Origin: Bacilli bacterium
GTDB lineage: Bacteria > Bacillota_I > Bacilli_A > RF39 > UBA660
DNA length: 64,000 bases
Reading direction: 5' to 3'
Assembly (NCBI GenBank): GCA_017435485.1
Contig: JAFSEY010000010.1
Coordinates: 1-64,000, forward strand
In this document: positions 1 to 64,000 of the stretch, one piece after another
Numbering within the stretch: position 1 is the first letter of the stretch
Layout: each line of letters begins with the position of its first letter
Notes under the pieces: generated by a model
The model's input: the letters and a program-made list of their open reading frames with translations, nothing else
What the model was told of the DNA's origin: nothing
Database searches by the model: none
Program-made: the position numbers and the translations under genes

Positions 1-57
1 TAGAGCAGAGGACTGAAAATCCTTGTGTCGCTGGTTCAATTCCCGCTGGAGCCACCA
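1..57 (+). tRNA. tRNA-Phe (GAA), 3' part
   Basis: The window opens inside a tRNA gene. The 3' half of the D arm, the anticodon arm with loop CTGAAAA (anticodon GAA at 15-17), the variable loop, the T arm with loop TTCAATT and an encoded CCA end at 55-57 are all visible. The T stem has one apparent U-C mismatch. The 5' acceptor strand and part of the D arm lie outside the window, so the gene is partial only because of the window edge. Confidence 0.93.
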
Positions 58-69
58 GAAATAAAATTA

Positions 70-92
70 AACTCGAATTATCGAGTTTTTTT
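70..92 (+). terminator. Terminator after tRNA-Phe
   Basis: A 7-bp stem (AACTCGA / TCGAGTT) with a four-base loop is followed by a T run. It ends the tRNA transcript and overlaps the 3' end of the convergent DUF1003 gene. Confidence 0.8.
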
Positions 93-578
93 GTTTTTTA
101 TGATTTTTATTATTTTATTCTGATTATTTATTATTTGACGAATCTCATCATGCAATTGTTCTAATATTAATTCACTTTTTAAATCTACTTTATAATCATT
201 TTTACTACGTAATGAATCTTTTTTCGCCGCCCTATTTTGACTCATCATAATAATAGGAGCCTGTAAAGCTGCTATACACGATAACAATAAATTTAAAAAA
301 GTAAATGGATAAGGATCAATATCCTCTACAATTAAATTAAATACAACCCAAGTAGTCAAAAACAAAATAAACCCTATAATAAATCTCCAACTTCCTGCTA
401 CAGCAGTTATTTTATCAGCAAGCTTATCTGATTTTGTTTCATTTTCTTCCTCTTGTTTATCTACATCTACTGCTAAATTTTGATCAAATAAAAGTTGCAT
501 CATTTGTTCTTCATCTGATACATCTAAATCAGTATTTACTAGCATTTTTACTATTTCTTTTTTTCTGTTTTTTTCCAT
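78..578 (-). CDS. DUF1003 family membrane protein
   Basis: A 166-residue protein with a charged N-terminal part, then two membrane segments at about residues 64-84 and 91-112. Between and after them is the hallmark DUF1003 pattern: DKLADKI before the first helix, DPYPFTFLNLLLS in the second, and QNRAAKKDSLRSKNDY right after it. A charged, probably coiled-coil tail follows. The biochemical role of DUF1003 proteins is not known. The gene has its own stop inside the tRNA-Phe terminator and is separated from the upstream acetyltransferase by only about 30 bases, so the two may be co-transcribed. Confidence 0.88.
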   Translation of the reverse strand: MEKNRKKEIVKMLVNTDLDVSDEEQMMQLLFDQNLAVDVDKQEEENETKSDKLADKITAVAGSWRFIIGFILFLTTWVVFNLIVEDIDPYPFTFLNLLLSCIAALQAPIIMMSQNRAAKKDSLRSKNDYKVDLKSELILEQLHDEIRQIINNQNKIIKIIKNKKTR

Positions 579-608
579 TTTAAAGTCCTCTAATAATATA
601 ATGAACCA

Positions 609-1136
609 CTAACCTCTTTTTAATGCCCTTTTTTCTTTTAGATCAACTAAATAACAAATTTCATCTTCGCTATCGAATGGCATTGGAACTCCACCAAAAT
701 TTAAAATAGTTTTTATAGAAGCAAAATTTGATTTTGCAACTCTAAATATTGGTCTTTCTAAACCCTTTTCCAAAATAATTGGCCATATTGCATTTAATGT
801 TTTTAAAGCATAACGATTTTTTTGATATTCATACTTTACCTCATAAGCAATATTACCATGACGAGTATCATTATAGTATACTTTCACATAACCAATAAAA
901 GGTAATCCTTGATTAGACAAAGACATCCAAAATACATCTTCAGTATCACTTACAACTTCTTGATAAATATCTAATTCATCTGTTTTAACCATTTTACATG
1001 TCGAAGCAACACGAATTTCATATAATCTACGATTAATCATTCTTATTTCAGCTAATGTTTTATCATTCATTACTCCCTGTTCAAGCATTTCTAATTTAGC
1101 CAGTAATTCTTCTTGTAAAACATTTAAATTTTCCAT
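609..1136 (-). CDS. GNAT family acetyltransferase-like protein
   Basis: A 175-residue protein. The N-terminal 50 residues are helical and charged and not typical of GNAT enzymes. From about residue 65 the order of strands and helices looks like a GNAT fold: GLPFIGYVKVYY, then GNIAYEVKYEYQKNRYALKTLNAIWP (the helix that normally follows the acetyl-CoA loop), then RPIFRVAKSNFASIKTILNFGG near the end, which resembles the N-x-S/A helix. The canonical Q/R-x-x-G-x-G/A loop is degenerate, so substrate and even activity are uncertain. It probably has its own promoter (TATAAT near 1162). Confidence 0.6.
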   Translation of the reverse strand: MENLNVLQEELLAKLEMLEQGVMNDKTLAEIRMINRRLYEIRVASTCKMVKTDELDIYQEVVSDTEDVFWMSLSNQGLPFIGYVKVYYNDTRHGNIAYEVKYEYQKNRYALKTLNAIWPIILEKGLERPIFRVAKSNFASIKTILNFGGVPMPFDSEDEICYLVDLKEKRALKRG

Positions 1137-1175
1137 GCATTATCATCTCTTACAACCATTATACGATATCTTGCT

Positions 1176-1200
1176 AAAAAGAAAAGAACTATTTTAGTCC
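1176..1200 (-). terminator. Terminator after the transglutaminase-like gene
   Basis: On the minus strand a 6-bp stem (GGACTA / TAGTTC, one G-U pair) is followed by a T-rich run. It lies directly after the stop of the gene ending at 1202. Confidence 0.65.
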
Positions 1201-1201
1201 T

Positions 1202-2074
1202 TTATTCTAAATGATCAGAATCATTGATTAACGGAAAGTTTAATGCTCTTAATTTTTTATCATTTCTAAATAAATATTTAAGTTCATCAAAATTTTTATC
1301 TGGATCTAATAACAAAGTTGCCAAATCATCTAATTCTTTTAAATCATCTGGAGATAATTTAAAAAATTCTTCATCTGTATCAATATATGTTGGGAAAAAT
1401 AAATAAGAAATTTCATCATTCATTAAGGCATGAAAATCAAAAAATAAACTTCTAGCCAACATCGGTAAACCTCTTAATCTTGATCCATGGACAAAATAAC
1501 TACAATCTTTCTTACCAGATCTAACATCTAGCCAACTTTCGGCGGCCATAATTAATTTTTTAGTCGGATCATCATGAATTTCTTCATCAACGTCATAATC
1601 AACCCAACGAGCTTCTTCTTCATTATAATACTGACATATCCAATGATCGCAAGCTTCGTTATCTCTTATCCAAGGCGCAAAACCACTTCTAACTCTTACC
1701 GAATATCCTTTTGCTTTTAAAATAGAAGCAGTTAAAACAGATACATATCTACACGTAACGATTATCATATCTTCTACTTTACGACTATTGGTAAGCCCTC
1801 TTTCATCCTGTCTAAATAATTCAGCCATCATAGCAGGAGCTGTAAGTAATATATCATCATCACATCTATTTTTGTACCATGGATAATGTTTTGTAATTGC
1901 TTCATTATTTTCTTTAAATGCTCTAAGTAAACAAACACGATGAATAATATTATTTCTAATTATCTTACGTAACTCTTCTAAATCATCAGGTAAACTTTTA
2001 AAATATTCATAAAATCCTTCATAATTTGTATACATACTAGTTTTCTTATAAAAATCTAAAATATCTTGTCTCAT
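1202..2074 (-). CDS. Transglutaminase-like cysteine protease fold protein
   Basis: A 290-residue soluble protein with the core of the transglutaminase-like superfamily. The probable triad is C108 in VTCRYVSVLTASILKAKGY, H144 in CDHWICQYY and D159 or D161 in RWVDYDVDEE, in the order and spacing seen in microbial transglutaminase-like proteins. No signal peptide or membrane segment is visible, so it is likely cytoplasmic. The family includes proteases, peptide N-glycanases and inactive members; substrate cannot be told. It stands as a single gene with its own terminator. A second, unrelated-looking transglutaminase-like protein lies at 11345-12457. Confidence 0.75.
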   Translation of the reverse strand: MRQDILDFYKKTSMYTNYEGFYEYFKSLPDDLEELRKIIRNNIIHRVCLLRAFKENNEAITKHYPWYKNRCDDDILLTAPAMMAELFRQDERGLTNSRKVEDMIIVTCRYVSVLTASILKAKGYSVRVRSGFAPWIRDNEACDHWICQYYNEEEARWVDYDVDEEIHDDPTKKLIMAAESWLDVRSGKKDCSYFVHGSRLRGLPMLARSLFFDFHALMNDEISYLFFPTYIDTDEEFFKLSPDDLKELDDLATLLLDPDKNFDELKYLFRNDKKLRALNFPLINDSDHLE

Positions 2075-2150
2075 ATTCTTACCACCTATAAAGATTATAA
2101 ATAAAATATTATTTCAACAACTGACATTTTCTATTTCAAAATTGTAACTT

Positions 2151-2849
2151 TTAAGAATTTAAAATCCAGTCAACAATAGTTTTCTTTATTTCAAAATATT
2201 CAGCTTCTTCAAATTGCATATTAGCTATACAAAACTTTTTATTAGCTATATGTGAACAAAACATACATTCATACAAATCAAAACAATCTTGAATAAAATA
2301 GGAATTTATAATTTTATTAGAACATAAAACATTATAACTATTGCTACAATTTTTAGAATCATCAGTTCTAATACAAAACGTACAAGTCGTTGAACGTTGA
2401 CTAGCTAACAAATATTCACTTCTATTAACCGAATCGCAATAAATAATATTTTTAGCATGTGTACAATCAGTAGAACGATAAACATTTTCACAATTATATA
2501 TCGTATCACTTTTTAAAACATTTATAGAGTCGTATACCCTTTCAGTTGTCATTAAATTTATTTCATTCCAAATATCAATAAGCTCTTTTAAATTGTTTAT
2601 TTCTTTTTTGGGAATCATCCAACCATCGACCATATCTTTCGCTTCCATATTAGCAAGAGTAATGTATCTTCCGCTATTAACTGAATCAGCCCATGTAACT
2701 TCATTAGTTGTTGAATCAGTCACTTGTTTAGGAAGTTTAACATCAAAAGCAAACTTTTCTAAAAGAATATCTAAAGAAAAATTATTAGTTTCTTCAAAAA
2801 CATTTTGAAATATTTTATTTACCATATCTAACGCCATTTTATCATTCAT
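2151..2849 (-). CDS. Cys-rich repeat protein of unknown function, coupled to a HerA-like ATPase
   Basis: A 232-residue protein. Residues 1-110 form a helical N-terminal part. From about residue 115 to 215 there are eleven Cys spread at irregular 4-12 residue steps, many in Cys-x2-Cys or polar-Cys contexts (TCTFCIR, ECMFCSH, KKFCIANMQ), mixed with Ser and Asn as in right-handed beta-helix repeats. The C-terminal end (ANKKFCIANMQFEEAEYFE) resembles, from memory, a repeat protein common in candidate-phyla genomes that ends in a similar Cys-Asn-x-Gln-Tyr/Phe-Glu-Glu-Tyr pattern. I do not recognise a function. Its start overlaps the end of the upstream ATPase by 8 bases, so the two are translationally coupled and likely act together. 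Confidence 0.6.
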   Translation of the reverse strand: MNDKMALDMVNKIFQNVFEETNNFSLDILLEKFAFDVKLPKQVTDSTTNEVTWADSVNSGRYITLANMEAKDMVDGWMIPKKEINNLKELIDIWNEINLMTTERVYDSINVLKSDTIYNCENVYRSTDCTHAKNIIYCDSVNRSEYLLASQRSTTCTFCIRTDDSKNCSNSYNVLCSNKIINSYFIQDCFDLYECMFCSHIANKKFCIANMQFEEAEYFEIKKTIVDWILNS

Positions 2850-4698
2850 CTTTAATCACCTTTCTACTGGAAGAATTTTTAATTAAAATATCTTTTAAAT
2901 TGACATTTGTATCTATTTTAAAATTACTTTTATAAGTCTTTTCACCTATCTTTTCATTCTTATTTATAAATATTGTTTTCTTAAGTCTCGGAATACTTTC
3001 AAAATTAATTGTTGATGCTTTAATAGCCGGCAACAAAAGTCCATTTGCATCTATTCTAACAACACATTCACGATTATTTAATTCTGTTAACATCTTAATT
3101 TTCTTTTCCTTTGAATCATCCAAAGGTATTTTCATATTAAAATTTTCTACCAAAATACTAGCATCTATTTTAGAAACCCTAAAGATGTAATAATTGATTA
3201 CATTAGCAAAAATAGAATTCTTTAATGATTCTGATATTTGACTAAAATATTGACCAGCTAACACTAAAGACAAATTGTATTTACGTGCTTCCGATAAAAA
3301 TCGGGAAAGGATCGGATTTTCGACTACAGCTACTTCATCAACAACAAAAATGATATGCTCATTGATTTCTTTACTTTGAATAATTGATAATAATTGCTGC
3401 ATTACAAGACCTGATACTGTTTTGGTTACTTTATCTCCTAATTTTACTCTATCTAAAGAAAAAATAGTAAGGAAATTATCTGCAATAACCTCTTTCAAAT
3501 TATTAGCATTTTTTTGATCATTAAATACTGGCAACATTTCCATCTCATCAATAAACGCTATGATTGGGGAAATTGCTTCCCCATATGATTTAGTTTTTAA
3601 ATCATTAAAATCAGCTAAAAAGAAATTGATAACACTCATCGGTATATCATACTTTAATCTTTTTATTAAATAATTACGATATTCTAAATCTAAAAGCACT
3701 TTTCTTAAATTAGTAAAATTAAAAGACTCATCACTTAATAGTAAATAAATTGCATGTCTTAAAACTCTTTCTAATTTAGAATTATATTGATCAGCCAATA
3801 AAGAAGTAAATAATTCTAATAATAATTCGGTAGAAGAAATAACATCATCTTTTTTATTAATAAATAAATCTACACTATCTTCATCACTTTTAAAATCTAT
3901 TACCTTGCCAATGCCTCCAACATCACTTTCTAAAGAAGCATGGGGATCAATTATAACAACTCTATATTGATGTTTTAAATTGTTATTTTTATATAAATTA
4001 TTTATAAGCAAACTAATAAATTTTGATTTGCCACATCCACTGGCACCAAAAATAACAGAATGTTTATCAAAGCTATATGAATTTTGATTTAAATAAAAAT
4101 CGCCTTGTAAATAAGGAAAAGTATCAATTTTTAAAACAGATGAGTTTTGATCAGAGTTTAAAAGATGTAATGTTTTACTAATATCTAAATACTTAGGAGC
4201 ACTTTTATAAAAGTATCTCTTGTTTCCTTCGAAATCGATACTTAAAAGCTTAATTGGCATAGCAAATAAAACTTTACTACATTTTTCTATCCCATTTTTA
4301 TTAACATAAACTCTAATTTTAACTTTTATCTTTTGGTTCAACCGCTTTTGAAAAATAATTTCTAACCTAGTTAAGACTCCTTTATTTTTTATTTCGCAAT
4401 AATTTATTAAATCAAAAAAACTGCATCCCAATTGAGGTAACACCGGAAATGCTATTTGCGCTTTAGAAAAGTTTAAAGCATCTACTTGTTTTAACAAAAA
4501 TGGATTTAATTTATTTATTGTCGGAGGTAATTGACATCGAGTTTTTATATAAAAATTTATTAAATTATTATCGTTTGTAATAATTAGTTTCCAACTCCTA
4601 AATAACCCATTATAATCAGAAATTATTCTAACTAATGATTCCCACTCTTCATTATCAATATATTTTTGAGTAAGATACGTTTGAAAAGTATAAGGCAC
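2842..4698 (-). CDS. HerA/VirB4-like P-loop ATPase
   Basis: A 618-residue ATPase of the HerA/FtsK/VirB4 superfamily. Residues 1-200 are a domain I do not recognise. The ATPase core follows: Walker A GASGCGKS at 218-225, a conserved VVIIDPHASLE strand at about 248-256, Walker B HIIFVVDE ending in D454-E455, and a sensor-type Gln in LVLAGQYFSQ (Q483), with the SLKNSIFANV stretch typical of VirB4/TrwB-like proteins. The start is GTG with AAAGGAGAG six bases upstream. Downstream partner is the Cys-rich protein (8-base overlap). No relaxase, NurA nuclease or conjugation gene is near, so this does not look like a conjugative system or a HerA-NurA repair pair. Confidence 0.75.
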   Translation of the reverse strand: MPYTFQTYLTQKYIDNEEWESLVRIISDYNGLFRSWKLIITNDNNLINFYIKTRCQLPPTINKLNPFLLKQVDALNFSKAQIAFPVLPQLGCSFFDLINYCEIKNKGVLTRLEIIFQKRLNQKIKVKIRVYVNKNGIEKCSKVLFAMPIKLLSIDFEGNKRYFYKSAPKYLDISKTLHLLNSDQNSSVLKIDTFPYLQGDFYLNQNSYSFDKHSVIFGASGCGKSKFISLLINNLYKNNNLKHQYRVVIIDPHASLESDVGGIGKVIDFKSDEDSVDLFINKKDDVISSTELLLELFTSLLADQYNSKLERVLRHAIYLLLSDESFNFTNLRKVLLDLEYRNYLIKRLKYDIPMSVINFFLADFNDLKTKSYGEAISPIIAFIDEMEMLPVFNDQKNANNLKEVIADNFLTIFSLDRVKLGDKVTKTVSGLVMQQLLSIIQSKEINEHIIFVVDEVAVVENPILSRFLSEARKYNLSLVLAGQYFSQISESLKNSIFANVINYYIFRVSKIDASILVENFNMKIPLDDSKEKKIKMLTELNNRECVVRIDANGLLLPAIKASTINFESIPRLKKTIFINKNEKIGEKTYKSNFKIDTNVNLKDILIKNSSSRKVIKDE

Positions 4699-4739
4699 AA
4701 AAATCTCTCCTTTTCAAAACTTATATCACGCTAGAAATT

Positions 4740-4776
4740 AAAAAAACTGACAATTTATATATCTTAATTGTCAGTT
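4740..4776 (-). terminator. Terminator of the AraC-type gene
   Basis: A perfect 11-bp stem (AACTGACAATT / AATTGTCAGTT) followed by seven T on the minus strand. The stem begins at the stop codon of the regulator gene and separates it from the ATPase unit downstream. Confidence 0.9.
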
Positions 4777-5573
4777 TATTCTAATGGAAACATATACTCT
4801 GTAACATTATCATGATAATATTCTAAATCAGGCAAATCACTCAAATTATATTTACTACTGGGTAAAAATCTTAAATATACTTCTTGCGAAAGCTCTTGTA
4901 TCTTTTTAGCATCCCTAGAATCTAATTTAAATACTAGCCACTTACTCTTGGGAATAATTACTTTTTCAAACTCTTCAATTTTCTTATCATATAAGACATA
5001 GTATTTTTGACATCCATCCCTATTTTCATCATAAGTAACCATTCCATAATCATAAATCCCATATTTTTTAGCATATAGCTTTTGCGCATCTTGACATAAC
5101 TTAGGAGCCTTCTTATCAACATTTTGGTTATTTACTTCTACACTAATACCGTACAAAACCATTTTTTCTTTTTCAATTATATTATATTCAAAAGTAGGTG
5201 TTTCGACTATGTTTTCATTATAAACTATTATTGGATAATTCTTGAGTTTATTTTTATATTTTTTTACTTCACTTGGTTTTATACCATGAAAGCTTCTAAA
5301 AGCTCGGGAAAAAGCTGTTGCACTTTCATATTGATACTTAATAGCTATATCGATAACTTTCATATTTAAATTACATAAATCATATCCAGCGTTAGATAAT
5401 CTTCTTTTTCTGATATATTCAGTTAAAGTAATATTATTTAATAAAGTAAATATTCTTTGTAAGGTATAAACATTAACCCCAATCATTTTAGCTAACTTTT
5501 TATAATCTATCTTCTCTTCTAAATGATCTTCAATATAATTAATTATCTCATTAAGCGATTTGTATATATTCAT
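4776..5573 (-). CDS. AraC family regulator with GyrI-like effector domain
   Basis: About 265 residues. The N-terminal 100 residues hold two helix-turn-helix motifs of the AraC type (YKKLAKMIGVNVYTLQRIF, then DIAIKYQYESATAFSRAFRSFHGIKPSEVKK). Residues from about 130 to the end resemble a GyrI-like/SRPBCC-type small-molecule binding domain, the arrangement of Rob and BmrR-like regulators. ATG at 5573 is preceded by GGTGGAG at good spacing; the upstream in-frame GTG (5588) is less likely. It is a single gene. No drug-efflux gene is adjacent, so its target is not evident. Confidence 0.85.
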   Translation of the reverse strand: MNIYKSLNEIINYIEDHLEEKIDYKKLAKMIGVNVYTLQRIFTLLNNITLTEYIRKRRLSNAGYDLCNLNMKVIDIAIKYQYESATAFSRAFRSFHGIKPSEVKKYKNKLKNYPIIVYNENIVETPTFEYNIIEKEKMVLYGISVEVNNQNVDKKAPKLCQDAQKLYAKKYGIYDYGMVTYDENRDGCQKYYVLYDKKIEEFEKVIIPKSKWLVFKLDSRDAKKIQELSQEVYLRFLPSSKYNLSDLPDLEYYHDNVTEYMFPLE

Positions 5574-5636
5574 AGACCTCAACTCCACCGAAAATCTAAG
5601 ACTATTATACCCTATTTTCTAACACTTTCCAAATGA

Positions 5637-5665
5637 TAATAAAAACAAATACCAAAAGATATTTG
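5637..5665 (-). terminator. Terminator after the superoxide dismutase locus
   Basis: Minus-strand hairpin CAAATA / TATTTG followed by TTTTTATT, some 20 bases after the stop of the dismutase C-terminal part. Confidence 0.6.
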
Positions 5666-5683
5666 CTTAAGTAAAAAATATAT

Positions 5684-6292
5684 TTACTTAGTAATATTGT
5701 TATAAAGATTACTAGCATAAGTAAAATCTGCTATATCCTCAAAATTATCAATATACTTTACTTTATCATTTTCATAATTCAAATAATAAGCATGTTCCCA
5801 TAAATCTATCGTAAACAAAGGAATATAGCCTAAAGATAAGGGTGTATCTTGATTTTTAGTATTTATTATATCCAATTTACTATTTTCTTTCAAAACTAAA
5901 AAGGTATATCCAGATCCTTTTAAAGATAAAGCCTTTTGTTTAAATTCATCCCAAAACACTTCATAGCTGCCATAAGTTTTATTTATTTGTTTCATTAAAT
6001 TTCAAAAGGGTTTTTGCCTTGTAGAATTCATACTTTTCCAATATAAATTATGATTTAAAGCTCCTCCCAAATTAAATAAAATATTTTCTTGGTCTTTTTT
6101 AGGAAAATTATCAATCTGAAATAATAGTTCAGTTAAACTAAAGCGATAATCATAATCATTCTTAATTAGCAATTCATTTAATTTATTTAAATAATTTTGA
6201 TGATGCTTATGATAATGAAGTCCCATAGTATGCGTATCAATAAATGGTTCTAATGCTTCTTTTGAATATAATAAAGTTGGTAATTTATACAT
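5684..6292 (-). pseudogene. sodA: Fe/Mn superoxide dismutase interrupted by one in-frame TGA
   Basis: The two halves (codons 1-96 and a C-terminal 103-codon part) lie in the same reading frame and are separated only by TGA at 6002-6004 plus two codons. Read as one protein the length is 202 residues, the usual size of Fe/Mn dismutases. All four metal ligands are present: His in GLHYHKHHQ, His in ALNHNLYW, and Asp and His in TIDLWEHAYY. The TGA falls where dismutases commonly have Gly (P-x-G-x-L before the FGS motif), so a GGA to TGA change is the simplest explanation. The second half has no ribosome site of its own. Either a recent nonsense mutation, a read-through case or an assembly error. 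Confidence 0.85.
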
Positions 6293-6322
6293 AGTAATAC
6301 CTCCTTTATCATCTTATGAAAA

Positions 6323-6349
6323 AGAAAAAATTTGTGAACTTCACAAATT
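6323..6349 (-). terminator. Terminator of the metallo-beta-lactamase locus
   Basis: A 10-bp inverted repeat (AATTTGTGAA / TTCACAAATT) with a very short centre, followed on the minus strand by a T run. Confidence 0.85.
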
Positions 6350-6357
6350 CTTAATTA

Positions 6358-7071
6358 TTATATTTCTACTTCATCACCATCTTGAGGAAATATAACCTTG
6401 CTATCTGTAGGCAACTCATAATCTGAACGATGAACTGCATAAAATTTGCAATTAGCATATTGATCAGCAATATTTGTTAAATCAACTAACCCAATATGAG
6501 CTTTATCACTTTTTTCTTTTCTTGTTGTATCCACAATTATAATATTAGCACTTTCACACATCTTAACAAAATTATCACATAACGTACTATCCCCAGTGTA
6601 CCCAATTATGACTTCATCTTTTTTTAATAAATAGCCATAATTTGGAGTTGCTTTTCCATGGATCAAATCGATAGAAGCCAAAGTATAATCATTTATTGTT
6701 AATTCTTCGTTAGATTCTAATTCGATAAACTCTATATTAGCATAGTCTTTTAATGATCCTAGATTTCCAAAAGCAAAAGCCATCAAATCATTTACTTTTT
6801 GGCTTATCCCCTTAGGGCCAATAATATAAAATGGTTTCTCAATTTCTCCACGCATTTTCTTTCCTATTATTCAATTAGGAATATCAAAAAAATGATCAGC
6901 ATGAAAATGGGAAATAACAAGGCAGTCCAAATCCTTAACTTTTTTTCCTAATCTTTCTAATTGCTTAATAGTTCCCATTCCACAATCAAATAAAATATTA
7001 TCAACAATAATACTTGTATTAGCTCTACTTGTACTACCCATATTACCAGTTCCTATAAAGGTTAATTTCAT
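6358..7071 (-). pseudogene. Metallo-beta-lactamase fold hydrolase interrupted by one in-frame TGA
   Basis: Codons 1-66 carry the N-terminal half with HFHADHFFD (the H-x-H-x-D-H zinc motif). The remaining 165 codons continue in the same frame after TGA (6871-6873) and five codons, and hold the next zinc Asp (GYTGDST) and a final His (AVHRSD). Together they give a roughly 237-residue protein of the RNase Z/ribonuclease-like branch (PFYIIGPKGI is typical). Unlike the dismutase, the C-terminal half has an AGGAAAG site seven bases before its ATG, so reinitiation is possible. This is the second adjacent gene with the same kind of lesion. Confidence 0.82.
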
Positions 7072-7104
7072 AATATCACTCTTTCGTAATTATTTCTCAT
7101 ATTC

Positions 7105-7133
7105 ATTATAACGAAATCTTAATTTTTATTCAA
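7105..7133 (-). promoter_or_regulatory. Promoter of the metallo-beta-lactamase locus
   Basis: TTGAAT and TATAAT with a 17-base spacer, upstream of the ATG at 7071. The promoter still looks intact although the gene is interrupted. Confidence 0.7.
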
Positions 7134-7222
7134 TCAACATTTATTATCTTTACCATAAATACTCCAAATAAATACAGAATGAAAATTTTTATTTAGATCA
7201 AAATAATATTAAAGGTGAAATT

Positions 7223-7693
7223 ATGAATAAAAAGAAATTAAAAATATTAGGGATTATATTAGCATTTGGATTATGTTTTCCCCTTCATTTTTTATATGAT
7301 AAATTTCCGTCATTTATCACAAGTATTTTTGCTCCCGTAAACGAAAGTGTTTTAGAACATATGAAAATATTATTTGGAAGTATTATCCTTTCGGGTGTAA
7401 TTCAAAAAATAATTGTTTTAGCAAAAAAAGAAAAAATTAATAATATTTGCTTTTCCAATTTTGTTGCGGCGATTTCTTCTATACCCATATTTTTAATTAT
7501 GTTTTTACCAATTTATTCTATCATTGGTGAAAATATGATTATTACCATAATTGTAATGCTTATAGCAATTATAATAGCTGAAATAATTTCCTATATAATT
7601 ATGAATAAAAAAGATTTTAAATTAGAAAAAATAACGATTATATTCGTTATCTTTGTCTATGTAATATTTATGCTTTTAACTAAATTGTTTTAG
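7223..7693 (+). CDS. DUF6512-like four-helix membrane protein
   Basis: A 156-residue protein with hydrophobic segments near residues 8-26, 52-67, 78-126 (probably two helices) and 137-155. The stretch FAPVNESVLEHMKILFGSI matches the signature I associate with the DUF6512 family (usually F-x-P-V-N-E-S-V-W-E-H-x-K). AAAGGTG precedes the start. Function is unknown. It is one of the few plus-strand genes and converges on the dCTP deaminase. Confidence 0.7.
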   Translation: MNKKKLKILGIILAFGLCFPLHFLYDKFPSFITSIFAPVNESVLEHMKILFGSIILSGVIQKIIVLAKKEKINNICFSNFVAAISSIPIFLIMFLPIYSIIGENMIITIIVMLIAIIIAEIISYIIMNKKDFKLEKITIIFVIFVYVIFMLLTKLF

Positions 7694-7713
7694 CTAATTA
7701 TATTATTCCTTTT

Positions 7714-8511
7714 TTACTTTGTATAATCTATAGCCAAATCGTTAACTACTTCAAACCGATGTTGTTGATGGGTAATGTTGCCTTTTTTACCGGGATCAAT
7801 TTCTTCAAAAAACATATCAGCAGATCTAACCCAAGTATTTAATTCATTATGATTGTATAAACTTCTATATACTACTACATATTCTTTTGTTTCCGAATCT
7901 AAACAAATATTTTCTATATAGTAATAATTACCTTTAAAATGTCTTACTACTTTACCTATGTAGTCATTATATATTTTAGATCCTTTTAAGCCATCTTCAT
8001 TTTGATATGAAGAATTTTTTTCATTACCATACAATAAATCATCACTTACTGCTTCATTCATTTTTTCAAAAACAACTTGAGCAATTTGCATCTTAGGCAT
8101 CAAAATATATGTATTTGGAGAATGATTAGATATTGTAATATTTAGTTTACCTTTAAAACCAGGATTTATATGTTGGTTTGTTATAAAAAGTCCCAATCTA
8201 TTAAAAGATGTTCTACCACGAATAGAGCCACATACATCGTCTGGCATATTAAACTCATCTTCTAAGACAACTACCAAACAATCTCCTGGTTTAAATTCAT
8301 ACCCATTAGATATATCTACTTTTTCATACATATTATCTATCTTTTGAACATCAATTAAAGAAATTTTAGAAGATTCATTTTTAAACTTTAAAATATAATC
8401 ATTAACAGTTAAATCATACGATGATGAATGAACGTTATTATAATTTCCTTCTTTAATTAAAACATCATTTTGCATTAATTTCTTTATTGTACTACCATTT
8501 AAAATCATCAT
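7714..8511 (-). CDS. dcd: dCTP deaminase fused to a DUF1653 domain
   Basis: A 265-residue fusion. Residues 1-185 are a dCTP deaminase/dUTPase-like trimeric fold: SSSYDLTV, GRTSFNRLGLFI (the catalytic-loop Arg-Ser) and HINPGFKGKLNI, with a Gln-rich substrate motif (PKMQIAQVVFE). This converts dCTP to dUTP, or to dUMP in bifunctional members. Residues 187-240 are a DUF1653 domain (VVRHFKGNYYYIENIC, ETKEYVVVYRSLY, TWVRSADMFFEEI), normally a free-standing small protein of unknown role. The tail after residue 245 is polar. It lies 16 bases after rfbB in the same direction. Confidence 0.88.
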   Translation of the reverse strand: MMILNGSTIKKLMQNDVLIKEGNYNNVHSSSYDLTVNDYILKFKNESSKISLIDVQKIDNMYEKVDISNGYEFKPGDCLVVVLEDEFNMPDDVCGSIRGRTSFNRLGLFITNQHINPGFKGKLNITISNHSPNTYILMPKMQIAQVVFEKMNEAVSDDLLYGNEKNSSYQNEDGLKGSKIYNDYIGKVVRHFKGNYYYIENICLDSETKEYVVVYRSLYNHNELNTWVRSADMFFEEIDPGKKGNITHQQHRFEVVNDLAIDYTK

Positions 8512-8527
8512 ATCCTCCGTATACTTT

Positions 8528-9478
8528 CTATCTATTTTTTAAAAACCAATTAATAGTTTCATGTATTCCTTTGTTAAAATCATATTTTCTATCCCATTTT
8601 AGTTGCTGTTCAATCTTTTTGGAATTTATAGAATATTTTAAATCATGCCCCGGTCGATCCTCAGTATAACAAATTAACGATTCATCACGGTTCACTAACT
8701 TTAATATTCTTTTTATTACATCGATATTTTTCTTTTTTGATTGACCACTTACATTATAAATTTCTCCAATTACTCCTTTATGAAGTATTAAATCAATTGC
8801 TGTAACATGATCGTAAACATAAATCCAATCTCTTACATTTTCCCCACTACCAAAAACTGATATAGGCTCATTATTTAATGCTCTTTTTATTACTAATGGT
8901 ATTAAAGCTCTATCAGATTGATGAGGTCCATAATTATTCGTACACCTTGAAATTGTAACATTTAACCCATATGTTCTGTAATATGATAAAACCAACATGT
9001 CAGCAGCCGCTTTACTGGCTGAATAAGGATTGGAAGGTTTTAAAATAGCTTTTTCCGTAAAGCTTTTTCTAGAACCCAAAGGTAAATCACCATATACCTC
9101 ATCAGTAGAAATTTGATGAAATCTTTTAACACCATATTTTAAACATGCATTCATTAAAATTGCTGTACCTATAACATTGGTTTCTAAAAATACATTAGGA
9201 TTTTCAATTGAATAATCAACTGCAATTTCAGCCGCAAAATTGACAACACAATCAAATTTTTCTTTTTCAAACAAATCATCAATTAAAGTTTTATCAGTTA
9301 TATCGCCTTTTATAAATTTAAAATTAGAATGATTTAATATATTTACTAAATTTTTTTCATTTTGTTTATAAACCAAACTATCAATACAAACAAAACTATA
9401 ATTTTTATATTTATTTAACATATATTCTAAAAAGTTGCTACCAATAAACCCGGCACCACCCGTAACCAATAACTTCAT
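8528..9478 (-). CDS. rfbB: dTDP-glucose 4,6-dehydratase
   Basis: A 316-residue extended short-chain dehydrogenase. The NAD-binding motif is GGAGFIGSN at residues 7-15; the catalytic signature is STDEVYGD (Thr-Asp-Glu) with YSASKAAAD (Tyr and Lys). It makes dTDP-4-keto-6-deoxyglucose, the precursor of rhamnose and other deoxysugars. The usual partners rfbA, rfbC and rfbD are not in the window, so the pathway must be completed elsewhere or the enzyme serves another sugar nucleotide. It probably shares a transcript with the dCTP deaminase downstream, an unrelated pathway. Confidence 0.88.
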   Translation of the reverse strand: MKLLVTGGAGFIGSNFLEYMLNKYKNYSFVCIDSLVYKQNEKNLVNILNHSNFKFIKGDITDKTLIDDLFEKEKFDCVVNFAAEIAVDYSIENPNVFLETNVIGTAILMNACLKYGVKRFHQISTDEVYGDLPLGSRKSFTEKAILKPSNPYSASKAAADMLVLSYYRTYGLNVTISRCTNNYGPHQSDRALIPLVIKRALNNEPISVFGSGENVRDWIYVYDHVTAIDLILHKGVIGEIYNVSGQSKKKNIDVIKRILKLVNRDESLICYTEDRPGHDLKYSINSKKIEQQLKWDRKYDFNKGIHETINWFLKNR

Positions 9479-9560
9479 AAATATCTTCCTAACTTCTTAA
9501 ACAGATTTATTATAACATATATTATATATTTATTCCGGTTATTTTCTAATAATTTATATC

Positions 9561-10256
9561 TTATTTTTCTATATTTTTATTTATATAATTTGCGTAAACT
9601 AATGGAACTATTATTAAAAATGCAGATGCTATATATGATGACATACCATTTTCAATATTAAATATCGAAAGAGAATTAACTAAAGAGTGTGTTATTATGC
9701 AAGGAATAAGTGATTTACTTTTATAAAATATAATAACAAATAAATACCCTATCGAAGTTGCATAACATATTTGCAACAAAGTTGGGATAATCTCCGCGCC
9801 ATTAAGTAGATTAATAATATGTCCCACCCCAAAAGTAATTGCGCTTACAATTATAGCCATTTTAACATTATCCTTTGCCATCATTTTAAATAAAAATCCC
9901 CTAAAAATAATTTCTTCTATAAATCCAATATTAATCATCGTTAAAACATGAAAAATAATTTCACTTGACGAATTATTAATATTAATTCCATTCCAAAGAT
10001 TAACTGATACAATAAAAATTAAGGGGATAAAATATAAATAATCTTTGGCCTTCCCTATTTTTGTCAATCCATAATATGTTGTTCTTTTTAGTATTATTAT
10101 TAACGTAATTAAAAATATAGAAAATATAGTATTTATAATTGCACTTCTATAATCCTCAATCCCAAAATTTTGGATACAATACGAATTTATTAAAATATAA
10201 ACTAATATTAATAATACACAAAACAAAGGTTCATTTTTTTCAAATGTTTTTTTCAT
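9561..10256 (-). CDS. CPBP family intramembrane metalloprotease
   Basis: A 231-residue polytopic membrane protein with about six to seven helices. The CPBP/Abi signature is clear: GFIEEIIFRGFLF (Glu-Glu-x3-Arg) near residues 115-127, a second motif FGVGHIINL with the conserved His, and THSLVNSL with His and Asn near residue 190. Family members process prenylated proteins or bacteriocin-type peptides, or are of unknown role. Nothing in the neighbourhood (Nudix hydrolase upstream, 21 bases away) points to a peptide substrate. Confidence 0.88.
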   Translation of the reverse strand: MKKTFEKNEPLFCVLLILVYILINSYCIQNFGIEDYRSAIINTIFSIFLITLIIILKRTTYYGLTKIGKAKDYLYFIPLIFIVSVNLWNGININNSSSEIIFHVLTMINIGFIEEIIFRGFLFKMMAKDNVKMAIIVSAITFGVGHIINLLNGAEIIPTLLQICYATSIGYLFVIIFYKSKSLIPCIITHSLVNSLSIFNIENGMSSYIASAFLIIVPLVYANYINKNIEK

Positions 10257-10277
10257 AAATATTATCTCACTTTCAAA

Positions 10278-10790
10278 CTACATCTCATAAATAATTTCAA
10301 ATATTTTATTAAAAACATATGAATTATGAAAATCCTTGGCAAAAAAATTTGAATCAATTATATCTTTTAATTCTTTAGCTGTAACTAATTTAAAGCATTC
10401 CACTTCTTCTTTTTGAATCACAATTTTTTTAACATCTATTTCTTTTTTTACTATAAAAACATCGTGAAATTGATACTTATCATCAAAACCAATATTTGAA
10501 TATATTAGTTTTAAATCTCTCTCGCTCAAATCAAGATTTAGTTCTTCTTTTGCTTCTCTAAGTATTGCATCTACCGAATTTTCACCAGAAAGAACGTGTC
10601 CTGCTACCGCACAATCCCATAAACCAGGATTACTTTTTTTATTAAAAGACCTTTGCTGAATTAATATTTTTTCATTTGTAATTATCCATAGGTATACAAT
10701 TCTATAAATATCTTTAGCTTTTGAAGCATCTTGTCTCGACTTAACTCCTATTTTATTCCCATCCATATCTAATATATCCACATATTCCAT
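10278..10790 (-). CDS. Nudix hydrolase
   Basis: About 170 residues with a good Nudix box, GHVLSGENSVDAILREAKEE (G-x5-E-x7-R-E-x2-E-E), at about residues 65-85. The N-terminal EYVDILDMDGNKIGVKSR and LWDCAVAGH stretch fit the subfamily that includes isopentenyl-diphosphate isomerase-like Nudix proteins, but the Cys and Glu of true isomerases are not obvious, so a general nucleoside-diphosphate-type hydrolase is the safer name. Two starts are possible, 10808 and 10790; the latter gives the typical family N-terminus. The CPBP protease follows closely. Confidence 0.85.
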   Translation of the reverse strand: MEYVDILDMDGNKIGVKSRQDASKAKDIYRIVYLWIITNEKILIQQRSFNKKSNPGLWDCAVAGHVLSGENSVDAILREAKEELNLDLSERDLKLIYSNIGFDDKYQFHDVFIVKKEIDVKKIVIQKEEVECFKLVTAKELKDIIDSNFFAKDFHNSYVFNKIFEIIYEM

Positions 10791-10856
10791 ATTTCCTATT
10801 CCCTTCATGTTACTATTTCTCTATCAGATTTTATTATATCATATGTTGTTAATTAT

Positions 10857-11189
10857 ATGCTAAACCAAAACTTTGAACTTAGAGAAACTTTATGCCAAAT
10901 TTTACTATCAGCTTTCAAAGAAAAAGATTACAGCTCTTTTATTAAAATTCTTAATGATGATCACCCTTTAATCTCTGATTATATGAAAACTTCTTTAAAA
11001 ACTCTTAATGAATTTAAAAATAACATCTTTAACAATCAATATCACAATGGGTTTATTGAAGGCAATAACAACTTTATTAAGGTTATTAAAAGAATTGCTT
11101 TTGGTTTTAGATCTTTTTGCAGATTTAAAGCGCGTATTATGATTTGTAAAGGTTTAATCAAATTAAACAAAAAAGTAGCCAATACCTAA
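10857..11189 (+). pseudogene. ISL3 family transposase, C-terminal remnant
   Basis: The 110 codons match only the C-terminal end of ISL3/IS204/IS1001 transposases: NFELRETLCQ, then HNGFIEGNNNFIKVIKRIAFGFRSF and FKARIMI. A complete transposase is about 400 residues, so roughly three quarters is missing. Open frame continues a few codons upstream of the ATG (reading SYVVNY), in line with a truncated longer gene rather than a real start. No 5' part is found upstream, where the promoter of the Nudix gene lies. The remnant marks a past insertion. Confidence 0.85.
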
Positions 11190-11290
11190 CGGCATCAACT
11201 ACCTTATATTTTTATTAATTATCACTTATTTTGTGTCTACACACTATTTGGCAATTAACCGTTTTATGAAGTCAATAAAATGATGTGTTG
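11190..11290 (+). repeat. Probable 3' end of the ISL3 remnant
   Basis: After the transposase stop there is non-coding sequence with ACACACTATTTGGCAATTAA at 11239-11258, which looks like the ACACTATTTG-type terminal repeat of ISL3 elements. No matching left end is seen near 10800, so the element is incomplete. A small hairpin (GTGTTG / CAACAC) follows at about 11284-11304. The rest of the gap up to 11344 shows nothing else. Confidence 0.45.
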
Positions 11291-11344
11291 TTTTTTTACA
11301 ACACAATTATTTATTTTAATCAATTTATAAATTTAACCATAAAA

Positions 11345-12457
11345 TTACTTTTTATTTAATTTCCTAAAAGCCCCACCTATTTCGTTAGTCTGCTTATCTA
11401 TAAATTCTAATTCAGAGTGTATATTATCATAAGCATCATCTAACAAACTTATACTATTAGCTATTATTTCCATTATATTTTCAAAACTAAATATAACTTC
11501 TTTTCTAGTAAAAGCTTGTTCTAAATTACCAGCGACTAACAATTCATACAATTTATTAGGATCAGCGTTAGAATTTAGGATTAAAGTTTCTAAAGGTTTT
11601 AGCTCAATAATACCTTTTCCATTTATAATAGAAGCCCTATTCTTCTCGCCAATATTTAAGACGAATAAATTTGTAACATCATAACCAAATAATCTATCAT
11701 TTTCTTCTATTAAGTTAACAGCATGGTTACCAAAATTATTTATTACCCTTTTGAAAAGCAACTCTAACATTTTATTAATAGATTCACTAGAAACATTATT
11801 GTTAGTATTCCTTTCAATTTGAGGACGATAATCACAACTTATTATATTTGTTTCAGTAGGTAATTTACAGTTTAATATCGAAGAGTTCTTACCACAAACT
11901 GTCAAATAATTATGCAATAATTCTGCATATGCTAAACATACACCTTTTCCTTTTATTACATCAAAAGAATGCAATCCAGGCAATAATAATCTTTCTGATA
12001 ATTTATAACTATGGGTCTTATTAACTGAGTAATAACCATTCCATAACAAATAAGAAAATAGATGTGACAAATCGAAAGAATTATCTATATTGAGTTCTCT
12101 AGCAAGTAATTTATAATTTTCTAAAACTTTGTAATAACTAACCAAAGATTCTTTATATAAAACTTTATATTTTTCAGCACGATTACAAAAAGCATACAAC
12201 ATTAAAGGTTTTAAAAAACCACAATTAAAATCTAACGCTCTTACAATAGCAAGAAGTTCATTCGATTCATTCAAACTTTCCGCTTTGTTCTCTCCATCAA
12301 TTATAGTATTCTCAGATTTTCTTAATTCAATAATTTTTCGATACGCAGCCAAAAGTTTTTGCTCTTCGGTTAAACATTTAAATTCTTTTTTGTATTCGGC
12401 AACTCTTTCTTCGAGTAAGTGTTCTACATCTTTTAATTCTTTTTTACTTTTTTTCAT
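11345..12457 (-). CDS. Transglutaminase-like protein of unknown function
   Basis: A 370-residue protein. A charged coiled-coil-like N-terminus (residues 1-60) is followed by helical sequence and then a transglutaminase-like core: Cys in GKGVCLAYAELLHNYL, His in NFGNHAVNLIE, Asp in FGYDVTN. The order Cys-His-Asp and the C-x3-A-x2-L pattern fit the superfamily. No signal peptide. The promoter at 12485-12513 overlaps an upstream in-frame ATG (12499), so ATG 12457, preceded by GGGGATG, is chosen. It sits downstream of the small RNA unit at 12572-12684. Substrate unknown. Confidence 0.65.
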   Translation of the reverse strand: MKKSKKELKDVEHLLEERVAEYKKEFKCLTEEQKLLAAYRKIIELRKSENTIIDGENKAESLNESNELLAIVRALDFNCGFLKPLMLYAFCNRAEKYKVLYKESLVSYYKVLENYKLLARELNIDNSFDLSHLFSYLLWNGYYSVNKTHSYKLSERLLLPGLHSFDVIKGKGVCLAYAELLHNYLTVCGKNSSILNCKLPTETNIISCDYRPQIERNTNNNVSSESINKMLELLFKRVINNFGNHAVNLIEENDRLFGYDVTNLFVLNIGEKNRASIINGKGIIELKPLETLILNSNADPNKLYELLVAGNLEQAFTRKEVIFSFENIMEIIANSISLLDDAYDNIHSELEFIDKQTNEIGGAFRKLNKK

Positions 12458-12484
12458 ATTTTCATCCCCAAAATTTTCGAGATT

Positions 12485-12513
12485 ATTATATAATGACATT
12501 GGAATGTTGTCAA
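12485..12513 (-). promoter_or_regulatory. Promoter of the transglutaminase-like gene
   Basis: A perfect consensus TTGACA and TATAAT with a 17-base spacer on the minus strand. Its position shows that translation starts downstream of 12485. Confidence 0.85.
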
Positions 12514-12571
12514 ACTTTCCTTTTAATTGGATAATAGCGAAAATGATTCAAATAAATTAATAATTGATAGC

Positions 12572-12684
12572 AAAAAAAGAACTTTTGTGACAAGTTTTTT
12601 TCATTTATATAAAGTTAAAATAGTTCGAACAGATTCGTCAATGGTGCTGTAGCTTACCTTTATATGAACTGTTCCTCATTGACA
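12572..12684 (-). ncRNA. Unidentified small structured RNA
   Basis: A roughly 110-base unit with its own extended -10 promoter, no open reading frame of note and its own terminator (stem AACTT / AAGTT with seven-base loop at 12580-12596, then seven T on the minus strand). Inside it, three exact helices can be drawn: GTCAATG/CATTGAC (12677-12683 with 12637-12643), GAACAG/CTGTTC (12669-12674 with 12627-12632) and ATATAAAG/CTTTATAT (about 12659-12666 with 12609-12616). Their arms occur in the order a b c a' b' c', so they cross one another: either pseudoknots or alternative folds. It does not show the GGAA loop and AGCAGC of SRP RNA, nor tmRNA, 6S or RNase P hallmarks. I cannot assign a family. 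Confidence 0.6.
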
Positions 12685-12689
12685 AAAAC

Positions 12690-12698
12690 ACTATATCA
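12690..12698 (-). promoter_or_regulatory. Extended -10 promoter of the small RNA
   Basis: Minus-strand TGATATAGT fits the extended -10 form TGnTATAGT. The -35 region at 17 bases (TAGATG) is poor, which extended -10 promoters tolerate. Phased 11-bp repeats lie further upstream at 12743-12786. Confidence 0.6.
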
Positions 12699-12742
12699 CA
12701 AACTTTTTAAAACATCTATACAAAAAATGACTATATGTTTCA

Positions 12743-12786
12743 TTTCTGATTATTTTCTGATTAATTTCCGATTATTTTCCGTTTCG
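12743..12786. repeat. 11-bp tandem repeats upstream of the small RNA
   Basis: Three copies of TTTCYGATTAW (12743-12753, 12754-12764, 12765-12775) and a partial fourth, with a strict 11-base period. The same unit occurs twice upstream of the hisS promoter (14409-14430). On the minus strand each unit contributes an A tract once per helical turn. Confidence 0.75.
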
Positions 12787-12817
12787 TTGCCATCAGTACT
12801 TTTTATCACTACATAAA

Positions 12818-14122
12818 TTATTTTCTGTTAAGATTAATTATGTTTTTTAAACTATCTAAATTGTCGAATTCTATTTCTAAATTACTATTATTAAACATGT
12901 CTTTTATACAAAAAACACGTTTCTTAATTTCATCCTCACCAAGAATAATTACATATGGGATTTTTTCTTTATTAGCATAATCTAAACTCTTCTTTAATTT
13001 TTTGTTTTTCATTTCTATTTCAACATTGTAATCTAAGTATCTCAACATATTAGCAATTTTTAAACTTTCTATTTCAGTGCCTAGAGGAATTATATAAATA
13101 TCAGTATTGGATCTTTCATTAAACATTGTATTATCTTTTAATAATTCATAAATTGACGATAAACCAAAACTAATTCCAACTGTTGGATATTTATTACCAT
13201 CATTAATAAAATCCCCTATCATTTTATCATATCTTCCCCCAGCCCCAATACTACCATTAATTTTTCCATTTTTTTCATAAACCTCAAATACATTTCCAGT
13301 ATAATAATTTTGTCCTCTGGCTAATGATGATGAAAATATACATATTGAATCTATATTTATACTTTTTAACATTTTGCTTAAGTTGTTCAATTCTTGCAAA
13401 CCTAGTTTTATTTTTTCATTTGAGGTATCTTGAAACAATTCAATAAGACTATCAAGAGATAAATCAAAATATTTAGTAATATTGTTAACCTGGTTATTAG
13501 ACAAACCTATTTCAAATAATTTTTCTTTAAATTCTATATCTGTTAATTTATCCTTCTTATCAATTATAGTAGTTACATTTTGAACTAAAGAACTATCAAT
13601 ACCACTTTCTAAAATCAATCCAGTCATTAAATTTCTACTATTATATTTAATAATAATTTCAATATTTAATTCGTTAAATGCTTTTACAAATAATGACATT
13701 AATTCTGCTTCTATTAATTGTCCATCTAAACCTACAACATCTGCATCACATTGTGTAAACTCTCTATCTCTGCCAACTCTAACTGGTCCATCTCTAAAAG
13801 CTTTTGCTATTTCATATCTTTTAAATGGAAGCTTAATTTGATTTTTGTTAAGTGCTATAAATTTAGCGAATGGTACAGTCAAATCATATCTTAATCCTAG
13901 TTTTCTTTCTCCTTGATCTCTTAATTTATATATTTCTTTTAATATATCATTCTCTTCATCATATTTATCACTTAAAATATCATAATAGCACAATATAGGT
14001 GTTTCAATTGGCTGAAATCCATATTTTTCAAAAGTTTTTCTTAAAGTATTGTTTATATAATTTCTGATTTTTTGTTCTTTAGGTAAAAAATCATAACCAC
14101 CTTTTACATTTTGTATTTTCAT
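12818..14122 (-). CDS. hisS: Histidyl-tRNA synthetase
   Basis: A 434-residue class II synthetase that charges tRNA-His. The N-terminal VKGGYDFLPKEQKIR, class II motif 2 (FRDGPVRVGRDREFTQCD), the histidine-binding loop GAGGRYDKMIGDF and motif 3 region (YPTVGISFGLSSIYELL) are all present in order, with the usual C-terminal anticodon-binding domain (TDIYIIPLG onward). The usual partner aspS is not downstream. Expression is very probably controlled by the histidine leader-peptide attenuator at 14154-14337. Confidence 0.97.
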   Translation of the reverse strand: MKIQNVKGGYDFLPKEQKIRNYINNTLRKTFEKYGFQPIETPILCYYDILSDKYDEENDILKEIYKLRDQGERKLGLRYDLTVPFAKFIALNKNQIKLPFKRYEIAKAFRDGPVRVGRDREFTQCDADVVGLDGQLIEAELMSLFVKAFNELNIEIIIKYNSRNLMTGLILESGIDSSLVQNVTTIIDKKDKLTDIEFKEKLFEIGLSNNQVNNITKYFDLSLDSLIELFQDTSNEKIKLGLQELNNLSKMLKSINIDSICIFSSSLARGQNYYTGNVFEVYEKNGKINGSIGAGGRYDKMIGDFINDGNKYPTVGISFGLSSIYELLKDNTMFNERSNTDIYIIPLGTEIESLKIANMLRYLDYNVEIEMKNKKLKKSLDYANKEKIPYVIILGEDEIKKRVFCIKDMFNNSNLEIEFDNLDSLKNIINLNRK

Positions 14123-14153
14123 AATAATCCTCTTTTCTATATTTTATTCAATT

Positions 14154-14187
14154 AAAAAATGCTATACAGATAGTACCTGTATAGCAT
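14154..14187 (-). terminator. Attenuator terminator in the hisS leader
   Basis: An 11-bp perfect stem (ATGCTATACAG / CTGTATAGCAT) with a seven-base loop, then six T on the minus strand, 32 bases before the hisS start codon. Its 5' arm can instead pair with an upstream segment at 14204-14215 (see the regulatory entry), which would prevent termination. Confidence 0.9.
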
Positions 14188-14337
14188 AATAGTTTATTTA
14201 TACGCTAGATACAAGCACTACAAATAGCACTTGTACCTACAACAAATTTTAATGTCGTATTAACAAGTGCAGACTATTATGATGATGATTAAATTTTATT
14301 ATTTGATTTAACATAATAATCTCTCCCTTTCAAAATT
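14188..14337 (-). promoter_or_regulatory. Histidine leader-peptide attenuator of hisS
   Basis: Mutually exclusive helices are visible in the leader. A (14263-14270, GCACTTGT, inside the leader peptide reading frame) pairs with B (14227-14234, ACAAGTGC). B extended (14225-14235) pairs with C (14210-14220) as an 11-bp hairpin with a four-base loop. C (14204-14215) also pairs over ten positions, with a two-base bulge, with D (14176-14185), the 5' arm of the terminator. A ribosome stalled at the run of three His codons would leave A free: A-B, then C-D, and read-through. A ribosome reaching the leader stop would cover A: B-C forms and the terminator follows. This is inferred from sequence pairing only. 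Confidence 0.8.
14249..14314 (-). CDS. hisL: Histidine-rich leader peptide of hisS
   Basis: A 21-codon reading frame starting MLNQIIKFN and followed at once by three His, then ending NSLHLLIRH, so five of 21 residues are His. AAAGGGAGAG lies eight to nine bases before the ATG, a better ribosome site than that of many genes here. It lies between the hisS promoter and a perfect terminator. The high His content in this place, upstream of the histidyl-tRNA synthetase, indicates a regulatory peptide whose translation senses charged tRNA-His. Confidence 0.85.
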   Translation of the reverse strand: MLNQIIKFNHHHNSLHLLIRH

Positions 14338-14343
14338 GATATT

Positions 14344-14372
14344 AGTTTACCACTTTTTATGATATTTGTCAA
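14344..14372 (-). promoter_or_regulatory. Promoter of hisS and its leader
   Basis: TTGACA (14367-14372) and TAAACT (14344-14349) with a 17-base spacer on the minus strand; transcription should start near 14337, about 20 bases before the leader peptide ATG. Confidence 0.85.
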
Positions 14373-14408
14373 AATTCATTTTTTATTTCATTCTCATTTA
14401 CCAATTAA

Positions 14409-14430
14409 TTTCTGATTATTTTCTGATTTA
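14409..14430. repeat. Two 11-bp repeats upstream of the hisS promoter
   Basis: TTTCTGATTAT and TTTCTGATTTA in tandem, matching the units at 12743-12786. They lie about 36 bases upstream of the -35 hexamer. Confidence 0.7.
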
Positions 14431-14496
14431 TGTTTATTAGACATTTCTAATTTATAAATATCACTCGCTCATTTCACTACAAAATTTAAACCAAAC

Positions 14497-14525
14497 AAAA
14501 AAATCACTTTTCAAAACAGTGATTT
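14497..14525 (-). terminator. Terminator of the tRNA-Thr transcript
   Basis: Stem AAATCACT / AGTGATTT with a T run on the minus strand. Confidence 0.85.
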
Positions 14526-14536
14526 TCCTTTATAAA

Positions 14537-14570
14537 ACTTGACTTTCTAGACTATCTAGAGAGTTCAAGT
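14537..14570 (-). other. Stable hairpin just after tRNA-Thr
   Basis: A 14-bp hairpin with one bulged base (arms ACTTGA plus CTCTCTAG, and CTAGAAAG plus TCAAGT; five-base loop) starts ten bases after the tRNA CCA end. It is not followed by a good T run, so it is more likely a 3'-trailer structure, for example a processing signal, than the terminator, which lies further down. Confidence 0.6.
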
Positions 14571-14580
14571 GAAACTTTTA

Positions 14581-14654
14581 TGGTGCCGTAACAGTGAATT
14601 GAACACTGATTAAAGCCTTACCATGGCCTCGTAATACCATTATACTATTACGGC
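14581..14654 (-). tRNA. tRNA-Thr (GGT)
   Basis: A full 74-base cloverleaf with encoded CCA: acceptor GCCGTAA / TTACGGC, a short D arm with GG, anticodon stem AGGCC / GGCTT with loop ATGGTAA (anticodon GGT), T stem CAGTG / CACTG with loop TTCAATT, discriminator A. The first pairs G1-C72 and C2-G71 and the anticodon agree with threonine identity. Confidence 0.95.
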
Positions 14655-14664
14655 AAGTAATTTA

Positions 14665-14693
14665 ATTATATCAGACAATTTAATTACTTGCAA
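14665..14693 (-). promoter_or_regulatory. Promoter of tRNA-Thr, within an inverted repeat
   Basis: TTGCAA and TATAAT with a 17-base spacer and an upstream TG at the -10. The 10-base arms GCAAGTAATT (14653-14662) and AATTACTTGC (14682-14691) flank the -10 and overlap the -35 and the first tRNA base. The repeat can also act as the transcript end of the cation efflux gene. Confidence 0.75.
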
Positions 14694-15551
14694 TTATTTT
14701 GGATTAACATGCACCATACAATGTTTAACACTACTTATTGTGTCTTCTATTTTATCATGAACATCATGAGCTATTTCATGGGCTTTTTCAAAAGTTAAAT
14801 TACGATCGGCTGTTATTTCTAAATCAATATATATTTTATTACCAAATATTCTTGTTTTTAATTCATCAATACCTAAAACTCCATCGGTTTCAAAAACCAA
14901 GCTTTTAATTTGATCAACTGTTTCATCATCACATGATTTGTCTATCATTTTGGATATTGCTTCTTTAAATATATCTATTGAAACTTTAATAATTAATAAA
15001 GCAATAATTATACAAGCCGCAATATCAAAATACCACAACCCCATTATTGTTCCAGCAATACCAACTAAGCTTCCTACAGATGATAACGCATCACTTCTAT
15101 GATGCCAAGCATCTGCTTTTAAAGCATCAGAATTAATTTTCTTCGCCACTTTGATAGTATAATGATACATCCACTCTTTTACTGCTATCGATATAACGGC
15201 AACTCCCAAAACAAATTTTGAAGGAACAACATAATCATGAGCTATTAAATTATTTATCCCTTCAACTCCAATTAATACCCCTGTTACAAGAAGACAAAAA
15301 GCTAAAATAATTCCAGCAACATTTTCAAATCTTTCATGGCCGTAAGGATGATCATCATCGGATTTTTTTCTAGCAATAATAAGACCAATAATAACAATGA
15401 TTGTACTAAAAACATCGGAAAAACTATGTACACTATCAGAAATCATCGCAGAGCTTTTACCAATAATTCCTGCGATTAATTTAAAGATTGCTAAAACAGC
15501 ATTAACAATTATTGTAACAATAGAAACTTTAATACCTATTTTTTCATTCAT
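14694..15551 (-). CDS. Cation diffusion facilitator family transporter
   Basis: A 285-residue CDF transporter (Zn/Mn/Fe/Co-type divalent cation exporter driven by protons). Six membrane helices in the first 200 residues, with the two metal-site motifs of the family: DSVHSFSDVFS in helix 2 and WHHRSDALSS in helix 5, followed by the cytoplasmic domain from about residue 205 ending in SSVKHCMVHVNP. The DDDHPYGHERFE loop is typical. Metal specificity cannot be read. It is a single gene between tRNA-Ala and tRNA-Thr. Confidence 0.93.
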   Translation of the reverse strand: MNEKIGIKVSIVTIIVNAVLAIFKLIAGIIGKSSAMISDSVHSFSDVFSTIIVIIGLIIARKKSDDDHPYGHERFENVAGIILAFCLLVTGVLIGVEGINNLIAHDYVVPSKFVLGVAVISIAVKEWMYHYTIKVAKKINSDALKADAWHHRSDALSSVGSLVGIAGTIMGLWYFDIAACIIIALLIIKVSIDIFKEAISKMIDKSCDDETVDQIKSLVFETDGVLGIDELKTRIFGNKIYIDLEITADRNLTFEKAHEIAHDVHDKIEDTISSVKHCMVHVNPK

Positions 15552-15603
15552 ATTTACCCTATCCTATTCTTTATATAGTATGTTGAAATTTTTATTTTGT
15601 GAC

Positions 15604-15628
15604 AAAAAAAATGACTAATAAAGCCATT
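15604..15628 (-). terminator. Terminator of tRNA-Ala
   Basis: Stem AATGGCT / AGTCATT (one mismatch) with a five-base loop, then seven to eight T on the minus strand, just after the tRNA. Confidence 0.75.
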
Positions 15629-15639
15629 AATATTCAAAT

Positions 15640-15716
15640 TGGTGGAGAATAAGGGACTCGAACCCTTGACCCCCTGCGTGCAAGGCAGGTGCTCTAGCCA
15701 ACTGAGCTAATTCCCC
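15640..15716 (-). tRNA. tRNA-Ala (TGC)
   Basis: A 77-base cloverleaf: acceptor GGGGAAT / ATTCTCC, D arm AGCTCAGTTGGCTAGAGCA, anticodon loop CTTGCAC (TGC), T arm with TTCGAGT, encoded CCA. Acceptor pair G3 with U70 (GGG/CTCC context) marks alanine identity. Confidence 0.97.
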
Positions 15717-15730
15717 AAGAGAACAAAACT

Positions 15731-15759
15731 ATCTTATCATATTAGATAATTTTAATCAA
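15731..15759 (-). promoter_or_regulatory. Promoter of tRNA-Ala
   Basis: TTGATT and TAAGAT with a 17-base spacer; TGA before the -10. Confidence 0.75.
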
Positions 15760-15768
15760 GTGTTTTTT

Positions 15769-15969
15769 TTACTTATTTGCAATTTTTACTAATTTTTTTT
15801 CAACTTCTTCAAGCGCTCTACCAAGTTCTCTTTTGTTTTGATACTCATTTTCCTTCATTTGATAATGACGAGTATCTAACATTTCTTTACTTCTTTTTGA
15901 AACAACATGAACAAGTTTATACTTTGAATCCACAATATTTAATATTTTATCAATTGATGGATATAACAT
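15769..15969 (-). CDS. rpoZ: RNA polymerase omega subunit
   Basis: A 66-residue protein starting MLYPSIDKILNIVDSKYKLVHVVSKRSKEM, the conserved N-terminus of Gram-positive omega, and ending with the ELGRALEEVEKKL helix. Omega helps assemble the beta' subunit. In Bacillus it follows gmk, which is absent here; the gene stands just upstream of tRNA-Ala and after the DUF2779 gene. ATG 15969 gives the family N-terminus and AAGGA lies about ten bases before it. Confidence 0.88.
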   Translation of the reverse strand: MLYPSIDKILNIVDSKYKLVHVVSKRSKEMLDTRHYQMKENEYQNKRELGRALEEVEKKLVKIANK

Positions 15970-16044
15970 TTTTATCACGTCCTTACACTATTATAATACT
16001 AAAAAACATGTAAAGCATTCAACAAAATCGTCAACATTTGACAA

Positions 16045-17916
16045 TTATTTTACTAATTTTCTTAATGCATCTAAAATTAAAACCATTGCCCATGTATCTT
16101 GCTTACAATAAATTCGTAATGCTTCATATTTTAAAGCAAATTCTTCTTTTGACATTTTGTCATAATTAGCGTACTCGACAATTGCTTCTGTTCCATTTTT
16201 TACGACCAAATTATCATATGATAAATCGGAAAAAACAGGAAGAGTTTTTTTTATGGAAAATGATCCACTCAAATTTTTATTATAATAATTAAACAATTTT
16301 GCTCTTTCTTCATCATAACCCAAATCTTTATAAATATCAGATTTAGTATTAATAATCCATAATAAATCAAAACCACGATCATAAAGTTTCATTAAAGGTT
16401 CTTTATACTGAGGAAATATTTTAGCCATTTCCTTTATTCTGCCTTTTTCAAAAGCAACATTTTGAGCAAATAAAGTCCCTTGATCAGGATCCATTAATTC
16501 AATCATCTTTTTAATCATTTCTTCTCTTTGATCTGATAAATCACTATTTAGAAAAACATAATTATCTTTATCAAAATCACAAACACCAGGTTCTCTTTCA
16601 ATATGCAAGCTAAACTCAAACGGCGATTGAATATAAGGCCACTCTCCTTTAAATCTTGGCATTGGACAAGGGAAAGTTTCAAAATCCAAATGATAAATAG
16701 GATATTTTAAAAGTTTTAAACCAGCTGCAATTTTTTCTTTATCTATGTATTCATGAGAAAAAGTAAGACAATCTCTTTGAATTTTATGAGCAGGATTAAC
16801 AATCCAACTTTCCGGAATGCTTAGCATATCAATATATCCTTTATTAATTAAGTCAAGTCCTTTAATTCGTTCTCCAAATTCATTCTTAAAGCCAAAGCCA
16901 TTATGAATATAATTTAAAGATGAGTTTTTCTTTGGAATACATTTACCACATATAGGTGCAAAATATTTACAACAACTTTGTTTTTTATATCCGCACCACT
17001 TGCCTAAATCGCATTCTTTAATCTGAGAATTTTTAATGTTATTTTCTAATTTAATTGCATCTTGTAAAATTATTTTTTGAAATTCTTCCGTAATTTTAGT
17101 CATATCAAAAAAAACAACTATTTCTTCTCCATCTAAAGATTTATTATAAACAGCTTTACCATCAATATAAGTTCCATCAAAAATATAAGAACCATTTAAT
17201 ACCGCTAAATAATATTTAGTATTTTTTAATGCTTCTAAATTATTACTTTCGTTATATTCCCCTTCAATTATAAAACGTTGTACAGCTAAATCATAAATAT
17301 AACTTCCTACACCATAACGATCAAATAGTTTTTCTCTTTGTTTATAGTATTTATCTAAAGGCATCTCACTTTCAATATCGTAACCTTCAATATCCTCTTT
17401 TAAATAATAAGTATTATCTATTTTAGCAAAAATTGAATATTTATCTTGTTTAGGATGATTAGCTTTTAAATCAACATACTTACGATTAGTTGTCGCCTTA
17501 ACTTCAATTATATTTGTCTTATTTTCTGATTCATTATAAACATCAATATAACAAAGATATTTAAGTCCGTTGCGATTAAAATCAAAACATTCTTGATCTT
17601 TAGTTTTATAAGCATACTTTGTATTACCACCAAAATATTTTTCTACCAATAAACCGGCTTGAATTTCTACTTCATTGTAGTAAGGCATCATTGCTTCTAA
17701 TTGAATATTTTTTTTATCAACTAAATCAATCTCTTCTTCATCTTCACCAATTTCATACATTGCACCTATGATCTCAGCCAGTTGTTCTTCTTTTTCTTCT
17801 TTTTTATATTCATCATAAGAAATATCAGCATCCAGGCGATCTTTTTTTACTTGATCTAACGAAAAATATCTAGCACACCTTGTATAATTAATAAAATTTG
17901 TCTTTGTAATAGCCAT
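16045..17916 (-). CDS. DUF2779 nuclease-like protein
   Basis: A 623-residue protein with a two-nuclease layout. Residues 1-290 resemble a Cas4/RecB-type PD-(D/E)xK fold (TKTNFINYTRCARYFSLDQ at the start, NIIEVKATTNRKYVDLK for the Glu-x-Lys pair). A Cys cluster around residues 305-330 (CDLGKWCGYKKQSCCKYFAPICGKC split over several short spans) could hold an iron-sulphur cluster or zinc. Residues 380-623 are the DUF2779 part with DEDD exonuclease-type acids (YHLDFETF, AQNVAFEKGRI, YCKQDTWAM). Biological role unknown; repair or defence has been guessed for such proteins. Two bases separate it from the prepilin gene upstream. Confidence 0.8.
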   Translation of the reverse strand: MAITKTNFINYTRCARYFSLDQVKKDRLDADISYDEYKKEEKEEQLAEIIGAMYEIGEDEEEIDLVDKKNIQLEAMMPYYNEVEIQAGLLVEKYFGGNTKYAYKTKDQECFDFNRNGLKYLCYIDVYNESENKTNIIEVKATTNRKYVDLKANHPKQDKYSIFAKIDNTYYLKEDIEGYDIESEMPLDKYYKQREKLFDRYGVGSYIYDLAVQRFIIEGEYNESNNLEALKNTKYYLAVLNGSYIFDGTYIDGKAVYNKSLDGEEIVVFFDMTKITEEFQKIILQDAIKLENNIKNSQIKECDLGKWCGYKKQSCCKYFAPICGKCIPKKNSSLNYIHNGFGFKNEFGERIKGLDLINKGYIDMLSIPESWIVNPAHKIQRDCLTFSHEYIDKEKIAAGLKLLKYPIYHLDFETFPCPMPRFKGEWPYIQSPFEFSLHIEREPGVCDFDKDNYVFLNSDLSDQREEMIKKMIELMDPDQGTLFAQNVAFEKGRIKEMAKIFPQYKEPLMKLYDRGFDLLWIINTKSDIYKDLGYDEERAKLFNYYNKNLSGSFSIKKTLPVFSDLSYDNLVVKNGTEAIVEYANYDKMSKEEFALKYEALRIYCKQDTWAMVLILDALRKLVK

Positions 17917-17918
17917 TA

Positions 17919-18281
17919 TTATTCCTTATTTAATAAACTAGCAGTAACATTTTCACCATCATAAGATATTTTTATTTTCCGTTCTAATAAATCTTCACAG
18001 CCTAAAACTTTATTATCTTCTTCTGCTAACAAATATTTTGCTTCCACTAAATTATTTACATCCATATAATATTCTTGTTTTTCTTCAAACAATTTCAAAT
18101 TTTTCTCACCATATAATTTAGCTTGCTTTTCAATTATCATAAAAGCATTTTCCTCAACCGAGATTGTTTCGTCGTTATCAAAGGCATATGAAACCCTATT
18201 TATTGAAACAATCGCAAACACCCCAATAACTAGACTTAATACAACCATTTCCAACATTGTATAACCATTTCTATTTTTCAT
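17919..18281 (-). CDS. Prepilin-like protein
   Basis: A roughly 120-residue protein with a class III signal: NGYTMLEMVVLSLVIGVFAI, with the predicted cleavage after Gly and Glu at +5, followed by one hydrophobic helix and a soluble part of about 85 residues. This is the form of ComG/GspG pseudopilins. ATG 18281 with GGTGGTAAG upstream is preferred to the in-frame upstream start. No pilus ATPase, peptidase or inner membrane protein is nearby. It is in an apparent operon with the deacetylase-like gene and DUF2779. Confidence 0.78.
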   Translation of the reverse strand: MKNRNGYTMLEMVVLSLVIGVFAIVSINRVSYAFDNDETISVEENAFMIIEKQAKLYGEKNLKLFEEKQEYYMDVNNLVEAKYLLAEEDNKVLGCEDLLERKIKISYDGENVTASLLNKE

Positions 18282-18316
18282 TCTTACCACCATACTGATT
18301 ATAACACAAATACAAT

Positions 18317-19102
18317 TTATACTCCATTATTATTTTCACTTATCATCTCACTTAAATTAATAATTGCTAAATCACGATATTGAATTTCTTTTAATAATAA
18401 TTTTAGATTTTCTAAACTGATACCACTATCGATTAACAAAATATCTCCACTAGAAATATTTCTTTTATAGTTTAATATGGATTGATTACTAATTTTATGG
18501 GTAGGTTTTACTAAATATTTTTCATTTTTTAAACAAATATCATTATTAAGTTCATTTATAATACAAATATTTTTATTGCTATTATTACTATTTAGCAAGC
18601 GTTCTAAGGCATCAAAATTTTCTACTTCATCGTTTATAAGTTCAAAATAATCACTTTTTATATAATTATTAATGGTAATTAATATATTGGCTTTAATATT
18701 ATTTTGCTTTAAATATTCTGTTAATTCATTTTCTTTTTCAAATATCAAACTAATACTTTTCTTGGCTTTATTACCTCTAATAATTATTTTGTCTTTATTA
18801 TCTTCTAAAGATATTTTAGGTTCTATTTCTTTATAAACTAAATAATAATCATTAAATACTCCTAAAGATTTCATTTTAGAAAAACTAGAATTTTTATCTA
18901 CTTCTAAACCATTTAATCCCGGCACAATTGTATCATCAATAATAGTAGCACTTACACTATCGACTTTATTAGTTTCACTATTCTCAACTATTTCCTGCAT
19001 TAAACTACTTTTAGATTGCATTATTAAAGCAATTTTTTCTGTATAATAAAAACTAAATATTGTTAAACAAAATAATCCAAGAAATTTATATATTTTTTTC
19101 AC
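18317..19102 (-). CDS. Membrane-anchored protein resembling degenerate polysaccharide deacetylases
   Basis: A 261-residue protein with one N-terminal membrane segment (residues 5-24) and an extracellular part. PGLNGLEVDKNSSFSKMKSLG and the later KISLEDNKDKIIIRGNKAKKSISLIFE recall the N-terminal region of NodB-type deacetylases found in Bacillota. The catalytic D-D and H-x3-H motifs of that fold are not visible, so enzymatic activity is doubtful. It precedes the prepilin-like gene by 23 bases. Assignment rests on remembered family patterns and is weak. Confidence 0.45.
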   Translation of the reverse strand: MKKIYKFLGLFCLTIFSFYYTEKIALIMQSKSSLMQEIVENSETNKVDSVSATIIDDTIVPGLNGLEVDKNSSFSKMKSLGVFNDYYLVYKEIEPKISLEDNKDKIIIRGNKAKKSISLIFEKENELTEYLKQNNIKANILITINNYIKSDYFELINDEVENFDALERLLNSNNSNKNICIINELNNDICLKNEKYLVKPTHKISNQSILNYKRNISSGDILLIDSGISLENLKLLLKEIQYRDLAIINLSEMISENNNGV

Positions 19103-19154
19103 TCATTATTCACCTAATTAAATATATGAAAAAAAGTTCACTTTATAATGAACT

Positions 19155-19511
19155 TTAACCAATTTTATTCTTAATTAATTTTGCACACTTTTTAGGATCT
19201 TCTAACAAGATATCATAAACCATTTTATTTTTCTTAAGTTCATCTAAAAAGATAACTTCTTCTTTTGTTAATGCTTTAAAAGGAATTTCCTCATCTTCAA
19301 CAACTTTGATAATTTTATCACTTCCCAATAGATAATCAGCATTAACGCCAAATATTTGAATAAAATCAATAATTGTTTCCGACTTAGGTGATCTGGTTTC
19401 ATTTTCATAGCAACTAATTGAAGCTTTACTAACTCCTACAATTTCGGCTAACTCATCTTGAGTTAAACCCTTATCCAATCTTAATTTTCTTAATCTATCA
19501 CCCTTAATCAT
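19155..19511 (-). CDS. XRE family transcriptional regulator
   Basis: A 118-residue protein with an N-terminal helix-turn-helix of the Cro/cI type (GDRLRKLRLDKGLTQDELAEIVGVSKASISCYENETRSPKSETI) and a charged C-terminal part of 55 residues with no known domain. Start 19511 is preceded by GGTGATAA. It is transcribed away from another small HTH gene at 19619; the 107-base gap holds TATACT and GATATAAT -10 elements and short inverted repeats that could be operators for both. Confidence 0.88.
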   Translation of the reverse strand: MIKGDRLRKLRLDKGLTQDELAEIVGVSKASISCYENETRSPKSETIIDFIQIFGVNADYLLGSDKIIKVVEDEEIPFKALTKEEVIFLDELKKNKMVYDILLEDPKKCAKLIKNKIG

Positions 19512-19618
19512 ATTTATCACCACGATTTTAGTATAGACAAATTGTAAACAAATATGGCATTATTCTACTTTTAGTAGACTAAAAGCGGAATTAAAGATAT
19601 AATTTAATTGTGATTAGA

Positions 19619-19801
19619 ATGAATAAACTAAAAGAATTAAGAATTAAAAATAAATTAACAATAGAAAAAATGGCAAAGTTAGTTAATATATCCTATACAT
19701 ATTATTGGCAAATAGAAAATAACAAAAGAAATCTTTATTACTCTATGGCTATAAAGATTTCTAAAGTTTTTAATTTAAAACCAGATGATATTTTTTATTA
19801 A
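19619..19801 (+). CDS. Miniature XRE-type HTH protein
   Basis: Only 60 residues, almost entirely a helix-turn-helix: MNKLKELRIKNKLTIEKMAK, then YTYYWQIENNKRNLYYSMA and KPDDIFY. It is a clear paralogue of the protein at 31569-31781 (both share YYWQIEN, RNLYY, MKPDE/KPDDxFY). TATAAT precedes it by about 20 bases; the ribosome site is weak, so a near-leaderless message is possible. Probably a small DNA-binding repressor. Confidence 0.75.
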   Translation: MNKLKELRIKNKLTIEKMAKLVNISYTYYWQIENNKRNLYYSMAIKISKVFNLKPDDIFY

Positions 19802-19824
19802 AATCTATAAAAATATTTACTCCG

Positions 19825-20154
19825 TTATTCATCTGCTTTCTTACTAGATAAAAAAGTAACCTTCTCTGCAATAACATCAGTAACATATTTTACTTCGCCC
19901 TCTTTTTCATAAGATGACGATTGTAAACGCCCTTTTATACCAACAATATCTCCTTTGTGACAATACTCACTTGTGCTAGAAGCAACTCCGTTCCATAAAA
20001 TACATCTTATAAAATCAGATTCATAAATTCCTTCTGGATTTTTATAGCTTCGCGGAATTGCCACACATACCGTGGTTTTTTTCTTCCCACTTTCGGTATT
20101 TATAACTTCCGGATCAGCCGTTAGTCGACCTACAATAACTACTTGATTTAACAT
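19825..20154 (-). CDS. ssb: Single-stranded DNA-binding protein, short form
   Basis: A 109-residue OB fold (MLNQVVIVGRLTADPEV, FIRCILWNGVASSTSEYCHKGD, GIKGRLQSSSYEKEG). The Gly-rich linker and acidic C-terminal tip (D-D-D-x-P-F) of full-length SSB are missing, as in SsbB and phage or plasmid forms, so it may not recruit repair partners. It is not next to rpsF and rpsR, the usual place of the main ssb gene, so it is probably an accessory copy. Confidence 0.9.
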   Translation of the reverse strand: MLNQVVIVGRLTADPEVINTESGKKKTTVCVAIPRSYKNPEGIYESDFIRCILWNGVASSTSEYCHKGDIVGIKGRLQSSSYEKEGEVKYVTDVIAEKVTFLSSKKADE

Positions 20155-20262
20155 ATTTTCTCTCCTTTCAAAAACACTATAACAAGGAAAAGATTTTTGG
20201 TCAAAAAGCTATAATTCAATTATTGGATAATCAAATATTAGAAGAAAAAGAAAATATTAAAC

Positions 20263-20308
20263 AAAAAAATAAAGAAATCATTATTCTAAAACAACAATTT
20301 CTTTATTT
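20263..20308 (-). terminator. Terminator of sufB
   Basis: A perfect 12-bp stem (AAATAAAGAAAT / ATTTCTTTATTT) with an 18-base loop, then a T run on the minus strand, between sufB and ssb. Confidence 0.85.
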
Positions 20309-20316
20309 TATTAAAA

Positions 20317-21603
20317 TTAATATTTTAATAAACGATTTAATTCTACAGCATATTCTAAAGGTAATTCTTTTTTAAAATCATTTATAAATCCCATAATTAA
20401 AAGTTCTTTGGCTTTCTCTTCATCAAGCCCTTTACTCATCAAATAAAATAATTTTTCAGCACTCAATTTTGACACAGTTGCTTCATGCTCAATTAAAGAA
20501 CTACTATTTTCCAATATATTTTTAGGATAAGTATTACTTATAGAATTATCATCTAAAATCAAAGTATCGCACTTTATAAAAGCTTTACTATTTGTTGCAT
20601 TTTTCGTAATTCGCGTAGTTCCTCTATAATTACTTTCTCCACCATTTTCAGCAATACTTTTACTAATAATATTACTTTTGGTATTTTTCCCTAAATGAAT
20701 CATTTTAGCTCCAGCATCTAACACTTGATGAGATTTGGCATAAGCAATACTAATTGAACTGCCTTTCGAATTATCTCCCTGTAATATACAAGATGGATAT
20801 TTCATAGTCAACTTGCTACCGACATTGCCATCAACCCAACTCATCTGACCATTTTCAGCTACAATAGCTCTTTTTGTAACTAAATTAAAAACATCTTTTG
20901 ACCAATTTTGAATTGTTGAATAACGCATCGTAGCATTCTTTCCCACAAATATTTCAACAACTCCAGCATGCAAAGAGTTAACTAAATGAGTTAGGGCGGT
21001 ACACCCTTCAATATACTCTAAAGAACTATCATCATCCACAATTATAATTGTTCTTTCAAATTGACCAAGAGCAGCTGTATCAATTCGAAAATAGCTTTGT
21101 AATGGACGATCTAATTTGGTTTTTGGCGGGATATAAATAAAAGAACCACCACTCCACACTGCACCATTTAATGCCGTATATTTATTCTCATCATACTTTA
21201 CTAAAGCATTAAAATATTTTTTAAAAAGTTCGGGATATTTTTGTAAAGCTTCATCAGTACTCAAAAAGATAACACCATTCGCAAATTTGTTTTTATGGTA
21301 AACAACCTCACTCTCATATTGATTAGTAACGCCTCCTAAATAATCTTGTTCAGCTTTAATAACACCTAAATCACAAAATGTCTTTTTGACATTAGCATCT
21401 ACCTTTTCCCAATCATCTACCCCATCTTGGATTTTTTTATAATACAATATTTCATCAAAATCTATGTCAATTTGAGGACCAAATTCTGGATTATCTAATT
21501 CTTGGAATTTTCGAAAAGATTGCAAGCGAAAATCGCGCATCCACTCTGGTTCGTTTTTTTCTTTAGATAATTTAATAATAAATTCTTCAGCTAATTTTTT
21601 CAT
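20317..21603 (-). CDS. sufB: Fe-S cluster assembly scaffold SufB
   Basis: A 428-residue SufB/SufD family protein (EPEWMRDFRLQSFRKF at the start, GAVWSGGSFIYIPP, YIEGCTALTHLVNSLHAGVVEIFVG, GGESNYRGTTRI and the terminal SAEKLFYLMSKGLDEEKAKELLIMGFI). The length is a little below the usual 465, and the region around the YIEGC motif marks it as SufB rather than SufD. It would form the scaffold with SufC and SufD. None of sufC, sufD, sufS or sufU is beside it and the next gene upstream is on the other strand, so it is transcribed alone. Confidence 0.9.
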   Translation of the reverse strand: MKKLAEEFIIKLSKEKNEPEWMRDFRLQSFRKFQELDNPEFGPQIDIDFDEILYYKKIQDGVDDWEKVDANVKKTFCDLGVIKAEQDYLGGVTNQYESEVVYHKNKFANGVIFLSTDEALQKYPELFKKYFNALVKYDENKYTALNGAVWSGGSFIYIPPKTKLDRPLQSYFRIDTAALGQFERTIIIVDDDSSLEYIEGCTALTHLVNSLHAGVVEIFVGKNATMRYSTIQNWSKDVFNLVTKRAIVAENGQMSWVDGNVGSKLTMKYPSCILQGDNSKGSSISIAYAKSHQVLDAGAKMIHLGKNTKSNIISKSIAENGGESNYRGTTRITKNATNSKAFIKCDTLILDDNSISNTYPKNILENSSSLIEHEATVSKLSAEKLFYLMSKGLDEEKAKELLIMGFINDFKKELPLEYAVELNRLLKY

Positions 21604-21709
21604 AAATATTATCCCTTTGCTAATTTATATCATACAATATTATTTCAATTAAAACAATTGTAATATTTTAAGTTTTTTGATATCATTAATTAAGATAGAG
21701 GTGAATCTA

Positions 21710-22480
21710 ATGGCAATTGAAACTTTAAACCACATGATATATCAAAGACATATCAAAAACAATCCTAATTTAGGTGCTATTGAGTATGATAATGATTGCC
21801 TATATTTAGCTAACCCCACATTTAAAAAAGTTGTTTTTACTTCAACTAACGATTTAAGCTCTATTCCTACTGAATGTTTTAATATAAAATCACCTGAAAT
21901 TTTTTTAGATGTAATTGAGCTTAACTTAAAAACAGAGTTAGAATATGATTTTTTCAAAGCAAAAGATATCGAACTAGAAAAAAAATCAGGCAAAGAGATA
22001 TTTACACTTTATTTTATGCCGATCAGAAATATCTTAAATAAGCAAGAAATAAATAAACAAGATATTATAGATATCCGTAATTTCTTTGAAGAATATAACA
22101 AACTAATTTTATATAATGGTTATTTATCTGAAAATGCTTTAAATAAATTAAAAGAAATGTCAAGCATTTTAAACTGGACTTTAAAAGCAGAAAATTATAT
22201 TGAAAATAACTATGCTCAGCAATTATTAAGACAGTATATTAACAAACTAAATAATAATGAATATGCTACTTTTAATCAAATTGAAAGTGATGATCTAGGT
22301 AATAATTCTCAAACAAATGAAAAAGGATTAGCTCGCATGAGAATTAATCCTTTGTTCCCATCTTCTTCTTGCGACGAAGAACCAATTTTCCAAAGTAAAA
22401 CTGGATTTTTAAGCTTTGCTGCTCTTATTTATATTATTTTTAACATACTTGTTATGTTAGTTACAATAGCTATCAAATAA
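21710..22480 (+). CDS. Uncharacterised tail-anchored protein
   Basis: About 256 residues. I do not recognise the family. The soluble N-terminal part (to about residue 225) is acidic and mostly alternating strand and helix, with a Ser/Asn-rich stretch near residue 205 (SDDLGNNSQTNEKG). A single membrane helix lies at the very end (SFAALIYIIFNILVMLVTIAI), so it is probably anchored by its tail. Start 21710 (MAIETLNHM) is chosen for the GAGGTG site upstream. It converges with the gene at 22481, whose stop codon touches its own. Confidence 0.6.
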   Translation: MAIETLNHMIYQRHIKNNPNLGAIEYDNDCLYLANPTFKKVVFTSTNDLSSIPTECFNIKSPEIFLDVIELNLKTELEYDFFKAKDIELEKKSGKEIFTLYFMPIRNILNKQEINKQDIIDIRNFFEEYNKLILYNGYLSENALNKLKEMSSILNWTLKAENYIENNYAQQLLRQYINKLNNNEYATFNQIESDDLGNNSQTNEKGLARMRINPLFPSSSCDEEPIFQSKTGFLSFAALIYIIFNILVMLVTIAIK

Positions 22481-23446
22481 TTAGCTATTTTTTTTACGGA
22501 ATAATTTATCAACTAATTTATTATTTATCAATAAATTACTTAAATTTTCCTTTTCTTCTATTTCTTCTATTAATGATTTCGTTTTATCATTTTGATAATC
22601 ACTTTCTAAAACACTATAAAAGTATAAATCTCCTTTTTCAAAATCATTAATAGAGTAACAATATTTAGCTATCAATAATTTTAATATATTAATTTGATAA
22701 ACATCTAATTCAAATTGTAAGCATGCTATTTCAAAATTAACTCCTGTATTAGCATAAAAATCAAAAATATTTCCAATTAATTCATTTTGCTTTTCAATAC
22801 ATTTGTTTAATAATATTTTTAAAATATTAATTTTTGATTTACTTAATATTGAGTCAACAAAATTACAATCTAATTCTAATTGTTCTAATTGATTTAAAGC
22901 TAATCTAAAATTATGTTCTTGGCAATCTGTTTTTATTTCATTCAATCCTTCTAATAAATCTTCAAACGAAATAATATCTTCTACAGCACGTATTTTATTT
23001 CCTAATAAATAATTAAGCAATATATAACAGATTTGATTGAAAAAACATTTTCTTTTACCTATTTTTTTAAAATATTCATAGGCATTAGCAAAATCTTCTT
23101 TAGAAATATATAATTTAAACATTTGATAACATATACACTCATAATCAACAACAACTAAGTAATGTTTTGATTTACTTGATAATTGCATCAATTCTTTTAA
23201 AGACATAAATAGCTCTAAAGCTTGGTCAACATATTCCGTATGACTTAATTTTTTAGCATACAAATATAAATGTTCAGGAGATACTCCATACTCACCCTTT
23301 ATTCTCCTTTGTAAAATCTTTTTATTTAATAAAGTAGAAATAGAATTATTATTAATACCATATTTCATTAATATTTGGGCATTTAATTTTAGACTATCAT
23401 TTTCTTTAATACAAATAAACAATTTTTTTATTACGTTAAATTCCAT
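22481..23446 (-). CDS. Uncharacterised helical-repeat protein
   Basis: A 321-residue, mostly helical protein with no membrane segment. The first 75 residues could be a DNA-binding-like domain (ISTLLNKKILQRRIKGEYGVSPEHLYLYAKKL), followed by a series of 30-40 residue helical pairs of the TPR/SEL1 type (VDQALELFMSLKELMQL, FANAYEYFKKIGKRKCFF, NFRLALNQLEQLELD). The organisation recalls Rgg/PlcR-like peptide-sensing regulators, but I do not see a convincing helix-turn-helix, so that stays a guess. Confidence 0.5.
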   Translation of the reverse strand: MEFNVIKKLFICIKENDSLKLNAQILMKYGINNNSISTLLNKKILQRRIKGEYGVSPEHLYLYAKKLSHTEYVDQALELFMSLKELMQLSSKSKHYLVVVDYECICYQMFKLYISKEDFANAYEYFKKIGKRKCFFNQICYILLNYLLGNKIRAVEDIISFEDLLEGLNEIKTDCQEHNFRLALNQLEQLELDCNFVDSILSKSKINILKILLNKCIEKQNELIGNIFDFYANTGVNFEIACLQFELDVYQINILKLLIAKYCYSINDFEKGDLYFYSVLESDYQNDKTKSLIEEIEEKENLSNLLINNKLVDKLFRKKNS

Positions 23447-23501
23447 TATTAAACCACCTTTGGTAATAATTAGTATATCAGATATTTAATGTTTATCAAA
23501 G

Positions 23502-23522
23502 AAAAAGAGACTATTTAGCCTC
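23502..23522 (-). terminator. Terminator of spoVS
   Basis: GAGGCTA / TAGTCTC stem overlapping the stop codon, followed by a T run on the minus strand. Confidence 0.7.
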
Positions 23523-23765
23523 TACAATTAATTTTATAGCAGTTTTTTGTTCACCATTAATAACAATATCGTTAAATGCTGGAATAACTACTAAGTTTTC
23601 ACCACTAGGAGCTACAAACCCTCTTGTAATAGCTATGGCTTTTATTGCTTGATTCAAAGAGCCAGCACCAATAGTTTGGATTTCCACAACTTTCTTTTCT
23701 CTAAACATATTGGCAATTGCTCCAGCAACTTTACTTGGATTTGATTTGCTTGAAACCTTTAACAT
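23511..23765 (-). CDS. spoVS: Stage V sporulation protein S family protein
   Basis: An 84-residue protein that matches SpoVS along its whole length: LKVSSKSNPSKVAGAIANM, VEIQTIGAGSLNQAIKAIAITRGFVAPSGENL, IPAFNDIVINGEQKTAIKLIVE. SpoVS is an Alba-like nucleic-acid-binding fold also found in non-spore-formers such as Thermus. Start 23765 is chosen since AAAGGAGG lies just upstream and the family begins here. No other spore-coat or stage II-IV gene is visible, only the SpoVIF-like protein at 31283. Confidence 0.95.
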   Translation of the reverse strand: MLKVSSKSNPSKVAGAIANMFREKKVVEIQTIGAGSLNQAIKAIAITRGFVAPSGENLVVIPAFNDIVINGEQKTAIKLIVEAK

Positions 23766-23824
23766 ATTATTTCCTCCTTTTATTAGTACATTAAAGTATA
23801 TGAAGTTGTACAAAAAAAATGAAG

Positions 23825-24700
23825 TTATTTCTTCATTTTCTCCCATCTTGCATAAATACCACAAGGTAATATTAAATTACCATTTTCCATTTTAATTCCT
23901 AGTTCATCACTAGAAATAATTCCTTCACATTTTTTGTTTACAGTCATATATAAAATATCTTCTAAAACAGTTTTAGATAAACCGGTTGTATAAGAATTAA
24001 TAATAAATAATAACGGATCATTAGAAAGGAGTTCTGTACATAAATTAACTAATTCATATAAACTATCTTCGATATTCCAAACTTCACTTTTACTTCCTCT
24101 TCCAAAACTTGGCGGATCCATCAATATAATATCGTATTTATTTTCTCTTCTAATTTCTCTTTTAACAAATTTCATACAATCATCAATCAGCAAACGAATA
24201 TTTCTATCTTCTAGATGACAAGACTTAACATTTTCTTTAGCCCATTCAACCATTCCTTTAGAAGCATCTACATGAACAACATCGGCATTTTCTTTTAAAG
24301 CAGCCATACTTGCCGCCCCGGTATACGCAAATAAGTTAAGGACTTTTACTTTACGATTAGCACTTTTTATAGTTTCTCTTATAACATTCCAATTATAAGC
24401 TTGCTCAGGAAATAAACCAGTATGTTTAAATCCCATTAATTTTAAATTAAAAGTTAAATCTTGATAATGAATTTGCCATGCATTTTTAAGGCGTGGATTT
24501 TTAATATCCCACATTCCTCCACCAGTTTTACTTCGCGTATAAATGGCATCAATATTATTCCATAATTCTGGTTTTTGTTTGTCTTTCCATATTATTTGGG
24601 GATCTGGTCTTAATAGTTTAATTCCGTTCCAACTTTCTAATTTCATCCCATTAGCCATATCTAAAAGCTGATATTCTTTAAAATCATCAACACATTTCAT
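23825..24700 (-). CDS. RlmI-like SAM-dependent RNA methyltransferase
   Basis: A 291-residue class I methyltransferase. The SAM-binding motif is KVLNLFAYTGAASMAALKEN at about residue 140, with VVHVDASKGMVEWAKEN (acidic end of strand 2), LLIDDCMKFV and DIILMDPPSFGRGSKSE (motif IV, D-P-P-S-F). This layout matches the RlmI/RlmK type enzymes acting on 23S rRNA; the N-terminal PUA domain of RlmI is missing, so the substrate is unclear. It is followed, in the same direction, by spoVS; the membrane gene and uppS lie just upstream. Confidence 0.85.
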   Translation of the reverse strand: MKCVDDFKEYQLLDMANGMKLESWNGIKLLRPDPQIIWKDKQKPELWNNIDAIYTRSKTGGGMWDIKNPRLKNAWQIHYQDLTFNLKLMGFKHTGLFPEQAYNWNVIRETIKSANRKVKVLNLFAYTGAASMAALKENADVVHVDASKGMVEWAKENVKSCHLEDRNIRLLIDDCMKFVKREIRRENKYDIILMDPPSFGRGSKSEVWNIEDSLYELVNLCTELLSNDPLLFIINSYTTGLSKTVLEDILYMTVNKKCEGIISSDELGIKMENGNLILPCGIYARWEKMKK

Positions 24701-24704
24701 ACTG

Positions 24705-25226
24705 TTACCTCTTCAAATATAAAATTAAAGGATCTATTAATTCTAAAATTCCATTAATCAAGAAAAAATAGCCAAACATTAGTATTTGTACCTCACTTTG
24801 ATAATATAAATTAACTGCCGTCAAAATTCCTGTTAAAATAAATAGTCCTAATGTAATTATTTGAACTTTCCACACTTTATTTCTTCTATCATTATAAAAG
24901 TCAGCTTTTTTTAATCTTATTAAAGACACTACTCCTACAAATAACAAAAGTATTAAAGCTAAATTAATTGGTTTATTTTCTAATGCCAAATATAAAATAC
25001 AGGTAATTAAACTTATTAAAAATGTAGTAATACTTTCCATATCTTTATCTTTTGGACTTTTTATAAAGCTACCAAAAGTAATTAAAGCAATAAACCCAAA
25101 GACAAAACAAACTACTTCTTTAACATTTGTAATTCCTATCATAGGTAACATTAAAGTAATTGCTCCACTTATAATCATAAATATAGCAATAATAATTTCA
25201 ATCATATATTTTTGTTTCTTTTCCAT
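24705..25226 (-). CDS. DUF308/HdeD-like membrane protein
   Basis: A 173-residue protein with about six hydrophobic segments, paired as in the DUF308 (HdeD) family: MIEIIIAIFMIISGAITLML, EVVCFVFGFIALITFGSFI, then two further pairs after residues 68 and 119 (VWKVQIITLGLFILTGILT, ILMFGYFFLINGILELIDPL). Function unknown. It occupies the place next to uppS where cdsA usually lies, but shows no sign of the CdsA signature. Confidence 0.6.
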   Translation of the reverse strand: MEKKQKYMIEIIIAIFMIISGAITLMLPMIGITNVKEVVCFVFGFIALITFGSFIKSPKDKDMESITTFLISLITCILYLALENKPINLALILLLFVGVVSLIRLKKADFYNDRRNKVWKVQIITLGLFILTGILTAVNLYYQSEVQILMFGYFFLINGILELIDPLILYLKR

Positions 25227-25227
25227 T

Positions 25228-25932
25228 TTAATTCTCCTTTATCTTTCCAAACCGACGATCTCTTTTATTATATTCTTCCAAAGCCATATCAAAATCCTTT
25301 TCTTTAAAATCCGGAAAATAGGTCTTTGGAAAATAAAATTCCGCATAACTTGCCTGCCATAACATAAATCCACTTAAACGATTTTCGGCACTTGTTCTTA
25401 TAAGCAAATCTATAGGAGGCAATTCTTGATATAAATATTTATTAAAGATTTCTTTTGTGACCGGTAATTTTAAAATACCATTGTTTACATCTTCCACAAT
25501 TTTATTAGAGGCATCTAGTATTTCTTGCTGTCCATCATAATTTAAACAAATATTAAATATTCCTCTTGAATTTTCTTTAGTTTGATCTTCAACTTCATTC
25601 ATAACATCAATAACATCTTTTGGCAGAGGATAATTTCTAATACCCGAAAAAACAATTTTAATATTTTCTTTAGCAAATTCTTGAGCATACTTTTTTACCC
25701 CTACTAAAATTAAATTCATTAAAGCATCTACTTCTTGTTTGCTTCGTCCAAAATTTTCAGTAGAAAAAGCATAAACACTAAATACTTCTACGCCTTTACT
25801 TAATATATATTTACTTAAGCTTCTTAAATTTTTATAACCTTCCTCATGTCCCTTACTTCGAGATAGCCCTCTTTCTTGGGCCCATCTTCCATTTCCATCT
25901 AAAATAAAAGCCACATGTTTAGGGATTTTCAT
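25228..25932 (-). CDS. uppS: Undecaprenyl diphosphate synthase
   Basis: A 234-residue cis-prenyltransferase. It condenses isopentenyl diphosphate with farnesyl diphosphate to give the C55 carrier lipid for wall synthesis. HVAFILDGNGRWAQERGLSR (catalytic Asp and the NGRW loop), GHEEGYKNL, SVYAFSTENFGRSKQEV, ICLNYDGQQE and LIRTSAENRLSGFMLWQASYAEFYF are all present in the expected order. Start 25932 has GAGGTGGG upstream. cdsA, dxr and rseP, the usual followers, are absent. Confidence 0.96.
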   Translation of the reverse strand: MKIPKHVAFILDGNGRWAQERGLSRSKGHEEGYKNLRSLSKYILSKGVEVFSVYAFSTENFGRSKQEVDALMNLILVGVKKYAQEFAKENIKIVFSGIRNYPLPKDVIDVMNEVEDQTKENSRGIFNICLNYDGQQEILDASNKIVEDVNNGILKLPVTKEIFNKYLYQELPPIDLLIRTSAENRLSGFMLWQASYAEFYFPKTYFPDFKEKDFDMALEEYNKRDRRFGKIKEN

Positions 25933-25994
25933 TATTCCCACCTCTCTATAAGTATATTATTAAAAAGAAAGATAGTCAAATTTTAATCATTAAA

Positions 25995-26024
25995 TTGCAT
26001 ATACTTAACGCAAGATGTTATAAT
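25995..26024 (+). promoter_or_regulatory. Promoter of galE
   Basis: TTGCAT and TATAAT with an 18-base spacer, 20 bases before an AGGAGG site and the ATG. Confidence 0.7.
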
Positions 26025-26044
26025 TAATTTAGGAGGATGATGAA

Positions 26045-27052
26045 ATGAAAATATTAGTTACAGGTGGAGCTGGATATATTGGCTCACATACATGCGTAGA
26101 ACTATTAAACAATAATTATGAATTGGTAATTTTAGATAACTTTTCAAATAGTAATAGAGACGTTTTAGAAAGTATCAAAAAAATTACTAATAAAGATTTT
26201 ACTTTTTACGAAGGAGATATGATTGACAAAAACTTACTTCAGACTATCTTTAAGGAAAATGAAATAGACGCAGTTATTGACTTTGCAGCATTCAAAGCAG
26301 TTGGAGAATCAGTTAGTAAACCAGTTGCATATTACCAAAATAATGTATCAACTATATTAAATCTGCTTACTATAATGCAAGAATATGACATTAAAAAACT
26401 TGTTTTCTCTTCAAGTGCAACTGTTTATGGGAATCCTGCTAGCGTTCCAATAACTGAAGATTTCCCAACTGGAAATACAACTAATCCTTATGGAACTAGT
26501 AAGCTAATGGTTGAACAAATATTAAAAGATTTATATAATTCTGACAATTCTTGGGATATTGCTATTTTAAGATATTTTAACCCAGTTGGAGCTCATGAAT
26601 CAGGATTAATTGGCGAAGCTCCTGTAGGAAAACCAAATAATTTAATGCCATTTATTACTAAAGTAGCTAAAGGAGAACTTCCTAAATTAATGGTTTTTGG
26701 TAATGATTATAATACTGTTGATGGAACTGGGGTTAGAGATTATATTCATGTTGTTGATTTAGCTATTGGGCATATTAAAGCATTAGAAAAACTAAATAAA
26801 GAAAATCAAGGATTATTTATTTATAATTTAGGAACTGGTACTGGTTATAGTGTATTACAATTAATTAAAACTTTTGAAAGAGTAAATAATATTAAAATTA
26901 ATTATGAAATAACTGATCGGCGCCCAGGAGACATTGATAGTTGTTATTCCGATCCTTTAAAAAGCAAAAACGAATTAAATTTTCAAACAAAAAAATCACT
27001 TGATGATATGTGTAAAGACGCTTGGAATTTTGAAAAAAATTATCACAAGTGA
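26045..27052 (+). CDS. galE: UDP-glucose 4-epimerase
   Basis: A 335-residue extended short-chain dehydrogenase that interconverts UDP-glucose and UDP-galactose. GGAGYIGSHTCVELL at 7-21 binds NAD; FSSSATVYG gives the Ser-Ser-Ala and YGTSKLMVE the catalytic Tyr and Lys; FNPVGAH, PNNLMPF and DYNTVDGTGVRDYIHV are GalE-type substrate motifs. AGGAGG precedes the ATG. It stands alone on the plus strand and its TGA stop overlaps the convergent TasA-like gene by ten bases. Confidence 0.96.
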   Translation: MKILVTGGAGYIGSHTCVELLNNNYELVILDNFSNSNRDVLESIKKITNKDFTFYEGDMIDKNLLQTIFKENEIDAVIDFAAFKAVGESVSKPVAYYQNNVSTILNLLTIMQEYDIKKLVFSSSATVYGNPASVPITEDFPTGNTTNPYGTSKLMVEQILKDLYNSDNSWDIAILRYFNPVGAHESGLIGEAPVGKPNNLMPFITKVAKGELPKLMVFGNDYNTVDGTGVRDYIHVVDLAIGHIKALEKLNKENQGLFIYNLGTGTGYSVLQLIKTFERVNNIKINYEITDRRPGDIDSCYSDPLKSKNELNFQTKKSLDDMCKDAWNFEKNYHK

Positions 27053-27666
27053 TTTTCGGTTGCTTTCGCTTCCATATAAACAATAGATTTAAAAGTTTTT
27101 TTCATGACTTCATTAGTAGAATCTTCACTAACCCACATTCTAAGTTCATATGTTTTAGTTTCAGTTGGATTTAATATTCCACTTGCTAAAACATATGAAT
27201 TTTTTATTTGCTCATTAGTTTCTTCTTCTATTTGACTCTTTAACGAATCGTTAGTATTAATAATCGTCAAATCATTAATTAATTGCGGCCCCCAATTTGT
27301 ATTATCATCAATTCTACTAAAATAAATTTTTAAATTTTCTTCTGGTAAATTATTGCTTTCAAAAGAGCTTAAATAAATATTATAGCTTGCTGCTAAAGTG
27401 CACTTATTTTCGATAGTAACCTTATACGGAGTTAACTTTTTACCTGTTTCATCATCTAATGGATAAGTATTTAACAAATTTATGCTAGTAGGTTTATTTT
27501 CTAAATCTAAATCATTATATGTTATATTTAAACATCCTGTTTCTATTATATTAGCACCAGTTTGTTTATCATTAATAATCCATAGAGCATAGCTACGTCC
27601 AATTGAAGTAGCAACTACTAATAAAATTATAATAATTGTAATTCCTATTTTATATCTTAATCTCAT
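27043..27666 (-). CDS. TasA/camelysin-like secreted protein
   Basis: A 207-residue protein with an N-terminal membrane segment (IGITIIIILLVVATSIGRSYALW, about residues 7-29) ending in the A-L-W pattern seen at the start of TasA/camelysin-type biofilm and surface proteins. The rest is beta-rich with a Cys pair (GCLNITYNDL, ENKCTLAASYNIYL) and a T-K-T-Y-E-L-R-M-W-V strand near the end. No signal peptidase SipW or fibre partner is beside it. Role likely extracellular; identity uncertain. Confidence 0.55.
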   Translation of the reverse strand: MRLRYKIGITIIIILLVVATSIGRSYALWIINDKQTGANIIETGCLNITYNDLDLENKPTSINLLNTYPLDDETGKKLTPYKVTIENKCTLAASYNIYLSSFESNNLPEENLKIYFSRIDDNTNWGPQLINDLTIINTNDSLKSQIEEETNEQIKNSYVLASGILNPTETKTYELRMWVSEDSTNEVMKKTFKSIVYMEAKATENHL

Positions 27667-27729
27667 AATAATCTCCTACTATGATAATTATAGCGTGTTT
27701 TTATTAAAAAGCAAATAAAAAAAGCAACA

Positions 27730-29130
27730 TTAAATTGCTTTTCCATCTAAACTAAAACTTTTGGCATCAGTAATATTTACATCAATTATCTTTCCAACTT
27801 TATCTTTGTCTGTAATCACATTAACTAACTTCATTGTTTCAGTATATCCATATAGTTTTGAGATATCTTTTTCACTTTCTCCCAATAAGAGAACTTTTTC
27901 TGTCTTACCAATATATTTTTGATTGTTTTCTAAAGAATATTTATTAATAATTTCATTTAATCTTTGTAATCTCTTTTCTTTTTCTGGGTAAGGCGTTTGA
28001 TCTTTAATTTTACTCGCTGGTGTTCCTTCTCTTGGTGAATATATAAAAGTAAAGGCGCTATCATATTGACATTTATTTACAACATCTAATGTTTCTAAGA
28101 AATCTTCTTCAGTTTCATTAGGAAATCCAACAATAATATCAGTCGTTATAGCAACATTTGGAATGTTTTCTTTTATTTTATTAAATAATGTTAAGTATTC
28201 CTCTTTCGTATATCTTCTTCCCATTAATTTTAAAATTCGATCAGATCCACTTTGTAATGGTAAATGTATGTAAGGCATTATATTTTCATGTTTTGCTATT
28301 AAAGATATCATTTCATCAGTAAAATCCCAAGGATGAGATGTTACAAACCTTACACGTGGAATTCCTATCTTAGCAACATTTTCTAATAAGACACTAAAAT
28401 CGTATGATTCATCTAAATCTTTACCATAAGCATTTACATTTTGTCCTAACAAAGTTACTTCTTGGTAACCTAATTCTTTTAACTCCCTAACTTCTTCTAA
28501 AATATTTTCCATTTTTCTACTTCTTTGCTTTCCTCTCGTGTAAGGAACTATACAATAAGTACAAAACTTATCACAACCATACATAATATTTACCCAAGCT
28601 GTTATTTTAGAATCCCTACTATATTTTATGTTTTCATAAACGTTACCTTCATATGAATAAACCATTATATTTAATTTTTTATTTGCTTCTAAAATCATTT
28701 TTGGAAGTTCGTGGATATTATGAGTACCAAAGACAATATCTACATAAGAATGTTTAGCTTTAATTTCATTAACAACACTTTCTTCTTGACTCATACACCC
28801 ACCTAAAGCAATTATAAGTTCCGGTTTTTCTCTTTTTAAATGCTTACATCTTCCTAAAAAGCCAAATACCTTATCATGGGCATTTTCTCTAATGGCACAA
28901 GTATTTAAAACTACTATATCAGCTTCCGTTAACTCTTCAGTCATTGTAAACCCAAATTTTTCAAGATACTTTCTTATTTGCTCAGAATCATGCACGTTCA
29001 TTTGACAGCCATATGTTCTTAAAAAATATTTTTTTCCTTCAAAACTTTTAGGAATATTATTATCTAAATTAATATGTTCTACTTTTTTATCTGTTCTAAT
29101 CTTAGCTCCTTGCATATTTGGTAAATTCAT
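27730..29130 (-). CDS. miaB: tRNA-2-methylthio-N6-dimethylallyladenosine synthase
   Basis: A 466-residue radical SAM methylthiotransferase. The N-terminal UPF0004 domain has its three cluster Cys (YGCQMN, NTCAIRENA, GGCMSQEE), the radical SAM domain has CDKFCTYCIVPYTRG, and a TRAM domain closes the protein. It converts i6A37 to ms2i6A37 in tRNAs, using the product of miaA, which is also in the window (44106). It lies downstream of serS, separated by a terminator. Confidence 0.97.
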   Translation of the reverse strand: MNLPNMQGAKIRTDKKVEHINLDNNIPKSFEGKKYFLRTYGCQMNVHDSEQIRKYLEKFGFTMTEELTEADIVVLNTCAIRENAHDKVFGFLGRCKHLKREKPELIIALGGCMSQEESVVNEIKAKHSYVDIVFGTHNIHELPKMILEANKKLNIMVYSYEGNVYENIKYSRDSKITAWVNIMYGCDKFCTYCIVPYTRGKQRSRKMENILEEVRELKELGYQEVTLLGQNVNAYGKDLDESYDFSVLLENVAKIGIPRVRFVTSHPWDFTDEMISLIAKHENIMPYIHLPLQSGSDRILKLMGRRYTKEEYLTLFNKIKENIPNVAITTDIIVGFPNETEEDFLETLDVVNKCQYDSAFTFIYSPREGTPASKIKDQTPYPEKEKRLQRLNEIINKYSLENNQKYIGKTEKVLLLGESEKDISKLYGYTETMKLVNVITDKDKVGKIIDVNITDAKSFSLDGKAI

Positions 29131-29163
29131 TTAAATCACTCACTTCTTAATGCCAGTATTATA

Positions 29164-29192
29164 ACAAAAAAAGAAGACTAATTAAAGCCTTC
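29164..29192 (-). terminator. Terminator of the serS operon
   Basis: Stem GAAGGCT / AGTCTTC (one mismatch) with a T run on the minus strand after the serS stop. Confidence 0.8.
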
Positions 29193-29200
29193 ATCTAAAA

Positions 29201-30490
29201 TTATTTTTTATTTGGATAAATAACTTCTAAACCACCCATATATGGTTGTAATGCTTTAGGGATATTAACACTTCCATCAGCCTTAACGTTATTTTCTAAA
29301 ACAGCTATCATACCTCTTGGAGAAGCAATTACGGTATTATTAAGCGTTGATAAATAGTAATTGCCATTTTCACCTTTTGCTTTGATTCCTAAACGTCTTG
29401 CTTGAGCATCCCCCAATGTAGAACAGGAACCAACTTCAAAGTATTTTTTCTGTCTTGGACTCCAAGCTTCGACATCACAAGATTTAACTTTTAAATCAGC
29501 TAAATCTCCACTACAACATTCTAGAGTACGTACTGGCACATCTAAACTACGGAAAAATTCCACAGTATACTTCCACATCTTATTATACCAATCCATTGCT
29601 TGTTCTGGCTTACATAAAACAACCATTTCTTGCTTTTCAAATTGGTGAACACGATATAATCCTCTTTCTTCTAAGCCATGAGCTCCTACTTCTTTTCTAA
29701 AGCATGGTGAATATGATGTTAAGGCGATAGGAAGTTCTGCTTCTTTAACAATTTGACCTTTAAATTTACCAATCATAGAATGTTCAGAAGTACCAATTAA
29801 ATATAAATCTTCACCCTCTATTTTATACATCATTGCGTCCATCTCTGCAAATGACATAACCCCTGTAACTACATCACTACGAATCATAAATGGAGGTACA
29901 CAATAAATAAAGCCTTTGTCGATCATAAAATCTCTAGCATAAGAAATCATCGCTGAATGAAGTCTTGCTATATCTCCCATTAAATAATAAAAACCATTAC
30001 CACTGGTTCTTCCAGCACTTTCTTTATCTAAACCTGATAAAGCATCACATATATCAGCATGATATGGTATTTCATAATCAGGAACAACTGGTTCACCAAA
30101 TCTTTCAATTTCTACATTTTCACTGTCATCTTTACCAACTGGTACAGAATCATCAATAATGTTAGGAATTTGATACATTAATTCTTTCAATCTAGTAGCA
30201 AGCAGTTCTTCCTTTTCTTCAATTTCAACCAACTCATTATTGATTTGCATAACTTCAGCCTTTTTACTTTCTGCTTCTTCTTTGTGACCATTTTTAAAAC
30301 ATATTCCAATCTCATTACTTATTTGGTTTCTTTTATTTCTTAGTTCATCGCCTTTTAATTGATTTTCTCTTCTTTCTTGATCCACTTCCAAAATAGTGTC
30401 TAACATTGGAATTTTTTCTTCTTGAAACTTCTTTTGTAAATTTTTAATAACTTTGTCTTTTTCTTCTCTAATTAATTTAATATCTATCAT
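29201..30490 (-). CDS. serS: Seryl-tRNA synthetase
   Basis: A 429-residue class II synthetase. A long N-terminal coiled coil (residues 30-105) that grips the tRNA-Ser extra arm precedes the catalytic core: TSEHSMIGKF (serine site), CFRKEVGAHGLEERGLYRVH (motif 2), and NNTVIASPRGMIAVLEN (motif 3). The ATG overlaps the stop of the upstream HD gene by four bases, so both are translated from one message controlled by the T-box at 31003-31205. Confidence 0.97.
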   Translation of the reverse strand: MIDIKLIREEKDKVIKNLQKKFQEEKIPMLDTILEVDQERRENQLKGDELRNKRNQISNEIGICFKNGHKEEAESKKAEVMQINNELVEIEEKEELLATRLKELMYQIPNIIDDSVPVGKDDSENVEIERFGEPVVPDYEIPYHADICDALSGLDKESAGRTSGNGFYYLMGDIARLHSAMISYARDFMIDKGFIYCVPPFMIRSDVVTGVMSFAEMDAMMYKIEGEDLYLIGTSEHSMIGKFKGQIVKEAELPIALTSYSPCFRKEVGAHGLEERGLYRVHQFEKQEMVVLCKPEQAMDWYNKMWKYTVEFFRSLDVPVRTLECCSGDLADLKVKSCDVEAWSPRQKKYFEVGSCSTLGDAQARRLGIKAKGENGNYYLSTLNNTVIASPRGMIAVLENNVKADGSVNIPKALQPYMGGLEVIYPNKK

Positions 30491-30987
30491 AATAATTTTT
30501 TCCTTCTTTCTTCAACTTTTATTTTAGCAGGTATATACTTTTTCAAAAATTTCTCTTTTTCTATAGCAGATAACCTACTTAATCTTTCTTCATTCATATT
30601 ATGAGTTATATCAGCAAGTTTTATATCAAGTACTACAGTATTGTCTGATGAGATTAATCGGTCAATATACTCATCATATGTTTCAAACTCTTTCTTCGTT
30701 AATAACATTATTGCTTCAATATATGATTCTCGAAAACCTAAAATTGCTAAATCAGTCATTGTAATTTTTGTATCTTCAATTATATCATGTAACAATCCAA
30801 CAGAATATCTCATCTCGTCTTGAAAATTTCTTGCTACATTATGTAAATGATTTAAATAGCATTCTCCGGTTTTATCAGTTATTGTTTCAAATAAATAATT
30901 AACTAGCTTTTCCGCTTTTGCAGATTGTTTACCTTCTAAAGTTATTTCCATAACAAGAGATTCCGGGATGATATCTTTTAACAACAT
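30487..30987 (-). CDS. HD-domain protein resembling small alarmone hydrolases
   Basis: A 166-residue protein made only of the HD-4 domain known from the N-terminal hydrolase part of Rel/SpoT and from Mesh1-type enzymes: HLHNVARNF, GLLHDIIEDTKIT (the His-Asp metal pair), LGFRESYIEAIMLLT and DIKLADITHNM, where Rel proteins have KLADRLHNM. It may degrade (p)ppGpp or a related nucleotide. AAAGGTGG precedes the ATG. It is the first gene after a serine T-box and overlaps serS by four bases, which ties it to the starvation response. Confidence 0.75.
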   Translation of the reverse strand: MLLKDIIPESLVMEITLEGKQSAKAEKLVNYLFETITDKTGECYLNHLHNVARNFQDEMRYSVGLLHDIIEDTKITMTDLAILGFRESYIEAIMLLTKKEFETYDEYIDRLISSDNTVVLDIKLADITHNMNEERLSRLSAIEKEKFLKKYIPAKIKVEERRKKLL

Positions 30988-31002
30988 TTCACCACCTTTA
31001 AA

Positions 31003-31205
31003 ATAAAAAAGACACCACTCTTTGCTAGGAGCAAAAAATGCGGTGCCATCCTTACTTTAACTTAATTTTTAGCTAACGGTTTTACCCGGGATATATTAAA
31101 TCCATTTGAAAAGTAGATTCATTAAGCTAAATTTATTAGTTTCCACCAACCACTAATTCTCTAAAAAATTGATTCTTAATTACTAGTCTTTTCGCATCAC
31201 TTTAC
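31003..31205 (-). promoter_or_regulatory. T-box riboswitch, serine specifier
   Basis: The hallmark AAGGATGGCACCGC is at 31040-31053 on the minus strand, followed by the terminator stem (GGCACC...GGTGTC) and a T run at 31003-31010. In Stem I, the specifier loop reads GAATCTAC with UCU (Ser) at 31115-31117. The UGGC in the T-box bulge would pair with GCCA, matching the discriminator G of tRNA-Ser. The AGAGAATTAGTGGTTGG region further upstream fits the Stem I distal elements. It senses uncharged tRNA-Ser and would open transcription of the HD gene and serS. Confidence 0.9.
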
Positions 31206-31211
31206 TTTTTT

Positions 31212-31240
31212 AATATATCATTTATAAAAATATTTTTCAA
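31212..31240 (-). promoter_or_regulatory. Promoter of the T-box operon
   Basis: TTGAAA and TATATT with a 17-base spacer on the minus strand. Confidence 0.7.
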
Positions 31241-31282
31241 GACTTTTAACTAAAATACATAACAAATGCTAGATTATTTTAA

Positions 31283-31525
31283 CTAAAACATTTTGTCTAC
31301 GCCTTTTGGTACTTCGTCGTTAACAATTTTAGAAATTATTTTTTCTTCTTGTTCTACACTTACTTTCTTACCTGTCATCTTACTTAGTGTTTGTATTATC
31401 TCTTTTAAAGTATTTTCATCTTTCATATTTCCGTTTTGTAGTTTTTGGGCCAAATTCAAAATAGTATTTTTATCAACCTTTGTTTTTTTCTCTACCTTTT
31501 TAAAAAATCCATCATTAAATGCCAT
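31283..31525 (-). CDS. SpoVIF-like small protein
   Basis: An 80-residue protein (MAFNDGFFKKVEKKTKVDKNTILNLAQKLQ split over the first 30 residues; TLKEIIQTLSKMTGKKVS; NDEVPKGVDKMF at the end). The pattern of an F-x2-[VL]-E-K-K-T start, a conserved D-E-x-T-[LV]-[KR]-x-[LI] centre and a short K-x-[IV]-P-K end resembles stage VI sporulation protein F. That protein acts in Bacillus spore coat assembly; here it probably has another role. AGGAGG precedes the ATG. Confidence 0.65.
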   Translation of the reverse strand: MAFNDGFFKKVEKKTKVDKNTILNLAQKLQNGNMKDENTLKEIIQTLSKMTGKKVSVEQEEKIISKIVNDEVPKGVDKMF

Positions 31526-31568
31526 GAGTAAACCTCCTAATTTAATATATGTAAAACAAATAAAAAAG

Positions 31569-31781
31569 TTATTTTAAATCTTCATAAAATAACTCATCAG
31601 GTTTCATATTAAATATTTCGGCGATTTTTTTAGCCATCTTATAATAAAGATTTCGATTACCATTTTCTATCTGCCAGTAATACGCTTTACTAATATGAAG
31701 TTTTTGGGCCATATCTAAATATGATAAATTATTTTTTATTCTTATTGATTCTAATTTTATTAATTTACTTTTTTTATTCAT
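31569..31781 (-). CDS. Miniature XRE-type HTH protein
   Basis: A 70-residue protein, essentially a helix-turn-helix (LESIRIKNNLSYLDMAQKLH, SKAYYWQIENGNRNLYYKMA, MKPDELFYEDLK). It is a paralogue of the protein at 19619-19801. It is divergent from a second HTH gene at 31899, the same arrangement as at 19155/19619. Likely a small repressor or anti-repressor. Confidence 0.78.
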   Translation of the reverse strand: MNKKSKLIKLESIRIKNNLSYLDMAQKLHISKAYYWQIENGNRNLYYKMAKKIAEIFNMKPDELFYEDLK

Positions 31782-31898
31782 TTATTTTCCCTCTATTAAA
31801 GAATAAAACATTTTCGTTGTTTTGTCAATTTTATCAAGTTATAACTAGGTGGACTTTTTTGCTATTAGGAAATATATTTTAGTTAAAGGAATGGTGTA

Positions 31899-32162
31899 AT
31901 GACAACAAAGCAGTTAATTGGTCAAAATCTAAAATATATAAGATATAAAACAGGCCTTTCGCAAGAGGAATTTTATACTTCTCATAATCTTTCAGTTAAA
32001 TATCTAGCAAGTGTTGAACGTGGTGAAGTAAATGTGACTGTTGATTTTTTAGATAGACTTGCAAAGAAATTAAAGGTAAATGTCAGTGAATTTTTTGTTC
32101 AAGATAAAAAAAGAATAATAAAACAAAAGCGTATTGATTCAAAAATTGCATTAAATCAATGA
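31899..32162 (+). CDS. XRE family transcriptional regulator
   Basis: An 87-residue protein with one Cro/cI helix-turn-helix (IGQNLKYIRYKTGLSQEEF, SVKYLASVERGEVNVTVDFLDRLAKKL, VSEFF) and a basic tail (KKRIIKQKRI). The reading frame ends in the terminator shared with der. It is divergent from the miniature HTH gene, with a gap of about 117 bases for promoters and operators. Confidence 0.85.
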   Translation: MTTKQLIGQNLKYIRYKTGLSQEEFYTSHNLSVKYLASVERGEVNVTVDFLDRLAKKLKVNVSEFFVQDKKRIIKQKRIDSKIALNQ

Positions 32163-32170
32163 CGCTTTTT
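32125..32170. terminator. Bidirectional terminator between the HTH gene and der
   Basis: Arms AAAAGCG...ATTGATT and AATCAAT...CGCTTTT form a long hairpin with T runs on both sides; it overlaps the 3' end of the plus-strand gene. Confidence 0.8.
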
Positions 32171-33479
32171 ATTTTTCAGCCTTGTTTTTAAATTGTAAAA
32201 TGATTGGGGTTCCTGTGAAATCAAAGTTTTCTCTAATTTTATTTTCTAAATATCTTTCATAACTGAAATGAACTAACCCTTTGTTATTAACTTGAAATGT
32301 AAATTTAGGCGGTTTAACTCCAGTTTGAGAAACAAAATATATTTTTAATCTCTTTCCTTTATATGAAGGAGCAGGATGAAGAGCTGCTGCTTCAGTAATT
32401 ATATCATTTAATAAAGATGTCTTTATTTCTTTACGATTATTTTCATGTGCACTAATTATTTCAGGCATTAACATATGGATTCTTTTTTTATTTAAAGCCG
32501 ACAAAAAAACTAATTTAGTGTACGGAATAAATTGGAAATTGTTTTCAATGTCTTTTTTCCATCTTTTAATATCCATATTAGGATCTGCAACAGTATCCCA
32601 TTTATTAACTACTAAAACAATGGCTTTTCCAGCTTCAGTTGCATAACTAACTATATGTTTATCATGTTCAATAATTCCCGTAGATGCATCAATGACAATA
32701 ACACAAACATCACTACGTTCAATTGCTTTCATACTACGAAGCAAACTATATTTTTCCACTTCTTCATAAATCTTACCTTTTTTACGCATTCCGGCTGTAT
32801 CAATAGCAATATACTCTTTATGATCATAAGTAAATTTTGTATCAATGGCATCTCTTGTTGTTCCCGCTACATCACTTACTATTACTCTATCTTCATTAAG
32901 TAAAGCATTTATTAAACTACTTTTACCTACATTTGGTCTTCCAATAATACAAAACTTTAAGATATCATCTTCTTCATTTTCGTTTGTTACATTAACATCT
33001 TTAGTTATTTCATCTAAAAGTTCATTAAAACCTAGGTTATGCTCTCCACTAACTGCAAATATTTTTTCAAACCCTAATTCATAAAATGCATAAATATTAT
33101 CTTCTCTTTGCTTATTATCAATTTTATTAGCTACGACAATAACCTCTTTGTCGGATTTAATAAGCATATCTCTAATACGAAAATCATTGTTTGTTAAATC
33201 TTCTTTTCCGTCAATAACAAATAAAATCAAATCAGATTCTTCAATTGCTAAAGAAGCTTGTATTTTAATATCTTCGTTAAAATCATCTTTACCTAAATCT
33301 ATTCCCCCGGTATCAATTAAATCAAATTTTTTATCTTTATAAGTAACAGAACCATATATTCTATCTCTAGTTATACCAGGAGTATCTAAAATAATCGACT
33401 TTTTTTCTTTAATTAAGCGATTAAATATGGTACTTTTTCCTACATTTGGTCTTCCAATTAAACAAACAGTTTTTGGCAT
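32169..33479 (-). CDS. der: Ribosome assembly GTPase Der
   Basis: A 436-residue protein with two tandem GTPase domains: GRPNVGKSTIFN, DTPGITRD, NKID at the start, and GRPNVGKSSLIN, DTAGMRKKGK, NKWD from about residue 180, then the C-terminal KH-like domain (APSYKGKRLKIYFVSQTG, PPKFTFQVN). Der (EngA) is needed for maturation of the 50S subunit. A prepilin-like gene lies just upstream in the same direction, engB beyond it. Confidence 0.97.
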   Translation of the reverse strand: MPKTVCLIGRPNVGKSTIFNRLIKEKKSIILDTPGITRDRIYGSVTYKDKKFDLIDTGGIDLGKDDFNEDIKIQASLAIEESDLILFVIDGKEDLTNNDFRIRDMLIKSDKEVIVVANKIDNKQREDNIYAFYELGFEKIFAVSGEHNLGFNELLDEITKDVNVTNENEEDDILKFCIIGRPNVGKSSLINALLNEDRVIVSDVAGTTRDAIDTKFTYDHKEYIAIDTAGMRKKGKIYEEVEKYSLLRSMKAIERSDVCVIVIDASTGIIEHDKHIVSYATEAGKAIVLVVNKWDTVADPNMDIKRWKKDIENNFQFIPYTKLVFLSALNKKRIHMLMPEIISAHENNRKEIKTSLLNDIITEAAALHPAPSYKGKRLKIYFVSQTGVKPPKFTFQVNNKGLVHFSYERYLENKIRENFDFTGTPIILQFKNKAEK

Positions 33480-33516
33480 AATATCACACCTTTCAAGCCA
33501 GGTATTTTACCACATA

Positions 33517-33912
33517 TTATTGTGCTTTACAATCAGGACTTGCTGCACTTTCCGGAAATGTAATTGTATAACGACCATTAGTTTCTTTTTTCACATTAAA
33601 ATAACAAGCTGTTCCCATATCTTTATCGTTATAAGGGTTTTTTAAGCATCCATTATATCCTACATTTTCATCTGGCGTTACATACCCATATTCACACAAT
33701 TTATAAACTTGATATCTACCACTAGTAAGCCCTTCTTTCTCAGCATATAAAATGGCATTTTCTTTTATTAATTTTACTTTTGTATCATACATTTTTTTCT
33801 TTATTCTATTTGATGTAGCTAATATTGCTGGTGTAGCTATCGTTGCTAACAAAGCCAATATTGCCACAACCCCTAATACTTCTACTAATGTAAATCCTTT
33901 TTTATTTTTCAT
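33517..33912 (-). CDS. Prepilin-like protein
   Basis: About 131 residues with a type IV pilin N-terminus: KKGFTLVEVLGVVAILALLATIATPAIL, cleaved after Gly, Glu at +5 after cleavage. The soluble part has four Cys (KLCEYGY, YNGCLKN, GTACYFN, ASPDCKAQ), probably two disulphides. It resembles the prepilins of low-GC Gram-positives. ATG 33912 has AGGTG at good spacing. No assembly genes are nearby. This is the second unlinked prepilin-like gene of the window. Confidence 0.8.
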   Translation of the reverse strand: MKNKKGFTLVEVLGVVAILALLATIATPAILATSNRIKKKMYDTKVKLIKENAILYAEKEGLTSGRYQVYKLCEYGYVTPDENVGYNGCLKNPYNDKDMGTACYFNVKKETNGRYTITFPESAASPDCKAQ

Positions 33913-33962
33913 CTTCATCACCTATCATCTTTATTATAAGTTTTTTAGCTAAAATAAACAAG

Positions 33963-33985
33963 AAAAAAAGTTAACTTTCGTTAAC
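33963..33985 (-). terminator. Terminator of engB
   Basis: GTTAAC-type stem (TTAAC / GTTAA around the loop GAAA) overlapping the stop, then seven T on the minus strand. Confidence 0.75.
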
Positions 33986-34564
33986 TAAATGTCTTTTTAT
34001 TTCTTCATAGACATCTTCTTTACCTTTTTTAGTTATTGTAGAAAAAGTAATTACCTTGTCTTCATCTGTTAATTTTAAAGTATCTTTAATTAATTTATCT
34101 TGTTTAGCACGAGCATTTTTACTTACTTTATCTGCTTTAGTAGCAATGATTGTAATATTTAAATTATAATATTTTAGAAAATCAAACATCAAGCAATCAT
34201 CTTCTGTAGGTTTATGACGATAGTCAATCAGCATAAATACTTGTTTTAGATTTTCTCTAGTTTTTAAATATTCTTCAATCATAAGGCCAAACTTTTGTCT
34301 TTTGTCTTTACCGGCTGCTGCATAACCATATCCCGGAACATCAACTAAATAAAATTCTTTATTAACTAAATAGAAATTTAAGGTTTGGGTTTTTCCAGGT
34401 TTAGCACTCGTCCTAGCAAAGTTTTTTCTTTCAATTAAAGTATTAATAAAACTACTTTTCCCAACGTTACTTCTCCCTACTAGCAAAAACTCCGGCAAAT
34501 TATCGGTTGGATATTGACTTACTCTAACTGCTATATTTGGTAAATCTACTGAATTTATTTGCAT
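33971..34564 (-). CDS. engB: Ribosome biogenesis GTPase EngB (YsxC/YihA)
   Basis: A 197-residue TRAFAC GTPase: GRSNVGKSSFINTLIER (P loop), ARTSAKPGKTQTLNFYLVN (switch I Thr), DVPGYGYA (switch II), TKADK (G4). It acts in late assembly of the 50S subunit. The common partners clpX and lon are absent. The prepilin-like gene follows 50 bases after its stop. Confidence 0.96.
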   Translation of the reverse strand: MQINSVDLPNIAVRVSQYPTDNLPEFLLVGRSNVGKSSFINTLIERKNFARTSAKPGKTQTLNFYLVNKEFYLVDVPGYGYAAAGKDKRQKFGLMIEEYLKTRENLKQVFMLIDYRHKPTEDDCLMFDFLKYYNLNITIIATKADKVSKNARAKQDKLIKDTLKLTDEDKVITFSTITKKGKEDVYEEIKRHLVNES

Positions 34565-34612
34565 TTAAATCACCTATATATAATTATAGCTTATTTGGGT
34601 ATTTTTTGCAAA

Positions 34613-35362
34613 TCAGCCTAGTACTATGTCTAAAGTCATCATTATAACGAATCCTACCATTACTCCAATTGTTTTTAAACTAGTTTTATAATTATCATCA
34701 TCTGGAATAAGTTCCTCTACTACTACATAAATCATAGCTCCAGCGGCAAACGAAAGTAGATATGGTAAAATTGGAACTAAATAAGCTGCTAGTAAAATTG
34801 TTATAATAGCAAAAATAGGTTCTACTATTCCTGATGCCATACCATAATAAAATGATTTTAATTTACTAAACCCACTTGCTTTTAATGGTAAAGATATAAT
34901 AGCACCTTCTGGGAAGTTTTGTACCGCTATTCCAATAGCTAATACTAAAGCACTTGCTAAATATAAAGAATTCCCATTAGTTAAATATGCTACAAATCCC
35001 GCTCCTACGGCCATACCTTCAGGAATATTATGCATGGTAACAGCTAGATATAACATGTTAGTTTTTTTGTTTTTAACATGACATTTGTTAATATATTTAT
35101 CTAATACGAGCAAAAATAACATTCCTAAAATAAACCCAATTACAGCTGGTAAGAAACTTAATTTCCCCAAATGACTAGATTTTTCAATTGAAGGAATAAT
35201 AAGTGACCAAATAGAAGCAGCTATCATAACGCCAGCAGCAAATCCTAAAAGAAATTTCTGTAATTTTTTATTAATATTGTTTTTTAAAAAGAAAACCAAG
35301 GCTGCACCTAATGTTGTTCCTACAAAAGGTAGCATTATACCAATAATAGTTAAGTAATCCAT
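34613..35362 (-). CDS. ZIP family metal transporter
   Basis: A 249-residue eight-helix membrane protein that would import Zn, Fe or Mn. The metal-path motifs are in helix 4 (TMHNIPEGMAVGAGF) and helix 5 (QNFPEGAIISLPL); the EELIPDD loop and the terminal MMTLDIVLG are typical of the bacterial ZupT/GufA branch. It ends with TGA exactly where the family ends. No metal-dependent regulator is adjacent. Confidence 0.93.
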   Translation of the reverse strand: MDYLTIIGIMLPFVGTTLGAALVFFLKNNINKKLQKFLLGFAAGVMIAASIWSLIIPSIEKSSHLGKLSFLPAVIGFILGMLFLLVLDKYINKCHVKNKKTNMLYLAVTMHNIPEGMAVGAGFVAYLTNGNSLYLASALVLAIGIAVQNFPEGAIISLPLKASGFSKLKSFYYGMASGIVEPIFAIITILLAAYLVPILPYLLSFAAGAMIYVVVEELIPDDDNYKTSLKTIGVMVGFVIMMTLDIVLG

Positions 35363-35440
35363 AAAAAACCTCCTACTTTTATAGTATGAGTTTTTTTTAT
35401 TTTGGTTAAATGAGTAAAAGGGTTTAATATTTTATCTTGC

Positions 35441-35469
35441 TTGTCAAAATAAATAATATATGTTATTAT
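35441..35469 (+). promoter_or_regulatory. Promoter of the antisense RNA
   Basis: TTGTCA and TATTAT with a 17-base spacer on the plus strand; start of transcription near 35476. Confidence 0.75.
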
Positions 35470-35475
35470 TAGTAT

Positions 35476-35592
35476 GTAAGAAAGAAATCTTGCATAAAAT
35501 AAAAAAGGGAAATACTTAACTTTTTCCGTGTTGAGTACTTACCCAATTAAATGTGTAAAGTACTTAATCGTAAGATTGAGTACTATTTTTTT
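35476..35592 (+). ncRNA. Antisense RNA of a probable type I toxin-antitoxin locus
   Basis: A plus-strand unit of about 117 bases between its promoter and a strong terminator (stem AGTACTTAATC / GATTGAGTACT at 35559-35584, then seven T). It is convergent with the toxin gene and is complementary to the last bases of the toxin frame and the toxin mRNA 3' region down to about 35500. A short stem (GGAAA / TTTCC) lies near its 5' third. No reading frame with a ribosome site is visible. The layout is that of RatA, SR4 and SR5 in Bacillus. Confidence 0.65.
35501..35527 (-). terminator. Probable terminator of the toxin mRNA
   Basis: On the minus strand, stem GGAAA / TTTCC with a ten-base loop followed by CTTTTTT. 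The stem is short, so efficiency is uncertain. Confidence 0.45.
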
Positions 35593-35672
35593 ATAGATAG
35601 TATCATTAAAGAGACTATTAATAAAATGATAATTAGTATTAGAAATGAGATTAACAGATCTTTTTTCTTCAT
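35583..35672 (-). CDS. Small hydrophobic peptide, probable type I toxin
   Basis: A 29-residue peptide: basic start MKKKD, one membrane helix of about 21 residues made of Leu, Ile, Phe, Val, Ser and Met, and a basic end SIKK. AAGGAGG stands nine bases before the ATG and a near-consensus promoter (TTGAGA-17-TATAAT) 60 bases upstream. In the mRNA, CTTC/GAAG can fold over part of the ribosome site, and a 14-base 5' segment (35700-35713) pairs over its full length, one G-U, with a 3' segment (35530-35543). Such long-range folding is known from type I toxin messages. I do not recognise the peptide family itself. Confidence 0.7.
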   Translation of the reverse strand: MKKKDLLISFLILIIILLIVSLMILSIKK

Positions 35673-35735
35673 AATTTCAAGCCTCCTTCCTAAGAAGTTG
35701 GCAAGTACTCAACAGTTAAATATTTCCTATATACA

Positions 35736-35764
35736 ATTATACAATAAGTAAACTTCATTCTCAA
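35736..35764 (-). promoter_or_regulatory. Promoter of the small toxin gene
   Basis: TTGAGA and TATAAT with a 17-base spacer on the minus strand. Confidence 0.8.
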
Positions 35765-35783
35765 GAAACAAAACAAATTTTAT

Positions 35784-35816
35784 AAAAAACTTCATAGCAA
35801 AATTGCATATGAAGTT
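35784..35816 (-). terminator. Terminator of the ABC exporter operon
   Basis: Stem AACTTCAT / ATGAAGTT with inner pairing, then six T on the minus strand, just after the permease stop. Confidence 0.8.
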
Positions 35817-35819
35817 TTT

Positions 35820-38732
35820 TTATTCAACACTTTTTAATGATTCAACCATTTTTATTTTCTTCAAGGCAAAATAAGTTGTAATATTAACTATTAAAGTAAA
35901 TACAATTGTTAAAACTATTCCATATAAATAACTAGTTAATTTAATCGTTGGATTAAACATAATCATGTCTAATTCACAGGTTTTAATAATAAAGGTTGTC
36001 AGTATCCTTCCTACTCCCATACCAAAAATTAAACTTATGATTGTTAAAATAGTTGTTTCTCTACCAATGTAATTAAATACTTCTTTATCATAAAATCCTA
36101 AAACTTTAATAGTGGCTAACTCTCTTTGACGTTCGCTCATATTAACACTTGCTAAGTTATATAAAACAACAAATGCTAATAGATTAGCGGATACGATTAA
36201 AACAATAACAACATATTCAAAGTTTTCCATAGTATTATCAAAGGCGTGGGACATTGTCGAAGTAAATGACAAACTAGATATACCTTCTATTTTTTTTATT
36301 TTTTCGGCAAATACCTTTTCTTCTTTTTCACTCATTTTGACCGTTTTAATTAATACAGAATTATATTCATTAGAATTATAAGTTTCTTTATTCATATAAA
36401 TAAAATGATATAAATAATTTTCTGTTATAGCCGCAACTTTTTCCTCATATAATTCTTCTCCCGAGATGATTAATTTATCATCTTGTTTTATTTCTAATAA
36501 ACTAGCTAACTTTTCACTTATAATTAACCCATTGGATAAATCAAATGTTTCTTGCGTTTTACGATCTTTTAGTTTAATAAAGTTAGTTGTTTCAGCAAAA
36601 GGGACTACTAAGGTGATAGCTTGAGTAGTATCATATCCATCTAAAGTGATTGTCTCTTTGTAAACTTTTAAGGTTTCGTCTACTTCTTCTAACTCATTTA
36701 TTTTTTTGATAACTGCATCTTTATTTGCATCATCTTCTAAGGATATTTCTAAATTATAAGTAAAGATGTCATTGTATTGCGATCCGACCATTCCTGTCAC
36801 ACAATCTTTTAAACCAAATCCAGCAATGATTAATCCTGTACAACCGGATACTCCAATAATAGTCATTAACATTCTTTTTTTGTATCTAAAAACATTTCGA
36901 AAAGTTACCTTTTGGGTAAATTTTAAACGTTTCCAAATAAATCCTATTCTTTCTAAAATAATTCTTTTACCACTTTTGATACTTTTTGGACGCATTAACA
37001 TAGCCGGTTGTTCTTTCAGTGATTTACTAGCGACGATAATTGTTGCTCCTAAAGTACAAGCTATCGCACATAGAGTACCTAATAAAGCATAGTAAACATT
37101 AAAGCTAATAATTATGTCTCCTATATTATACATTAAAGAATACATCTTAAAAATGATAGTTGGTAATAATTTAAAACCAATAATTAGCCCAATAACAGAT
37201 CCCACTATAGTTGCAGTAGATGCATAAATAATATATTTAAACAAAATTTGACTATTAGAATATCCTAATGATTTTAAAGTTCCCAGTTCACTACGTTCTT
37301 CTTCAATCATTCTAGTCATCGAAGTTAAACAAACCAAGATAGCAACAACAAAGAATACCAAAGGAAATATTTGACCTAGATTAGCAATTCTTTCCGTATC
37401 TTGTTTATATTGATAATGACCAATATTAGAATCACGATCTAAAATATACCAAATTGGTTGTTCTAAAGATTCAATCTTATCTATGACATTAGCTAACTTT
37501 TCTTCTGCTTCAGCAAATTCTTTATTAGCTTTTTTGATATTAACATTTAACTCTTTTTCAGATTCTTCTAAAGTTTTTTTCGTACTTGCTAGCATCTTTT
37601 CAGCTTTAGCAAACTCAATTTGATTATTAGTATATGTTTGTTCTAAAAGTAATAAACCATTATTTAATTCTTCTTTTTGAGTTTCTAAAACAATTAAATT
37701 TTGATTGATCGCATTTAATGTTTCTTCATCAATTATATATTGCAAACTATTTTCAACATTAGTTATTTCGGTAGCGATTTGCTCCAATGTTTTATTAATA
37801 GATTCTTTTTGTGAATAATATTCATTATTAAAATTTGTTTTATTAATGTTTAATTCTTTTAAGCCATTTTCATATTCTTTTTTACCATTGGTTATTTTTG
37901 CTTTTGCTGAAGATATTTCTTTATTAAATTTAGCTTTTTCATTATTTAATTTTTTGACACCATCATTATATTCTTCTAAAGCATTACTTTTTTCTTCGTT
38001 ATATCTTTCTTCAGCAAATTCTCTAGTTATTTTTTCTAATTTTTTAACTTCTTTTTCCGCTAATAGCTCATATTCTTTACTAAACGCATCTAAATTAGCT
38101 AGCTTAATTACTGCTTCAGTATAATAATCAGTATCAAATTCACTTTCTAAAACATAGATAAAATAATTTATTTTTCCAGAAGATAAACTAGTCGTACCTC
38201 TTTCTAACGATATATATAAAGGAGTTTTAACAATACCAACAATTTCATATTTTTTAGTTTTTAAATTATCATCATTTACAACTAATTCTTCACCTATTTG
38301 ATGTAGTGTTGTAACATCGCTATAATCGATAACACATTCATTTTCATTTTCAGGAAGTCTTCCTTCAATTATGGATAACTTATTAATTTTTTTATCCTTA
38401 TTATAAGATAAAATTTTAACAGCATCTTTATTTTCATCTTCTTTGGAATTAACTAATGCATCTAAAGTTTTGATTCCTTCAACTTCATAGTCATTTTCTT
38501 GCAAGTAAGCTATTTCGTCTTCTGCGATACCCCATGTGGATATTAGATTTATATCTTGAAAATTAGTTTCTTCATAATAATTATTTAAAGTATCTTGCAT
38601 ATCTGGACTAGTAGCTTTTATACCAGCAAAGAAACCTACTCCTAGTAAAACTATTGCTAATATTGAAATAAATCTTTTATAACTTTTTTTGATGGAAACG
38701 AAACTCATCTTTAATAAAGTTTTCATTACCAT
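35820..38732 (-). CDS. FtsX-like ABC transporter permease
   Basis: A 970-residue permease. One N-terminal helix (residues 18-38) is followed by a large extracellular part with a MacB-like periplasmic domain (to about 225) and a long coiled coil (about 235-425). FtsX-type four-helix blocks follow at 445-600 and 850-965 (LGTLKSLGYSNSQILFKYIIY; LATIKVLGFYDKEVFNYIGRE), with a second extracellular domain between. Such permeases export or extract lipids or peptides, or act as mechanical relays. The start overlaps the end of the ATPase gene by seven bases. Confidence 0.9.
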   Translation of the reverse strand: MVMKTLLKMSFVSIKKSYKRFISILAIVLLGVGFFAGIKATSPDMQDTLNNYYEETNFQDINLISTWGIAEDEIAYLQENDYEVEGIKTLDALVNSKEDENKDAVKILSYNKDKKINKLSIIEGRLPENENECVIDYSDVTTLHQIGEELVVNDDNLKTKKYEIVGIVKTPLYISLERGTTSLSSGKINYFIYVLESEFDTDYYTEAVIKLANLDAFSKEYELLAEKEVKKLEKITREFAEERYNEEKSNALEEYNDGVKKLNNEKAKFNKEISSAKAKITNGKKEYENGLKELNINKTNFNNEYYSQKESINKTLEQIATEITNVENSLQYIIDEETLNAINQNLIVLETQKEELNNGLLLLEQTYTNNQIEFAKAEKMLASTKKTLEESEKELNVNIKKANKEFAEAEEKLANVIDKIESLEQPIWYILDRDSNIGHYQYKQDTERIANLGQIFPLVFFVVAILVCLTSMTRMIEEERSELGTLKSLGYSNSQILFKYIIYASTATIVGSVIGLIIGFKLLPTIIFKMYSLMYNIGDIIISFNVYYALLGTLCAIACTLGATIIVASKSLKEQPAMLMRPKSIKSGKRIILERIGFIWKRLKFTQKVTFRNVFRYKKRMLMTIIGVSGCTGLIIAGFGLKDCVTGMVGSQYNDIFTYNLEISLEDDANKDAVIKKINELEEVDETLKVYKETITLDGYDTTQAITLVVPFAETTNFIKLKDRKTQETFDLSNGLIISEKLASLLEIKQDDKLIISGEELYEEKVAAITENYLYHFIYMNKETYNSNEYNSVLIKTVKMSEKEEKVFAEKIKKIEGISSLSFTSTMSHAFDNTMENFEYVVIVLIVSANLLAFVVLYNLASVNMSERQRELATIKVLGFYDKEVFNYIGRETTILTIISLIFGMGVGRILTTFIIKTCELDMIMFNPTIKLTSYLYGIVLTIVFTLIVNITTYFALKKIKMVESLKSVE

Positions 38733-39427
38733 TCAATCCTTTCAACATCTACTGAATTTTGATTAATCTTTTCTTCAATAACTGTTCCATTTTTAAATGA
38801 TATTACTTTATCAGCCATTGGGGCAATAGCGCTATTATGAGTGATTATAATTACCGTAATACCTTTTTTATGAGCGGTATCAGCGAGTAGTTTTAAAATT
38901 TGTTTTCCCGTATTGTAATCTAATGCACCAGTCGGTTCATCAGCAAGTAAGATCTTCGGATTTTTCGCAATGGCTCTGGCAATAGCAACCCTTTGCTGTT
39001 CTCCACCAGATAACTGGCTAGGAAAGTTATTTAATCTATCTTCTAAACCAACACTTGCTAATACCTCTTTAGCTGGCAATGGTTTTTTACTAATTTCAGT
39101 TGCTAGTTCAACATTTTCTAATGCTGTTAGGTTTTGCACCAGATTATAAAATTGAAAAACAAAACCAATATCTTCTCGACGATATTTAATTATTTTTTTC
39201 TTTTTATATTTAGTGATATCTTTATTAGCGACAATTATTTTCCCTTCTGTAGCATTATCCATACCACCTAAGATATTTAAAGCGGTTGTCTTACCCGCTC
39301 CAGATGGTCCCAAAATCACGGCAAGTTCTCCTTGTTCAATCGAAAAATTAGCATTATCTAATGCATGAACTTTTACTTCTCCTGTATTATATATTTTTGA
39401 AACATTTTTAAATTCAATATAAGCCAT
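38726..39427 (-). CDS. ABC transporter ATP-binding protein, MacB/LolD type
   Basis: A 233-residue ATPase: Walker [18 protein letters not shown]-loop FVFQFYNL, signature [19 protein letters not shown], Walker [18 protein letters not shown]-loop ITHNSAIA. The short form with [17 protein letters not shown] and the G-A-L-D motif mark the MacB/LolD/FtsE branch. It energises the permease downstream. Start 39427 (MAYIEFKNV) is preferred to the in-frame 39436. Confidence 0.95.
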
Positions 39428-39489
39428 AATAATCACTCTTTCTTTAGTTATGTATTATAGCACTTTTTAATCTAAAACACAAAATTCAA

Positions 39490-40092
39490 TTATCTTATAG
39501 TTTCATCATCAACAATATAATAAATTTTTTGATTTATAACTTGTTTTTTATCATAAATTGCATATGAAAATAAATCTATATTATGTTTATCACAATATTT
39601 TATCACTTTACTATTTATAAAACTATTTATATAACAAATAAAATCATACCCATAATTAACTTCCGTATTAATAAGATAGTTTAAAACTCCTAATTTAAAA
39701 GGACAATTTAATTTTTCTAATCCTTTTATTACATTATTATGAAAACTCATAACATAAATATTTTTATTAGAATATTTATTTATTAACTTTAGAAACAATT
39801 GATAATCTATTTTATAATCTTTTATTTCTATTAAAATAATTTTATCAGTATCTAATTTCAAAACATCAGATAACTTTGGCATTTCATTTTTTATTTCTTT
39901 GTAATCATAATCAGAAATAAATTTATCATTATGTAACAAATCATGATGAATAACAAACCTTTTATCTTTAGTCTGTCTTACATCTAACTCAAATCCAGCA
40001 TATTTTTCATCCAAAATAGCTTTCTTAAATGCTTCTAAAGTATTTTCTTTTATCTTTTTAGTTACAACTCCACGATGGGCAATTAATTTCAA
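39490..40092 (-). CDS. Glycerophosphodiester phosphodiesterase
   Basis: A 200-residue GDPD-fold enzyme that cleaves glycerophosphodiesters to glycerol 3-phosphate and an alcohol: IAHRG at residues 4-8, ENTLEAFKKA, GFELDVRQTKDKRFVIHHDLL (metal-binding Glu, Asp and the catalytic His) and LIEIKDY. It is shorter than usual (about 240), with a reduced C-terminal half. The start is a TTG with AGGTGAG at good spacing. It follows the cadherin-like gene by 40 bases. Confidence 0.88.
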   Translation of the reverse strand: MKLIAHRGVVTKKIKENTLEAFKKAILDEKYAGFELDVRQTKDKRFVIHHDLLHNDKFISDYDYKEIKNEMPKLSDVLKLDTDKIILIEIKDYKIDYQLFLKLINKYSNKNIYVMSFHNNVIKGLEKLNCPFKLGVLNYLINTEVNYGYDFICYINSFINSKVIKYCDKHNIDLFSYAIYDKKQVINQKIYYIVDDETIR

Positions 40093-40132
40093 AAAAACTC
40101 ACCTATTTAAGTATATAGATGAGTTGAGTAAT

Positions 40133-40531
40133 TTATTTTCTCTTTTTTGAAGTAAATAACATAGCATATAAAGTTAAGATAATTAGAAAGCAACTTGCCC
40201 CAATTAAAGGAGCAACATACACAGGAGCTGTATTACCAATTTCTAATGTTGTAACATCAGATATTCCAGAAAATACTGTTTGGGATGATTCTTTTATAGC
40301 TGTTAGATAAATATATTCATAGTTATCTTCTTTGTTTATAGAGATAACTATTTTATTTTCTCCTTCTTTTAAATTATCATTACCAAATATTTCTACTTTA
40401 ACATTTTCAGTAGTTTCATAGTTAATGTCTAAACTAGTTACATCTTTTTCTACTTTAACAGTATACGTATCATTATACTTATTATAATCTGGTGATAATT
40501 TTCCATTGGTAATTTCTAATTTATCTAACAT
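40133..40531 (-). CDS. Cadherin-like beta-sandwich protein with C-terminal membrane helix
   Basis: About 132 residues. The first 85 form a cadherin-like/DUF-type beta sandwich (LEITNGKLSPDYNKYNDTYTVKV, VKVEIFGNDNLKEGENKIVISI), a domain usually repeated in secreted surface proteins. After a linker comes one membrane helix (VAPLIGASCFLIILTLYAMLF) and SKKRK. No signal peptide is visible, so the orientation is unclear: it may be a remnant of a longer surface protein. It lies 4 bases after hemW. Confidence 0.55.
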   Translation of the reverse strand: MLDKLEITNGKLSPDYNKYNDTYTVKVEKDVTSLDINYETTENVKVEIFGNDNLKEGENKIVISINKEDNYEYIYLTAIKESSQTVFSGISDVTTLEIGNTAPVYVAPLIGASCFLIILTLYAMLFTSKKRK

Positions 40532-40544
40532 ATTTATCAATCCT

Positions 40545-41630
40545 TTAAATCATTTTAATGAGTATTTCATTCATTATATATAATTTACTAGGATTAATAA
40601 AAATATACCCTTTTTTCTTTATTAAGTCTTTATTTTTTAATAGTGGTTTTATCGGATAAACACTTTCAATGTCTTCATCATATTTATTTTTGAAATTATT
40701 ATTATTAATTCCTTTTAATAATCTAAAACCTAGCATTAGCTCATTATCCATTTTCTCTTTTTTTCCTAAAAGAGTAATGTTTTTCCCATAATCATTATTT
40801 AAATATTTAGTTAAGTTTTTCGTATTTTCATATCTAGTATCTTCAATATATCCAGAGGCTCCTAAACCAAATCCATAATATTCTTCATTATGCCAATAAA
40901 CCAAATTATGTTTAGATTCATAGCCATTTAAAGCAAAGTTACTTATTTCATAATGATTATATCCTTTAGACTTTAGTTTTTTACAAATGTATTCATACAT
41001 ATTGTAATCAAGTTCATCACTAATTGGTTCTTGATTTTTTATTTTCAAAAGCGTATTATCTTCAATTATTAGACTATATGTACTTATATGAGTTGGTTTT
41101 AATTTTAAGAATAATCTTAAATCTTCTTTTAAGTCTTTTAAAGTTTCATTTCCTACTCCATAAATTAAATCAAGATTAATATTATTTATATTATATTTAT
41201 GACATAAAGCTATTTTTACTTCTGCTTCTTCATAAGTATGAAATCTATTTAAGGTTTTTAATTTATCGGGATTAAACGATTGAATTCCAATACTTATTCT
41301 ATTTACGCGATAATTTTGTAAAGTTTGTAAAAAATCGTCAGTTATATCATTTAAATTACATTCGATAGTAAATTCCTCTAAATTTTTAATATTTAAATGA
41401 TTTATTAATTTAAGTAAATATTTTAATTGAATATTATCTAAACAAGAAGGAGTTCCTCCACCTATATAAATAGTCCTTAATAATTCGTTGTGATAACGAT
41501 CTTTAATTTCGTTTGTTAGTGCAATTAGATATTTATCTACCCAATCTTTCTTATAAAACATTTTACAAAAATCACAATAAGAACAAATATTTTTACAAAA
41601 AGGTATATGGATATATGCAGAAGAAATCAT
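40545..41630 (-). CDS. hemW: Radical SAM heme chaperone HemW
   Basis: A 361-residue radical SAM protein. The N-terminus YIHIPFCKNICSYCDFCKMFY carries the C-x3-C-x2-C cluster motif, plus the extra Cys that is typical of HemW rather than HemN; YIGGGTPSCL, ECNLNDITDDFLQTLQNYRVNRISIGIQSF and the HemN_C domain follow. Enzyme annotations as coproporphyrinogen oxidase are usually wrong for this branch. The gene follows lepA, as in many Bacillota (lepA-hemW-hrcA), but hrcA, grpE and dnaK are not present here. Confidence 0.92.
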   Translation of the reverse strand: MISSAYIHIPFCKNICSYCDFCKMFYKKDWVDKYLIALTNEIKDRYHNELLRTIYIGGGTPSCLDNIQLKYLLKLINHLNIKNLEEFTIECNLNDITDDFLQTLQNYRVNRISIGIQSFNPDKLKTLNRFHTYEEAEVKIALCHKYNINNINLDLIYGVGNETLKDLKEDLRLFLKLKPTHISTYSLIIEDNTLLKIKNQEPISDELDYNMYEYICKKLKSKGYNHYEISNFALNGYESKHNLVYWHNEEYYGFGLGASGYIEDTRYENTKNLTKYLNNDYGKNITLLGKKEKMDNELMLGFRLLKGINNNNFKNKYDEDIESVYPIKPLLKNKDLIKKKGYIFINPSKLYIMNEILIKMI

Positions 41631-43426
41631 TATTCTTCTCCGCTTAAAACAGCTAGGAATGCTTCCTGAGGGACTTCTACACTACCAACCATTTTCATTT
41701 TCTTTTTACCTTCTTTTTGTTTTTCTAGTAATTTTCTTTTACGCGTAATATCTCCACCATAACATTTTGCTAAAACGTTTTTACGCATAGCACTAATGTT
41801 TTCTCTAGCGATTACTTTACTGCCTATACTAGCTTGAATTGGAACTTGAAACATTTGTCTTGGAATTAATTCTTTTAATTTTTGGGTAATTGCTCTTCCT
41901 CTCGGATAAGCGAAATCTTTATGGACTATAACGCTTAAGGCATCAACAATATCTCCATTTAATAAAACATCCATTTTAACTAAATCACTTGGTTTATAAC
42001 CACATATTTCATAATCAAAAGAAGCATATCCTTTCGTATAACTTTTTAATTTATCAAAGAAATCATATACAATTTCACATAAAGGAATTTCATAATGAAT
42101 ATTAACTCTTGCCTCATCAATATATTCTAATGATTTATAAATACCTCTTTTATTTTGACATAATTCCATAATTGGACCAATATATTCTGATGGTGTAATT
42201 ATATTAGTATAGATATATGGCTCTTCTATTCTATCTATTGTTGCCCGATCAGGCATTTTATTAGGAGAATCTATTTTTATCATTTCTCCATTAGTTAAAT
42301 AAACATCATAGATAACACTTGGACTTGTTGCAATGACATCGATATTAAATTCCCTTTGAATTCTGGTAGTTATAATATCCATATGTAATAAACCTAAGAA
42401 ACCTACTCTAAAACCAAATCCTAAAGCATCAGATGTTTCTGGTTCGTATGACAAAGCCGCATCATTTAATTTTAATTTTTCTAAAGCTTCTTTTAAAGCT
42501 TCAAATAAGTTTGGTTCAATTGGAAATATTCCTGAATAAACCATGGGCTTCATTGGTTTGTACCCGGCAAGTGGTTCGTTACTTAAATTTCTTTCTACTG
42601 TTATAGTATCTCCAACTGCTACTTTAGAAATATCTTTAATACTAGCACATATAAAACCTACTTCGCCACATATTAAACTATCTTTTTTTACTTCTTTTGG
42701 AGTATTAACACCAAGTTCAACTACACCAAAGCTACTTTTAGTTTGAAGCATTTTAATAGTATCAGTTGTTTTTATTTCTCCATCAACTACTTTAACAAGC
42801 AAAATAACACCACGATAAGGATCAAAATAACTATCAAATACTAATGCTCTAGTTTGTCCGGCATTATTGATTTTAGGAGGATTAATTCTAGTTATGACTG
42901 CTTCAATTAATTCTTTTACACCTTCACCAGTTTTTCCACTACAACAAATAATCTCTTCTTCCTTAAACCCCAATACTCTAACTAGTTCTTCTTTTACTTT
43001 TGGCACATCCGCATTAGGTAAATCTATTTTATTAATGACTGGAATAATGGTTAGATCACTTGCTAGAGCTAAATAAAGGTTGGCAAGAGTTTGAGCTTCG
43101 ATACCTTGAGCGGCATCAACTACTAAGATTGCTCCTTCACAAGCTGCCAAGCTTCTTGATACTTCATAAGAAAAATCGACATGCCCCGGAGTATCTATAA
43201 GATTTAAAATAAATTCTTCGTTATTAAAAGTATAATTTAACTTAACAGCATTAAGCTTAATAGTTATACCTCGTTCTCTTTCTAAGTCCATATTATCTAA
43301 AAGTTGTTCTTTCATTTGTCTTTTATCAACAGCTCCAGTTACTTCTAAAATACGATCAGCAAGCGTACTTTTACCATGATCGATATGAGCTATAATACAA
43401 AAGTTTCTAATATTTTTCTGATTCAT
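41630..43426 (-). CDS. lepA: Elongation factor 4 (LepA)
   Basis: A 598-residue translational GTPase: [16 protein letters not shown] (P loop), [34 protein letters not shown], and the LepA-specific C-terminal domain ([32 protein letters not shown]). It back-translocates or remodels stalled ribosomes. ATG 43426 (MNQKNIRNF) has AAGGTG upstream. Its stop overlaps hemW by one base. Confidence 0.97.
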
Positions 43427-43476
43427 AAATAACACCTTGTTTAATTATACAATAATTTTATAAAAAAATAAAACAA

Positions 43477-44031
43477 CTAATTAAGTTGTTCTTGTAATTT
43501 CTTTAACGCTTCTAAAAAAGCTTCTTCTTTTTGATAACTAATAACTTGAACATTTATTTTGGGAGTTTCAACTTCAGCTGGAGCAACTAAATTTTCTAGG
43601 TCAACTTTTTTTATGGTTAAATCTCCAAGTGTTTGTTCTTCTTCATAATTTATTTTTAAATTATTAGTTTTTTCAATTAATTCATCATAGCTAATAATTG
43701 CTCTTTGTTCTTGTTCTTCTTCATATTCAGTCATGTCAATTATTCTAGTATCTCTTTGTTCTAAAGCTTCAGTTATTGCTTTTAAATCTAATAATTCTTC
43801 TTTTTCAGTTTCATCTTCAATAAGTGGAGCTATACTAATTGGTTCTTCATTAACAATATCCGATATTTTTACAATATCGTTTTTCACTTCCTCTTCAGGA
43901 TCATTTATTTTAATAAAATAAATTAATGTTACAATTAAAATAATCAATGCTAGCACAGCTAAAAAGAAAACAAAATCTACCCATGATAGGGCCATAAATG
44001 TATTTAAAAAACTTTCTAATCCTAATATCAT
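43477..44031 (-). CDS. Uncharacterised membrane-anchored acidic protein
   Basis: About 184 residues with one N-terminal membrane helix (WVDFVFFLAVLALIILIVTLIYF) and a long, strongly acidic, low-complexity cytoplasmic or extracellular part rich in Glu, Asp and Ile. Toward the end there is a helical segment (YQKEEAFLEALKKLQEQLN). I do not recognise a family. It lies between miaA and lepA in the same direction. Confidence 0.6.
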   Translation of the reverse strand: MILGLESFLNTFMALSWVDFVFFLAVLALIILIVTLIYFIKINDPEEEVKNDIVKISDIVNEEPISIAPLIEDETEKEELLDLKAITEALEQRDTRIIDMTEYEEEQEQRAIISYDELIEKTNNLKINYEEEQTLGDLTIKKVDLENLVAPAEVETPKINVQVISYQKEEAFLEALKKLQEQLN

Positions 44032-44105
44032 AATAATCACTATCTTTCGTTACATTACTATCTTAACACTTAACTTGTCTAAAAGTATACATTTATTTTG
44101 TTGTT

Positions 44106-44954
44106 TTACGCTCCATTGTCGATATATTGTTTGACACATTCTATCGTGTTATTAAAATTATTAAAGTCAACCTCAACCCATTTAACATTTAATTGATGAT
44201 TAAACCATGTATATTGTCTTTTGGCGTAATGACGAGAATTAATTTTAATTTGATAGATAGCCTCATCTAAAGTTATTTCATTATTAAAATACTTAAATAA
44301 TTCTTTATATCCAATCGCCGTATTTAATGCTCTACTATCAGGATATTTTTGATATAAATTCCTAGCTTCTTCAAGCAAGCCATTTTCAATCATTTTATCT
44401 ACACGCTTATTTATAATATCATATAATTTTTCTCTAGAAGTTGTAAGTCCTATTATTTGTGCATCATATAATTTTTTTGTAGTTTTCGGTGAATTTTCCC
44501 TTTTTAAAAAGCTAATTAATCTTTGGCGATTATTTTGATGGATATCAACTTCATGATCCTTTTTTATAGCTAACTTATATAATTCTTCATTTGAATATTT
44601 TTCATAATTCTCATCATTTTGTTTAGCAAATTCATAATCGTATAATAAAGCTTTTAAGTATAATCCTGTTCCACCTACCAAAATAATATTTTTATCTTTA
44701 TTTTCTTCTAATAACTTACGAGCATCTTGTTGATAATTAAAAACTGAATAATTATCATCTAAATTACAAATATCAAATAAATGATGAGGAATATTTTCTT
44801 TTTCTTCTTCAGTTATTTTCGCGGTACCAATATTCATTTCTTGATAAACTTGCATGGCATCACAATTAATTATAATAGCATTATAATATTTTGCTAATTC
44901 AATACTTAATTTTGTTTTACCAACTCCAGTTGGACCTACTATAGCTAAAATCAC
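44106..44954 (-). CDS. miaA: tRNA dimethylallyltransferase
   Basis: A 282-residue enzyme that adds a dimethylallyl group to A37 of tRNAs reading UNN codons. GPTGVGKTKLSIELAKYY, INCDAMQVYQEMNIGTAK, HHLFDICNLDDNYSVFNYQQDA, GGTGLYLKALLY and RQYTWFNHQ are the family motifs in order. GTG 44954 is preferred: AAAGGAA lies nine bases before it. The modification substrate for MiaB (27730) is made here. Confidence 0.95.
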   Translation of the reverse strand: MILAIVGPTGVGKTKLSIELAKYYNAIIINCDAMQVYQEMNIGTAKITEEEKENIPHHLFDICNLDDNYSVFNYQQDARKLLEENKDKNIILVGGTGLYLKALLYDYEFAKQNDENYEKYSNEELYKLAIKKDHEVDIHQNNRQRLISFLKRENSPKTTKKLYDAQIIGLTTSREKLYDIINKRVDKMIENGLLEEARNLYQKYPDSRALNTAIGYKELFKYFNNEITLDEAIYQIKINSRHYAKRQYTWFNHQLNVKWVEVDFNNFNNTIECVKQYIDNGA

Positions 44955-44973
44955 TAAAAACACTTCCTTTTGT

Positions 44974-45200
44974 TTAAATTAGAATACCATAAAACGATGT
45001 AATAAGAAATAAAATTCCTAAAACTAAAGTAAAAACATTTCCTTCAACACAATCAATTTCCCAATATTTATTAGGATTATAAAATATGGTTATATTTTTT
45101 CCCTTTTTCATAAAAAGCCACGATAATGTAAATCGCATTCTTTTTTAACACCATTTACCTTAAATTCAACTCTAGTAACGCTAATTTTTCCCGTTATATA
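44974..45200 (-). pseudogene. Frame-disrupted DUF3592-like remnant
   Basis: Two fragments in different frames make up a small protein of the DUF3592 type. The upstream frame reads TGKISVTRVEFKVNGVKKEC then DLHYRGFL and ends; the other frame continues KKGKNITIFYNPNKYWEIDC, then a membrane helix (TLVLGILFLITSFYGILI). DUF3592 proteins have a strand-rich domain with Y-Y-N-P next to membrane helices, so the pieces fit together after a single-base indel near 45118. The N-terminal part and start codon are missing. It lies between miaA and the secretion cluster. Confidence 0.6.
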
Positions 45201-45231
45201 TTAGCAAACTATTTAAATTAATTCCATAAAT

Positions 45232-45261
45232 AAAAAAAGAAAATTATTAATTTCTTTTTTT
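45232..45261 (-). terminator. Terminator of the WXG100-like operon
   Basis: Long A-rich/T-rich stem (AAAAAAAGAAA / TTTCTTTTTTT) with an inner loop, just after the lysozyme-like gene. Because it is A/T only, it could act in both directions. Confidence 0.65.
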
Positions 45262-45264
45262 ATA

Positions 45265-46215
45265 TTAATAAGATTGTAAAGGTTGATCGTACGGGTTATC
45301 CGTATAAACTCCTGTAGTAAACAACGTGTATTCTGCTTGAACTCTCTTTTGAGCAGCTGTAGAGCTTGCATGTGAATACATACAATCTCTTAATCCTTCA
45401 TTTCCTCCCTCTGCATAAGCGATTATCGCTTCTTCATGTTGTCCACGACCAGTACCTGTTCTATAAACATAACTTGTTAATGCATTAACTTGATCCTCAT
45501 TTAAAGACACATTATGTTCATTTGCAGCAGCAATCACTTGATTTTTCTTACTAACAATTTCTTGATTATATAAACCATCAACAGCGTTTTTTTCTACATA
45601 AATAACCCCATCTTTATTTAAATACGCATCATTACTTAAGTATTTATTGCCATTATTATCTATAACTTGTACACCTTTACTTGCAGCATACGTCCCATTA
45701 TCTGCATAAGCCTTATAATATTCTTTACCATTTATCGTTGTGGTACCTGGGCCCTCACCTTCTAATTCAGTTATCCAATTATTTAACTTGGGTGTCATCC
45801 CTTTTTGAACTTGAGTTTGACTAGAGCTAACATTTGCATTATCTACTTTATCAAAAATAGAAGGAGATGAAACGGCTTTATTAACCGAGCTATTATTAAA
45901 CTCTTGGATTTTAGAAATTATATTATTAATTCTACTAACGATTTCTTCTTCCGATTTTTCATATGATGTTGTTTGTTGCAAAATAAAATCTGATACTTTT
46001 TTAAAGTTACTATTAATTGATTGACTTATGGAATCAACATCACCACTAATTTTATTAAGCATACTATTGATTGTTGAATTGTGTACATTTGAAACAACGC
46101 TCGATATACTATTTTTTACATTAGGAAAATATGTCCCAGTAAGAGAATTTGTATCGCTTTCTAAATTACTATTTACTTGTTTTAAAGTTACTACGTCTAA
46201 ATCTATTCTTGGCAT
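45265..46215 (-). CDS. Putative secreted effector: helical WXG-like domain plus lysozyme-like domain
   Basis: A 316-residue protein. Residues 1-120 are a helical, Ser/Asn-rich coiled-coil region like the N-terminal secretion domain of LXG-type effectors. Residues 141-306 resemble phage-type (GH24) lysozymes: NNWITELEGEGPG with candidate catalytic Glu, YYKAYADNGTYAASKGVQV, SLNEDQVNALTSYVYRTGTG (the Q-x2-A-L-x-S-F/Y-x-Y-N/R-x-G motif), and AAQKRVQAEYTLFTTGVY (R-R-x-x-E-x-x-L-F-x-x-G). No signal peptide. It is the last gene of a four-gene operon with WXG100-like proteins, which suggests export of a wall-degrading enzyme through a type VII-like route. Confidence 0.68.
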   Translation of the reverse strand: MPRIDLDVVTLKQVNSNLESDTNSLTGTYFPNVKNSISSVVSNVHNSTINSMLNKISGDVDSISQSINSNFKKVSDFILQQTTSYEKSEEEIVSRINNIISKIQEFNNSSVNKAVSSPSIFDKVDNANVSSSQTQVQKGMTPKLNNWITELEGEGPGTTTINGKEYYKAYADNGTYAASKGVQVIDNNGNKYLSNDAYLNKDGVIYVEKNAVDGLYNQEIVSKKNQVIAAANEHNVSLNEDQVNALTSYVYRTGTGRGQHEEAIIAYAEGGNEGLRDCMYSHASSTAAQKRVQAEYTLFTTGVYTDNPYDQPLQSY

Positions 46216-46227
46216 TATTTCTCCTCC

Positions 46228-46551
46228 TTACTCTATAATATTATTAACTAATCTTTGAACTTCTTCTAAACCTTGTTGTCCTTCAAGATCAACTTTTGTA
46301 TATTCTTTAATTTTACTATTTAAATAGCTATTTAATTCATTTAAATTTCTTTCTAATGCTTGTCTATGCTCTTCTATTTTTTGACTAAATGTTTTTAATG
46401 GGTTGGCCATATTATCGCTTGCAATACAATTTGCTATTGTTGTAATGTTTGCTGATGAGGCTCTTGAAACTGATTTTAATTTTTCTTTTAATTGGGTTAC
46501 TTGCAGTTCTATTTTAATCATTTCTGCAGTTGTAAATAAAATTTTTCCCAT
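46228..46551 (-). CDS. WXG100-like / LXG-associated helical protein
   Basis: A 107-residue, fully helical protein (ELQVTQLKEKLKSVSRASSA, QKIEEHRQALERNLNELNSY). It lacks the W-x-G turn but has the length and helix-hairpin pattern of partner proteins that accompany LXG effectors. It stands between a WXG100-like gene (11 bases upstream) and the lysozyme-like effector (12 bases downstream). I assign it by size and context, not by a motif. Confidence 0.55.
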   Translation of the reverse strand: MGKILFTTAEMIKIELQVTQLKEKLKSVSRASSANITTIANCIASDNMANPLKTFSQKIEEHRQALERNLNELNSYLNSKIKEYTKVDLEGQQGLEEVQRLVNNIIE

Positions 46552-46562
46552 GATTTATCCTC

Positions 46563-46844
46563 CTATAATGATTGTTGAGAATTTTTCTCAACATAATTTA
46601 TATATTCTATCATAGCTGATGAAAACTCACTGCTATTTTCATAGATTGTTTTTAATCGTGCAGAATTTGTTTTTAAATCTCCATAAAATTTCTGAGCATC
46701 TTCTTGATTTTGATCCCAATAGCTTTTTAAACTTGATAAAATGTTTTCTATTTCATTTTGAATCTCTTGCATTTTAGCAGCATTGTCCTGCAATGACTCT
46801 GATTCTGTTTTAACTTTAGAGGTGTCTTTTATTTGTATTTTCAT
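46563..46844 (-). CDS. WXG100-like protein
   Basis: A 93-residue protein with two helices and a Trp at the turn (SSLKSYWDQNQEDAQKFYGD, W43). The W-x-x-x-x-x-x-D-A form is typical of ESX substrates that keep the Trp but not the Gly. Such proteins are exported as dimers through type VII secretion or act as adaptors for larger effectors. Upstream and downstream spacing of less than 20 bases shows it is in the same operon. Confidence 0.7.
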   Translation of the reverse strand: MKIQIKDTSKVKTESESLQDNAAKMQEIQNEIENILSSLKSYWDQNQEDAQKFYGDLKTNSARLKTIYENSSEFSSAMIEYINYVEKNSQQSL

Positions 46845-46861
46845 ATTTTTATTCCTTTCTT

Positions 46862-47143
46862 TTATCGTCTAGTTGCCATTTCAGCCCTACGCGCAAAGTT
46901 ACTCAAAGTAATACTTAATGATTTTATCGCCACTGTTAAATTCCTTAGTGAATTTATATCTTTTTGTAGTTCATCAATCGCTGATGTCCTATCTTGAGCA
47001 TCTGATTTCCATGCCGATTTTACCTTATTTAATTCTCCTCTTAATCTTTCTTCTAATCTTGTTAATTCATTATTTGTCTGAGTTAAAGTGTCTATATCTG
47101 AATATAATTTCCCAATATCATTTACATCAAAACTATCTCCCAT
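46862..47143 (-). CDS. WXG100-like protein
   Basis: A 93-residue helical protein, first gene of the operon. ELNKVKSAWKSDAQDRT puts a Trp (W45) between the two helices as in WXG100 proteins (W-K-S-D-A in place of W-x-G). ATG 47143 is preceded by ATAGGAGG, so it is preferred to the in-frame upstream start. It probably pairs with the next protein in the operon. Confidence 0.7.
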   Translation of the reverse strand: MGDSFDVNDIGKLYSDIDTLTQTNNELTRLEERLRGELNKVKSAWKSDAQDRTSAIDELQKDINSLRNLTVAIKSLSITLSNFARRAEMATRR

Positions 47144-47169
47144 AAATAATCCTCCTATCATATGTTTTT

Positions 47170-47199
47170 ATTTTAATATAATTTTCTTTAAAGTGTCAA
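47170..47199 (-). promoter_or_regulatory. Promoter of the WXG100-like operon
   Basis: TTGACA and TAAAAT with an 18-base spacer on the minus strand. Confidence 0.75.
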
Positions 47200-47228
47200 T
47201 CCATCTTGTAAAGTTTGACATTTTTAGA

Positions 47229-47258
47229 CAAAAAAAGATTTCTCATTTGAGAAATCTT
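47229..47258 (-). terminator. Terminator of rpoBC
   Basis: A 10-bp perfect stem (AAGATTTCTC / GAGAAATCTT) with a four-base loop and seven T on the minus strand; it starts at the rpoC stop codon. Confidence 0.92.
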
Positions 47259-50200
47259 AATCTTCCATTAATTGGTCTTCTAGAAATTCACTAGCATCTG
47301 ATTCTTTCATAAATTCTTTTTCTAGTAAAAGTTCAATATCACTATATTGTTTTGCACCTGTTCCGGCTGGGATTAATTTACCAATGATAACATTTTCTTT
47401 TAATCCTCTTAAGTAATCAACTGTACCTCTAATAGCGGCATCAGTTAATACTCTTGTTGTTTCTTGGAATGATGCAGCAGATAAGAATGAATCTGTTTCT
47501 AATGATGATTTAGTAATACCTAGCATAATTGGTCTTCCTGTAGCAGGAACTCCACCATTTATGATTACTGGTTTATTTCTTTCGGCAAATTCTCTTAATG
47601 AAATAGTTAAACCATCTACTAAATCAGTATCTCCAGCATCAACAATTCTAATCTTACTAATCATACGTTTAACAATTATTTCGATGTGTTTATCAGAAAT
47701 ATCAACACCTTGTAATTTATAAACGTTTTGAATTTCTTTTAAGATGTATTCTTGAGCAGTTAATGGGTCAGTTACAGCAAGTAGTTCTTTTGGGGCTATA
47801 GAACCTTCTGTTAATTTGTCTCCGGCATTAACACTATCACCTACAGCAACACGTAATTTCATGTTGTAGTTAGTTACATGATCTCTTATACCAGATTCAT
47901 TTTCAACAGAAATTTTATATTTTCCATTTTGATTTTCAATATTAATTACTTTACCAGTAATTTCAGATACTGTTGCTTTATATTTAGGAGTACGAGCTTC
48001 AAATAACTCTTCAACTCTTGGAAGACCTTGAGTAATGTCGTCTCCTCCTGCAACTCCTCCAGTATGGAATGTACGCATTGTAAGTTGTGTTCCTGGTTCT
48101 CCGATTGATTGAGCTGCCATAATACCTACAGCTTCACCAGTTTCAACTAAGTTACCAGTTGCTAAGTTACGTCCATAACATTTTTGACATACACCATTAG
48201 CTGTTTTACAAGTTAATACACTTCTAATTTCGATTGATTTAATACTTGTCTTCTTGATTTTAGCAACGATATTTTCAGTTATCATTTCACCTTTTTCTAA
48301 AATAACTTCTTTAGTTTCAGGATTAATGATTTTTTGAGCTGAATAACGTCCTAAAATACGTTCATATAATGATTCAATTACGGAATTATCTTTGTCATTT
48401 ACTAAATCGTAAACTTCAACCCCTTGAATTGAACCACAATCAAATTCTTTAACAATTATGTCTTGAGCTACATCAACTAAACGTCTTGTTAAATATCCAG
48501 AGTCTGCTGTACGTAATGCTGTATCGGCAGATCCTTTACGTGAACCATGACTTGATAAGAAGAATTCTGATACGCTTAATCCTTCAACGAAGTTAGATGT
48601 GATTGGAATTTCAACGGTAGAACCATCTGGTTTAGCCATTAATCCACGCATACCTGCAAGTTGAACGAAGTTGGAAATAGATCCACGAGCACCTGAGTTC
48701 ATCATCATGAAGATTGGGTTTTCAAAGTCACCTTTGGCCATTTCTTGTAATTCGGCTTTGATTTTATCACTTTGTTTTGTCCAAGCTTCGATTACACTAC
48801 TATATCTTTCTTCTTCCGTAATTAAACCACGTTTAAATTGTTTATTAATTTTATCAACGATTTCTTTACCTTCAGCTATAATAGCTTCTTTAGTTTGACT
48901 TATTTTGATATCAGCAGCTGATACAGTAACACCAGCAACTGTCGAATACTTAAATCCTAAGTCTTTTAATTTATCTAGCATAACTGAAGTTTCTGTTGTT
49001 TTATATCTTTTAAATACTTGAGCAATGATACTTTCTAAGTTTTTCTTAACAAATGGAGTTACAAGTGGCATTTTAGCAATTTCTTCTGGAATATTGCTTC
49101 CCATTTCTAGGAAATATTTATTAGGAGTAATTCCTTCAATATTATCTTTTGTTCCTTCATTAATATATGGGAAAGTATCAGGTAAGATATCATTAAAGAT
49201 TATTTTACCTACAGTTGTTACTAAATATTTATCTTTTTGTTCGTCAGTAAATAATTTATATTTAAATGAACTTACGGGAAGAGCAATTCTTGTATGAAGC
49301 GTAATATCTTTACGATCATAAGCCATTAAAGCTTCATTCGTATTTCTAAATACTTTACCTTCGTTTTCTAGTCCTGCTTCTTCAATTGTTAAATAACAGT
49401 TTCCTAAAACCATGTCTTGTGATGGTGTAACGATTGGTTTTCCATCTTTTGGGTTTAAGATATTGTTAGCACCTAACATTAAGATTCTTGCTTCAGCTTT
49501 TGCTTCTTCAGAAAGTGGTACGTGAACAGCCATTTGGTCTCCGTCGAAGTCAGCATTAAATGCTGTACAAACTAATGGGTGTAAACGAATAGCTTTTCCA
49601 CCAACTAACTTCGGTTCAAATGCTTGAATACCAAGTCTATGTAATGTTGGAGCACGGTTTAACATTACTGGATGTTCGATAATAACATCTTCTACTACAT
49701 CCCAAACTTTTTCATCACGAGATTCGATTAATTTTTTAGCTCCTTTAATATTGTGAGCAAGTCCTCTTTCTACTAATCCATGAATTACATGTGGTTTAAA
49801 TAATTCTAAAGCCATTTCTTTAGGAATACCACATTGATACATCTTTAAGTTTGGTCCAACAACGATAACACTACGTCCTGAGTAGTCAACACGTTTACCA
49901 AGTAAGTTTTGACGGAATCGTCCTTGTTTACCTTTTAGCATATTAGATAAACTCTTAAGTGGTCTGTTACCAGCAGCAGTAATACTTCTTCCTCTTCTTC
50001 CGTTATCGAATAATGAGTCTACTGCTTCTTGAAGCATACGTTTTTCATTTTGAACGATAATTGTTGGAGCTCCAAGTTCTAATAATTTCTTTAAACGATT
50101 ATTTCTATTAATAATACGACGATATAAATCATTTAAATCACTTGTTGCAAATCTTCCACCATCTAATTGAATCATTGGACGAAGCTCTGGCGGAATAACT

Positions 50201-50895
50201 GGTAGAACATCTAAAATCATCCATTCAGGGCGATTTTTCGATTCCGAGAAAGCAACTAAACAATCTAAACGTTTTACTAAACGAATTCTTTTTTGTCCAG
50301 TAGCATTTTCTAATTCTTCTCTTAAATCTTCTATTTCTTTTTCAATATTAACTTCTGTTAATAATGTTTTTATAGCTTCTGCACCCATACCTACTTTAAA
50401 AGCATTTCCATACTTTTCATAGTAAGCACGATATTCTTTATCAGATAGGGTTTGTTTTTTCTCTAAAGGAACATTTCCTGGATCTAATACTACGTAACTT
50501 ACGAAGTATAATACTTCTTCTAAGTCTCTTGGAGACATATCTAGTACAAGTCCCATTTTAGAAGGTACACCTTTAAAGAACCAAATGTGGCTGCAAGGAG
50601 CAGCAAGTTCAATATGTCCCATTCTTTCTCTACGAACTTTAGAACGAGTAACTTCTACTCCACAGCGATCACATACAACATTTTTATATCTTAATCTTTT
50701 ATATTTCCCACATGAACATTCAAAATCTTTTGTTGGTCCAAATATTTTCTCACAAAATAATCCATCACGTTCAGGTTTTAAAGTACGGTAATTGATAGTT
50801 TCTGGTTTTTTTACTTCACCATAAGACCAGCTTCTAATTTTTTCTGGTGAGGCAATTCCTATTTTAATTCCTTTAAATTTACTTACATCTATCAT
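47257..50895 (-). CDS. rpoC: RNA polymerase beta' subunit
   Basis: A 1212-residue subunit of normal Gram-positive size. Zinc ribbon at the N-terminus ([20 protein letters not shown]), double-psi barrel with the catalytic [12 protein letters not shown] around residue 447, bridge helix and trigger loop region ([42 protein letters not shown]), zinc site [13 protein letters not shown]. It overlaps rpoB by four bases (ATGA), so synthesis is coupled. Confidence 0.98.
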
Positions 50896-53800
50896 ATCAA
50901 TTCACCTTCTTCTTCATCTTCAATGTCGATATCTCCTGGGAATTCTAAATCATCTAAATCTGGTTCATCGTCTTCTTCAACGTAATCATCATTTTCACCT
51001 TCAGTTACGATTTCGCCAGCTTCTAATGAAGCTTCTGTATCAATTTCGTCAATTCTTAAAGCTTCATCTTTATCTTCATCTTCTTCTAAGTCTTTAAATT
51101 CAACAATATTATCATCAGGATCTACTACTTGCATGTCTAATCCTAATGCTTGGAATTCTTTTACTAATACTCTGAATGACTCTGGAACACCAGCTTGATT
51201 AACAGTTTTACCTTTAACTAAAGCTTCATAAACTTTAACACGTCCTACGATGTCATCGGCTTTAACAGTTAATATTTCTTGAAGAACATGAGCAGCACCA
51301 TATGCATACAATGCCCAAACTTCCATTTCTCCGAATCTTTGTCCTCCGAATTGAGCTTTACCTCCAAGTGGTTGTTGTGTTACTAATGAGTAAGGTCCAG
51401 TAGCACGGGCATGTAATTTATCATCAACCATGTGATGCAATTTAACCATGTACATAACACCTACACTTATACGATGATCAAATGGTTCACCAGTACGTCC
51501 ATTTCTAAGTTCTACTTTTCCGTCTTCGGCCATACCAGCTTCAGCCATTTCTTCTTGAATATCGGCCCATTTTGCTGAGTCAAATACTGGAGTTGCATAA
51601 TGAACACCTAATTTTTTACCAGCCATACCTAAGTGTAACTCTAAGATTTGTCCGATATTCATACGAGATGGAACTCCTAGAGGGTTAAGCATGATATCAA
51701 CTGGGCGACCATCTGGCATGAATGGCATATCTTCTTCTGGTAATACTAATGAGATAACACCTTTATTTCCATGACGGCCAGACATTTTGTCTCCGACTTG
51801 AATTTTTCTTTTTTGAATAATGTAAACACGAACTATTTTTGAAACACCTGCAGGTAGTTCATCACTATTTTCTTTTGTATAAACTTTAACATCATGAACA
51901 ATACCAGCTGCACCATGTTCAACTCTTAATGAAGTATCTCTTACTTCACGAGTTTTTTCGCCAAATATAGCATGTAATAATTTTTCTTCACTTGTTAATT
52001 CTTGAACACCTTTTGGAGTAACTTTACCAACTAAGATGTCTCCTTCTTTCACTTCAGTACCAATTCTGATAATACCATTAGCATCTAAGTTTTTACGAGC
52101 TTCTTCACCAACGTTTGGAATATCTCTGGTAATTTCTTCAGGTCCTAATTTAGTATCACGACAATCAATATCATAGTGATCTATATGTAAAGATGTATAA
52201 ACATCATCTTTAACTAATTTTTCATTTAAGATAACAGCATCTTCATAGTTATATCCATTAAATGTCATGAATGCTACTGTCATGTTTTTACCTAAAGCAA
52301 GTTCTCCTTTTTCTGTTGAAGGTCCATCAGCAATTACTTGTCCACGATGAACTGTGTCTCCAGCATTTACTAAAGGTTTATGATTTAATGAAGTTGATGC
52401 ATTTGTTCTTTCAAAGTTGGCTAAATAATAGGTATTTTTATTTTTAGCAGTTTTAACGATGATTTTCTTAGCATCTGCATATTCAACTACACCATCAGCT
52501 TTACAAACTACGGTAGATCCTGAATCACGAGCAGCAATCCATTCTACTCCAGTACCAACGATTGGTGCTTCTGGAACTAATAAAGGAACTGCTTGACGTT
52601 GCATGTTGGCACCCATTAGGGTTCTGTTAGCATCGTCGTATTCCAAGAATGGGATACAACTTGTGGTAATAGCTACTACTTGTGATGGAGCTACGTCAAC
52701 ATAGTCAACTTTATCTCTTTTGATCATAACGTTATCGCCATTAATTCTAACGATAACTTCATCGTTAGCTATTTCGTTATTATCATTTAATTCAACTGTT
52801 GCTTGAGAAATATAATAATCTTTTTCTTCATCAGCAGTCATATAAATGATTTCATCAGTTACTTTAGCGTTTTCTACTTTACGATATGGAGTCATAATAA
52901 ATCCATATTCATTTATTTTAGCGTATCCAGCTAAAGATGTAATAAGTCCGATATTTTGTCCTTCTGGTGATTCGATTGGACAAATACGACCATAGTGTGA
53001 TGCGTTAACGTCACGAACATCCATTCCAGCACGATCTCTTGACAATCCTCCTGGCCCTAGAGATGATAAACGACGTTTATCAGTTAACTCAGCAATTGGA
53101 TTCACTTGATCCATGAATTTAGATAACTGACTTGATCCAAAGAATTCTTTTAAAGCCGCTGTTACAGGGCGAATATTAATTAATGATTTTGGTGTAACAT
53201 TTTCAATTTCTTGAGTAGTCATTCTTTCTCTGATTACTCTTTCCATACGAGCCATACCAGTACGGAATTGATTTTGAATTAATTCACCAACTTGACGTAC
53301 ACGACGATTTCCTAAATGATCGATTTCATCAATATCCCCAATATTATCTAATAAGTTTAAATAATATGATACTGATGCATATACATCTGGAATTGTAAGA
53401 CGTTTAACGTCAACACTTGTATCAATACCAATAAGATTGATAATTCTTTCTTTATCTTCTTTGTCATATACTTTAACAACTTGAATTTTGTTATAATCAT
53501 CTAACTCTTCATTAATTGTTGTTTCATTTAAGTTATAACCATTTTTAAAGATTGGTCTTAATGTTTCTAATACTTCTTTAGTTACTACTGTTCCTTTAGC
53601 AACAATAACTTCTTTACCATCTTTAATATCTTCAGCTATTGTTGTATTAATTAAACGATCAACAACATTTAATTTCTTATTAAATTTGTAACGTCCAACT
53701 TTAGCTAAATCATAACGGAAACGATCAAAGAATCTAGTTACTAATTGGTTTTTAGCACTATCTAAAGTAGCGGGTTCACCTGGTCTTAATTTTTCATAAA

Positions 53801-54506
53801 TTTCAATTAAGGCTTCATCAGTATTTTTAGTACTATCTTTTTCAATAGTATTCATTATATATTTATTTTCCCCAAATAAAGCTATAATGTCTTCGTCATT
53901 AGATAAACCTAATGCTCTTAAAAATGTTGTAATAGGTACTTTTCTCGTACGATCGATACGAACATAGATAACATCTCTGGCATCAAGTTCATATTCCAAC
54001 CAAGTACCTTTATTAGGTATTACTTCTCCACTAATAATGCGACGTCCATTTTTATCAATTTCACGTTTGAAATAAACGCTTGGACTTCTTACTAATTGAG
54101 AAACAATAACTCTTTCTGCCCCATTTATAATAAATGTTCCGGCATCAGTCATTAAAGGCATATCACCTAAAAATATTTCTTGTTCTTTAACTTCCCCAGT
54201 TTCATGAATGAATACTCTAGCTTGAACCTTTAATGGTGCAGCATAGTTTACCATTCTTTCTTTTGCTTCTTTAATAGAATATCTTGGCTCATCAAAAGAA
54301 TAATCACCAAATTCTAGTGAAAGATTACCAGTGAAGCTTTCGACAGGAAATAAATCCTCGAATACTTCTTTAATTCCTACTTCTAAGAAATCTTGATATG
54401 ATTTCTTTTGTACTTCTAATAAGTCTTCTAGTTGTAAGTTGTTTTTTGATTTTGAGAAACTTCTTCTTTCGCGATAGTCTCCGAATTTAACATTTTTATA
54501 TGCCAC
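50892..54506 (-). CDS. rpoB: RNA polymerase beta subunit
   Basis: About 1204 residues. The rifampicin region reads [40 protein letters not shown] over several spans, with the usual Asp, His-equivalent and Ser positions; [27 protein letters not shown] and [20 protein letters not shown] near the end are conserved. The C-terminal tail is very acidic ([20 protein letters not shown], then runs of Glu/Asp) and is longer than usual. GTG 54506 with GGGGTG upstream gives MAYKNVKFG and is preferred to the TTG at 54524. Confidence 0.98.
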
Positions 54507-54575
54507 TTTATCACCCCATAACAATATTTTTTAGTGCTTCTAAATATTAAAAAACAAATACGTCACCAATTTAAA

Positions 54576-54604
54576 ATTTTAACAATAAGATTTGTAAAAG
54601 TCAA
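54576..54604 (-). promoter_or_regulatory. Promoter of rpoBC
   Basis: TTGACT and TAAAAT with a 17-base spacer; the -35 overlaps the stop codon of the upstream methyltransferase gene. rplJL, the usual upstream partners, are not here. Confidence 0.7.
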
Positions 54605-55206
54605 CGATTTTCAGCTTTTATGACATAAAAACCTTTGCTTTTGTTTATAATTTGACAATTATAGTCATTTTCTAATAGTTTTAAAATACTTTTAGCTCCT
54701 TGGTCTTTCCTAATTACAAACCATAAGCTACCATTACTATTTAGATGGTTTTTAGCTTCTTTCAAGAATTTTAAAACTGTTTCTTTGCCTGCTCTTATCG
54801 GCGGATTAGTAAGAATAAGATTGTATTTGTCTTTAATATTTTCATATATATCACTAATAAAAGCAGTTGCTGAAACTTCATTTAAAGCAATGTTTTTCTT
54901 ACAAAGATGAACTGCTCTTTCATTAACATCGACCAGATCAGCTTGGCAAGAAAAATATTTGCTCAAACATATTCCCATAAATCCATAACCACAGCCAACA
55001 TCTAAGATGTTAGTTGGAGCAGTTTCAAGATTTTTCATTATTTCAGTAACAAGTAAATTACTGCCAAAGTCGATTTTATCTTTTGAGAAAACTCCATTAT
55101 CACTAAAAAAAGATAGGCGTAATTCTCCTATTTTAGCATCGACTTTTCTTAATTCACTTTTTATTTGGGGGTTATTTGAGAAATAATGTTCCAAAGGCTT
55201 CACCAT
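54601..55206 (-). CDS. RsmC-like class I methyltransferase (YbxB type)
   Basis: A 201-residue methyltransferase: NILDVGCGYGFMGICLSKYF (SAM site, motif I), DLVDVNERAVHLCKKNIALN (motif II), NLILTNPPIRAGK (N-P-P-x-R, motif IV), and GSLWFVIRKDQGAKS. This is the compact C-terminal domain type of RsmC, in the same place as ybxB, upstream of rpoB, in Bacillus. It probably methylates guanine in rRNA. It is followed directly by the rpoB promoter. Confidence 0.92.
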   Translation of the reverse strand: MVKPLEHYFSNNPQIKSELRKVDAKIGELRLSFFSDNGVFSKDKIDFGSNLLVTEIMKNLETAPTNILDVGCGYGFMGICLSKYFSCQADLVDVNERAVHLCKKNIALNEVSATAFISDIYENIKDKYNLILTNPPIRAGKETVLKFLKEAKNHLNSNGSLWFVIRKDQGAKSILKLLENDYNCQIINKSKGFYVIKAENR

Positions 55207-55288
55207 CTCTTGCTTTTTTTAGTTGATATATTTAAGTATAATACAAAATATGAGGCGTCGTCAATCTTTTTTAATTAATTTATTTTAA

Positions 55289-55311
55289 CAAAAAAACTAA
55301 CTTTCGTTAGT
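55289..55311 (-). terminator. Terminator of the HU gene
   Basis: Stem ACTAAC / GTTAGT with loop GAAA and seven T on the minus strand. Confidence 0.85.
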
Positions 55312-55320
55312 CTTTTCTAA

Positions 55321-55593
55321 TTAATTTAAAGTATCTTTAAGTTTGCTTCCAGCTTTGAATGAAGCTACAACTTTAGCAGGAATTTTGATTGCTTCTTTAG
55401 TTAATGGGTTAATTCCATCTCTAGCAGCTCTTTTTTTAGCACTGAAAGTTCCGAATCCAACTAAAGCAACCTTTCCTTCTTTTTTTAAACCAGCTGTGAT
55501 ACCTTCTAAAGCAGCATCTAAAGCACGATTAGCATCAGCTTTAGTTAACCCAGCTTTATCAGCAATAAATTCAACTAATTCAGTTTTTGACAT
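55321..55593 (-). CDS. hup: HU family DNA-binding protein
   Basis: A 90-residue histone-like protein: MSKTELVEFIADKAGLTKADANRALDA at the start (first 27 residues), KVALVGFGTFSAKKRAARDGINPLTKEAIKIPA with the DNA-intercalating arm (Asn-Pro), and FKAGSKLKDTLN at the end. It bends and compacts DNA. Single gene with its own terminator. A good SD (GGGAGG) precedes the ATG. Confidence 0.97.
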   Translation of the reverse strand: MSKTELVEFIADKAGLTKADANRALDAALEGITAGLKKEGKVALVGFGTFSAKKRAARDGINPLTKEAIKIPAKVVASFKAGSKLKDTLN

Positions 55594-55735
55594 TTTTTGT
55601 ACCTCCCAATACAGTATTTTATTATAAGGTTCGTATCCTTACATATTAAACATAGCAAAAAACCTAGGTAAAAGCAAGAAAAACAAGGCTTATTTGACAT
55701 TTCAGACATGTAATGACATTTTTTAAGCCAACATT

Positions 55736-56884
55736 TTACTGATTCTTGACACTATTTTTCAAAATATCTTTAGCTAAATCGTATAAATTCTTCATAGCGT
55801 CTTTATTATCTGACTTACTTAATTTGTTTTTCATCCGCTCTATATCAGCATAATTTCGTTCTAAATTATTAAAGTATTTATAAATAGCTCTTGGAGTTTT
55901 AAAAATTCGTGCATACCCCTTTTTAACAAAATAACTTATATTATAGTTTTCTTGGCCTCCACTACTTTTTATTAAAAGCATCGGCTTTTTAAAATATAAA
56001 CATTCAGTAGTTTGTGCTCCCCCTGGTTTTGTAACAACAAAATCTGATGCCTGTAATAATTCTGGAACATTATCTACAAAGCCATAAATCAAACAATTTC
56101 GTGTATCATATTTTTCTACCAAAGAGTTAATCTTATCGTAAGCTTTTTTATTATTACCAGCAATAAAAATTAAATTGATATTTTGATTACTTTTTAAAAC
56201 ACCTTTAATATATGGCATAGTCGCTGTAGAACCATTTCCACCTCCAGCAAAACATACACAAGTCGGAATATGCTTATTAAGTTTTAATTTATCTAGTATT
56301 TGTTCTTTTTTGCTTAAATCTTCTTCTTTAGGAAAGATTGGTATTCCAAATGTTTTGATATGATTTCTATCAATCTTTCTTTTTAACAATGTATGACGTT
56401 CTTCTTTTGAAGGAACAACAATATATTCTTCTTTATTATAATGATCTAACCACAAGTCATGAGCTTCATAATCAGTTATAACTGTAATTAGTTTAGATTT
56501 AATAACTTTTTCTTTATTAAAATCTGTAATAATACAACTACCATAAAAATGAGTTGAAATAGTTAAATCAGGATTAAATTCCATTATGTCTTTTTTTAAA
56601 GCATTTTTATCGAACCATTTTAAAGAAACTCGGTTTGTAAAATGAGATGTATATTTATGATCAGCCCATTTAAATAATGCGTCCCAAATAATTGGGTGTT
56701 TAAGCATTAAGTTTTCGCTAATACTTTTACTTAATTTTCCCAATTTTTTACTATAACTAATCATATCGATTAATTTTATTTCTAATTCGCTATCTTTATT
56801 TAAAAAATAATTATTGATATATTTTGCTATTGCTTTATGTCCACTTCCATAAGTTGCATAAACAATTAATATTCTTTTCTTCAT
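55736..56884 (-). CDS. Processive diacylglycerol glucosyltransferase-like (MGDG synthase family)
   Basis: About 382 residues. RILIVYATYGSGHKAIAKYI at the N-terminus is the G-S-G-H motif of MGDG synthases and UgtP. SLKWFDKNALKKDIMEFNPDL, STHFYGSCIITDF, FAGGGNGSTATMPYIKGV and DFVVTKPGGAQTTECLYFKKPML (nucleotide-sugar site, Pro-Gly-Gly) complete the GT28 pattern. It probably makes the glycolipid anchor of lipoteichoic acid from UDP-glucose. ATG 56884 with GAGGTAG upstream is the likely start. Confidence 0.9.
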   Translation of the reverse strand: MKKRILIVYATYGSGHKAIAKYINNYFLNKDSELEIKLIDMISYSKKLGKLSKSISENLMLKHPIIWDALFKWADHKYTSHFTNRVSLKWFDKNALKKDIMEFNPDLTISTHFYGSCIITDFNKEKVIKSKLITVITDYEAHDLWLDHYNKEEYIVVPSKEERHTLLKRKIDRNHIKTFGIPIFPKEEDLSKKEQILDKLKLNKHIPTCVCFAGGGNGSTATMPYIKGVLKSNQNINLIFIAGNNKKAYDKINSLVEKYDTRNCLIYGFVDNVPELLQASDFVVTKPGGAQTTECLYFKKPMLLIKSSGGQENYNISYFVKKGYARIFKTPRAIYKYFNNLERNYADIERMKNKLSKSDNKDAMKNLYDLAKDILKNSVKNQ

Positions 56885-56934
56885 ATTAGCTACCTCGTAA
56901 ATATTATATCTCATTTTCTTAAAATTTAACACAA

Positions 56935-57075
56935 TTATTTCGATACGATGGCGAGTTGTTCTTGAGGCATTGGATTATTTAGTTTACTAAAACGATAGTT
57001 TACTAACATTACACCTCCCACTATTACTAAATAAAAGGCAATTACCCCAAAATATTTTTTCATAACCTTTTTCAT
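56935..57075 (-). CDS. SOS-controlled small membrane protein
   Basis: A 46-residue protein (MKKVMKKYFGVIAFYLVIVG, then VMLVNYRFSKLNNPMP and a short end) with one membrane helix. AAAGGAGG precedes the ATG at 57075. It is divergent from lexA, and the promoter carries a LexA-type box in its spacer, so it should be induced by DNA damage. It stands where Bacillus has yneA, a division inhibitor with a similar N-terminal helix, but it lacks the LysM domain, more like the short inhibitor SidA. The role is inferred from position and control only. Confidence 0.65.
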   Translation of the reverse strand: MKKVMKKYFGVIAFYLVIVGGVMLVNYRFSKLNNPMPQEQLAIVSK

Positions 57076-57098
57076 CCTCTTTCCTCCTTTGCAAGAAA

Positions 57099-57128
57099 AT
57101 AATAACACGAACATTTGTTTTTGGTCAA
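57099..57128 (-). promoter_or_regulatory. Promoter of the SOS micro-protein with LexA box
   Basis: TTGACC and TATTAT with an 18-base spacer on the minus strand. The LexA-type box CGAACATTTGTTTT (57108-57121) fills the spacer. Confidence 0.75.
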
Positions 57129-57136
57129 TCACAAAA

Positions 57137-57176
57137 TGAACATTTGTTTGACATTTGACGTCAAATATGTTATTTT
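57137..57176 (+). promoter_or_regulatory. lexA promoter and operators
   Basis: TTGACA (57148-57153) and TATTTT (57171-57176) with a 17-base spacer. A second LexA-type box TGAACATTTGTTTG (57137-57150) overlaps the -35, and a perfect 14-base palindrome ATTTGACGTCAAAT (57153-57166) lies in the spacer. LexA thus probably represses itself and the divergent gene. Confidence 0.78.
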
Positions 57177-57194
57177 TATGATGGAGGAAAGATT

Positions 57195-57815
57195 ATGGAA
57201 TATAATTTAACAAAAAAGCAAAAAGAAGTTTTAGATTACATAAAAAAATATATTGCCTCACATGGTTATCCACCAGCTATTAGAGAAATTGGAGCTGGAT
57301 TAGGTTTATCAAGTCCTGCAACTGTATTTGCTCATTTAAAAAAATTAGAAGATTATGGACTTATAAAAAAAACTAATTCAAAATTTAGAACAATCGAAAT
57401 ATTAGTAGAAAATGAATACGCTAATCAAAATGAAGATATTGTAAAAGTCCCCCTACTTGGTAAGGTTACTGCAGGAAGTCCAATAGAAGCAATAGAGATG
57501 CCAAATCAGTTTTTTGATTTACCGGCATCACTAGTTCCCGCTTCTCATGAGGTGTTTACTTTACATGTAAGTGGTGAAAGTATGATTAACAAAGGAATTT
57601 TTGATGGAGATTATGTAATTGTTCGTCGTCAAAATAACGCTAAAAACGGTGATACCGTTGTAGCCATGACTGACGAAAACGAAGTTACTTTAAAAACATT
57701 TTATAAAGAAAAAGATCATATTAGATTACAACCGGAAAACGATACAATGGATCCAATTATATTAGATAATTGTACAATTTTAGGTATAGCTATTGGTTTA
57801 TATCGAAAATTGTAA
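57195..57815 (+). CDS. lexA: LexA repressor
   Basis: A 206-residue repressor of the SOS response. N-terminal winged helix (KQKEVLDYIKKYIASHGYPP, REIGAGLGLSSPATVFAHLKKLE), autocleavage site A93-G94 in GKVTAGSP, catalytic S129 in VSGESMINKG and K167 in EVTLKTFYK. GGAGG lies eight bases before the ATG. Two LexA-type boxes control it and the divergent small membrane protein. Confidence 0.97.
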   Translation: MEYNLTKKQKEVLDYIKKYIASHGYPPAIREIGAGLGLSSPATVFAHLKKLEDYGLIKKTNSKFRTIEILVENEYANQNEDIVKVPLLGKVTAGSPIEAIEMPNQFFDLPASLVPASHEVFTLHVSGESMINKGIFDGDYVIVRRQNNAKNGDTVVAMTDENEVTLKTFYKEKDHIRLQPENDTMDPIILDNCTILGIAIGLYRKL

Positions 57816-57820
57816 TAAAC

Positions 57821-57856
57821 AAAAATCAGTTCAAATAATTATGAACTGATTTTTTT
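57821..57856. terminator. Bidirectional terminator after lexA
   Basis: A 12-bp perfect stem (AAAATCAGTTCA / TGAACTGATTTT) with an eight-base loop and T runs in both directions. Confidence 0.88.
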
Positions 57857-58220
57857 AATATATTATTAAGTTAATTATTTCTCCCCCTACATAAGAAGAT
57901 AAATTCAATATAAATGATAATAAAAATGGATTAAGCTTTTTTAAATCTAAATATTTTTTATAAATATAACCCTCAAATAATACAGTTAAGATTTCTAATA
58001 CTAATAAAACTATGTTTCTAATGAAACTACCATAAGTTATATTAATTAAAAATGGAATTGTGACAACCAACGGATTAGTAACGATATTCACGAGAATTAT
58101 ATTTATAAAATCTTTTTTATTTTTTATTTTAAATAATTTTGCTACTAATAATTCGATTAATAACGTTGATATTAAACAAGTTAACATTACTCTAGGTAAA
58201 AATAATTTATCTATAATCAT
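57855..58220 (-). CDS. Small four-helix membrane protein
   Basis: A 121-residue hydrophobic protein with helices at about residues 8-28, 38-60, 66-86 and 99-120. Asn and Pro in LVNIVTNPLVVTIPFL and the NLSSYVGGEIINLIIY end are notable. I do not know the family. It overlaps the SH3-domain gene by four bases (ATGA) and is the last of a coupled set of four membrane or exported proteins. Confidence 0.6.
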   Translation of the reverse strand: MIIDKLFLPRVMLTCLISTLLIELLVAKLFKIKNKKDFINIILVNIVTNPLVVTIPFLINITYGSFIRNIVLLVLEILTVLFEGYIYKKYLDLKKLNPFLLSFILNLSSYVGGEIINLIIY

Positions 58221-59917
58221 TTTTCATCAATATTAGAAGAATCATTATTAATATCAGAAGTTAAATTTTTCTTCATTTCTTTTCTTTGATTAATTATTTT
58301 TATTACTACAAAAGCAACTAGCGCAATAACAATTGCTCCACATACACAATAAATGGCAATTTCCTTTACACTATAACTTGGAGCTTCTTCTTTTTCTTCA
58401 TCGTCTAGATCTTGTTTATCATCAAAATTCTCTTTTGATTCTTCATCTTCGATAATAGGATTGTTTTTTTCATTCTCTTTTTCATTTATGTTGTTAATAT
58501 TTAGAAGTTCTTCTTTACTTTTAGCACACCAAAATTCATATCCTGTATGTACCCAACCTTCATAGTCATTATTAACGATGTAATACCAATAATCATCAGA
58601 TTCGTTTCCCAAAGAATTAGTTTTTTTATTTATATATTCAAATTCAAATTGAACTGGTCCCTTTTTAATTACTTTATCAGTTTCTTCTCCCATAAGAGAA
58701 TCGTATATAACAGAATCATCATATAAATTACAATAAAGTTTTCTAGCATCTGCTTCTATAATATTATTTTTTATTACCCAACCTGAAGTATTACCATCAG
58801 ATACATATAGCCAAACTCTATATTCATCATTAACATTTTCCCAATATTGATATTTAACTTCTAGTTTAGTTCCACTTTTTATTTTTTTTATTTCTCTTGC
58901 CGAGCTAATTGCGCTATCTTTTAAAGTTATTTCTTCAGTATTCATGATGTAATACTTTTCCACTTTGGTTGCAGTTTCTTCAAGATTTATCCAACCACTT
59001 TTTCCGTTGTAATTTATGTAACTATAATGTGGTTCACCAGGATAATACTCAGTTATATAGTTATTTTTTGCTGTTATTCCACTAGGTAATGTAAACAAAA
59101 ATTTATTTTCTGTAGTATCACTATAAACATTTATCTCCTTAGGCGTAAAGAAAGATGTTTCTGTTTCATAAGCTATATCATTTAGACTAATCCAACCACC
59201 TATATTATTGTATTCTACATAATACATTCTTTCATGAAGCTTATTGTAGTAATATTTATATGTTAATTTTTCATTAGCAGTAACTTTTATAAGCGCTTTG
59301 CTACTAACAGGACTTTCTTTTAACACACTGTCTTTCACAACCAGTAATTCATCGTTATTTTTATTGATATAAGCTAAACTAGATATCTCTTTAAAAGGTA
59401 CTCCATCTTGAAGATGATGATATATATAAACCCATCCTTTTAAATCATTTGATTCTACATATCCCCAAACTTCATCATAATATTTAATAGTAACGATAGT
59501 TCCAACCGGCAACATTTTCTTGCCATCTATTTGATTATATGTCATTGAAGGCCCTTTGTATAGATAAGCACCTTCTTTATATACATACATTTCAAGAGTT
59601 TCTTCTTGTTTATAATCTTCTAAATCAACTTTTTCTTTTACAGGTTTTATATCTTCAACTTTTACCATACCATATTCTTCGCCATACTCGCCATCAGCCC
59701 ACAAAATATCATTTTCATCTAAATATTCCATATATATATCAGTGATTACTTCATCATATTTTATGAATATTTTTTTATCTTCATTCACATATAAATAAGT
59801 TCCTTCTGGATTACTAACTCTAGCATTATACCCTTTTAAGTAAGGAGCTGCTCCATCAGCTAATGCCATCAATGGCATAAATAATAAACTAATTATTAAT
59901 ACTAAAATCTTTTTCAT
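58217..59917 (-). CDS. Secreted SH3-repeat protein with C-terminal membrane anchor
   Basis: About 566 residues. Signal peptide MKKILVLIISLLFMPLMALADG at the N-terminus, then at least four SH3-like repeats with the W-x-W/Y-V pattern (EVWGYVESNDLKGWVYIY, YYVEYNNIGGWISLND, YSYINYNGKSGWINLEE, VWLYVSDGNTSGWVIKN, YWYYIVNNDYEGWVHTG). An acidic linker and one membrane helix (IAIYCVCGAIVIALVAFVVI) close it, with a basic tail. It probably binds cell wall. Start 59917 (MKKILV) overlaps the upstream micro-protein by four bases; longer in-frame starts upstream are not used. Confidence 0.8.
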   Translation of the reverse strand: MKKILVLIISLLFMPLMALADGAAPYLKGYNARVSNPEGTYLYVNEDKKIFIKYDEVITDIYMEYLDENDILWADGEYGEEYGMVKVEDIKPVKEKVDLEDYKQEETLEMYVYKEGAYLYKGPSMTYNQIDGKKMLPVGTIVTIKYYDEVWGYVESNDLKGWVYIYHHLQDGVPFKEISSLAYINKNNDELLVVKDSVLKESPVSSKALIKVTANEKLTYKYYYNKLHERMYYVEYNNIGGWISLNDIAYETETSFFTPKEINVYSDTTENKFLFTLPSGITAKNNYITEYYPGEPHYSYINYNGKSGWINLEETATKVEKYYIMNTEEITLKDSAISSAREIKKIKSGTKLEVKYQYWENVNDEYRVWLYVSDGNTSGWVIKNNIIEADARKLYCNLYDDSVIYDSLMGEETDKVIKKGPVQFEFEYINKKTNSLGNESDDYWYYIVNNDYEGWVHTGYEFWCAKSKEELLNINNINEKENEKNNPIIEDEESKENFDDKQDLDDEEKEEAPSYSVKEIAIYCVCGAIVIALVAFVVIKIINQRKEMKKNLTSDINNDSSNIDEK

Positions 59918-60060
59918 TTTTCCACTCTTTCTTTTAATCCTTTTTTTACTAATATAATTGTTATAATTGTGATTAACAATATAGTTACTATTGTTAATAT
60001 AAATGGTAACATACAATGTTGTAAAAAATATTTATTTACAACAAAATATATTTCATTCAT
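59914..60060 (-). CDS. Single-helix micro-membrane protein
   Basis: A 48-residue frame beginning MNEIYFVVNKYFLQHC, followed by one long hydrophobic helix (residues 17-38: FILTIVTILLITIITII part) and a basic end KKGLKERVEK. Its ATG overlaps the stop of the MFS gene by four bases, and its stop overlaps the start of the SH3 gene by four bases. This double coupling, rather than length, makes it credible. Function unknown. Confidence 0.7.
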   Translation of the reverse strand: MNEIYFVVNKYFLQHCMLPFILTIVTILLITIITIILVKKGLKERVEK

Positions 60061-61130
60061 TCTAACACCTCCGTTTTTCGTATTACTTTATTTACGATTA
60101 ATATACAAATTAGAGTTAAAATTAAAATAATAATGCAATTAATCTTTGTCGAAAATCTAACAAAGAAGATAGGAAGCGTTCCTAAGAGTAATCCAATTGT
60201 TGTAAGCCCAAAAGCTAAGCCTGGTGTTCTTTTTAAAACTGATACCAGTATTCCTAAAGTAATTGGCATTGTTAAACTAAATAATAAAACACCAATTAAG
60301 GAAATCATCATAAAATTATCTCCAAATAATAAAAATGGTAAAGCTCCTATTATACTTATAAACGCTATTTTTCTTGCTCCAAAAGCATCAGATAATGTAC
60401 CACCCATTGATTTACCAATTCCCATCGCAAAATATAGGGCAACAGTTTGAATAACAGTTTTATTCCAAGAGGTTGGTATTCCATACCCCATATATGCTCT
60501 AACCATAACTATAAAAACTGTTAAAAGTAAAATAAGATTGGGATTTAATTTTAAATTTTGATAATTAAATTTTTGACAACTCAACGACGATGATGAGGAT
60601 TCATTTTTATACATATCAGCAAGTATCATAAATGGAATCATGGTTAATGATAGAGCTGTTAAAAACCAGAAAGATAAGTTAGTACTACTTAGTAGTTTAC
60701 CTGCTATAACTCCGAACGATCCTCCCCCAACAAAGATAGCACTAGGAGATAATTTACCATCTGATGATTTAAGAGTAACCTCCGCTCCAGCAACGTGAAT
60801 GAAGGCATTTCCTAAACTAACCAAGACGATTTCTAAATAATCGCTCGAAAATAAATTTAAACTAAATGCTATTAATCCAAACGTTAATAAAACTACTCCA
60901 ATTATTCCAAAATTTAATTTGGGATATTTATCATTTACATAGCCTATCAAAGATTGAGGAGCAAAAGCTAAAGTATCATATATTAAAGGAGATAACCATA
61001 ATACAAAATTATTTCCAATTACTTTTCCTAGGACATAAAAACAAATAAGTTCAGTAATTAGATGAACATAAAAATAAAGATATCCAGTTCTATTACATTT
61101 TTGTTTAAATACTTTTATTATTTTGTTCAT
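60057..61130 (-). CDS. MFS-type transporter
   Basis: A 357-residue membrane protein with ten to twelve helices. The shape is that of the major facilitator superfamily (loop GYVNDKYPK after helix 2; GGTLSDAFGARKIAF after helix 7 as the second-half G-x-x-x-D-x-x-G-x-R motif). Shorter than most MFS members (about 400). Substrate unknown. First gene of the coupled membrane set. No terminator or promoter of its own is clear downstream of the rhomboid gene. Confidence 0.8.
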   Translation of the reverse strand: MNKIIKVFKQKCNRTGYLYFYVHLITELICFYVLGKVIGNNFVLWLSPLIYDTLAFAPQSLIGYVNDKYPKLNFGIIGVVLLTFGLIAFSLNLFSSDYLEIVLVSLGNAFIHVAGAEVTLKSSDGKLSPSAIFVGGGSFGVIAGKLLSSTNLSFWFLTALSLTMIPFMILADMYKNESSSSSLSCQKFNYQNLKLNPNLILLLTVFIVMVRAYMGYGIPTSWNKTVIQTVALYFAMGIGKSMGGTLSDAFGARKIAFISIIGALPFLLFGDNFMMISLIGVLLFSLTMPITLGILVSVLKRTPGLAFGLTTIGLLLGTLPIFFVRFSTKINCIIILILTLICILIVNKVIRKTEVLE

Positions 61131-61234
61131 ACTATTTTTCTCCTATATTAATAGGATATAATTACCTCCCTGCGGTCAAGGTGTGATTTTATTTTTTACA
61201 AATAGTTGACAAAAAAAGACCGCTTTATGCGATC

Positions 61235-62383
61235 TTATCTAAACAACAAATATCCTAAAAACGCTAGTAGTATTACACAACAAATTAGTCCATTTATTTT
61301 TTCTTGCTTTTTAGTCTTACCATTTATCCCAACAGCCATACTCATCAGTATTCCACCAACTAAACCACCTATATGAGCTGCATTATCAATTCCTGGAATG
61401 ATAAACCCTATTGCTAGGTTTAAAATTATTATAGGGATAATTTGTCTTTTTAAAGCTTCTCCTAAATATATACGGTAATGATATCCAAAATATAGTAATG
61501 CTCCCAGTAAACCAAATATTGCTCCACTAGCTCCAATTGATATTCCCCCAGTTAGTAATGATGATAACAATCCTGCTGTAATCCCAGAAAATAAATATAT
61601 TGCTAGGAATTTAGCTTTACCTAGAAAAGTTTCTATTTGATTACCAATAACTGCTAAGCTATACATATTAACAAATATATGAGTTATATTTCCATGCAAG
61701 AACATATAAGTAAATAACCTGTATACTTGACCAGCTAAGATACTTATCTTTTCATTAGCTCCTAATTTATATAATGTTAGAGTATCAATAGATAATAAGT
61801 TACCGGATATAATCCCACTTATCAGATACATTATAATACAAGTTATTATTAATATTTTAGTTATAACTATTTTTTTGGGTTTAAAAGTATCTTCATAAAT
61901 CTTATTAGCTTTTTCCGTTTTTTGATTTAAATCAGATGTAACATTAACTATAAAATCAATGCCAGTCTTATCTGTGATTAATTTTTGATTAATATCCGGA
62001 AACACTTCTAATAATTCTTTATTTTGTTTTATATCTTCTAAGTTTTTGATTGTGGTAGTATCAATATTTTTATCATTTCTTAATTCTACATTATCACCTA
62101 AATCAGTGAATATATTTAGTGTATTAAGAGAAAAAGAAAAAGTTTTCTTTTTTATTTGTTTTACGATACTTTTAGTTTTGAAAAAATCAAAATCTAATTG
62201 TTCATTATTATGAATATAATTTGAATTAATTCTAATTATTTTATAAGCAGCATTATTATTTTCTAACCATATTTCATCTTTAACCCCTTTTACAACAATA
62301 GGAGTATAGTTTTTCACAGTTACAAAATAATGAACTAATGCCATAATCATTTCGTCTTTTTTATCTATAACGATTGTACTCAT
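61235..62383 (-). CDS. Rhomboid family intramembrane serine protease
   Basis: A 382-residue protein. Residues 1-165 are a cytoplasmic domain of unknown fold, as in GluP-type rhomboids. From about 175 seven helices follow, with HGNITHIFVNMYSL (conserved His and Asn), GASGAIFGLLGAL holding the catalytic Ser, and NAAHIGGLVGG with the catalytic His. It cuts membrane proteins inside the bilayer. A single gene ended by a GC-containing hairpin with a T run at about 61211-61237. Confidence 0.92.
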   Translation of the reverse strand: MSTIVIDKKDEMIMALVHYFVTVKNYTPIVVKGVKDEIWLENNNAAYKIIRINSNYIHNNEQLDFDFFKTKSIVKQIKKKTFSFSLNTLNIFTDLGDNVELRNDKNIDTTTIKNLEDIKQNKELLEVFPDINQKLITDKTGIDFIVNVTSDLNQKTEKANKIYEDTFKPKKIVITKILIITCIIMYLISGIISGNLLSIDTLTLYKLGANEKISILAGQVYRLFTYMFLHGNITHIFVNMYSLAVIGNQIETFLGKAKFLAIYLFSGITAGLLSSLLTGGISIGASGAIFGLLGALLYFGYHYRIYLGEALKRQIIPIIILNLAIGFIIPGIDNAAHIGGLVGGILMSMAVGINGKTKKQEKINGLICCVILLAFLGYLLFR

Positions 62384-62445
62384 AAATACCTCCGTGTAAT
62401 AATATTTTATCTTAATTCATAAATTTAGTAAAGAGGTGATGCAAA

Positions 62446-62787
62446 TTGCTACCAGCATTTAACATCGTTTATTTTTTATTTTTAATGTTAATGACAATGT
62501 GTATAAGTAAAATTTTATTACATAGTAATTATACTAATAATATTATTTTTTATTTGTTAGCTATTATAATTCTAAATTGTAGTTTAGTAATTTTTTGGTA
62601 TTATTTTCATAATTTAGCAGTTTGCTTAATTTTTAGTCTTATATTAATCATAGTGACATTTGCATTTTTATTAGAATTAAAAATAGAATATGAACAATCT
62701 ATTAAATTATGTTTACCCTACTTTATTTTAACAATTTATGTATTTGCCTATATTATTAATCAATTTCTTTGTCTAACTCATCAATAA
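62446..62787 (+). CDS. Small four-helix membrane protein
   Basis: A 113-residue protein made almost wholly of four hydrophobic helices (AFNIVYFLFLMLMTMCISKIL, FYLLAIIILNCSLVIFWYYF, LAVCLIFSLILIIVTFAFLL, LPYFILTIYVFAYIINQFL). It starts with TTG, seven bases after AGAGGTG. It runs into the 3' end of rluD, overlapping it by 32 bases on the other strand. No family recognised. Confidence 0.5.
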   Translation: MLPAFNIVYFLFLMLMTMCISKILLHSNYTNNIIFYLLAIIILNCSLVIFWYYFHNLAVCLIFSLILIIVTFAFLLELKIEYEQSIKLCLPYFILTIYVFAYIINQFLCLTHQ

Positions 62788-63661
62788 ATTCTTGAAATTC
62801 ATTAGGTAAAGGACATTCAAAATGCATCTTTTCTTTAGTAATCGGATGAATTAAATCCATTTTTGCTGAATGAAGAAATTGTCCAAACTCAGTTACCTCA
62901 TCGTTTGTATAAATTGGATCATTGTAAATAGGATGATTAATATAATTCAAGTGTACTCTTATTTGATGAGTTCTTCCAGTATCTAAAATTAAACTTAATA
63001 AAGTATACTTTTGATATCTTTTTAATACTTTAAAATGGGTAATAGCTGTTTTAGAGTTTTTTTCTGTTACAGCCATTTTTAATCTATTTTTTTCATCTCG
63101 ACCAATTGGTGCATCAATTGTTCCGGTATTAGGTCCAATTACGCCTTTAGCTAAAGCAATGTATTCACGTCGAATAGTTTTATTTTTGAAATTATTCGCT
63201 AGAATTTCATGTGTTTTATTATCTTTTGCGAGGATAATTAAACCACTTGTATCTTTATCAATTCGATGGACAACACCAGGACGCTCTAAGCCACCAATAT
63301 CACTTAAGTTTTTACCATAATAAAGCAAAGCATTTACTAGAGTATTATCATTATTACCTGCTCCAGGATGAACGGTAAGTCCTGATTGTTTGTTTACTAT
63401 AATTAGATATTCATCTTCATAAATTATATCTAAAGGAATATTTGTTTCTTCTAAATTAGATGATTCTTTTTCAATTTGATCAAAAGTTATAATATCATCC
63501 TCTTTAGCTAAATAACTAGATTTTACTGGTTTATCATTTACTAAAATTAAACCATCTTTAATCATCTTGATAATAGTTTGTCTGCTATACGAAGTATTAT
63601 CTGCTAAATACTTATCAATTCTTACATTACAAAACTCTTTTGTTACTACTATTTTTTCCAT
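62756..63661 (-). CDS. rluD: 23S rRNA pseudouridine synthase RluD type
   Basis: A 301-residue enzyme. S4 domain (RIDKYLADNTSYSRQTIIKMIKDG) at the N-terminus, then the RluA-family catalytic core: PGVVHRIDKDTSGLIILAK (catalytic Asp), REYIALAKG, GRTHQIRVHL, PIYNDPIYT. It makes pseudouridines in helix 69 or similar sites. It overlaps lspA by 35 bases, the common lspA-rluD order of Gram-positives. Confidence 0.95.
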   Translation of the reverse strand: MEKIVVTKEFCNVRIDKYLADNTSYSRQTIIKMIKDGLILVNDKPVKSSYLAKEDDIITFDQIEKESSNLEETNIPLDIIYEDEYLIIVNKQSGLTVHPGAGNNDNTLVNALLYYGKNLSDIGGLERPGVVHRIDKDTSGLIILAKDNKTHEILANNFKNKTIRREYIALAKGVIGPNTGTIDAPIGRDEKNRLKMAVTEKNSKTAITHFKVLKRYQKYTLLSLILDTGRTHQIRVHLNYINHPIYNDPIYTNDEVTEFGQFLHSAKMDLIHPITKEKMHFECPLPNEFQEFIDELDKEID

Positions 63662-63998
63662 ACATATCTTCTTTCTTTAAAACCGCAATCAAAATTAAAA
63701 TCATTCCGACAACAATCGCTATATCAGCTATATTAAATACTGGAAAATGATAATTAAATATAATTACACTAATAAAATCTTTAACAAAGCCATGGATAAT
63801 TCGATCAATTAAATTGCCAAATAATCCCCCAAAGACTAAACCAAAAGCAATTTTATTTCTAATATTTAATAAAAATGATTGCTTATATTTTATTAAAAAT
63901 ATTAAAATAACTATACTAATCAATATTAATCCTGATACTCTATTATTAAACAAACTCCAAGCTGCTCCATAATTTTCACAATAATTAATACTAAATAA
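63627..63998 (-). CDS. lspA: Lipoprotein signal peptidase, 5' end beyond window
   Basis: The last 124 codons are visible. NYCENYGAAWSLFNN carries the conserved N-x-G-A-A-[WF], FGGLFGNLIDRI the GNxxDR motif with the first catalytic Asp, and FPVFNIADIAIVVG the second catalytic Asp (F-N-x-A-D). Three membrane helices are seen. It removes signal peptides from lipoproteins after lipid modification. The reading frame is open to the window edge; the N-terminal helix lies outside. Confidence 0.95.
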   Translation of the reverse strand, partial: LFSINYCENYGAAWSLFNNRVSGLILISIVILIFLIKYKQSFLLNIRNKIAFGLVFGGLFGNLIDRIIHGFVKDFISVIIFNYHFPVFNIADIAIVVGMILILIAVLKKEDMYGKNSSNKRVL

Positions 63999-64000
63999 AT

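Follow-up and report, generated by a model that had tools for sequence, protein, structure and literature searches.

We analyzed a window of 64,000 nt (the whole stretch of DNA, positions 1–64,000 of contig JAFSEY010000010.1) from a low-GC Bacilli bacterium whose 1.09-Mb genome is 94% complete. On its minus strand lies hisS*, a gene for a histidyl-tRNA synthetase with synthetase and anticodon-binding domains. Its product scored 343 bits against TIGR00442, over the cut-off, and 483 bits against NF009085 (PRK12420), below the cut-off of 540 but still the closest family. The genome's other hisS is canonical, shares 27% identity with hisS*, and has a T-box upstream with CAC in a specifier-like position (specifier assigned by eye). 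No hisD was found in this 94% complete assembly, so the cell is probably unable to make histidine. A leader region precedes hisS*, and all of the attenuator elements that we read in its sequence are on the minus strand:

14344–14372, minus strand: promoter TTGACA-17-TAAACT, with TG ahead of the −10 (extended −10); 10/12 to consensus
14321–14330, minus strand: Shine-Dalgarno sequence of the leader ORF, AAAGGGAGAG; conserved in alignment A1
14249–14314, minus strand: leader ORF MLNQIIKFNHHHNSLHLLIRH, 21 codons plus stop; homologous leaders in relatives
14279–14287, minus strand: putative sensing run CAT CAT CAT (His10–12); its final codon ends 8 nt before segment A
14263–14270, minus strand: segment A, GCACUUGU; partner B
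14253–14259, minus strand: 5′ arm of the inner stem of the A-B hairpin; overlaps the end of the leader ORF
14238–14244, minus strand: 3′ arm of the inner stem of the A-B hairpin
14227–14237, minus strand: segment B, GGUACAAGUGC; partners A (8 bp) or C (11 bp)
14208–14218, minus strand: segment C, GUGCUUGUAUC; partners B or D
14173–14187, minus strand: segment D (14182–14173) and terminator 5′ arm (14187–14175); partners C (antiterminator) or the terminator 3′ arm
14159–14171, minus strand: terminator 3′ arm, giving a 13-bp stem with one G-U pair; covariation
14154–14159, minus strand: U-tract of the intrinsic terminator; ends 32 bases before hisS*
12818–14122, minus strand: hisS*, second histidyl-tRNA synthetase, PRK12420-like, 434 aa, the putatively regulated gene

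The leader region of hisS*

An earlier note, made from sequence alone, had described a His leader peptide, segments A–D, and a terminator before hisS, and this observation is confirmed. Its 21-codon frame, strong ribosome site, and three His codons in a row held; of the five His codons that it counted, only the HHH run is conserved. Segment A held as given there, and the other segments needed shifts of ∼2–4 nt. The terminator, which it called a perfect 11-bp stem, has 13 bp including the G-U pair, or 11 bp if stopped short of that pair, and the 32-base distance to hisS is correct when counted from the end of the U-tract. The gene itself must be qualified, as it is the second, PRK12420-like hisS and not the housekeeping copy with the T-box. 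A claimed consensus promoter is present but is not above chance alone (nine promoter-like sites observed vs. 6.8 ± 2.4 in shuffles); several relatives have a similar promoter at the equivalent place, read by eye. Terminator-like sites numbered two, with 0.1 expected, and the folding of the leader region had a z-score of −5.8, with none of 200 shuffles as stable.

In low-GC Gram-positives, the control of synthetase genes by tRNA charging is usually ascribed to T-boxes. A first rival explanation places hisS* under a divergent T-box or some other RNA with direct binding of uncharged tRNA. In its favor, T-boxes are frequent on aminoacyl-tRNA synthetase genes of these bacteria, and the canonical hisS here has one. 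Against it, the hisS* leader had no T-box match in an Rfam search extended to E = 10 and no T-box core pattern, and what is conserved instead is a leader ORF with in-register codon runs. The two kinds of leader are alike in that T-boxes (RF00230) also sense tRNA charging by transcription antitermination; they differ in that the hisS* leader has no T-box elements. We regard this explanation as nearly ruled out.

Elsewhere in the window, the T-box that the earlier note had placed before serS lies at 31024–31206 on the minus strand (82.9 bits, below the cut-off of 93) and precedes a 166-aa ORF and serS (29201–30490; the name serS comes from reading the sequence). On the plus strand, a 110-aa ORF at 10857–11189 resembles, by eye, the C-terminal part of an ISL3-type transposase and is probably a remnant.

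Conservation and covariation in relatives

We fetched ∼30 loci with a close hisS* for comparison. The relatives that have names are metagenome assemblies labeled Bacilli, Erysipelotrichaceae, and Tenericutes, among others, and belong to a family that we take to be RF39-like. At most of these loci, the element was directly 5′ of hisS* or headed an operon ending in hisS*. Among the genomes checked, 22 had the element at hisS*, 14 of them with a canonical hisS as well and eight without. Another 12 sampled genomes had a more distant hisS* as their sole hisS, and at these loci we detected neither the element nor a T-box; T-boxes were present at 11 out of 15 canonical hisS loci. These counts are limited by incomplete assemblies, and the covariance model may miss divergent elements. 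At one locus (L181), the hisS* frame runs, by eye, into transposase-like sequence, and the element is without the region between B and the terminator; it looks as if gene and switch could be decaying together, a possibility that rests on reading by eye.

Of the leader His codons, the HHH run (14287–14279) is the only part conserved as such, and it is kept with CAT/CAC variation (157 CAT and nine CAC over all elements). The CAC at codon 16 sits inside segment A and is lost in relatives where a different frame runs through A (HHHNNRTC), and the last CAT of the leader is CTT in L051 and L089. Past HHH, the frame differs across A (LHLLIRH, RTC, or CTC): CTGCACTTG is read LHL in most relatives and CGCACTTGT is read RTC in others, with the RNA segment GCACTTG unchanged. 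The retention of segment A while the frame changes implies that selection acts on the RNA and the His codons and not on the peptide tail. The last sensing codon, whether His, Arg, or W-R/H-H, ends 7–9 nt before A in 68 out of 76 measurable leaders (six further leaders with a run were not measurable), and in the leaders measured, the end of the stop codon falls anywhere from the start of A to 28 nt beyond it.

These patterns bear on a second rival, in which the product of the leader ORF is a small protein with a function of its own and the terminator behind it is an ordinary one. The conservation of the ORF and its strong ribosome site speak for it. On the other hand, the C-terminal part is in different frames among relatives with the RNA kept (HHHNSLHLLIRH, HHHNNRTC), the N-terminal part shows free variation, and C is an alternative partner of the terminator arm. 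Little room is left for this explanation.

All four helices were kept, with compensatory changes in each, first in 22 relatives and then in 54 elements. The B-C and terminator helices had two-sided changes in 10 out of 22 pairs with 22 sequences and in 16 out of 22 pairs with 54 elements (0/500 shuffles in both cases). The corresponding numbers for A-B and C-D were five and eight out of 18 pairs (1/500 shuffles in both cases), a weaker signal that we attribute to these helices varying little. The shuffle control leaves relatedness in place; in a slide control, which keeps relatedness, every slid structure scored much worse than the real helices. Antisense matches of the covariance model, which arise because the element is nearly self-complementary, were excluded from alignment A4. 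Some changes spanned alternative partners: In L054/L056, one position of A, B, and C changes in step, and in L053/L059, one position of B, C, D, and the terminator 3′ arm does so.

A third rival is a histidine-binding metabolite riboswitch to which the short ORF is incidental. It is supported by the strong conservation of the RNA and by a weak match to the trpB motif (Rfam RF04312), a proposed riboswitch candidate. The match, at window positions 14150–14239 on the minus strand, covers B-C and the terminator and reached 33.4 bits against a cut-off of 59, so that membership is not met. Against the riboswitch, conservation falls on the pairing segments and the codon run, the codons keep a nearly constant register, and Arg, Cys, and W-R/H-H codons occur on the same scaffold before different genes, which a single ligand pocket does not explain. 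We therefore consider a riboswitch highly improbable. The authors of the trpB motif left the choice between riboswitch and attenuator undecided (PMC11109978), and it is conceivable that the motif is an attenuator of the leader-peptide type, with a leader ORF that the model does not reach. As a separate observation, its layout of B-C hairpin and terminator is the same as that of the window element. A match to ncr1575 fell below the cut-off and was not taken as membership.

Folding and the proposed switch

We folded the window element with parts of the RNA masked. When A was left free and the RNA stopped short of the terminator 3′ arm, A-B reached 1.00 and C-D 0.93. When A was masked, B-C reached 0.84 without the 3′ arm and 0.98 with it, and the terminator reached 0.96. 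The energies were −19.4 kcal/mol for A-B, −14.1 for B-C, −15.6 for C-D (the antiterminator), and −15.3 for the terminator, leaving antiterminator and terminator balanced. The same comparison over 54 elements favored A-B in 96% with A free, and B-C in 87% and the terminator in 85% with A masked in the full RNA. The counted C-D register was favored in only 57% and thus not in ∼43%; elements of the GCC type appear to pair C with D in a shifted register, which the count leaves out. The minimum-energy fold of the full leader holds A-B and the terminator together, and antitermination must therefore be kinetic.

This constrained folding reproduces, and so supports, the scheme of the earlier note, in which A pairs with B, B with C, and C with D, with a ribosome stalled at the His run leaving A free and one at the leader stop covering it. 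That note had also named what would refute it: unconserved His codons or stems without compensatory changes in related genomes, or a T-box Stem I at this place. None of these was found: the relatives keep the His run at constant spacing, compensatory changes affect each of the four helices, and the T-box searches described above were negative.

A ribosome's footprint extends ∼10 nt ahead of its A-site codon. Our model predicts that A would stay free ahead of a ribosome reading the run's first codons, and that a ribosome at the stop codon would cover or unwind it. In the proposed mechanism, the leader peptide would be translated behind the polymerase. When charged tRNA-His is scarce, the ribosome would wait on HHH with its front edge just short of A; the unoccupied A would pair with B, C would pair with D as the antiterminator, and the polymerase would read into hisS*. 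When charged tRNA-His is plentiful, the ribosome would reach the leader stop and cover or unwind A, so that B-C would form, D would pair with the terminator 3′ arm, and transcription would stop.

The leader, its codon register, the four mutually exclusive helices, the terminator, and the linked genes are shown by sequence and comparison. Those defining features of a leader-peptide attenuator that can be read from sequence are present: a translatable leader ORF with a cognate codon run; an intrinsic terminator before the first structural gene; mutually exclusive helices with compensatory changes (A-B and C-D weaker than B-C and the terminator); and a controlled gene that matches the sensed amino acid (hisS*, and in other elements cysS with Cys and trpS with W-R-H). 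We conclude that the element is very likely (probability ∼0.9) a ribosome-mediated transcription attenuator that senses the charging of tRNA-His and controls hisS*. There is no experiment behind this reading, and stalling, ribosome–polymerase coupling, and the response to histidine are inferred.

A fourth rival holds that the leader acts mainly on the translation of hisS* and not on its transcription. Gram-positive leader peptides often act on translation, which speaks for it. Against it stands a terminator with a U-tract ∼32 bases before the start codon that does not include the hisS* ribosome site, and we think such control most improbable. The main doubt about a transcription attenuator in bacteria of this sort comes from Bacillus subtilis, where polymerases outpace ribosomes in runaway transcription (PMC13323073); ribosome-mediated attenuation is thought to require a coupling that this species largely lacks. 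Should the attenuator reading be right, a single 1.1-Mb genome reads the charging of one tRNA in two ways, with a T-box before one hisS gene and an attenuator before the other.

The enterobacterial his and trp attenuators (his = RF00514) likewise combine a leader peptide with a cognate codon run, alternative helices, and an intrinsic terminator; RF00514 itself gave no match at the leader region in the Rfam search to E = 10. The enterobacterial attenuators differ in parity, and an untranslated leader terminates there. Here, in contrast, a stalled ribosome would leave the first segment free and a finishing ribosome would cover it, and from this order of segments an untranslated leader is predicted to read through.

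One scaffold with different codon runs

Further elements were found with two covariance models, R1 and R2. Within the family, 57 out of 386 sampled genomes had the element. In a class-wide sample of 395 genomes, only two had it outside the family (L242 and L243), both with HHH leaders before hisZ-hisG (hisZ and hisG were confirmed in L242); so few extra-family matches argue for the specificity of the covariance model. The weakest matches (E of 1e-5 to 3e-3) need individual caution. The 91 distinct elements comprised 60 with His runs, 13 with Arg, nine with W-R/H-H, and two with Cys. Four more stand before ABC-F genes and have no single-residue run; the last three are of other types, two of them located before ABC-F genes and one before an M20 gene.

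Genes after His leaders were hisS*, alone or in operons, hisG, hisZ-hisG, GNAT and M20 genes, and operons with SLOG/TIGR00725 proteins or S66 carboxypeptidases. Arg leaders were followed by M20 ArgE/DapE-like genes, Cys leaders by cysS, and W-R/H-H leaders by trpS once and otherwise by M20 genes. Codon and gene match clearly for His with hisS*, hisG, and hisZ, for Cys with cysS, and for a W-R-H leader with trpS, and the Cys and trpS cases were absent from the R2 training set. The Arg runs mix CGT, CGC, and AGA codons, which implies that the amino acid is kept and not the nucleotides. The scaffold is not tied to histidine: In related gut bacteria of the family, homologous RNAs have Arg, Cys, or W-R/H-H codons in a comparable register before other genes. 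Being a family with exchanged sensing codons, it makes for a larger finding than the earlier note described.

His attenuators before hisS paralogs are a known kind by prediction. Naville and Gautheret (2010) predicted His leader-peptide attenuators before hisS* and hisZ in bacilli (PMC2965389), which makes the contrast with proteobacteria weaker than first stated. Those systems, predicted by comparison, also have a short His-run ORF and a terminator before a hisS paralog, with a T-box on the main hisS. Here, by contrast, four helices were tested by covariation, the hosts are uncultured small-genome Bacilli, and the scaffold is common to Arg, Cys, W-R/H-H, and ABC-F leaders; homology of the RNAs or genes between the two sets is not established. 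PRK12420-like genes of Paenibacillus (L076–L078) have HHHKKR leaders. Candidate his-operon RNA attenuators in the Bacillus cereus group, Peptostreptococcaceae, and Erysipelotrichales (Ashniev 2022; PMC9413887) share with our element a His-rich leader, a terminator, and an antiterminator, located 5′ of his biosynthesis genes in Firmicutes, and L242 and L243 look to be of that kind. They differ in that the study covers his biosynthesis and transport genes, with "hisS" absent from its text, and our source genome is without hisD. What is new, within the open-access literature to which our search was limited, is the common scaffold with exchanged codons and the logic in which a stall leaves A free.

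A bolder, joint reading seems to us likely, again without experiment: One scaffold was copied within a family of uncultured Bacilli and was re-targeted by codon exchange (His, Arg, Cys, W-R/H-H) or given a possibly drug-responsive ABC-F leader, with a logic unlike that of the enterobacterial his and trp attenuators and with read-through as the default when untranslated. If true, these low-GC Gram-positives would have useful ribosome–polymerase coupling. With different codons placed at almost the same distance from A, the relatives offer a natural codon-swap experiment, and the mechanism is testable with few constructs. Moreover, in uncultured bacteria, the leader alone may tell what signal controls a gene that has no other annotation.

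Several groups of elements merit separate description. The 13 leaders with RRR or RRRR nearly all precede M20 ArgE/DapE-like peptidase genes, which suggests that these M20 enzymes serve arginine supply. Nine leaders have Trp-Arg-His or Trp-His-His followed by (I/M)GNTYT; standing before M20 genes and once before trpS, they may, tentatively, sense several amino acids together. The scaffold also occurs at six loci before ABC-F genes (ribosomal protection-like; checked in L186), with leaders such as MKNYVGKKIMYTTDITLAS that are without a single-residue run. Control of ABC-F genes by leaders or attenuators is already known (PMC10314930, PMC9226507), and sensing of drug-stalled ribosomes is one possibility for these leaders.

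A 14-base core of segment C had 86 matches in viral contigs; the pattern is short, and we did not use it as evidence. A DapF-like protein was found at three loci under His or W-H-H leaders, and the one at L171 was closest to histidine racemases, at 75.7 bits far below the cut-off of 400. Nine His-leader operons encode an unknown protein and a SLOG/TIGR00725 protein, sometimes followed by hisS*; the unknown protein had no Pfam match (L211) and, by eye, has a DDVxFSG motif that is phosphoribosyltransferase-like. Four other His-leader operons encode a 494-aa protein without a family match together with an S66 carboxypeptidase, and in one of them (L165) hisS* comes next.
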